Shown piece by piece: positions 1-28,993 of a DNA stretch of 28,993 nucleotides (position 1 is its first letter; every line of letters starts with the position of its first letter). The notes beneath the pieces were generated by a model. That model was not told the DNA's origin, did no database searches, and was given only the letters and a program-made list of their open reading frames with translations. Both the position numbers and the translations under genes were made by a program. Origin of the DNA: a virus; IMG/VR virus record IMGVR_UViG_3300025697_000110, positions 1 through 28,993 of that record. One strand, 5' to 3'.

Positions 1-230
1 TCATGTATCTCATTTCTATCATAGATCGTACGACTTAATATCTTACCGTGTCTACTAAATTGAGTATAATGTTTAATACAGTATCCCAATGCCTTCACAA
101 AATTTTCGCATCCATCAACTTTACAAATTTTTTCTCCGTTATGTTTCCTCCATCGCAGATAGTGCTTTCTACAGTATCCTTTAGCCAAATGTTTATTGTC
201 ACAACCATCAATCATACAAGTTTTCATCAT
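1..230 (-). CDS. Partial zinc-repeat protein, probably the N-terminus of an HNH-type homing endonuclease
   Basis: Open from the ATG at 230 to the window edge, so the C-terminus is missing. A GGAGG at 240..236 precedes two in-frame ATGs (230 and 227); the second has the more usual spacing. The visible 76 residues hold two copies of a short zinc-binding unit: C-x4-C followed by GYCRKHY and then a basic stretch, and again C-x4-C followed by GYCIKHY. Tandem units of this kind commonly precede an HNH nuclease domain in phage endonucleases (family knowledge); the HNH part itself would lie outside the window, so that call is inference. It follows the structural genes on the same strand after a possible terminator. 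Confidence 0.7.
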   Translation of the reverse strand, partial: MMKTCMIDGCDNKHLAKGYCRKHYLRWRKHNGEKICKVDGCENFVKALGYCIKHYTQFSRHGKILSRTIYDRNEIH

Positions 231-264
231 CAATTCCTCCTGTAGAATCATCCCTGAGAAAAAT

Positions 265-321
265 TTGCGGGAAACAAGTTCAGGATTACTTGCTTATCAG
301 GCTTAAGTCCCTATCCCGCAA
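265..321 (-). terminator. Possible rho-independent terminator after the head genes
   Basis: TTGCGGGA and TCCCGCAA (314..321 and 265..272) form an 8-bp stem. On the minus strand it is followed by ATTTTTC. The loop is about 41 nt, which is long, so this is only a weak call. Its place after the stop of the 342..719 gene and before the zinc-repeat gene is sensible. Confidence 0.35.
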
Positions 322-341
322 TTTTCAAATTAACTATTCCA

Positions 342-719
342 TCACTCGGATGAAACTGAACGCAATGGCCCCAATACACTGGTTACACTGAATACGCAGG
401 TTCCACCAGTCACAATGCTCAGATGACTGTACCTTCCTCTGGGATTAGGCACATGAATCGTGCCATTACCGGCAGCTTCCAACGTCAAGCTGATATCATT
501 GCCAGCACCCGCCGTCTCGTCAGTCCAGTCGCTGTCATTATCACTGTACTGCAACGTCGCAACGAACGAAGACGCCCATGCTCCGCATGAGATGAAGTAC
601 GAAACTGACGGAGCCTTCCCATGATCTAATGACTCCGTTAAATACGTATTAGCTCCCCGGCTTAAAGCCGGATAGCCATCATCATCTATGTCGTAATTTA
701 CTCCAGGATCTCCTTTCAT
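342..719 (-). CDS. Small virion-associated protein, function unknown
   Basis: A 125-residue protein starting MKGDPG. An in-frame ATG two codons upstream (725) touches the GGAGG directly, so 719, with six bases of spacing, is the better start. The middle (FVATLQYSDNDSDW) followed by an acidic, small-residue stretch resembles beta-rich phage structural proteins encoded near capsid and tail-connector genes, but I cannot name the family. It is the last gene of the leftward structural run, preceded by four 13-bp tandem repeats in its leader. The virion role is inferred from position. Confidence 0.7.
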   Translation of the reverse strand: MKGDPGVNYDIDDDGYPALSRGANTYLTESLDHGKAPSVSYFISCGAWASSFVATLQYSDNDSDWTDETAGAGNDISLTLEAAGNGTIHVPNPRGRYSHLSIVTGGTCVFSVTSVLGPLRSVSSE

Positions 720-734
720 AATCATCCTCCTTTA

Positions 735-786
735 ATTTTGTTTGTAAATTTTGTTTATGGATCTTGTTTATAAATTTTGTTTATGA
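735..786. repeat. Four tandem copies of a 13-bp AT-rich repeat
   Basis: Units begin at 735, 748, 761 and 774, each close to attttgtttatga on the plus strand. They fill most of the gap between the 520-residue gene and the ribosome binding site of the next gene, so they would lie in its 5' leader on the minus strand. Function is unknown; an unstructured A-rich translation enhancer or a protein site are both possible. Confidence 0.8.
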
Positions 787-794
787 TTACTTGC

Positions 795-2357
795 TTACTG
801 AGCAGTTACGGTAATACCGGCAGCCAATGGTACATACGTCATATACCATGTGATATGATCAGTTGCAGCTCCACCAGGATCAGCACTCATCAACTGCTCA
901 ATCATTCCTTCAGGACAAAACCATGAAGACATCAATGTCGACAAACCAGTAGCACCCGGTTCCAGCGGAGTTAATACAGCCGGATTAGCATCGGAAAAGG
1001 CATAAACGGTTCCAACAGGGTCATCAGTTATGGCAACTGCGGTTGTAAACTCAGTGTCCGTAGTTGAATCATCTCGATCCACAATCAACTGAGCAGTGGT
1101 TGCGTTAGATCCAACAACGGCAGACACATAACCGACGATTGATTTAATCAGAATCGCTCCACCGTCAACGTCAAACAGGTCAGCGGTTATTTCATCAGCA
1201 GAGACCGAAATAACTTTTTCCTGATTATATAAGATCGCATCAAGGTCAATCTGATCAGCAATATACTGATCATACAAAGACGCATCTCCCATCTCCGCAT
1301 CGGTTCCGATCTTTCCATGAACGCTATCAGTCGTAGTGCTATCAATTTGTCCTATCGTCGCCGGACCATCAGCACCCAACACAACCGGGCTTGAGGTTGA
1401 ATCAGCTACTTCATCATCGTCCCATACGACGTTTGACAAAGTGAGTGAACCAGGATCAACGGCAGTAGTCTGGACATCGGTTCGAACGAGGATGTCCTTT
1501 ATTGATCCTAATGCCGCACCAGTAAACTCGATTGCATGTTGGCCATCAGTCAAGTTGGTTATACAACCACCTTGAATTAATACCTCAAGATCGACGGTAT
1601 CAGACCAGATCGCACTCACTGAATATTCTCCATACAGATACGGAGTGATAACTGAGAGATTATTGTTAACCCCATTGCCAGCATCAATAAAATGAGCTGC
1701 ACCAACGGCATCAGCTGTAAACTGAACCGGTCGGATTATCTTCACTCCATCTGCTCCGGCAGCGAGATCAATCGTATCAACGAACTCCCATGACGAAGTT
1801 GTAGGCTCTGGAAATACCGCATCGATAAGTTCAAAATCATCTCCGCCAGCTTCAACAGCGATCCCGATCACTACTCCGCTTATACCTGCGAGATATCGGC
1901 CACCAAAAATACGACAATTAGCAGCACCAACCGCAATAGTTGCATCGGTATCGGAATAGGTATAAGTTGCTTGAGCGCCTATTGAACCTTCGTGAACAAT
2001 GGTTATACCAGCTTTGTCTAAATCAAACCCATTAGCCGCAGTGTAAGCTTCAGCATGTCCTGCCGCTACACGAATAAGATCTCCGTTTGCAGCAGTCGCC
2101 AAATTGATAGCAGCATCAACGGTCAGACTCGCATTGGTCCATGAGGTCCCAGCCGCTGTACCAGAAGCGCCTGAATCGACATACCAGACGTTGCCACTGG
2201 TTTCGATGCCGAGTCCAGCTTCGAAGACGGGGACATTCATAACGGTCAGGTCCTGAGTCTTCACCCAAGGCCTGTAATAGTCCGTAGCAAAAGCATTTGT
2301 GCCTATCACAAGCAAAAGTGACACAAAAACAGATACTACAAAATTTCTATACTTCAT
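795..2357 (-). CDS. Large beta-rich structural protein with an N-terminal signal peptide
   Basis: 520 residues from an ATG with AGGAGG seven bases upstream. Residues 1-24 look like a classical signal peptide: MKYRN, a hydrophobic run (VVSVFVSLLLVIG) and an A-F-A cleavage site before TDYY. The rest is rich in G, A, T, D and V with many short repeats, and contains a WYVDSGASGTAAGTSW segment of the type seen at the start of parallel beta-helix proteins. It lies directly downstream of the major capsid gene, where decoration or fibre proteins are common. A Sec signal is odd for a virion protein, which normally assembles in the cytoplasm; it might instead be exported or displayed. The family is not recognised with certainty. 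Confidence 0.75.
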   Translation of the reverse strand: MKYRNFVVSVFVSLLLVIGTNAFATDYYRPWVKTQDLTVMNVPVFEAGLGIETSGNVWYVDSGASGTAAGTSWTNASLTVDAAINLATAANGDLIRVAAGHAEAYTAANGFDLDKAGITIVHEGSIGAQATYTYSDTDATIAVGAANCRIFGGRYLAGISGVVIGIAVEAGGDDFELIDAVFPEPTTSSWEFVDTIDLAAGADGVKIIRPVQFTADAVGAAHFIDAGNGVNNNLSVITPYLYGEYSVSAIWSDTVDLEVLIQGGCITNLTDGQHAIEFTGAALGSIKDILVRTDVQTTAVDPGSLTLSNVVWDDDEVADSTSSPVVLGADGPATIGQIDSTTTDSVHGKIGTDAEMGDASLYDQYIADQIDLDAILYNQEKVISVSADEITADLFDVDGGAILIKSIVGYVSAVVGSNATTAQLIVDRDDSTTDTEFTTAVAITDDPVGTVYAFSDANPAVLTPLEPGATGLSTLMSSWFCPEGMIEQLMSADPGGAATDHITWYMTYVPLAAGITVTAQ

Positions 2358-2383
2358 AACGATCCTCCTTTTATTCAGTGTCT

Positions 2384-2411
2384 ATAATACGATGATCATA
2401 ATACAATGATT
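2384..2411. repeat. Two tandem copies of a 14-bp AT-rich repeat
   Basis: ataatacgatgatc is followed at once by ataatacaatgatt. The second copy runs into the stop codon of the capsid gene (2410..2412). This is a minor repeat in the gap between the capsid gene and the ribosome binding site of the 520-residue gene. Confidence 0.6.
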
Positions 2412-3618
2412 ATGATGCAGCGATTTTCATCGGTGCAAACGCTTCAGGCAATGTTACCTGTCCACCAACCCTCTTGACGATTTTAAACCCGGTCTGATCG
2501 TACTCTGCATATCGCTCAATGAGTCTCTGAACAGTGAGTCCTTTTCGATCACGGATTTTATAACCAGCCTTGAAATCACCGAACAAGATCGGGTATGAAT
2601 TTGCGGCTATATCGGGCATTCCCTCAGGATTCACGATGGGCTTGCCAAGCAGTAACGCTGGACGTCCTTCCTGAACCGGAGGCTGCCAGAGGTATCTACC
2701 TTCTCCGTCTTTCAGCTTCCTAATGACCGATTCCGTGGTAGAGTTAAACGCCCAAGTACCATTCTTACGATAAGTCTTTTTCGGTGTATAGAGCACATCG
2801 ACCAAGGCATCAACTCCATTATTCGAGGAGTCGGAAAGCGCAGCTGCTACACCACTTGAAGAAGATAAAGCCTGAACTCTGGCATCAGAGGTTATTCCCT
2901 TGGGAGAGTCATCCCCGGCAGCGGCTGCAAAAGCATCATCTTCAGCCTCAGCAACTGCTCGTGAAAAGGCATCGTTCAGTTCAGAGTTTATATCAGCCTC
3001 AGCATCTTCGAGGGTATTGTTATGCAACAGAGCAATAGCTCGCAGATCATAAATCGTGATTCGCTCACCACCTGCGGTCAATGTCTGAGTGGTGATCGCA
3101 ATATTCTGCCTGCCCCATGCCACAGTAGGCTTGGAGAGAGATCCCAGCTGAACTGTATCCCGGCCAGTTGTACCCACCTGACAAATCGGTCGAAGCTCAG
3201 CCATGTCATAAGCCAACATGATCACTCCAGACTCCCACTCGATAGGCACCAAGAAACCACCAGTACCATCTGATGCTGAAGATAATGCTCTCTTCTCCTC
3301 AGGCGTCCAGACCACTTTTTCTCCCTCGAATCCGTGACGCAGCCATTTATCAAATGCTCTGATCTTCAGCGCCTCAGCCTCATCTAACTCCGGGTTATCC
3401 GGGGAAAAATTCGGTCGATTCATTCTCTTCTCGAATTCCTTTATAACCTTCCGAAGCTCGGTGATGTCCGCATTGACCTTTTCTACAACCAATGCGGTTT
3501 CGGACGTTACCTCACCATACCTCGCCTCTGCCTCGGCAATCGCAGTATCATTTCTCTTCTTAAACTCTTCGAAGGTGCGATTAAGTTCCTCGTTAAATTT
3601 CTTCAGTTCTAACGGCAT
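2410..3618 (-). CDS. Major capsid protein, HK97 fold
   Basis: 402 residues. Residues 1-70 are a charged, coiled-coil-like N-terminus rich in E, K and A, the scaffold (delta) domain typical of HK97-type capsid precursors. Then follows WTPEEKRALSSASDGTGGFLVP, the usual junction where the prohead protease removes the delta domain and the mature subunit begins. The remainder has the expected length and features for the shell domain, including GKPIVNPEGMP and GDFKAGYKI near the end. It is immediately preceded by the protease gene, as in HK97-like phages. The fold is confident; the exact cleavage site is inferred. Confidence 0.93.
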   Translation of the reverse strand: MPLELKKFNEELNRTFEEFKKRNDTAIAEAEARYGEVTSETALVVEKVNADITELRKVIKEFEKRMNRPNFSPDNPELDEAEALKIRAFDKWLRHGFEGEKVVWTPEEKRALSSASDGTGGFLVPIEWESGVIMLAYDMAELRPICQVGTTGRDTVQLGSLSKPTVAWGRQNIAITTQTLTAGGERITIYDLRAIALLHNNTLEDAEADINSELNDAFSRAVAEAEDDAFAAAAGDDSPKGITSDARVQALSSSSGVAAALSDSSNNGVDALVDVLYTPKKTYRKNGTWAFNSTTESVIRKLKDGEGRYLWQPPVQEGRPALLLGKPIVNPEGMPDIAANSYPILFGDFKAGYKIRDRKGLTVQRLIERYAEYDQTGFKIVKRVGGQVTLPEAFAPMKIAAS

Positions 3619-3643
3619 TTTATAACTCCTTTCGTTTACTCAT

Positions 3644-4753
3644 TTATTTATTCAAACTTTCTCTGATCTCAGCTAACTTCACAACCACACTTGGAGGCTG
3701 AACTTCCTCTTTCAGCCCAAGCAAGGCATTGAAGCGTACTTTCTCAGCTTCGCTAAAACCACCAATCCTCAATTCATCGCAGAGTGCCTCAACGACTCTA
3801 CTTCTTTCTTGTTGATGAGCTGACCGGATCGACTCCGGTAACTCGGTCAATTTACCTCGGCTTTCTTTGGGGAGGATATTCCCGGAAGAAAGTGCTTTTA
3901 ATTCATCTGTCGTGAAAGAAGTCTCCTGTGACATGACCTCTATCGACTCTGTGTTCTCTGAAATAAACGCTTTTGACAGGTCATTCTTCGACATTGCCAA
4001 TTTCCTGGTCTCCCAGAATTTATCAACGTAACTCTTGGCCCATGCCAAATAGGAGGAATGAAACTTGGACAAGGCGATATCAAGCTTGGAAATTACCGTG
4101 CTCTCGTCCACTGCCCACCATATATCCCAGATAGTCTCATGCAAGGCATCCATGATATTCCAACCGCCGTTGTATGCCTCAATGGTCGCAAGGCTCTCAT
4201 CAAAGTCCTCGGCTCTTGCCTCACCTGTATTCAGTGTTCCATCTTTATTCAACAATTCCTCCGGAAGAGACGGAATCTTGATGTCCTCGTCCCTTACTTC
4301 GGTGATTTCAGCCGTTTCATTGGCTTCAAACGTGACTGGACTAACCTCATAAAGCTTGACCTCAGTTATCTGCCTGATCCCCTCAACCTTCTTGCTCTGG
4401 ACCGGTATGAAGCCAAAGCTCAATGTGTCAATGACCCCAGCCTTCAGATTTTTGAAGACATCATCAGCCTTCGTTACCCCCTTAGTCAGCAATCCACGGA
4501 CGAATAAGCCTTTGCTATCTTCCCGGATTTCGATGATCTTACCTATCGGTTCATCCATATTGTGATTCCACAATATTTTGATCCGATCTCCCCTTTCTGA
4601 GATGGTTTTCTTAAAGGCTCCTGACCTGAAGCTGGATGAGTAACTATCCACGGTATCAAAAGTTGTTGCATATCCTTCGAAGATGTAGTCCTCATCGCCT
4701 TCTGCCCGAATCTCCGGGGTGAAGTTCCTATACTCTACTTTTTTCTTTTTCAT
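3644..4753 (-). CDS. HK97-family prohead protease with a C-terminal extension
   Basis: 369 residues starting MKKKKVEYRNF. The ATG at 4753 has a GGAGGAGG ribosome site just upstream; a GTG seven codons earlier (4774) has none. The protease domain fills about residues 10-150: FEGYATTFD, GAFKKTI, the catalytic-histidine segment ILWNHN, and the catalytic-serine segment LSFGF, followed by LYEVSPVTF. This is the S78-type serine protease that cleaves the capsid delta domain during head maturation (family knowledge). The remaining ~210 residues are acidic and helical with no recognised domain; in related phages such tails act as scaffolding. Its place between portal and capsid genes is classical. Confidence 0.92.
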   Translation of the reverse strand: MKKKKVEYRNFTPEIRAEGDEDYIFEGYATTFDTVDSYSSSFRSGAFKKTISERGDRIKILWNHNMDEPIGKIIEIREDSKGLFVRGLLTKGVTKADDVFKNLKAGVIDTLSFGFIPVQSKKVEGIRQITEVKLYEVSPVTFEANETAEITEVRDEDIKIPSLPEELLNKDGTLNTGEARAEDFDESLATIEAYNGGWNIMDALHETIWDIWWAVDESTVISKLDIALSKFHSSYLAWAKSYVDKFWETRKLAMSKNDLSKAFISENTESIEVMSQETSFTTDELKALSSGNILPKESRGKLTELPESIRSAHQQERSRVVEALCDELRIGGFSEAEKVRFNALLGLKEEVQPPSVVVKLAEIRESLNK

Positions 4754-4827
4754 GCTTTCCTCCTCCTTAATCACGTTTTCTAAGAGATTACGATTATTAT
4801 TGACTTATTTTAAATATTATGCTAAGC

Positions 4828-7809
4828 TTAAGCTTCAGTACTAAAAATACAAGAGCATCGGCAATTAGAAACAATGATATCATTAGCAATTAACCATCCA
4901 TATGGTGTCTCGACATCATAAACGAAACCGGAGTGATTAAAATGATTAACCGAAACCACATCATCAAATTGTACGTTTCTGGACTTCCCATTCAAGAGAT
5001 CCTTAATATTGCTGGCATCAAAACACATACTTTTTATGAAATCATTAATGAAGCTAAAATCCAGAGAAGAGCTTCTACTAATTATAGAAATAGGAATGAA
5101 ACTATTGATGGTAATTCCGAGAGGATTATCTCCCTTTATAAAAGTGGAGAAAGTGTCAATGCTATTTCCAGAATATTCAAAACTTCCAGGACTCCCATCT
5201 ATAGAATTCTTAAACAAGGCGGTATCACACTCAAGACCCAATCTGAACAAGAACTTATTAAGTGGAAAGAACTTAAGAAAGATAGAAAGCTGGTTGAGAA
5301 CAAATGCTCGGCTGCTTGGAATGCACGCCGAGGTAATGTTGACACTATCATCACCAAAAATAGAAGAGCCGATTCCACATTTGATGCTCAAAACAAAATC
5401 TACACATTCGAGAATGAGCTCTCCGCTTATTTCCGGAATGCTGGATTTGCTATTAATCAACAGTGGCATGTCGGCCCCTACAATCTCGATATCGCCTTTG
5501 ATAAATTTCCCATCGCCGTGGAAATCAGTGGAACCTATCCTGCGGAATTCATTAAACTTAACGGTAGAAAGCGCACTAAATATTTGCTCAATGCAGGCTG
5601 GGCTATCATTTTCATACGTTGGAAAAGAACCAGCAAAAGGAAAATCATTAACTGGCCTTTTGATATCTCTTTTGCAGGCAATCAAGTTATCTCCCTCGTT
5701 AATAGAATCAGCAGAGATAAGACCTTGCTCGGAAAATATGGGGTGCTTACCGGTCACCCTGAGTATATTCCCACTGTTAGTTACGATCTCGACGGCCTTC
5801 CCATGATAGAGTGATTTCATAGCTTTAATAAATTCACCTTCAATTTTTGTACCTGGTAAAAAACAATTGACACGGTCAGCAGGCATTAGGCACTGGTCAA
5901 GGGGGTAAAGAGGCCCTTTTGTAGCACCTGCCTTAATAGAAAAACGTTCATCGATTTTTACTGCTGGTTCAGCTGCTCGTTCTACATGTATTTTTCTGAC
6001 CTCAAAGCCAGAATTAGCCCACTTTTTATGAGTCGCACCAGTTGATTTAGCTCCTACATATTGTCCAGCACTTCCAGCTGTACCAGTTATAGTACGAGAC
6101 AAACGCAAAGCACGCTCAGCAGAAAAAATACCTGCATCCGTTATCGCTTGCTGAAGCTGAGCAACAGTTAACGCCTCATCAATCCCATTCTGAATCTGAG
6201 AAATCAACTGGGAAACGGTCGTGCTCTCAATAAGGGATTTCTCTGTGAGGACAATAGCCTCCTCAGCAAAATAATCACTGATTAGTTTCTTAGCCTCATC
6301 ATCAACTGATCGTTTTTCAATAACTACTTGATCTGCTGCTGTCAATGCATAGTCAAGCGTCAGTTCATCGTAGACGTCGATCCAGTCTTGCCATGAATCA
6401 GATAAAAGTTCCTCAACATCTATCATGACAATACCTGGATTTATATCTGCATTAAGAGCATCAAATATAATGTCCTGCTGATCGTCAAGCAACCCTTTAA
6501 TGTCTTTGCTCCTCAAAATAGAATAGGCCTCTCGGTCTTCAGCCTCCCCATCTAAATCCCTTATCTGCATCAACTTTGGCCTGTAGGAGAGAGGCTGACT
6601 ACGTACTTCAGGGTCTACCCCGGTCTTGACCTCAGTCTCAGCTTTAGAACTGGCAACATGTGAGTCTTCCCATCCATCGTATTCATCGATTCCTAACTCA
6701 AAGATCCTATTCAGCTGATTAACTGGAACACCCATCTCAAATAATGTCTTAGCTGTCTTCGAACGTTCAAGCAATGCTCTGCGTATAGCTGGGATAGCAT
6801 TAAGGTTATATGCGATTTTGTTCTCACCAAGCTCTTCGTCAAAGAAAAAATTAAAGGTATCTTTCACATCATCAAGCAATGGTATAATTTTCTGAAACCA
6901 GAATATTAACTCTGACGTTTGATAGTTATTATACGTAGAAGCTTCCTGTGTACCTGCATATTGAGGCGGTACACCAAACACAATGAATATCTCATCCCTG
7001 TTGGACCTCCGGCTATTAAGGAAATCCATTTGCACAGGAGTCAAGGAAGTACGGATATATTTTGCTTCACTACCTAATACACCTAATTTCCTCGCTTTGC
7101 TGGGTCCGGTATATTTTTCATTGAGCCTATCAGCTACTGCATCCGCTTCTCCTTGAGTACGAAACTCACGCTTGAATGAAAAATAACCGTCTAAAACACC
7201 TCGGTTCTGCATTGCAGCTTTATTCCAGTCAAGCTGATCCACATCTATATCAACCGTTTTTGATACAGCCTGCAATGGTCCTATACCCATATAAGGGTTT
7301 GAAGGATCAAAGTACATGATATGAATGATTTCATCCGGTTCATAATCGACTTTTGTCGACATATCAAGAGCATAGCCTCTGATCCATTTAGAGATGTCCT
7401 TTGATAACAGAGGCTTTAATCTATCAGGAGATACTGGCCATATTTCAGCCGTTCTCCCTCCAGCTTGCACTGTTTTTAGAAAGGCATTACCACTCAGCTC
7501 AAGCCATGACACCAATAACTCAAAAACATTCTGCCTCGATATACTTGGATTCGGCCTATTCAACACATCAGAAAGATAATGATCTATAAACTCACCTTCC
7601 GGATTTACTACACCCCATGGGACAGAAGCAGCTGACTTCGAGATCAGCGTCACTGCCCTGTAGACCCAGCCATTAGCTTTATATCCGTCTTTGACAGCCT
7701 TCCGGACAGTCCAGTTATTATATACAGGCATACCGGTCTTGATCGCATAATAATTTGAGAAAGCCAAATTACGTGTAACGAAATTCTTTATTGATCCTAA
7801 TATATTCAT
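4828..7809 (-). CDS. Portal protein fused to a MuF-like head domain, interrupted by an intein
   Basis: A 993-residue precursor. About residues 1-390 are an HK97-type portal (WVYRAVTLISKSAASVPW near the start; DEIIHIMYF; IPAIRRALLERSKT), the dodecameric ring through which DNA is packaged. About 430-659 match the MuF minor head family: ALRLSRTITGTAG, HKKWANSG, VRKIHV, and the terminal motif NCRC. An intein replaces the peptide bond inside that motif: it begins at C649 and ends at N982, so the spliced product joins ...PADRVN to CRCSC... and is 659 residues long. Portal and MuF are usually separate proteins; here they are one chain. TerL lies just upstream, with an eight-base gap. Failure to splice would leave a bulky insert in the conserved NCRC end. 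Confidence 0.92.
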   Translation of the reverse strand: MNILGSIKNFVTRNLAFSNYYAIKTGMPVYNNWTVRKAVKDGYKANGWVYRAVTLISKSAASVPWGVVNPEGEFIDHYLSDVLNRPNPSISRQNVFELLVSWLELSGNAFLKTVQAGGRTAEIWPVSPDRLKPLLSKDISKWIRGYALDMSTKVDYEPDEIIHIMYFDPSNPYMGIGPLQAVSKTVDIDVDQLDWNKAAMQNRGVLDGYFSFKREFRTQGEADAVADRLNEKYTGPSKARKLGVLGSEAKYIRTSLTPVQMDFLNSRRSNRDEIFIVFGVPPQYAGTQEASTYNNYQTSELIFWFQKIIPLLDDVKDTFNFFFDEELGENKIAYNLNAIPAIRRALLERSKTAKTLFEMGVPVNQLNRIFELGIDEYDGWEDSHVASSKAETEVKTGVDPEVRSQPLSYRPKLMQIRDLDGEAEDREAYSILRSKDIKGLLDDQQDIIFDALNADINPGIVMIDVEELLSDSWQDWIDVYDELTLDYALTAADQVVIEKRSVDDEAKKLISDYFAEEAIVLTEKSLIESTTVSQLISQIQNGIDEALTVAQLQQAITDAGIFSAERALRLSRTITGTAGSAGQYVGAKSTGATHKKWANSGFEVRKIHVERAAEPAVKIDERFSIKAGATKGPLYPLDQCLMPADRVNCFLPGTKIEGEFIKAMKSLYHGKAVEIVTNSGNILRVTGKHPIFSEQGLISADSINEGDNLIACKRDIKRPVNDFPFAGSFPTYENDSPACIEQIFSALSTVKFNEFRRIGSTDFHGDGKFIKGDIEIVGADMPLLINSKSSIPEISGELILECVDFVLSIKCGIGSSIFGDDSVNITSACIPSSRAFVLNQLSIFLKFFPLNKFLFRLGLECDTALFKNSIDGSPGSFEYSGNSIDTFSTFIKGDNPLGITINSFIPISIISRSSSLDFSFINDFIKSMCFDASNIKDLLNGKSRNVQFDDVVSVNHFNHSGFVYDVETPYGWLIANDIIVSNCRCSCIFSTEA
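4864..5865 (-). mobile_element. Intein in the portal-MuF gene (334 residues)
   Basis: Splicing blocks are clear. Block A begins CFLPGTKIE (Cys1 codon 5865..5863). Block B is GNILRVTGKHPIF (5772..5734) with the usual T-x-x-H. Block F/G is YDVETPYGWLIANDIIVSN ending at 4864, followed by Cys as the +1 residue. The penultimate residue is Ser rather than the usual His. Only about the first 70 and last 45 residues look like a Hint domain. The ~220 residues between are serine-rich and have no LAGLIDADG or HNH signature; they are the antisense reading of the plus-strand gene at 4942..5814. The insertion point, inside the conserved NCRC motif, is typical of inteins. Confidence 0.92.
4942..5814 (+). 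CDS. Vsr-like homing endonuclease encoded antisense inside the intein
   Basis: 290 residues starting MINRNH at the ATG at 4942, with GGAG at 4930..4933 eight bases upstream; a GTG at 4933 is in frame but less likely. Two helix-turn-helix segments lie near residues 7-40 and 55-92 (IIKLYVSGLPIQEI; ERIISLYKSGESVNAI then SRTPIYRIL). Near residues 145-230 is a Vsr-like nuclease domain: ENELSAYFRNAGF, then VGPYNLDIAF and IAVEISG carrying acidic catalytic candidates, then RKRTKYLLNAGWAIIFIRW. Vsr-like homing endonucleases are known beside inteins and introns. The gene sits wholly within the intein on the opposite strand and in codon register with it. Its last ~25 residues are antisense to intein block B, so that tail may be dictated by the intein. 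It would be transcribed against the late genes. Confidence 0.85.
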   Translation: MINRNHIIKLYVSGLPIQEILNIAGIKTHTFYEIINEAKIQRRASTNYRNRNETIDGNSERIISLYKSGESVNAISRIFKTSRTPIYRILKQGGITLKTQSEQELIKWKELKKDRKLVENKCSAAWNARRGNVDTIITKNRRADSTFDAQNKIYTFENELSAYFRNAGFAINQQWHVGPYNLDIAFDKFPIAVEISGTYPAEFIKLNGRKRTKYLLNAGWAIIFIRWKRTSKRKIINWPFDISFAGNQVISLVNRISRDKTLLGKYGVLTGHPEYIPTVSYDLDGLPMIE

Positions 7810-7817
7810 ATCTGAAC

Positions 7818-9125
7818 CTATGCCACAAAAACTTGATTACTGCTTTCTGAAGACCCATACCTAATTCCATCCATGGCATGGTCTCTAAATTTGACAGGCT
7901 CATCAAGGATATTACCATTTTTGTCCTGTCGCCATTTGTATCCTCGGAATTCCGTAACCACATTCGTGCTTCGTTTCGTTACGTGCATCTTCCGGCTTTT
8001 CACTCGGTTAATGCCTGAACTCACACTACCTTTGCCCTTTGCAACTGGGAATATGTTATACCCAGCCTGATATATTTCTTCGATCCGCTGAGGCTCTGCT
8101 GAGTCTGCCCTGATGGGTGCATCCTTGCTAACCCCAAGCAGAGCAAGTTTCTCAATAAGATCATTATTAGTAAGCTTAGTCTCATAAATCACTTCATCAA
8201 TATATAAGTCTTGATCACTGTCTGCTAAAGCAATCAGAGCAGTTGGATTGTTGTATCCAAAATCGAGTCCGTATTCAAGCGAATCGATTTTTTCCGGTAA
8301 ATCCTCAACTATGACCCAGTTAGTGTAGATGATATGCTCCGGCGATGCCCATTGACCAAGTGTATATATTTTGTAATACGTCTCATCCTGATTAATCAGA
8401 TCTTCAAGGGTATCGATGTAGTCCTGCTCAACAAACCTATTGTCCAAATACGTTGTATGCAAGACCGACAGATCACCTTCTATATTCTCAGTCAAAGGCT
8501 TCAAAAAACTGCTTTCATCGATAGGATTAAATGTAAAGAACAATTGATTCTTGTGGCCTGGATTTTTTCCTCTGCATCTCAAATTAAGCTGGGTATAATC
8601 GTTAAATGTAAACTCAGTCGCTTCTTCACCCCACACATAGTTTATACCCTCTATCGATTTTAACTTCTCTACATCGTCGAGAGAACAAAAAAAGAAGGTA
8701 TTGCCATTTATATCGAGGGTAAGGTCACTTTTATTTTTACCATGACCGATGGTGTACTCTGCAAGCATGTCTTGAAACAATAACCAACAGGATTTCTTGA
8801 GAGCAGGTAGGGTCTTCCTGACTATGAGGAATCTGAGACCGGATCTCTGAAGCGCCATGTCAAAAAGAAGGTGCTGGGCTACAGACCAGCTCTTACCGGA
8901 GGCTGCTGAACCGACTAATAAATTTTTTCTCGCTATCGTCTCCATCAGATAACGAAATTGCTTCTCATTTCGTGGAACTCTGTCCGGTAGAGCCTTGAAT
9001 TCCAACTCAGCAATGAGTTCGTTTAGTCTGCCGAGCAATTGGGGTTTTACTACGCTTGGAATGTCTAATAGCAAGAGATTACCCTCATGATTAAGTGAGG
9101 AGGACGTGGTTAATGACCGGCCCAA
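7818..9125 (-). CDS. terL: Terminase large subunit
   Basis: 435 residues from a TTG at 9125. The packaging ATPase is clear: Walker A LLVGSAASGKS near residue 75, a Walker B-like segment INYVWGEEATEF, and the coupling segment FFTFNPIDE. The C-terminal half carries the RNase H-like nuclease, with YGLDFGYNNPTAL and later acidic residues. It cuts and pumps concatemeric phage DNA into the prohead. The start is uncertain: no ATG lies in frame near the N-terminus, the TTG at 9125 lacks a good ribosome site, and a TTG at 9074 has GAGG eight bases upstream and would give 418 residues. It is in the same frame as the small subunit, separated by that gene's stop and 11 codons. Confidence 0.93.
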   Translation of the reverse strand: MGRSLTTSSSLNHEGNLLLLDIPSVVKPQLLGRLNELIAELEFKALPDRVPRNEKQFRYLMETIARKNLLVGSAASGKSWSVAQHLLFDMALQRSGLRFLIVRKTLPALKKSCWLLFQDMLAEYTIGHGKNKSDLTLDINGNTFFFCSLDDVEKLKSIEGINYVWGEEATEFTFNDYTQLNLRCRGKNPGHKNQLFFTFNPIDESSFLKPLTENIEGDLSVLHTTYLDNRFVEQDYIDTLEDLINQDETYYKIYTLGQWASPEHIIYTNWVIVEDLPEKIDSLEYGLDFGYNNPTALIALADSDQDLYIDEVIYETKLTNNDLIEKLALLGVSKDAPIRADSAEPQRIEEIYQAGYNIFPVAKGKGSVSSGINRVKSRKMHVTKRSTNVVTEFRGYKWRQDKNGNILDEPVKFRDHAMDGIRYGSSESSNQVFVA

Positions 9126-9158
9126 GCCATTAAGGGATGAGAGACCACGCCCTCCCGA

Positions 9159-9605
9159 TTAGAAATTATCTTCATCCGGTTCAGCAGGAGTCTCTTTATC
9201 CAGCGGAATAGAAATCTTCTCCGACTGAATAGAAACCTCTGTCTGATGCTCAACCTTCAGCTCCACTAAGCGCTCCATTGCTTCTTGAATCTTATCATCC
9301 AGATCCTTGATGGATATGTCGCTCCTGTTGACGTCAGTCTGACCAAGCCATTGCTTGCCTAAGAAAATCGCCATGGCTACATTCTTCATAGCCATACGGA
9401 ATTGAGCACGACGTAATGATACTCTTCCCATGCCCTTTTTCTCTGAAAACACTTCGGAGAATCCTCGATTGTCGTAATTTCGCTTAATCCAAGCTTCAAT
9501 GGTTTTGTCGGTGGTGCCGAACCAGTCGCAAACTTCCTGCTTAGTACATTGGATCTCGCACAGCTTTTCGAATTGTGTTTTATTAAAAGTACGTTGTTTT
9601 GGCAT
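9159..9605 (-). CDS. terS: Terminase small subunit-like DNA-binding protein
   Basis: 148 residues. The N-terminal helix-turn-helix (QFEKLCEIQCTKQEVCDWFG followed by TTDKTIEAW) and the downstream MAIFLGKQWLGQ segment match a common family of phage small terminase/regulatory proteins. The C-terminal third is acidic and helical, suited to oligomerisation. It recognises the packaging site and recruits TerL, encoded directly downstream. A ribosome site (GAGGTG) lies six bases before the ATG. The 675-bp non-coding block upstream is the natural place to look for a packaging site. Confidence 0.85.
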   Translation of the reverse strand: MPKQRTFNKTQFEKLCEIQCTKQEVCDWFGTTDKTIEAWIKRNYDNRGFSEVFSEKKGMGRVSLRRAQFRMAMKNVAMAIFLGKQWLGQTDVNRSDISIKDLDDKIQEAMERLVELKVEHQTEVSIQSEKISIPLDKETPAEPDEDNF

Positions 9606-9630
9606 TTTTCACCTCTGCGTTGAATAATAT

Positions 9631-9661
9631 CACGAATCCGAGGTGCGTGTAAATATTCGTG
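9631..9661. promoter_or_regulatory. Inverted repeat upstream of the small terminase gene
   Basis: CACGAAT (9631..9637) and ATTCGTG (9655..9661) form a 7-bp dyad around an 18-nt spacer, 26 bases upstream of the terS start. Position suggests an operator or mRNA leader hairpin for the leftward late genes. This is seen in sequence only; function is unknown. Confidence 0.45.
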
Positions 9662-9698
9662 GGATATTTTTTCGAACAGGCAGAATGATGTACAAGGG

Positions 9699-9718
9699 GT
9701 GAATGGAATTCCCTTCAC
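9699..9718. promoter_or_regulatory. Near-perfect 20-bp palindrome, candidate operator
   Basis: The sequence gtgaatggaattcccttcac reads the same on both strands except for one symmetric pair, with GAATTC at its centre. It lies about 95 bases upstream of terS in non-coding DNA, where a late-gene regulator could bind. Confidence 0.5.
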
Positions 9719-9771
9719 AAAAATGATACCAGAATCCTTTTACCCTTATTTACTGCTCGGCTCAGTTAAGC

Positions 9772-10219
9772 TATCTTATGAAAGTGCAATCTTCTTCTAT
9801 AAATAACCACTCCTTTCATAGCTTTATTTCAAAAAAATTTGAGATAATTATAGCTTAATTTGTGATATCATGATTTCTATACAACAAAGATCAATAAAGG
9901 TAATGAAGCTATATAGTTTGATTTACTCCCTTATCTTATAGATTATGTATTAGCTTAATTTTATAGTTATGAATTCCATGAAATATGATGACACCTATGT
10001 CTGCGGTTGTACAGAATTTATAGCTGGAAGATTAAGCTAAATTATAGACTATAAGATAATAGTTGCAATAAGCTATATAGCTTCTTTTAATTTGCAGATT
10101 CTGAGAGCTGCATACTCATAAGATATAATAAATTAAGCTATAATTATACAAAATTTTTTCGGGGTAGAGCTATGAAGAGGATGATTGAGAGTGTGAGAAG
10201 ATTGCACTTTCATAAGATA
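9772..10219. repeat. Giant interrupted inverted repeat (about 450 bp) in non-coding DNA
   Basis: The ends (9772..9795 and 10196..10219) are perfect 24-bp inverted repeats. Moving inwards, further matched blocks sit at mirrored positions: TTCATAGCT (9815..9823 with 10168..10176), AAAAAATTT (9832..9840 with 10151..10159), an 18-bp block (9844..9861 with 10130..10147), GAAGCTATATAG (9905..9916 with 10073..10084), TTATCTTATAG (9931..9941 with 10049..10059) and TTAGCTTAAT (9950..9959 with 10031..10040). The two coordinates of each pair sum to 19989-19991, so spacing is almost perfectly kept while the sequence between blocks has diverged. AAGCTATATAGCTT at 10070..10083 is itself a perfect palindrome. 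No gene is visible in 9606..10280. Possible roles are replication origin, packaging or partition site, or a decayed duplicated control region. Confidence 0.85.
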
Positions 10220-10253
10220 TGTTAATTTGCTCGGCTTGTATAAAGGAGTGGAT

Positions 10254-10272
10254 GGGCACTCTGGAGGTGCCC
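10254..10272 (-). terminator. GC-rich hairpin just after the 131-residue gene
   Basis: GGGCAC (10254..10259) pairs with GTGCCC (10267..10272) around a seven-base loop, nine bases downstream of the minus-strand stop codon at 10281. There is no U-run after it, so it would be a weak or protein-dependent terminator. Confidence 0.35.
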
Positions 10273-10280
10273 GATTTCTC

Positions 10281-10676
10281 CTATAGTGCCGTTCGGAAGA
10301 CTATCCATTCTGTAACATCTATTTTTTCTTCTCTCAGGGATTTTCTTACTGACGAAGCCAGTTCTTCCGGGCAATCTACTTCTCCTTCTATTATCAATTC
10401 TTTGACGATAGATTCAGGAGTGAGGTTCAGTATAGTGTCCATGAGGATCACTTCTATCGTCTGTGCGTGATAATGTAGAGTTTGAATTGTTAGATCAGTT
10501 AATCTGGACTCACTTATTGTCTTAGCTGCGCCATATGCTGACATTCCTTTTTCGAGGATTAGGTGGTAGATCTGATTGAATTCATATCTCATATTACCTC
10601 CAAGGTCAGCCATTTTTAATGTCTTACCTACAATGTCATCCTCATTAGCCTCAATCGCTTTTTGCAATACCTTCAT
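10281..10676 (-). CDS. HTH-like repeat protein, third copy of the repeat
   Basis: 131 residues starting MKVLQKAIEANEDD, overlapping the end of the 229-residue gene by 26 bases, with GAGGAG inside that gene as ribosome site; the two are probably translationally coupled. Residues about 30-131 form one copy of a ~100-residue unit also found twice in the upstream neighbour: MSAYGAAKTISESRLTDL, then TLHYHAQTI, then GEVDCPEEL, ending in a short hydrophobic strand. The GAAK...TL.YHA segment has the pattern of a helix-turn-helix, so DNA binding is plausible but inferred. I do not recognise a named family. It is encoded next to the giant inverted repeat. Confidence 0.75.
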   Translation of the reverse strand: MKVLQKAIEANEDDIVGKTLKMADLGGNMRYEFNQIYHLILEKGMSAYGAAKTISESRLTDLTIQTLHYHAQTIEVILMDTILNLTPESIVKELIIEGEVDCPEELASSVRKSLREEKIDVTEWIVFRTAL

Positions 10677-11340
10677 TTTGTTTCTCCTCTTCCTTGCTGA
10701 ACGAGACGAATTTTAGCACCTGGACTTTATATTTTCTTATTAATTTCTCAAGGTTGCGCATTGATTTGCTTGGGCATTCAACTCTACCGAATGATATGAG
10801 CTTAATGAACAAATTCTCAGGGACATCCCTCCCTGATTCTCTCAATATCTTTTCAGCGCATCCTTTCAGTGATGAGAAACTTACATCTGTCAGACCAGAG
10901 TCTTCCACAGCTTCAGCTGCTTCATCTGCTGTTTTTCCAAATTTTACGATCTGATGATGAAGCCTACGTTGATTGATGTTCATGGTCTTATTAGCTTCTC
11001 CAAACAGTTCCTCCTCTAATTTAGTATTTTTATCCGGCGTATGTTCATATATTACCTGACGTTTTACGCAGACATTATTAGCTCTAAATAATTTCTCATA
11101 TTCAGGGACTTCTCTTTGTGAGCAGTCTATCGTCCCTCCCCATTCCATGAATCCAACAAAGTTATGTTTAATATGTGCCAACCCTTTTTCTGTTATCATT
11201 TCCTCCATAATCTTCTTCGCGTGATATCTCAGAGTTGTATTACCAAGTTCAGAGAGACCTAAGTCCTTGACTGCTTTTGCTGCACCATAAGCTGTTTTTT
11301 TCAGCTCAACTATTTGCCGACGTAGTTCATCTTTGTACAT
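10651..11340 (-). CDS. Protein with two tandem HTH-like repeats
   Basis: 229 residues. Unit 1 (about 1-100) has AYGAAKAVKDLGLSEL, TLRYHAKKI, GTIDCS and VKRQVIYEHT. Unit 2 (about 115-220) has TADEAAEAVEDSGLTDV, SLKGCAEKI, GRVECPS and VQVLKFVSFSKEE. The downstream gene carries a third unit, so the pair encodes three copies of one domain, evidently by duplication. Each copy pairs an alanine-rich helix-turn-helix-like half with a C-P/C-S turn and closing strand. An AAAGGA lies nine bases before the ATG. Position, near the divergent control region and transcribed towards the terminase genes, suggests a regulator of late genes or a protein that binds the adjacent inverted repeat; this is inference. 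Confidence 0.75.
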   Translation of the reverse strand: MYKDELRRQIVELKKTAYGAAKAVKDLGLSELGNTTLRYHAKKIMEEMITEKGLAHIKHNFVGFMEWGGTIDCSQREVPEYEKLFRANNVCVKRQVIYEHTPDKNTKLEEELFGEANKTMNINQRRLHHQIVKFGKTADEAAEAVEDSGLTDVSFSSLKGCAEKILRESGRDVPENLFIKLISFGRVECPSKSMRNLEKLIRKYKVQVLKFVSFSKEEEKQNEGIAKSD

Positions 11341-11362
11341 TATATGATTCCTTTCTCTTTTG

Positions 11363-11515
11363 CTAATTCCTCTGGGATGAGAAACCTGTAGTCTTGTTCA
11401 TTTCTAAGACTCTACTCTTCGGTAGACTTATCGTCTCAACGCCATCGAAGACCACATATGAATATTTTGATTTGCTCTTTAGCTCTCCGTAGAAGTCGAT
11501 ATTCGCTTCCTCCAT
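11363..11515 (-). CDS. 50-residue leader protein, function unknown
   Basis: M-E-E-A-N-I-D-F-Y-G... ending ...TTGFSSQRN. It has one of the best ribosome sites in the window, AAAGGAGGTGATG, just before the ATG at 11515. The middle, YSYVVFDGVETISLP, is beta-like. It is the first gene of the leftward transcript, with a candidate promoter about 30 bases upstream, and its stop lies 22 bases before the next gene. A short first gene near a divergent control region is often a regulator, but no family is recognised. Confidence 0.7.
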   Translation of the reverse strand: MEEANIDFYGELKSKSKYSYVVFDGVETISLPKSRVLEMNKTTGFSSQRN

Positions 11516-11544
11516 TTTCATCACCTCCTTTCAAGGTCCAGATT

Positions 11545-11573
11545 GTGATATCATACCCCAACTCACTTGTAAA
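11545..11573 (-). promoter_or_regulatory. Candidate leftward promoter
   Basis: On the minus strand TTTACA (11573..11568) is followed after 17 bases by TATCAC (11550..11545), a fair sigma-70-like pair, with the leader gene starting about 30 bases on. The -10 overlaps a TGATATCA palindrome. TTTACAAGTGAG here is identical to the start of the motif at 19988, so the site may also be an operator. Confidence 0.45.
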
Positions 11574-11743
11574 CTAATTTACGGGGGTTTCTTGTGAATT
11601 GTGTCTGCCTGCACGATGAAAATCTTAACTAATCAAAAATCCTCTTATGTCTGCCTGCACGATGAAAATCTTAACTAATCAAAAATTTGGCCAAGGAAAG
11701 CCATGCCTGCCTACCTATAAACTAATTTGCGAAAGTTTCTGGT
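11566..11743. repeat. Repeat-rich divergent control region: 46-bp period tandem pair with flanking repeats
   Basis: An identical 39-base sequence occurs at 11602..11640 and 11648..11686 (period 46), starting tgtctgcctgcacgatg. On either side is a ~27-base imperfect repeat, taaactaattt followed by a gtttct segment, near 11569..11595 and 11718..11742. The outer repeats contain an AAAC...GTTT dyad; the right copy is AAACT...AGTTT. The region separates the leftward and rightward gene arms, so these are probably regulator binding sites. A weak rightward promoter (TTGCGA at 11727, TATATT at 11748, spacing 15) lies beside the right copy. Confidence 0.8.
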
Positions 11744-11789
11744 AAAATATATTTAAAGTTTGTACGAATATGAAAGGAATGACTTCGCT

Positions 11790-12443
11790 ATGACTAAAAT
11801 CCAAAAAATCGTAGGAATTGACCCTGGAAAGACAGTGGGCCTTTGCCTTTATAAAAATGATGAATTCATCAAAGGACAAGAGGCTTCGACCGTTGAAGAG
11901 GTCATTCACTTCATCAAGATAAATGAGCCAGATCACGTGGTGGTGGAAGATTTTATTATTAGCTCTCGGCCTTCATGTGCGAAAATCCCCACAGAGCAGA
12001 TTGGAGCAATTAAATATTTTTGTAAAAGGGAAATGATCCCGTTGACCATGCAGCTGCCGTCAGCTCTTGCTTTCGGCAGCTCAAGAGTCAAAGGAATTCA
12101 TAAGAGCGCACATATTAAGTCAGCTTGTAGCCATGTTATATATCATATTTATAAGCAGAAACAACAGCAGCAGCAGCAGCGACATTCGTGCAACTCAAAG
12201 AACAGGAGTGCTCAGTCTAACAATAAACCCGAAGTTGCTGGAGTACATTGGGATAGAAGTTATCAAAGATGGAGAGCACAGATTAACGTAGCAGGTAAAA
12301 GAAAACATCTTGGTAGGTTCATTGAATTCATCGATGCAGTTAAAGCACGTTGGGAAGCTGAAAAAAAGTATGGATATCCAGATCGTAGTCCAGCATTTAA
12401 CTATTTGCAAAAGCTTAAAGAAGCATCACGAGAGGAAGATTGA
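11790..12443 (+). CDS. RuvC-like resolvase fused to the AP2 tail of an HNH homing endonuclease
   Basis: 217 residues from the ATG at 11790 (AAAGGA upstream; an in-frame TTG at 11760 has no ribosome site). Residues 1-122 are an RNase H-fold, RuvC-like domain: IVGIDPGKTVGLCLY with D11, then VVVEDFI with E53. In phage relatives a final H-x-x-D-A-x-x-H motif supplies another catalytic Asp; here the matching segment reads HIKSACSH, with Ser in that place. A CAG-coded glutamine run (Q125-Q130) follows. Residues 131-210 (RHSCNSKN...SNNK...GVHWDRSYQRW...FNYLQK) closely match the C-terminus of the HNH endonuclease at 19430..19975, beginning inside its HNH finger. The result looks like a scar of endonuclease invasion. 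Resolvase activity is doubtful; DNA binding by the AP2 part is plausible. Confidence 0.85.
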   Translation: MTKIQKIVGIDPGKTVGLCLYKNDEFIKGQEASTVEEVIHFIKINEPDHVVVEDFIISSRPSCAKIPTEQIGAIKYFCKREMIPLTMQLPSALAFGSSRVKGIHKSAHIKSACSHVIYHIYKQKQQQQQQRHSCNSKNRSAQSNNKPEVAGVHWDRSYQRWRAQINVAGKRKHLGRFIEFIDAVKARWEAEKKYGYPDRSPAFNYLQKLKEASREED

Positions 12444-12448
12444 TATAT

Positions 12449-12653
12449 GGGGAGGTAGCTCAATTAGGTAGAGCGTTCTGTCGCTAACTGCAAGGAAACG
12501 GTGTTTGGATGGCCATTCGGCACCCTGAAATTGCATGAGGTGTAAAAAGGAGAGTTTTGGAGTAGCGGCTTGCTGTGTTCCGGAATACGCAACCTGCAAA
12601 ACATTACTCTTTCGCAGAGAGGCTGTAGGTTCAATTCCCACCCTTCCCAGCCA
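12449..12653 (+). tRNA. Interrupted tRNA-like gene, identity uncertain
   Basis: The 5' half has acceptor GGGGAGG (12449..12455), TA, a D-arm GCTC...GAGC (58-61, 71-74 of 12400s) and the 5' anticodon strand TTCTG (12476..12480). The 3' half has CAGAG (12615..12619), a five-base variable loop, a T-arm GTAGG-TTCAATT-CCCAC (12625..12641, one A-C mismatch) and acceptor CCTTCCC (12642..12648). Acceptor and anticodon strands pair fully across the halves with one G-T wobble each. About 125-135 bases separate them in the anticodon arm, including a strong hairpin near 12568..12593. The 5' half continues TCGCTAA, which would be a loop with C at position 33. A one-base misfit precedes CCA. It could be a tRNA with a small intron or a broken tRNA. 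Confidence 0.55.
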
Positions 12654-12666
12654 TATCAAGGAGATT

Positions 12667-12852
12667 ATGACAATGAATATGAATGACCTTTTTAATATGC
12701 TTACAAATTTTAAGATAAAGATACGGACTGATAAACTGACTCCTGTCGATATCAGCAATATGACTCTCATCATTGCACATGGATCACGGATAATGTCTGA
12801 GATTGATAAAATTGAGATCGTAGATGGGAGAGTAAAGATTCACGTACATTAA
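12667..12852 (+). CDS. Small acidic/basic protein of 61 residues, unknown
   Basis: Starts MTMNMNDLF with AAGGAG just upstream; the second ATG (12673) has better spacing. The sequence alternates beta-like and helical stretches (FKIKIRTDKLTPVDI; IDKIEIVDGRVKIHV). It immediately follows the tRNA-like gene. No family is recognised; similar ~60-residue proteins are common in phage early regions. Confidence 0.6.
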   Translation: MTMNMNDLFNMLTNFKIKIRTDKLTPVDISNMTLIIAHGSRIMSEIDKIEIVDGRVKIHVH

Positions 12853-12860
12853 GGAGGCAT

Positions 12861-13097
12861 ATGTTATTGAACAACTTTATGAAGAGGGTAAAGCAGTTAA
12901 AGATTGTAACTTATCTCAGAGTCTATCACCACTATTTGCTCCATGCCGGGGAAGAAGGGCATGGAAGACTCTCTTATTCTGAAGGTAGATATTTTCTCAA
13001 TAAGCTCTATATACCCCTTAGGAATTTTAAATTCGGTTGTATCTGTGGTTATGGAGATCAATTTCCCTGGAGTAAATCTAATGACGAAAAACGCTGA
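12861..13097 (+). CDS. Doubtful 78-residue reading frame
   Basis: AAGGAGG lies only three bases before the ATG. The composition (many Y, H, R and C) is unconvincing. In the frame two bases on, codons from 12864 read VIEQLYEEGKAVKDCNLSQ, a much more protein-like start, but that frame has no usual start codon and stops at about 12982. Either this is a broken or frameshifted gene, or only a leader. It overlaps the zinc protein that follows by 17 bases. Confidence 0.25.
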   Translation: MLLNNFMKRVKQLKIVTYLRVYHHYLLHAGEEGHGRLSYSEGRYFLNKLYIPLRNFKFGCICGYGDQFPWSKSNDEKR

Positions 13098-13398
13098 TTA
13101 TCGTAAGTTAAATGATAGGACTCTCAATAGCTCCACTTATCATAAGAAGGATGGGACTAAGGTCAGAGCAAAGCTCAAAGAGGCTGCCAGGAAAAAGATA
13201 AAGTGGGAGGGAGCTTTTTTGTGCGGAGACTGTGGGTTGGATACAGCAACCAGTGAGGATTATTATGTGGTGAATGCTGTACTCTGGAACACGTATGGTA
13301 ATGGAAGAGGAGTGCTATGCCGTGCTTGTCTCTCAGCAAGGGTAGGAAGGCCACTTGAGAAGGATGATTTTGTTGATTGTATCTGGAATAAAGATTAA
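13081..13398 (+). CDS. Zinc-binding protein with C-x-x-C pairs
   Basis: 105 residues starting MTKNADYRK, with GGAG eight bases before the ATG; longer in-frame starts have no ribosome site and a poor N-terminus. Near residues 49-52 is CGDCG, then DYYVVNAVLWNTYG, then LCRACLSARVGRPLEKDDF. The CxxC...W...CxxCLxxRxGRxLxxxDF pattern recurs in small proteins of phages and bacteria of unknown role, probably a zinc ribbon. The stop overlaps the start of the SNF2 helicase gene by one base, implying co-translation. Confidence 0.8.
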   Translation: MTKNADYRKLNDRTLNSSTYHKKDGTKVRAKLKEAARKKIKWEGAFLCGDCGLDTATSEDYYVVNAVLWNTYGNGRGVLCRACLSARVGRPLEKDDFVDCIWNKD

Positions 13399-14912
13399 TG
13401 TCACACCTAACCCTACGTAAGCATCGTATGATTACCAACAATACGCCCTTTCATTTTGATCTTCAGGCTTATTATAATCGAAAAAAGAAGACTTATTCGT
13501 TTCCTGTCTGTGGAGATATTGTTCGGCGCATTAAGCCCGTCACTCTGTCAGATGAGCTAAAATCACGATTCTCTCAAATTTCTGAGAAACAAGGCCTGTT
13601 AGCTGAAGCCAAATATGACCAAGCAGCTAAAGATGACCGTCTATTTGACTATCAGAAGTCCGGGGTAGCATGGCTCAAGGTCATTAAAAAAGGCATCCTC
13701 GCTGACGATCAGGGAGCTGGAAAGACCGTGACCTCATTAGCTGCTGCAAAGGAAATTAATCCTTCCAGCGTCTTAGTCATATGTTCCAAAACAAAGCGGA
13801 GTGAGTGGATTAATGAAATTCTTACATGGACAGGGGAAGAAGGGTATCTCCTCGAAAAATCAACTCCGGATGACTGGACCGGTTATATGGTCACCAATTA
13901 TGCTCAGGCTATAATCCAAATTCCACAAGCTGATCTGGTCATAATTGATGAGGCGCACATTATTCGGAATAGAAAAACTCAATTATTCAAAGGACTCCGG
14001 AAGATAGCCAAGAGAGCCGAGTACGTTTTCCTGCTCACGGCATCTCCTACGGTTAATGCGATCTCTGACTTTTGGCCTTTGCTCTGCATATGTGACGAGG
14101 AGCGATTTAAATCATACTGGGGATTTGCCTTCCGGTTTTGTGAAATTCTCATGGAAGAGATGGGAATGAAAGTTATGAATACTAAGCCGGATGAAGAGGA
14201 AAATCTTAGGAATCTACTTAACCAGTATGTCTTATCAAGGGAAAGCACTGAGGACCTGCCAGAGCCTGAATGGGTCCAGATTGATTATGTTCTTTCTTCA
14301 ACTCAGCGAGATCTATATGATCAAATGGATAAGACGATGGAGGCGACGTATCTCTCTGAGGATTGTTTAGCACTCACCTCACTATCTCAGATAACTCGTC
14401 TGAGGCAGATTGCATTACACCCGGCGCTTGTCTTCAAGGAATATTTTGGCAAAAGCAAGCTTCACCTATTACCTGAATACTTAGAGGAGTGGGAGGGGCA
14501 AACCCTCATATTTTCGCAATACGCCAAGCTTGCTATGATGACGTCGGATTATCTAAATCGTTATGGAATATCATCCGTTTATCTCACGAGCAAGCTCACA
14601 GATAAAGTTAAGGCTGAGACTCTCTCCCGATTTAAGAAGGGAGAATTTCAGGTCCTTGCACTTACTTATAAGCTCGGAGGAGAAGGGTTGAATTTAATGA
14701 ATGCATCGCAGGTGATATTCTTGGAATATGCCTGGAACCCGGCAAGCATAAGACATGCCTATAAGCGTGTGTTAAGGCATGGTCAAACCAGTGACTGGAT
14801 CAGATTCGTGATAATACACGCTGTCGATACCGTCGAGGATTTCATACGTGACATCCTCCGAGAAAAGAGCGCAGTTACATTAGATAAACTTCTGGAGAGA
14901 AAAAATGATTAA
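13398..14912 (+). CDS. SNF2-type DNA helicase/translocase
   Basis: 504 residues with the compact two-RecA-domain architecture of phage SNF2 proteins. Motifs: FDYQKSGVAWL (Q-like, ~83), ADDQGAGKT (Walker A, 102-110), VIIDEAH (motif II, 181-187), LLTASP (motif III, ~212), QTLIFSQYAKLA (motif IV), GGEGLNLMNASQVIFLE (motif V) and AYKRVLRHGQT (motif VI). It probably remodels or translocates on DNA during replication or recombination. The start overlaps the zinc protein's stop (TAATG). A second in-frame Met lies at residue 11. The next gene overlaps its end by eight bases. Confidence 0.93.
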   Translation: MSHLTLRKHRMITNNTPFHFDLQAYYNRKKKTYSFPVCGDIVRRIKPVTLSDELKSRFSQISEKQGLLAEAKYDQAAKDDRLFDYQKSGVAWLKVIKKGILADDQGAGKTVTSLAAAKEINPSSVLVICSKTKRSEWINEILTWTGEEGYLLEKSTPDDWTGYMVTNYAQAIIQIPQADLVIIDEAHIIRNRKTQLFKGLRKIAKRAEYVFLLTASPTVNAISDFWPLLCICDEERFKSYWGFAFRFCEILMEEMGMKVMNTKPDEEENLRNLLNQYVLSRESTEDLPEPEWVQIDYVLSSTQRDLYDQMDKTMEATYLSEDCLALTSLSQITRLRQIALHPALVFKEYFGKSKLHLLPEYLEEWEGQTLIFSQYAKLAMMTSDYLNRYGISSVYLTSKLTDKVKAETLSRFKKGEFQVLALTYKLGGEGLNLMNASQVIFLEYAWNPASIRHAYKRVLRHGQTSDWIRFVIIHAVDTVEDFIRDILREKSAVTLDKLLERKND

Positions 14913-15255
14913 TTATCAGAGACTTGTAAATCAATTACGGACGCTTCGGGCTGACCTTGATGAACAGACAATCACCCATGAGATACAAAAAATTGCTTTA
15001 ACATCAATGATTTCCATATCAACAATTGCTGCCCTGAAGGTATGTATCGAATGGGCAGAGGAAGGATTGCCCATGCCATGGGAAGACCTTCAGATGGATT
15101 TTAAAAAGTTTTTCGGCGCAGATGAGTTATCAGAATTAGTATTTCAGGTCAGTACTGCTCTTAATATTCATCCGTTCAATGTCGTGAACCAGATCAGTGA
15201 GTTGCTCTATCCTGATGATGGGAATGACCATGACAAATTTAAAGATTTTCATTGA
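14905..15255 (+). CDS. Hypothetical helical protein, 116 residues
   Basis: Starts MINYQRLVNQLRTLRAD inside the end of the SNF2 gene, so it is likely translated by coupling. It is mostly helical with no signal peptide or membrane segment; hydrophobic stretches (IALTSMISISTIAALKVCI) are amphipathic rather than transmembrane. No recognised motif. Context suggests an accessory of the helicase or methyltransferase on either side. Confidence 0.65.
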   Translation: MINYQRLVNQLRTLRADLDEQTITHEIQKIALTSMISISTIAALKVCIEWAEEGLPMPWEDLQMDFKKFFGADELSELVFQVSTALNIHPFNVVNQISELLYPDDGNDHDKFKDFH

Positions 15256-15304
15256 TAAATAGTTTATAATCATCCTATTCCATGAAACGGAAGCAGGAGA
15301 AAAC

Positions 15305-16174
15305 ATGAAACAAATAGAAACAAAAATCGAAACTGGAGACTGTTTGGAAATTCTTAAACAATATCCAGACAACTTTTTTAATTTAATTGTTACATCGCCA
15401 CCGTATGCTGACAGTAGAAGTAAAACATACGGCGGGATTAAACCAAATAAATATGTTGAATGGTTCTTGCCAAGAGCAAAAGAATTTCATCGAGTGTTAA
15501 AATCAGACGGTACGTTTATCCTAAATATAAAAGAAAAGGCGATTAATGGTGAGAGACATACTTATGTGTTGGAACTTATATTAGCCATGCGGAAACAAGG
15601 CTGGCTATGGACAGAAGAATTTGTATGGCACAAGAAAAATTGTTTTCCAGGAAAGTGGCCTAATCGATTCAGGGATGCTTGGGAGCGATGCCTACAATTT
15701 AATAAATCTAAGAAATTCAATATGTACCAAGAAGAGGCTATGGTTCCTATGGGTGATTGGGCCAAAACCCGATTAAAAAAATTGAGTAAAACTGACCGTA
15801 CTCGTGATGAATCAAAAGTAAATAGTGGGTTTGGTAAAAATGTGTCAAACTGGATAGGTCGTGACATGGCTTATCCTACTAATGTGCTGCATTTTGCAAC
15901 TGAATGTCACAATAAAAATCATAGTGCAGCTTTTCCTAAATCATTGCCGGAATGGTTTATAAAATTGTTCACAAAAGAGTACGATTGGGTACTTGACCCT
16001 TTTGTCGGCTCCGGTACTACAGCAGAGGTAGCTCAAAGCTTAAACAGAAACTCCGTGGGCATTGATGTTCTTTCTGAATATTGTAAACTTGCACAAAAAA
16101 GGACAGCCCAATATCAGTACAAAATATGCGAGGACGAAGCTGAAATTAAGCCCAATGAAGGAGGTGCTGACTGA
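15305..16174 (+). CDS. DNA methyltransferase, beta class, probably N4-cytosine
   Basis: 289 residues. Catalytic motif TSPPY (30-34) comes before the SAM-binding motif DPFVGSGTT (231-239), the beta-class order; S-P-P-Y is typical of N4-cytosine enzymes, while adenine enzymes usually have D-P-P-Y. The ~150 residues between would hold target recognition. AGGAG precedes the ATG. No restriction partner gene is adjacent, so it is an orphan phage methylase that would mask recognition sites from host restriction or mark phage DNA. Target sequence cannot be read from the sequence. Confidence 0.92.
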   Translation: MKQIETKIETGDCLEILKQYPDNFFNLIVTSPPYADSRSKTYGGIKPNKYVEWFLPRAKEFHRVLKSDGTFILNIKEKAINGERHTYVLELILAMRKQGWLWTEEFVWHKKNCFPGKWPNRFRDAWERCLQFNKSKKFNMYQEEAMVPMGDWAKTRLKKLSKTDRTRDESKVNSGFGKNVSNWIGRDMAYPTNVLHFATECHNKNHSAAFPKSLPEWFIKLFTKEYDWVLDPFVGSGTTAEVAQSLNRNSVGIDVLSEYCKLAQKRTAQYQYKICEDEAEIKPNEGGAD

Positions 16175-16461
16175 TGTTGATTCAGATAGACTGGTACAAA
16201 GATACAGGTAAATGGTATAGTGGCGGACGGGTCGAGATAGATCCCCTCCCATGGGAAGATGGAATCAGAGAGGCTATACTTGAGAATCAAAGGGAGCTTG
16301 TGAAGGGATGGGAAAAAAGATGTCATTACTATGTGGTGGTTAGTGACATACCTGAGTCTGAAGCCGATCCTAACTACCGGATGACCTATAGTAGGCTATA
16401 TAAGCCTGCTGATTTCTTAAATTTGGAGAAAGAAAAGCGCAAAATCATTTGTAAAGGATAA
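16174..16461 (+). CDS. Hypothetical protein, 95 residues
   Basis: The ATG overlaps the methyltransferase stop (TGATG) and GGAGGTG lies eight bases upstream. Tryptophan- and tyrosine-rich (IDWYKDTGKWYSGGRVEI; HYYVVVSDIPE), consistent with a small mixed alpha/beta domain. No family recognised. Coupling to the methyltransferase suggests joint expression. Confidence 0.65.
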   Translation: MLIQIDWYKDTGKWYSGGRVEIDPLPWEDGIREAILENQRELVKGWEKRCHYYVVVSDIPESEADPNYRMTYSRLYKPADFLNLEKEKRKIICKG

Positions 16462-16463
16462 AA

Positions 16464-16670
16464 ATGAATCATTTTCAGAAATCTATGAGCCGAAAGAGAA
16501 GATCAAAGCGAAAGAAAACAATGTATTGCATCCATGCTCATAATTGTGACCGACCGGAGAACTGTCTTGACGGAGAGAGTTGCGCATTCATGGAGGTTGA
16601 AGAAAAATATATACCTCCTGACGATAATTGTGAGCATTGGATGGATAAGATTTGGGAAGGTAAACAATAG
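16464..16670 (+). CDS. Small Cys-rich protein, probable zinc binder
   Basis: 68 residues. A strongly basic N-terminus (SRKRRSKRKK) is followed by cysteines in MYCIHAHNC, ENCLDGESC and DDNCEHW. The arrangement suggests one small zinc knuckle and possible nucleic-acid binding. Three bases separate it from the preceding gene. Confidence 0.6.
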   Translation: MNHFQKSMSRKRRSKRKKTMYCIHAHNCDRPENCLDGESCAFMEVEEKYIPPDDNCEHWMDKIWEGKQ

Positions 16671-16854
16671 GGGGTCGGTTATCCGGCAGTCGTAAAATCT
16701 GGCTAAGAGGTCCGGTAGAATTTCGGTTAAATTGATTGCAGAGAGCACAGCCTCTTCCCTTAAATTTTTAAAATCAGGCTAACCGAGGTGCATCAGGTAG
16801 GGAGATTAGATCTGAACCTATGTCTGGACATTACCAAGATGAGAGGAGTATCTA

Positions 16855-17103
16855 ATGAGCAAGTGTGAAATATGCGGTTACCAACCGCCATGTCCAAAGT
16901 GCGGATGTTATCCTGATGGAGATCCGGAGCCCACTGAAGAACAACTTAAGAAAGAAGCTACAGACGATGCTGAGCATAAGCATTATAGAAATGAGCACTA
17001 TAGAAAAGCCTATTATGAAGAACAGGGATGGAAATTCATACCAAGGTCCTTTGTACCTCCGGGACAGCAGGGAGGGATAATAGAATGTCAAAAGTCAGAA
17101 TAA
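16855..17103 (+). CDS. Small zinc-binding protein, 82 residues
   Basis: The N-terminus carries CEICGYQPPCPKCGC, four cysteines in CxxC pairs, followed by an acidic helical tail and a C-terminus rich in G, P and Q. GAGGAG lies before the ATG. The 184 bases upstream (16671..16854) show no gene. Function unknown; the next gene starts inside its end. Confidence 0.6.
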   Translation: MSKCEICGYQPPCPKCGCYPDGDPEPTEEQLKKEATDDAEHKHYRNEHYRKAYYEEQGWKFIPRSFVPPGQQGGIIECQKSE

Positions 17104-17276
17104 ATCCGGCATGGATAAGGGATAATCCCATGGGAGATGAATGCTCAACCTGCGAGTTCTGGAAAAAAGATGGGACTTGTGAACAATTAGCCGAGGCGCT
17201 TGAGACAGACATAGGAGTCATATCAGTAAAGCCGTCAAAAGGATTTTATTGGAGCATCTATAAGGGCGAGGTTTGA
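17085..17276 (+). CDS. Small Cys-containing protein, 63 residues
   Basis: Starts MSKVRINPAW with GGGAGGG nine bases upstream, 19 bases inside the preceding gene. ECSTCEFWKKDGTCEQL holds three cysteines, and the C-terminus (KPSKGFYWSIYKGEV) is aromatic. This spacing resembles short proteins that read a consumed metal or nucleotide signal, but no family can be assigned. Its stop codon lies within the first of four 19-bp tandem repeats. Confidence 0.6.
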   Translation: MSKVRINPAWIRDNPMGDECSTCEFWKKDGTCEQLAEALETDIGVISVKPSKGFYWSIYKGEV

Positions 17277-17339
17277 AAAGTCCGGCGAGGTTTGAAAAGT
17301 CGTGAAAGGTTTGAAAAGTCGTGAAAGGTTTGAAAAGTC
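17269..17339. repeat. Four tandem copies of a 19-bp repeat before a ribosome binding site
   Basis: AGGTTTGAAAAGTC begins at 17269, 17288, 17307 and 17326, an exact 19-bp period, with short linkers (cggcg or gtgaa). The array runs from the stop codon of one gene to 15 bases before the ATG of the next, ending at AAAAGGAGGT. Iteron-like spacing (about two helical turns) suggests a protein-binding array; slippage-made leader repeats are the plain alternative. Confidence 0.85.
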
Positions 17340-17354
17340 TAAAAGGAGGTAGCA

Positions 17355-17774
17355 ATGGTAGACAAACGGAAAGGTGATAAACACACAGATAAAGAGGCAA
17401 GAACATTCAACCTCATTGACCATCCTGATCTTCGTATGGACAGGAGGCATCCTGAGAACAAAAATGATAACCGCAAAGGAGAACGTCGGCAATCTATTCT
17501 TGAGAATGGTCGACGGTTCGAACCTATTGATGAAATTGATATATGCAAGCCTCTTGATGCACCCTATCTTCCCGGAGCAGCACACAGGTCAGGTAAGGAG
17601 CTTCAACCTATTAACCTGATCAAAGCTCTTGAAAAAAGTCTGGAGCTTCAGTCGCATTATGCTACGCTATTGAATCAATACGACATAGGTGAGCATATGA
17701 TTTTTAATACAGTTGATAAATGGACGGAGCGACTTCGAAGACTTAACCCTGCACCCAAGAAATTTGGAGGATAG
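17355..17774 (+). CDS. Hypothetical protein, likely dNTP/DNA-related phage family, 139 residues
   Basis: AAGGAGG precedes the ATG. The first half is very basic and polar (many K, R, D, N) with no clear fold; the second half is helical, KALEKSLELQSHYATLLNQYD then MIFNTVDKWTERLRRL. No catalytic motif is seen, so the role stays unknown. It is the first gene after the 19-bp repeats. Confidence 0.55.
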   Translation: MVDKRKGDKHTDKEARTFNLIDHPDLRMDRRHPENKNDNRKGERRQSILENGRRFEPIDEIDICKPLDAPYLPGAAHRSGKELQPINLIKALEKSLELQSHYATLLNQYDIGEHMIFNTVDKWTERLRRLNPAPKKFGG

Positions 17775-17776
17775 AT

Positions 17777-18169
17777 ATGAGAGATCAGAATGATATCAAT
17801 ACTGGAAATCATTCATGGAGAGCATTTGAAACACATGCAGAAAGGAATAAGATATATTGGTACTTAATTTGGGTTACTATATCTATGACTTTCATGGTCA
17901 TCTATAGTTCTGTGATGCACTTTGTTTATATACCAGAATTACGCACTGAAATTCATGAGTCACAATTAGAAACGGATCGTTGGCATAACCGTGCTATTGA
18001 GTTAGATGTAGCTACCATCAAGCTAAATGCAGATATCATAGAGTACAGGGACGCTCTGAAATTTGAGAAAATATTTCTGATGTTTGCAAAGGCAAAAGAT
18101 ATCCTCGCATGTGAAGCGGAAGAGAAGCGTATAAGGGATAATCTTGATTTCTGCACGGAAAAACACTAA
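17777..18169 (+). CDS. Membrane protein with one transmembrane helix
   Basis: 130 residues. A single hydrophobic span lies at about 27-51 (YWYLIWVTISMTFMVIYSSV), preceded by a polar N-terminus and followed by a long charged helical domain (residues 55-130) that looks like a coiled coil. It resembles phage single-pass proteins sometimes placed in lysis or superinfection-exclusion roles, but there is no lysis gene beside it. GGAGG lies before the ATG. Confidence 0.7.
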   Translation: MRDQNDINTGNHSWRAFETHAERNKIYWYLIWVTISMTFMVIYSSVMHFVYIPELRTEIHESQLETDRWHNRAIELDVATIKLNADIIEYRDALKFEKIFLMFAKAKDILACEAEEKRIRDNLDFCTEKH

Positions 18170-18178
18170 GGCTAATAA

Positions 18179-18385
18179 ATGGTTTTTAGACAACGAAAAG
18201 CGAAATTGTATAACGGTCAAATTGTTCGGGCTGGGGATGAAGTTAGTTTCGTAAATTCTGACGGTAAGACGTGTGTCGGTGAGATTAAATATGATATCAA
18301 TAATGATCCGAAGAAGTTATATTTCTGGAATGTCAGTCATGAGATCGTTGACTATCATAATGCTAAAAAAGTCAAGAGGATATGA
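18179..18385 (+). CDS. Small beta-barrel-like protein, 68 residues
   Basis: Sequence such as VRAGDEVSFVNSDGKTCVGEIKYD reads like a small SH3-like or KOW-like barrel: G-D-x-V followed by a G-K turn and strand. Ribosome site is weak. The stop overlaps the next start (ATGATG). No family certain. Confidence 0.6.
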   Translation: MVFRQRKAKLYNGQIVRAGDEVSFVNSDGKTCVGEIKYDINNDPKKLYFWNVSHEIVDYHNAKKVKRI

Positions 18386-19071
18386 TGGCGAAGCAATCAA
18401 AGAAGAAAACTCGTAGACAAAAAGAAGCTGATGAATACCTGACGTGCAAATCGGAACGCACTCCAAAGAACCTCATTGCGGAGCTGAACTCAATGCCAGG
18501 AGAGCCAGAGTCAGAAGAGAAAACGATGAGGTTAATCAGAGTCATTAAGCAGACACATCTGAAGCATACAAGTATAGGACTCTATAAATGTCCGTATTGT
18601 AACGCTGAAGTAGAACGTACTCTTCGTAACGGTGACCGAACAAAGTCCTGTGGCTGCATGAAAAATAATTCAGAGAATATGAGGCCAGAGAAATACTATT
18701 TGGGACCATTATGCAATCAAGGTCATGATTATCAAAATACTGGCATGAGTCTGCGCTATAAGACAGATAAACGCTGCATCGTTTGCAGGAAAATGATAAA
18801 CTCAAAGACCAAAGAATTTCACGAATCACACTATAAAAAGCATGACCGGAGTGAATACGTCTTAGTTTGCGTTCACTACACAGCATGCCTCGAAAAAATC
18901 AAGATCAATCCAAGATTTTTGATGGACTGCCCATGTGAAGATTTTGAATATAAAAAGGATTGTTACAAAGACGAGATACAGGAGCAATCTTTTGGTGGTG
19001 ACACATTTAAGAGTAATTACAAAGATTATACTCCCACCAAGTCTGGTGGGAAAAGATCAGGAGGAACATGA
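18382..19071 (+). CDS. Zinc-finger protein with two Cys clusters
   Basis: 229 residues. First cluster: YKCPYCNAEVERTLRNG then KSCGC (about 69-92), a zinc knuckle found beside many phage HNH nucleases. Second: GPLCNQGHDYQNTGMSLRY then RCIVCRK (about 109-138), a C-x-x-G-H...C-x-x-C ribbon. A third set (VCVHYTAC, DCPCEDF) follows. No H-N-H catalytic triad is visible, so it is best called a zinc-binding, probably nucleic-acid-binding protein. The last residues are Gly/Ser/Lys rich. Confidence 0.7.
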   Translation: MMAKQSKKKTRRQKEADEYLTCKSERTPKNLIAELNSMPGEPESEEKTMRLIRVIKQTHLKHTSIGLYKCPYCNAEVERTLRNGDRTKSCGCMKNNSENMRPEKYYLGPLCNQGHDYQNTGMSLRYKTDKRCIVCRKMINSKTKEFHESHYKKHDRSEYVLVCVHYTACLEKIKINPRFLMDCPCEDFEYKKDCYKDEIQEQSFGGDTFKSNYKDYTPTKSGGKRSGGT

Positions 19072-19144
19072 ATGGAAAATGTATTGAAGAGCATAGAGGA
19101 TAAGGGACGGAAACCGGTCAACTTTTATTAAGAGGAGGCATGCA

Positions 19145-19327
19145 ATGCCAAAATGCAAAAACTGTGGTCAAGAGATCAAGTGGGTTGAGATGGCAGATGG
19201 GAAGAAAATGCCGTTGGATGCCGACCCGGTTCAGGTGGTTCAGGTTAAGGAGGGAATCGGGCAGGTGATTTCCGTTCATAGACCTCATTGGGCTACATGC
19301 CCTGGTAATTCAAAATCAGCGTCATAG
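19145..19327 (+). CDS. Zinc-ribbon protein, 60 residues
   Basis: MPKCKNCGQEIKWVEMADGKK then MPLDADPVQV and finally HRPHWATCPG. Two CxxC-type ends and a GKKMPLDA turn match a widespread family of short phage/actinobacterial zinc-ribbon proteins. GAGGAGG lies before the ATG. The role is unknown. Confidence 0.75.
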   Translation: MPKCKNCGQEIKWVEMADGKKMPLDADPVQVVQVKEGIGQVISVHRPHWATCPGNSKSAS

Positions 19328-19329
19328 GA

Positions 19330-19476
19330 GTGAAATGCAGAATCAGCAAGCCGCATACGTTCGCAGAGTTTGTGATCGCTGAATATAATGACTGCGTTGA
19401 AGATCTAATGAATGAAATTTCGGAGGAGTATGGAAAAGCTGACCCAGACACGATTAAAGAAATTGCTACATTATGA
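19330..19476 (+). CDS. Short reading frame overlapped by the HNH gene
   Basis: A GTG at 19330 opens a 48-residue frame, KCRISKPHTFAEFVIAEYND ... EISEEYGKADPD..., which reads like a genuine helical protein and ends 47 bases inside the HNH endonuclease gene. Its start codon abuts AGGA. It may be a short gene, or the 5' part of a gene that was interrupted when the HNH element arrived. No matching 3' part was recognised downstream. Confidence 0.4.
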   Translation: MKCRISKPHTFAEFVIAEYNDCVEDLMNEISEEYGKADPDTIKEIATL

Positions 19477-19975
19477 TCCGGACACTGGTATTTTTACTTG
19501 GTTAGTCGTCGATAGTAAAAGAGTGAAAGCTGGAGACATTGCAGGGTATATCAATTCTAAAGGTTATAGGCGTATTAAAGTTGATTATAGAGGTCATAAT
19601 GCATCACGTTTAGCGTGGTTATACATGAAAGGTTATTTTCCAGAGCACGAGGTTGATCATGAAGATAGGATCAAGTGTAATAATAAATGGAAGAATCTAC
19701 GTCATGTGACTCACTCATGTAATATGAAAAATGTAGATATTAAATCTAATAATAAATCCGGAGTCGTAGGTGTTTATTGGAATAGACGAGATCAAAGATG
19801 GCAAGCATCTATCAAGACAGCAGGAAAATCTAAACATCTCGGTAGTCATATAGACTTCATCGAAGCTGTCAAGGCCAGATGGAAGGCTGAGGTAGAGCAT
19901 GGATATCCAGATTGTAATTCGACCAGCTCAGCTTTTAACTATTTGCAAAACTTTAATCATGCCTTCAAAATTTGA
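19430..19975 (+). CDS. HNH homing endonuclease with C-terminal AP2 DNA-binding domain
   Basis: 181 residues from the ATG at 19430 (GGAGGAGT directly before it); a longer in-frame start at 19412 lacks a site. Residues ~14-75 form the usual NUMOD/AP2-type front (YDPDTGIFTW, KGYRRIKVD, ASRLAWLYMKG). The HNH nuclease core is EVDHEDRIKCNNKWKNLR followed by HSCNMKN. Residues ~110-170 are an AP2-like domain: GVVGVYWNRRDQRWQASI, GKSKHLGSH, EAVKARWKAEVEHGYPD, FNYLQNF. Such free-standing enzymes cut intron- or gene-less alleles and spread by repair (family knowledge). The last ~85 residues match the tail of the RuvC-like protein at 11790..12443. Confidence 0.92.
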   Translation: MEKLTQTRLKKLLHYDPDTGIFTWLVVDSKRVKAGDIAGYINSKGYRRIKVDYRGHNASRLAWLYMKGYFPEHEVDHEDRIKCNNKWKNLRHVTHSCNMKNVDIKSNNKSGVVGVYWNRRDQRWQASIKTAGKSKHLGSHIDFIEAVKARWKAEVEHGYPDCNSTSSAFNYLQNFNHAFKI

Positions 19976-19987
19976 GCTTAAAGTATG

Positions 19988-20010
19988 TTTACAAGTGAGA
20001 AAACCTGTGA
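19988..20010 (+). promoter_or_regulatory. Recurring 23-nt motif, copy A
   Basis: TTTACAAGTGAGAAAA and the following CTGTGA. The same pattern, TTTACAA then AG and an A-rich centre, occurs at 23691 and 28595 and its first 12 bases at 11573 on the minus strand. It lies about 30 bases before the 20042 gene. GAATAT sits 17 bases after TTTACA, so it may also be a promoter. Confidence 0.5.
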
Positions 20011-20041
20011 GAATATAGGAAGCGATATAGGAGGTGGTGAT

Positions 20042-20200
20042 GTGCGTGATTTAATCGAAAAAGTAAACGAGTTCAGGGAAGAGGTCTATAATAGATCACG
20101 AAACGATGCAGCCAGAGATTCGATTATGCAACTAACTGATTTCATAAAAGAAATCGCACAACGATTAAGTGAGGTAGAAGACAGTGAAAGAGAGGCCTAG
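20042..20200 (+). CDS. Small helical protein, 52 residues
   Basis: GTG start with AGGAGG seven bases upstream. A longer frame from 19985 would begin inside the recurring 23-nt motif, so the GTG start is preferred. The sequence is a single amphipathic helix pattern (RDLIEKVNEFREEVYNRSRN; FIKEIAQRLSEVEDSEREA). The next gene's GTG overlaps its TAG. Confidence 0.6.
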   Translation: MRDLIEKVNEFREEVYNRSRNDAARDSIMQLTDFIKEIAQRLSEVEDSEREA

Positions 20201-20385
20201 TGAAGAGTGAAGAAATTCATGTCATGCTTGAGAAGGTCAAGACAGCTAATATCAATGAGCTGAAGAAGATGCTAAAAGAACTTGCCCGAGCGAGTTGGGT
20301 TACTCAAGCAAGCAGGCTCAAACGGGCAAGGGAGGGGGTGAGATCTGATGGCGATCAAGGCAAAGGACGTTCTGAGATTTCGTAG
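20200..20385 (+). CDS. Small helical protein, 61 residues
   Basis: GTG start overlapping the previous stop. LEKVKTANINELKKMLKEL is closely echoed in the 54-residue protein that follows (RVKTAEIHELRQILIEV), so the two share a ~20-residue module, perhaps by local duplication. The C-terminus is basic. Function unknown. Confidence 0.5.
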   Translation: MKSEEIHVMLEKVKTANINELKKMLKELARASWVTQASRLKRAREGVRSDGDQGKGRSEIS

Positions 20386-20512
20386 GGAAACCGGGTGCTC
20401 GCTTGAAGAAGCACATCGCACACTCATGAAGAATGAGTTGATTAAGAGGGTCAAGACAGCTGAAATTCATGAGTTGAGGCAGATATTGATCGAAGTGATC
20501 CGGATAATCTGA
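20348..20512 (+). CDS. TS-N/UBA-like small protein, 54 residues
   Basis: Starts MAIKAKDVLRFRRETG, preceded by a purine-rich AGGGGGTGAG. VLRFRRETGCSLEEAHRTLM has the pattern of the UBA-like N-domain of EF-Ts (L-R-x-x-T-G...D/E-A...L), a motif that recurs in tiny phage proteins. Its second half repeats the VKTA...EL module of the preceding gene. It starts inside the end of that gene in another frame. Confidence 0.65.
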   Translation: MAIKAKDVLRFRRETGCSLEEAHRTLMKNELIKRVKTAEIHELRQILIEVIRII

Positions 20513-20555
20513 TGTGGCGATTCTTCAAAAACGAATGGCATAAGGAGAAAATTCT

Positions 20556-21509
20556 ATGATAACAATAAGTCCTTCACAGATGCGTTCCATGGGCTGTCGT
20601 CAAAAATGGCAGTGGCAATACCGTGATGGATATCGGGCAATCATGCCAAATCATAATTTAGAGTTTGGATCAGGCATCCATGCTGCACTGGAATATTATT
20701 ACACTCAAGTCTTTGGTGAAGATCATTCAGACCTGAGCCAATTCTTTTCTAACTGGATGGACCTGAAAATTGAGTCCATAAATTCTAAGTTCGACGATGA
20801 AGTTGAAAAATTTCATGACCTCAAAGACTTGGGCGTCACTATGCTTGATGGATACAGAAAGGAATATGAAGGCAAAGAAGAGGCTGAGTTTGAGGTTTTG
20901 GCTACGGAGAAAACCCTGAAGCGTAGACTTCCCCTTCCCATTCCAGGCACTGACAGGATGTCAAAGTGCTGGGTGATTGTTAGACTGGATGGGATCGTTC
21001 GATGTCTGAAGACAAACAAACTTTTTTCTCTGGAGCACAAGACTTTCAAGCGATTTGCTCCTAAAGAAATCGAGAATGATCAGCAATTCACAGCTCAAAT
21101 GTGGGTCGGTCAGTTATATGCTGATTCATGTGGACTGGATGAACCGCTTGCAGGTGTCATATATAATGGGTTAAGGAAGCAGCGTCCCGGTCCAAGAGTA
21201 AAGGTTCCATTGTTTGAACGGCATAAAGTTTATCGTAACGAGCATGAGGTTCAGGCTTTTTTGCATAGAGCCTATTGGCAATATAGAGAATCCAAACATT
21301 GGAAAATCTTTGCAGAGCCAACTACCTTAGGATGCTCTCAATGTGATTTCAATGAACCATGTCTGGAAAAAATGAGAGGAGGTGATTATCAGTTTCTTTT
21401 AAATCATAACTACACGAAGAGGAAAGATAAGAAAACCAGATCTCCCTTCTCTTCATCTGAAAAGGGGAAAAATGAGGTGAAACATGGCAAAAGCAAAAGC
21501 AAAACTTAA
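20556..21509 (+). CDS. PD-(D/E)XK nuclease of the Cas4/RecB type, probable Fe-S protein
   Basis: 317 residues. The RecB-type core is clear: SPSQMRSMGCRQKWQWQY at the N-terminus, FGSGIHAALE (H42), VRLDGIVR (D145), SLEHKTF (E160, K162) and a downstream Q near 177-181. C14 together with C260, C263 and C269 (TLGCSQCDFNEPC) matches the four-cysteine iron-sulphur arrangement of Cas4 and AddB nucleases. Likely a 5' or single-strand exonuclease that prepares ends for annealing; it overlaps the recombinase ATPase gene by 26 bases, so the two probably act together. Confidence 0.9.
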   Translation: MITISPSQMRSMGCRQKWQWQYRDGYRAIMPNHNLEFGSGIHAALEYYYTQVFGEDHSDLSQFFSNWMDLKIESINSKFDDEVEKFHDLKDLGVTMLDGYRKEYEGKEEAEFEVLATEKTLKRRLPLPIPGTDRMSKCWVIVRLDGIVRCLKTNKLFSLEHKTFKRFAPKEIENDQQFTAQMWVGQLYADSCGLDEPLAGVIYNGLRKQRPGPRVKVPLFERHKVYRNEHEVQAFLHRAYWQYRESKHWKIFAEPTTLGCSQCDFNEPCLEKMRGGDYQFLLNHNYTKRKDKKTRSPFSSSEKGKNEVKHGKSKSKT

Positions 21510-22290
21510 CATAACAACTCCACATGACACAGAGCATGCAAATGCCATAATCTATGGGGCTTCTGGAGCCGGGAAAACTCGTCTCTTAGGAACGGCGGTT
21601 GATTGTGAGCAAACGAGTCCTGCATTACTCTTAGATTTTGAGAGTGGGACCAGGACTCTGCGTGGAGTAAAGATTGACGTCATCAGACCTCAGTCATGGC
21701 GAGAGATACAGGACATATATGATTTCTTTATACACGATAACAAAAAATATCAGTCAGTTCTGCTTGATTCAGTCACAGAAATCCAGAAGAAATATAGTCT
21801 GGGAGTGATCATGGATGAAATGGGAGGAGATGAACTCAGTCATGCTGACTTAGGAAAAAATGAAGCTCCTAATAGAAAAGACTGGAATCGAACAAATTTG
21901 CAAATGTCAAAATTGATTCGGTCATTCCGAGATCTCGCTTATAATCCTAAGCAAGATTGCAGAGTTCATGTGTTTTTTTCAGCGTTAGAAAGTTATCGGG
22001 AGAAGAAGGATCTCATGTGTCCTACATTAAGCGGTGCATTAGGAGAAGACTGCGGCGCTATGGTTGATTTTCTATTCCGCTTATCCAGACAAAATATCGT
22101 CAAAGAAAATAAAGATGGAGAGGAGGTTAAAATATTAAAGCGATTTTTGCTCACTGATAGTCATATCAATGAAGATGGTATCCTTTATATGGGGAAAAAT
22201 CGTGGAAAGGGAATGCCAAAGGGCATATGGGAGCCCACTATGTCAAAATTAATCGAATGTATTCAAAATGAAGGAGGAGGAGAAAAATGA
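21484..22290 (+). CDS. RecA-like ATPase, Sak4-type recombinase
   Basis: 268 residues. Walker A GASGAGKT (25-32), then ALLLDFESGTRTL and a Walker B-like YQSVLLDSVTEI. Length, motifs and place between a PD-(D/E)XK nuclease and an SSB-like gene fit the Sak4 family of phage single-strand annealing/recombination ATPases. The gene is coupled on both sides: its start lies in the nuclease gene and its stop overlaps the start of the oxidoreductase gene (ATGA). Confidence 0.88.
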   Translation: MAKAKAKLNITTPHDTEHANAIIYGASGAGKTRLLGTAVDCEQTSPALLLDFESGTRTLRGVKIDVIRPQSWREIQDIYDFFIHDNKKYQSVLLDSVTEIQKKYSLGVIMDEMGGDELSHADLGKNEAPNRKDWNRTNLQMSKLIRSFRDLAYNPKQDCRVHVFFSALESYREKKDLMCPTLSGALGEDCGAMVDFLFRLSRQNIVKENKDGEEVKILKRFLLTDSHINEDGILYMGKNRGKGMPKGIWEPTMSKLIECIQNEGGGEK

Positions 22291-23684
22291 TCAAAGTCGT
22301 CATCATTGGAGCCGGACCAGCCGGATTATTTGCAGCTGATTATCTCCTGAAGCAAGGTGTCAAGAACATAATGATTTTGGAGACGGGAGAAGAACTCAAG
22401 GACAGAAACTGTCCGGAAGATCCAACATGCCGCTGTTCTAAGTGCAGCATACTTGAGGGAGTTGGAGGTGCAGGAGGATTCTCCGATGGAAAGAGCACGT
22501 TCTCCCTTACAAGGGGTACACAGATGGAGGAGATATTCGATCAAAAGGAAGAGTCGATCCTCTGCAAGATCAGGGAAATCATTGCCTATTATTCACATTT
22601 TTCAGGGATTGATTTTGAGCCAATAGGTCAAATACCTCCTGAAATAGCTGAAGCCGGATTCGAGATGGAGAGTTATCCGCTTAATCATCTCGGTACAGAC
22701 GGCATTCAGAAATTTATAACCAATTATGTATCACATCTTCGTGAAGGAGGAGTTCTGATTAAGACAAACTGTCCAGTCTTGGAAATCAGAAAGAAGAAGG
22801 GTAATATCCCGCATGGATACCTTGTCAGATATGAAGATAGTCATAATAAATTCGGGTATCCTGTGCATGAGACCATTCATGCAGAGAATGTAATTGTCGC
22901 TACAGGCCTCCAGGGTACACCATGGTTAGAAGCCCAAGCACATGCGTTAGACATTCCATTGTCCAATGGACCTGCCGGATTCGGGATACGGTTCGAAGCA
23001 CGGGCTGAAGTCTTGCAGCCACTATTTGACATCTTTTATGATTTTAAGATGACTTATCCATACTATTATTTTGATACAGTGCGGAAGATAGTATTTCGGA
23101 GCTTTTGCTGTAATGAATTTGGATTCGTGGTGAATGAAAATCATCGGACTCTTGGAATAAAGAATGTGAACGGTCACTCTTACCTGAATACAGATAGGAG
23201 TGCATTCTCTAACTTTGCTATCATTGCAAAACTGGATGCACTCAATGCTCAAGAGATGGTCCGGACCATTGCGAGAAAAATCAATAGTTCAGCCAATGGG
23301 AGTACGGTAGTGCAGAGGGTCATAGACTTCCTCGAATATCGGCCTTCAGAGCCATTTGATGTGCTGCTCAGAACAAATAAATTAGCCAGTGCAGGTGTCG
23401 ACATAGGAAGATATATGCCTGTTCATCTCCGCAATGGATTTGTAGCTTTCCTCACTGATTTATCTGAGATCCTACCAAGATTTAATCCAGCACATTGCTT
23501 CATCTATGCTCCGGAGATCAAGTACTACGGACGAAAATTTCCGATTGACTTTAATACATGGGAGGTAGAGGACCATCCTGGTCTTTACGTCGTTGGAAAT
23601 GCGTCAGGGTATCTGGACAGCTTCGTTTCAGCTGCCTTAACTGGTATCATTTCTGCTGAACATATCACAGGTAATAGAAAATAA
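22287..23684 (+). CDS. FAD-dependent oxidoreductase, atypical for a phage replication block
   Basis: 465 residues. The dinucleotide-binding fold opens at once: VVIIGAGPAGLFAADYL. C42, C48, C50 and C53 (CPEDPTCRCSKC) precede GVGGAGGFSDGK, a signature of a family of uncharacterised FAD-dependent dehydrogenases found in bacteria. The end carries LYVVGNASGYLDSFVSAALT, the second FAD contact. The start overlaps the recombinase stop by four bases, so it is clearly part of the same transcript. Substrate unknown; it could modify a nucleotide, tRNA or small redox partner, or repair oxidised DNA components. I know of no standard role for it beside Sak4 and SSB. Confidence 0.88.
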   Translation: MIKVVIIGAGPAGLFAADYLLKQGVKNIMILETGEELKDRNCPEDPTCRCSKCSILEGVGGAGGFSDGKSTFSLTRGTQMEEIFDQKEESILCKIREIIAYYSHFSGIDFEPIGQIPPEIAEAGFEMESYPLNHLGTDGIQKFITNYVSHLREGGVLIKTNCPVLEIRKKKGNIPHGYLVRYEDSHNKFGYPVHETIHAENVIVATGLQGTPWLEAQAHALDIPLSNGPAGFGIRFEARAEVLQPLFDIFYDFKMTYPYYYFDTVRKIVFRSFCCNEFGFVVNENHRTLGIKNVNGHSYLNTDRSAFSNFAIIAKLDALNAQEMVRTIARKINSSANGSTVVQRVIDFLEYRPSEPFDVLLRTNKLASAGVDIGRYMPVHLRNGFVAFLTDLSEILPRFNPAHCFIYAPEIKYYGRKFPIDFNTWEVEDHPGLYVVGNASGYLDSFVSAALTGIISAEHITGNRK

Positions 23685-23690
23685 AATGTG

Positions 23691-23741
23691 TTTACAAGCA
23701 AGAAAGCTTGTGACAGACAACTAAGGTTTATGACCATAAAC
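23691..23741 (+). promoter_or_regulatory. Recurring motif copy B and two leader hairpins
   Basis: Copy B of the 23-nt motif is 23691..23713; ACAAGC (23694..23699) and GCTTGT (23706..23711) form a 6-bp stem with an AAGAAA loop. A second hairpin is GTTTAT/ATAAAC (23726..23731 and 23736..23741) around four bases. Both lie in the 78-base gap before the SSB-like gene and could control its separate expression. Confidence 0.5.
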
Positions 23742-23762
23742 TTTTAAAGGGAGATTAAAAAA

Positions 23763-24254
23763 ATGGGAACACGAATTGAGACTGATTACGATGACGTCAA
23801 TGAGTACATGGATGCTGTACCAAGGGGAGAATACATAGCGAAGCTTATTGAGGTTGAAGAGCAGGATAGTTCATCAGGAAATCCAATGCTCGTATGGGAC
23901 TTCGAACTCATCGAAGAGTACAAAGGCTCTACTGTACGGGGATGGACATCTCTCCAAGAACATGCCTTAGGTGATGCAAGGAAATACTTTCGTGCTATCA
24001 AGAAGACCTGGAAGAGCGGAGATGATCTGGAGAAATTAGCACGAAAGTGCATCGGAAAAGTCAAAGTCAGGCTGGTTGTAGGAATCAGAACCACCCGTGA
24101 TCGTGACTCTGGCGAAGAGAGGGAGAACAATAAAATCATTGGAATCTTCCCGGTTGATAGCAGGTCCTCTGCAAAAGAACAAACTTCTTCATCAAAGAAA
24201 TCTCAAAGAGAAACCACAAAAGATGATGAAGATAAAGATGACATCCCCTTCTAA
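23763..24254 (+). CDS. Single-strand DNA-binding protein-like (DUF669 type)
   Basis: 163 residues. GEYIAKLIEVEEQDS, NPMLVWDFELIE and WTSLQEHALGDARKYFRAI match the DUF669 family of phage proteins with a single-strand-binding role. The C-terminus is a low-complexity linker followed by the acidic tip DDEDKDDIPF, the hallmark by which SSB-type proteins recruit partners. It lies between recombination genes and the primase. Confidence 0.85.
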   Translation: MGTRIETDYDDVNEYMDAVPRGEYIAKLIEVEEQDSSSGNPMLVWDFELIEEYKGSTVRGWTSLQEHALGDARKYFRAIKKTWKSGDDLEKLARKCIGKVKVRLVVGIRTTRDRDSGEERENNKIIGIFPVDSRSSAKEQTSSSKKSQRETTKDDEDKDDIPF

Positions 24255-24288
24255 TAGAGGTTTTTATTCTTAATAAGGGGAGAGACCT

Positions 24289-25701
24289 ATGTTGGAGAAT
24301 GCCTTATTTTATGCCGATTTAGGACTGTCAGTGATACCTATCTTCGGCATTATTGATAATCATTGTGATTGTGATGACGGTATAGATTGCAGTAATCCTG
24401 GAAAGCATCCGAGGGTAAAGTGGAAAATCAGTAGCAAAAAATGTTTATCTAAATCTCAACTCGAGGCATTGTGGGAAAAGCATCCTATCAGCAATGTAGG
24501 CATCGTGACAGGGGATATTTCTGGGATAGCTGTTTTAGACGTAGATGGTGATGAAGGTGTTGAGTCGCTTAGAAAAATTGGTATCAAACTTAAAGACTTG
24601 CCTGAGACACCTACATCAAAGACTGGCGGTGGAGGATATCACTTTATTTTTAAAATGTCCTCCATTGCCAAAACCAAAGCTGGTGTTCTCAAGAATGTAG
24701 ATATCAGAGCTAACGGAGGGATGATCGTTGCTCCGCCGTCTATTCACAAATCAGGCAATATCTACACATGGATTGCAGGCAGAGCTTTAGGAGATGTCGA
24801 TATAGCTGAATTTGATTTTTCCATTCTTGAGTCATCAGCGAATGAGAATAAGAAGAAGAAAAAGAAAAAGAAAAAGAACCTGTCGTGGTTTGAGGATTGT
24901 TTATCTGGTGTAGGCAAAGGGCTCAGAAATGACTCTGCTACAAGACTTGCCGGGAGGTATTTTTCTTTTGGGATGAGTAAGTTAGAAGTACGATTCATAC
25001 TTAAATCATGGAATGAGGCAAATAATCCATCTTTACCTGCTTCAGAGATAGACACTGTCATTGAATCTATTGAGACTATGGAACAAGATAAAATTGGATC
25101 TCACAATAGTGACATGATATCCATTGCATTAGGAATTCATCTCGATTCAGTCAGTCGTATATCTGGAGATGAACCGCAGTATGTCCTAAATTTTGATGAA
25201 GGAAAATGTACTATGACAGTAGCACAGATGCTTAGTCCATTATTATTCCGGCAAAGCGTCGCTGAAGGAACAAATGTTCTCATCAGAAAGCTGTCATCAA
25301 AAACAACTCCTACGCATGATATGATGGCTCACTCAGTTATGAACTGTGCTGAAGACATAGATGCAGGGATTGAGGCTACCAATAGAGGAGAAATAATTGC
25401 CTTATTAAAAGACTTTATCAGAGGACAAAAGATCATACCTGACATGGATCAGGGAGATGAAATTCCTCATCATGGATCATTCCAATTTGAGGAAAAACTC
25501 TGGATATCGATAGAAGACCTCGTGCATAGAGGTGGACAAAAGTGGGGAATGAAGATTCCCATGAAGATGATGGCTCAACGGTTACGAGCTATAGGAATGG
25601 ATAAGAAATCATTTAAATTTTCTGATGGAAGCAACAAAACTATGTGGAATATCGATCCAGACAACTTGAAGGAGGAACCAGGAGACGAATTAGATGAGTG
25701 A
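24289..25701 (+). CDS. Primase-polymerase (archaeo-eukaryotic PrimPol) with C-terminal domain
   Basis: 470 residues. The N-terminal PrimPol fold has VIPIFG, a zinc-type insert (CDCDDGIDCSNPGKHP), NVGIVTGDISGIAVLDVDGDEG with metal ligands D84 and D86, GGGGYHFIF with H118, and RANGGMIVAPPS. A run of ten lysines (188-197), coded by an AAG/AAA microsatellite, links to a helical C-terminal domain of the PriCT kind. It would prime, and perhaps polymerise, phage DNA. AAGGGGAGAG precedes the ATG. It overlaps the helicase gene by eight bases. Confidence 0.9.
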   Translation: MLENALFYADLGLSVIPIFGIIDNHCDCDDGIDCSNPGKHPRVKWKISSKKCLSKSQLEALWEKHPISNVGIVTGDISGIAVLDVDGDEGVESLRKIGIKLKDLPETPTSKTGGGGYHFIFKMSSIAKTKAGVLKNVDIRANGGMIVAPPSIHKSGNIYTWIAGRALGDVDIAEFDFSILESSANENKKKKKKKKKNLSWFEDCLSGVGKGLRNDSATRLAGRYFSFGMSKLEVRFILKSWNEANNPSLPASEIDTVIESIETMEQDKIGSHNSDMISIALGIHLDSVSRISGDEPQYVLNFDEGKCTMTVAQMLSPLLFRQSVAEGTNVLIRKLSSKTTPTHDMMAHSVMNCAEDIDAGIEATNRGEIIALLKDFIRGQKIIPDMDQGDEIPHHGSFQFEEKLWISIEDLVHRGGQKWGMKIPMKMMAQRLRAIGMDKKSFKFSDGSNKTMWNIDPDNLKEEPGDELDE

Positions 25702-28588
25702 TGAAATGAGGATTTACGGGCCGCCTGGATGTCTATCAAAAGATACTTGCTTGGCTTTTAGAAGAGGAAAACGACATTCAGGTCGAGTTACAACTATAGA
25801 AGAAGCTTACTATAGATTTAATCGCATACGAAGAAGGGATTCTGAAGGATGGAAATATTTATGGAATCCGGGAATAGAGACTCAAGTGATGTCGTTGATT
25901 TCAGAAGGTGTATTGCGGTTTTCTGCAATTGATCAAATCGTTATTTCAGGAATAAAAGAGACATATCAGTTAACGGTTGTATCAGGAAAATCAATCCGTG
26001 TAACTTATAAGCACCCATTCAGAGTGCCAAATAGTTCACCTAAAGCAGATGCTGAGGGATTCACCAAACTATATGATTTAGAAGCCGGGGATAAAGTGCT
26101 GTGCAGAAAATTTAAAATGCCGAGAGAGGAAGTCATAGAGTCTATTGAATTCTATGGAAAAGAAGAAACCTATGACATCGTCATGAAGTTACCGCAGTGC
26201 AATTATGTAGCTAATGATTTCATAGTTCATAACACTGGGAAAACTACATGGGCAGCAAAGAAAGCTGTCGAGTATGCTGAAAAATATGGAGGTGATCAGG
26301 TATCGATGTGCTCATTGACTAATACAGCGATAAAGGAGGTAGTAGATAGGAAGATCTCAATTCCAAGGAAGAATATAACGACGCTGCACAGCAGGTGCAA
26401 GAGGGCATTATTCGCTGGTCCTCCAGCAGAAACAAATATCAAGGCTTTTATAGATGAGAATAAAAAATGGTCGAGTGCATCCGGGAGTCAGCCATGCTTA
26501 CCTTCACATATGGTTAGACATCTCCGTGATAAGAGCCTGAGTGAGGATATCCTCTCTGGAGGACAGATGAGTCTGTTTGAGCATGCACAGATATTAAGGC
26601 AGCAGATGATCCCTAAAGATCGATGGCCTGAATTGACGAGGAAGTTTTCTGAAGTCTGGGAAGATTGGTGCGAACAAACAGGCCAAAATGATTTTACTGG
26701 TTGGTTAGAGACCATCTTAAAAAATAACATATTGCCTCCACAAAAAGTCATCTTTGTCGACGAAGCACAGGATCATTCACCGCTTCAACTTGCGGTTGTC
26801 AGATCCTGGAGAGCAGAAAGAGTTTATTTAATCGGTGACGATGACCAATGCCAGCCTCATGAAACTCAAGTACTCACGGACAGAGGATATAAGCCGATAG
26901 AAGACCTGAATGAATCTGAGGATAGGCTCGTGACTTATGATAGGGCGCACTCTAATGTCATAGGTTTTAGAAGAGGATACTCATTTAAAAAAATTAAACA
27001 TGAGTATACTGGGTATATCTATGAAGTCACAGCAGGGAAAAAATCTACAAAGACAACTGCTGGTCACATCTGGGAAGTGAGGTGGACGGAGGAAGCTAAA
27101 TCTAAATATGTAGTATATCTTATGAAGAGGGATACTCGTTATAGAATAGGACAATGTTCATTGTTAAATTCTGAAAAATCACTTAATTTAGGTGTCAGAG
27201 CCAGAGCAGAAAAAGCAGACGCATTATGGATTCTACGCATCTGCGATTCTAAATTTGAATCCACCGAATGGGAGAGATTGTTTTCAGCTAGATACGGTGT
27301 CTTAGAGACATTGTTTGAGATTCCTATCTCTGAAAGAACCAATGGACTTTATAGAAGTAAGAAACATCTTGCGGAATTTTGGGAGAAAGCAAAAATATTA
27401 AAATATGATAATTTACCTGATTTATCAAATCCATTTTGGGTAAAAGGAGATAATGCACGCAATAAAAGCGGGGCTCAAATATTTTCAGTTGTAGCTGCTA
27501 ATCTCTTCAGCGAAATTATGTCAGTCCCTGTCCATTCAGAAGAAGATGAAAGAAAAGTTGAGTGGTATCCTTTGACAGTGACTAAAGAAAAATATACCGG
27601 ATATACTTATGGGTTAAATGTCAATTATTATCATCGATATGTCGCAGATGGTATTATTACACATAATTGTCTCTATGAATGGTCTGGATCAGTTCCCGGC
27701 GAGTTCTTCAAAAAGACAGCTAACCTGGTAGGTGAGGAAGTTCTATCACAGTCATACAGAGTCCCTCGCACAGTGTTTAAGGTAGCAAATCAGTTAGTCA
27801 AAAGAATAAGCCAGAGAAAGGATAAGGAATATCATCCAAGAGATTTTGAAGGATCGGTGAACTATCTTGATTATTCGATCTCCGACGCATATTATGACGG
27901 GAATCTTCCGGATGGATTGCTCGAAAATCCTGATGAGACGTATATGATCATTGCATCTTGTGCTTATATGCTTAACTCAATCATAGATAATTTAAAAATG
28001 AGGCGAATCCCTTTTCACAACCCATATAGACCAAGTATGAGCAAGTGGAATCCTCTCCGAACTTTCATACGTTGCATTGAGGCGTATGAAGTCGGGGACA
28101 GGATGTGGACTGGAGATGAAGCAGCGACATGGGCGGAGATCTTACGATCAAAGGATGTGTTTAATCCAAGGATGAAGCAGCGATTCTTAGATCTATGTAT
28201 CAGCTTGGGAACTTCAGAAATCATGGAACGGGATATTGATAAATACTTTCTTAAGAGGCATAAAAGTCGCATCCTCAGGAAAGACATAACTTTCCTTAAA
28301 GAAGAGAAAGCCTATTCTAAAGAGTTTGATTGGGACTATGCATGGGACGTTCATGGATCTGGAGATTATAAACCAAGACTAATCGTTGGAACGGTTCACT
28401 CAGTAAAAGGAAGTGAAGCCGACAACGTATATATTTTTCCTGACTTATCTGCGGCTGGATTAAACGAATATCTCGGAGTCGGGTCTGATAGAATTCATCG
28501 GCTATTTTATGTGGGAGTAACCCGAGCAAAGAAAAATTTATTTCTATGCACTCAAGGCAGCCAATATCGAGCCATACAATGGGACTAA
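25694..28588 (+). CDS. UvrD/Rep-type superfamily 1 helicase with two inteins
   Basis: 964-residue precursor, 523 residues after splicing. The helicase starts MSDEMRIYGPPG, is cut by intein 1 (13-180), and continues TGKTTWAAKK, so the splice restores the Walker A GPPGTGKT. Motif II is VIFVDEAQDHS. IGDDDQ is followed by intein 2 (386-658) and then CLYEWSG, restoring the GDDDQ-x-x-Y-x-W motif III of UvrD. VGTVHSVKGSEADNVYIF and LFYVGVTRAKKNLFL are motifs V and VI. It is encoded directly after the primase-polymerase, so it is probably the replicative or recombinational helicase. Both inteins must leave for activity. Confidence 0.93.
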   Translation: MSDEMRIYGPPGCLSKDTCLAFRRGKRHSGRVTTIEEAYYRFNRIRRRDSEGWKYLWNPGIETQVMSLISEGVLRFSAIDQIVISGIKETYQLTVVSGKSIRVTYKHPFRVPNSSPKADAEGFTKLYDLEAGDKVLCRKFKMPREEVIESIEFYGKEETYDIVMKLPQCNYVANDFIVHNTGKTTWAAKKAVEYAEKYGGDQVSMCSLTNTAIKEVVDRKISIPRKNITTLHSRCKRALFAGPPAETNIKAFIDENKKWSSASGSQPCLPSHMVRHLRDKSLSEDILSGGQMSLFEHAQILRQQMIPKDRWPELTRKFSEVWEDWCEQTGQNDFTGWLETILKNNILPPQKVIFVDEAQDHSPLQLAVVRSWRAERVYLIGDDDQCQPHETQVLTDRGYKPIEDLNESEDRLVTYDRAHSNVIGFRRGYSFKKIKHEYTGYIYEVTAGKKSTKTTAGHIWEVRWTEEAKSKYVVYLMKRDTRYRIGQCSLLNSEKSLNLGVRARAEKADALWILRICDSKFESTEWERLFSARYGVLETLFEIPISERTNGLYRSKKHLAEFWEKAKILKYDNLPDLSNPFWVKGDNARNKSGAQIFSVVAANLFSEIMSVPVHSEEDERKVEWYPLTVTKEKYTGYTYGLNVNYYHRYVADGIITHNCLYEWSGSVPGEFFKKTANLVGEEVLSQSYRVPRTVFKVANQLVKRISQRKDKEYHPRDFEGSVNYLDYSISDAYYDGNLPDGLLENPDETYMIIASCAYMLNSIIDNLKMRRIPFHNPYRPSMSKWNPLRTFIRCIEAYEVGDRMWTGDEAATWAEILRSKDVFNPRMKQRFLDLCISLGTSEIMERDIDKYFLKRHKSRILRKDITFLKEEKAYSKEFDWDYAWDVHGSGDYKPRLIVGTVHSVKGSEADNVYIFPDLSAAGLNEYLGVGSDRIHRLFYVGVTRAKKNLFLCTQGSQYRAIQWD
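25730..26233 (+). mobile_element. Mini-intein in the helicase Walker A motif (168 residues)
   Basis: Starts CLSKDTCLAF (Cys1 codon 25730..25732); block B is SIRVTYKHPFRV; it ends YDIVMKLPQCNYVANDFIVHN at 26233, with Thr as the +1 residue. Penultimate His is present. There is no endonuclease domain, so it has probably lost its means of spreading. The exteins GPPG and TGKT join to the ATP-binding loop. Confidence 0.93.
26849..27667 (+). mobile_element. Intein in helicase motif III with GIY-YIG-like nuclease (273 residues)
   Basis: Starts CQPHETQVLTDRGYKPIEDL and ends YHRYVADGIITHN, with Cys as the +1 residue. Between the splicing blocks lies KYVVYLMKRDTRYRIGQC, then GVRARAEKADALWILRI and TEWERLFSARYG, which follow the GIY-YIG pattern: Y-V-Y...R-I-G, an Arg helix and a catalytic Glu. 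GIY-YIG domains are rare in inteins compared with LAGLIDADG; the call is from motif spacing. Confidence 0.85.
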
Positions 28589-28594
28589 AATATA

Positions 28595-28617
28595 TTTACA
28601 ACCAAGGAAGTTTATAG
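28595..28617 (+). promoter_or_regulatory. Recurring 23-nt motif, copy C
   Basis: TTTACAACCAAGGAAG then TTTATAG, in the 77-base gap before the HTH gene. It matches copies A (19988) and B (23691) in length and in TTTACAA, the AG at 11-12 and the A-rich centre, though more weakly than they match each other. Confidence 0.4.
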
Positions 28618-28665
28618 TAGTCTTTGACTAAATCATCACTATAAAATTAAACCAAGGAGGACAAT

Positions 28666-28851
28666 ATGGAAGATGACAAAAACGTACTTAAGTCCAAAGA
28701 AGTGGCGGAGATTCTGAGAGTAAGTGTATATACGATCTATAATCTCCGGAGAAGTGGACGGCTGAAGGGTTTCACTTTAGCAGAGAAAGGACAATGGCGT
28801 TTAACCAGAGAAGAACTCGATACGTTCATGGAAGGAGAGAAACCTGAATAA
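28666..28851 (+). CDS. Excisionase/MerR-type helix-turn-helix protein, 61 residues
   Basis: LKSKEVAEILRVSVYTIYNL, RRSGRLKGF, KGQWRLTREELDTFM is the standard small winged HTH of excisionase/AlpA-like proteins: a V-A-E-I-L...S.. TIYNL helix pair and an R-G-L wing. AAGGAGG precedes the ATG. Such proteins regulate transcription or, in temperate phages, direct excision. No integrase is in the window to decide. Confidence 0.85.
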   Translation: MEDDKNVLKSKEVAEILRVSVYTIYNLRRSGRLKGFTLAEKGQWRLTREELDTFMEGEKPE

Positions 28852-28993
28852 TGGAGAAGCCAACTGAAAAGCAGTTATATGTTGTATGGCTCGATTTGAC
28901 ATATGCTTTGGGAATATCAGAAGACTACATTCATGACGCAGAATCAGATCTGAAATATATGCTGGAGTCAAGGGACAAAATAAAAAATTGCTC
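28851..28993 (+). CDS. Hypothetical protein, truncated by the window edge
   Basis: The ATG overlaps the previous stop by one base (TAATG). The 47 visible residues (MEKPTEKQLYVVWLDLTYAL and on) are acidic and helical; nothing is recognisable. It runs off the right edge. Confidence 0.55.
   Translation, partial: MEKPTEKQLYVVWLDLTYALGISEDYIHDAESDLKYMLESRDKIKNC

Follow-up and report, generated by a model that had tools for sequence, protein, structure and literature searches.

The stretch of viral DNA analysed here (28,993 nt, hereafter the window) carries on its minus strand a gene for a portal-MuF fusion protein, in which Pfam recognised the portal part (Phage_portal, E 1.9e-55). The gene is interrupted by an intein that splits the NCRC motif of MuF, a motif assigned by inspection and in relatives, between VN and CRC. 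The junctions are VN/CFLPGT and VSN/CRCSC, with the codon of C1 at 5863-5865 and that of N334 at 4864-4866. The insert is in frame, has a nucleophile at position 1 and ends in Asn followed by Cys at the C-junction. Intein_splicing (PF14890) matched this frame with 40 bits, above the cut-off, and no other Pfam family did so at 1e-3 or better. The penultimate residue at the C-terminal end is Ser and not His, which counts against reading the insert as a splicing intein. A first-pass annotation of the window had described a stop-free intein frame of 334 residues with blocks A, B, F and G, and its coordinates hold (Table 1).

Table 1. Features of the portal-MuF locus in window coordinates (HEG, homing-endonuclease gene).
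Feature	Position	Strand	Remarks
Portal-MuF fusion host gene	4828..7809	-	ORF of 993 aa, stop-free
N-extein	5866-7809	-	
C-extein	4831-4863	-	CRCSCIFSTEA
Intein	4864..5865	-	334 residues, C1 to N334; PF14890 above gathering score; predicted Hint fold
Block A	5827..5865	-	CFLPGTKIEGEFI; outside HEG
Block B	5737..5754	-	TGKHPI (T38/H41); opposite HEG codons 266-271 (YGVLTG)
Blocks F and G	4864..4941	-	GFVYDVETPYGWLIANDIIVSN; opposite HEG leader and ribosome site
Putative antisense HEG	4942..5814	+	290 codons, intact; ATG at 4942, stop at 5814
Shine-Dalgarno site of HEG	4930..4933	+	GGAG, 8 nt 5' of ATG; relatives mostly TTGGAGGTCGTAAACATG
First HTH of HEG (residues 4-37)	4951..5052	+	helices in AlphaFold2 model; resembles gamma-delta resolvase HTH
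Second HTH of HEG (residues 59-92)	5116..5217	+	HTH_7, 2.3e-10
Vsr/I-Bth0305I-like nuclease domain (predicted)	5392..5811	+	conserved E157, Y180, N181, D183, E194, R211
Zone selected in both frames	5461..5814		intein residues 18-135; HEG codons 174-290 and stop; codon-position and fourfold tests
Zone with intein frame relaxed and HEG frame selected	4978..5460		intein residues 136-296; pLDDT about 30-50 over most

On the plus strand, the same annotation had placed a gene of 290 codons that spans 87% of the intein, codon opposite codon, and has a GGAG ribosome site, two HTH motifs and a Vsr-like nuclease domain. This gene, a putative homing-endonuclease gene (HEG), was recovered with all of these elements. 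Pfam matched HTH_7 to its product with 40.9 bits, above the cut-off, and MTES_1575 at 5e-5, below the cut-off. Among 42 aligned members, the nuclease residues D183, E194 and R211 are kept in 42/42 each and E157 in 40/42. The H and D of the EDxHD motif of I-Bth0305I are kept only in part across these 42 members, and the His that follows the AVE motif in 28/42 is absent in the HEG of the window. A promoter scan of the HEG yielded nothing beyond chance, and PHROGs holds no dedicated family for it, giving mostly partial HTH or DNA-binding matches.

Elsewhere in the window, a UvrD-like helicase gene (25694-28588, plus strand) carries a second intein at about residues 385-658 (Q/CQPHETQ...ITHN/CLYEW, PF14890). 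No antisense gene accompanies this intein, the insert of which (YVVYLMKRDTRYRIG...) is without a Pfam nuclease match.

Structures were predicted with AlphaFold2, for the nuclease by using 42 relatives. The HEG model has a mean pLDDT of 89. Its residues 151-290 superpose on Vsr with Z 10.4 (rmsd 2.7 over 114 residues), residues 154-258 on I-Bth0305I (PDB 3r3p) with Z 10.0 (rmsd 2.4 over 92 residues) and residues 1-39 on the gamma-delta resolvase HTH with Z 6.3. Foldseek E-values for the HEG are weak (best 0.014), and the structural argument rests on the Z-scores. The intein model is confident for most of residues 1-67 and about 91-133, as well as from about 296 onwards, whereas 134-283 are disordered; 105 residues spanning 1-334 match the splicing domain of the Mtu RecA intein with Z 13.9 and rmsd 1.5. 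In these models the minus frame is a Hint fold and the plus frame is a Vsr-like nuclease, in agreement with what had been proposed for the two frames.

IMG/VR was scanned with nuclease peptides and, independently, with intein peptides. Sub-alignments served as seeds, the full diverse alignment (alignment A1) being too divergent for that purpose. At least 240 loci with the nuclease were obtained, which fall into 149 clusters at an identity of 90% and 99 clusters at 50%, and the intein-peptide scan gave at least 494 confirmed relatives. The codon-aligned antisense frame is stop-free in 240/240 loci. Intein peptides by themselves retrieved 139 loci, of which 138 carry the antisense HEG and 135 have it as one uninterrupted ORF; PF14890 matched 35/36 members. 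Of the two frames, found intact in the window by the first-pass annotation, neither is freely broken in relatives. Protein searches revealed the same layout under MuF/minor-head genes in phages of Vibrio, Idiomarinaceae, Aggregatibacter, Pseudomonas, Cronobacter, Escherichia, Klebsiella, Pantoea, Edwardsiella, Gordonia, Mycobacterium and Rhodococcus. In none of the records opened is the antisense gene annotated, the head gene alone being listed there. A scan of a genome contig collection gave a single locus, from Atlantibacter, and an E. coli genome set gave no match. The element of the window is one member of a large, widespread and unannotated family and not unique.

A few copies (L062/L063, L179) have a nonsense codon in the nuclease and an open intein frame, the asymmetry expected if the phage needs the intein and not the nuclease. 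L160 and L140 are frameshifted or decayed, and L163, retrieved through a block-B-like peptide, is an intein without HEG. L203 was considered as a split nuclease and rejected, as its stops lie merely upstream of its start. At another locus (L089, IMGVR_UViG_3300024232_000016, 3778-6489, minus strand), upstream of the intein the portal-MuF polyprotein additionally has DUF5661 and a 2'-5' RNA ligase / Acb1-like (anti-CBASS) domain.

The distribution of the element was compared among related phages. Among P. aeruginosa phage records, 24 are without the intein and 14 with it. Phage phi297 is without exactly 807 bp at GNSIN/CKCSQ, and its flanks are 95-98% identical to those of the intein-bearing P. 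aeruginosa CF/BR phages; the intein-free alleles restore the host sequence exactly. For the phage of the window itself, a query with its N-extein found no empty-site relative in IMG/VR. Most Kagunavirus genomes are also without the intein. Two genomes of the genus, KMB36 (L015) and Snoke (L100), carry diverged members at different MuF motifs, TST(T)/C...N/CRARDG and HPN/CRS, and the Snoke nuclease shares 77% identity with the one in a Pantoea phage. In the Gordonia phages Vivi2 and Kewpiedoll, the exteins are 99.7% and 96.8% identical and the inteins, at one common site, 35.5%. L057 and L058 differ at 33% of nucleotides in the extein versus about 4% in the intein. In L076 (2131-3879, minus strand) a member lies in a non-MuF protein (GDC/C...N/CVIAAMMHY), the extein of which matches nothing in Pfam; the element has entered at least one target gene besides MuF. 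Judged from these sequence comparisons, the empty sites, allelic intein swaps and extein/intein incongruence point to the pattern that homing leaves.

The plus-strand protein could instead be a real nuclease that is not a homing enzyme, for example one that excludes competing phages or autoregulates head genes. We consider this improbable. Although HTH-nuclease proteins may have other roles, the gene was found solely inside inteins at every locus retrieved, and the homing enzyme I-Bth0305I is among its nearest solved nucleases. Inteins are hard to lose, so persistence alone is no proof of drive; however, the exact empty sites, the allelic swaps and the varied insertion sites fit homing, and the occasional nonsense copies with an intact intein fit a homing life cycle.

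Selection on the two frames was assessed in 10 pairs of relatives by codon positions and fourfold-degenerate sites. In this register, position 1 of an intein codon is position 3 of a nuclease codon, and vice versa. Changes fall mostly at intein position 3 in the N-extein (p 1e-37), block A (2e-5), block F/G (7e-5) and the C-extein (7e-8). In the middle of the overlap they fall mostly at nuclease position 3 (p 2e-8), and in the Hint-N overlap they are balanced between the frames (p 0.7) with position 2 depleted. Fourfold sites of the intein strand change at 0.60 in the extein versus 0.07-0.25 over intein residues 18-296. Those of the nuclease strand change at 0.35-0.45 along the disordered or relaxed part of the intein versus 0.18 along its folded part (p 1e-4). 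Both frames are under selection: the ends of the intein are under intein selection, the middle is under nuclease selection, and the overlap of Hint domain and nuclease core is under both. The stretch of intein residues 136-296 resembles a spacer that is disordered and largely free of stops.

The AlphaFold models and the substitution test agree on which bases are used twice. Shared selection had previously been limited to block B and the end of the nuclease; the dual selection was confirmed, but this limit proved too narrow, since the shared zone takes in about 118 codons (intein residues 18-135, window 5461-5814) plus a short segment ahead of where the HEG starts. The signals are interlocked as well. 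In most members the HEG leader is TTGGAGGTCGTAAACATG or near it, and its complement encodes H-V-Y-D-L-Q of intein block F; thus, block F also supplies the Shine-Dalgarno site and the start codon. The HEG start is displaced by a few codons in the window and L002. At the other end of the gene, T-x-x-H-P of block B lies opposite the last beta strand of the nuclease. Because the block B His codon is CAY, only Val or Met is possible on the opposite strand, and column 268 of the nuclease holds Val in 31 and Met in 11 of 42 members. In addition, intein residues 105-130 (window 5476-5553) contain a conserved motif, DFHGDG.F..G.V.IV, that lies exactly antisense to the nuclease core YNxD...AVE. This stretch has a confident AlphaFold2 fold, and its fourfold sites suggest selection in both frames.

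Should the nuclease alone be functional, the minus frame would be a stop-free relic and MuF would be made unspliced, as a read-through or truncated product. The non-canonical residues of some members (A1, S1, C-terminal Q) and the relaxed middle of the intein frame are compatible with that idea. It is nevertheless very unlikely, as selection acts on the intein frame in block A and F/G, both ends of the Hint fold are modelled with confidence, and joining at the junction restores the NCRC/NCKC motif of intein-free MuF alleles.

The codons TTA, CTA and TCA in the HEG would be stop codons in the intein frame. Not one of the 20 Leu and 18 Ser codons in the HEG of the window is among these three, for which the probability is about 9e-7 under the codon usage of the window. 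Pooled over the nuclease genes of 58 loci, 0 were seen versus 361 expected, a figure that is not the product of independent trials because the loci are related. The other two antisense frames of the intein contain 42 and 14 stops. As a negative control, the antisense frames of the helicase intein (about 26870-27670) contain 17, 10 and 23 stops. The open antisense frame is not chance. Long antisense frames in the codon-aligned register do exist, particularly in GC-rich phages, but that the intein alone is functional and the antisense frame an accident of the register is hardly credible given the missing TTA/CTA/TCA codons, the 10-23 stops per antisense frame in the second intein, the nuclease and HTH domains of known type, in which D183, E194 and R211 are invariant, the conserved Shine-Dalgarno site and ATG, and a middle that evolves by HEG codon position, a result of the position test that already refutes it.

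We therefore return to a mobile intein whose splicing and mobility functions would lie on opposite strands of the same DNA, a reading that we hold to be very probable, expression, splicing, cleavage and homing being deduced. The first-pass annotation had put splicing and mobility on opposite strands in the same way, and both predicted folds and the kept frames support it. A minus-strand precursor would be translated through the intein, and the Hint domain, formed by residues 1 to about 67, about 91-133 and 296-334, would draw the ends together over a disordered loop, splicing at VN/C...N/CRC to give mature MuF. The middle of the intein frame seems to be only a tolerated, stop-free loop. The HTH-HTH-Vsr-like protein would be translated independently from the plus strand, and may recognise and cut the CRC-motif DNA of intein-free MuF. 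Its mRNA would run antisense to late mRNA of the head genes, so early or low-level production of the protein is probable. Cutting, in the conserved DNA around the MuF CRC codons of intein-free phages, would take place in mixed infection, and repair from the intein-bearing copy would insert the whole element.

Claims that two folded and conserved proteins overlap at length in antisense are contested, being based as a rule on a single genome or a single ORF of unknown function. Since both partners here have named folds and measured selection, and at least 99 clusters share one register, the limits of dual coding become directly measurable. The element stands unannotated in many phage genomes, including those of cultivable phages of E. 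coli, P. aeruginosa and Gordonia.

Fractured genes, which Dassa reportedly described in 2009 in a paper cited by PMC10448857, are split inteins with a free-standing Vsr-like endonuclease gene. They too tie a Vsr-like nuclease to an intein in phage-type DNA. However, their host gene and intein are in two parts with the nuclease gene between, whereas here host gene and intein form one unbroken ORF of 993 aa, with which the nuclease shares its bases. I-Bth0305I, a phage EDxHD nuclease, is intron-borne. It resembles the HEG product in the fold of its catalytic domain and in joining a DNA-binding part to a nuclease, but the H and D of EDxHD are only partly kept in the HEG and the DNA-binding domains differ.

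Inteins with an in-frame endonuclease (HEN) domain (PI-MtuI RecA, PI-PfuI, TliVMA) also have a Hint domain, insert in a conserved motif of a needed gene and code their nuclease within the element between blocks B and F. That nuclease, usually LAGLIDADG, is translated as a same-strand part of the intein, whereas the window has a separate opposite-strand gene overlapping the splicing blocks; instead of a HEN in frame between B and F, we found PF14890 only and disorder at residues 134-283. As its layout differs from both, the element is kept out of the canonical in-frame and fractured classes. The intein configurations recognised in a review are full-length, mini and split, none of them antisense (PMC7765530), and intein HEN domains are said to occupy one conserved in-frame site (PMC6801210). 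The intein in the minor head gene of the Kagunavirus vKMB36 was reported without its nuclease (PMC11162368); this intein and that of Snoke, annotated as plain inteins, are members of the antisense-HEG family. No published description of an intein with an antisense nuclease gene was found in the open-access literature, in line with the earlier remark that no described intein is known to be built this way.

A parallel on the opposite strand is I-DsqI, an expressed antisense homing endonuclease of a nuclear group I intron that cuts DNA (PMC9548176). Such introns likewise have a mobility gene on the strand opposite the splicing element. Because their splicing partner is RNA, there is no second protein frame, whereas both strands code for protein in the window. 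We consider it likely that the family forms a hitherto undescribed class of mobile inteins that is widespread among tailed phages of both Proteobacteria and Actinobacteria and has splicing protein and homing nuclease on opposite strands of the same base pairs. Block F would be complementary to the ribosome site and start of the HEG, and block B to the C-terminal strand of the nuclease, in an ancient antisense pair of known folds. As a fourth intein layout, it would let the nuclease be expressed apart from the host gene and decay while the intein stays, although deletion of the nuclease would be impossible without hitting the splicing blocks.
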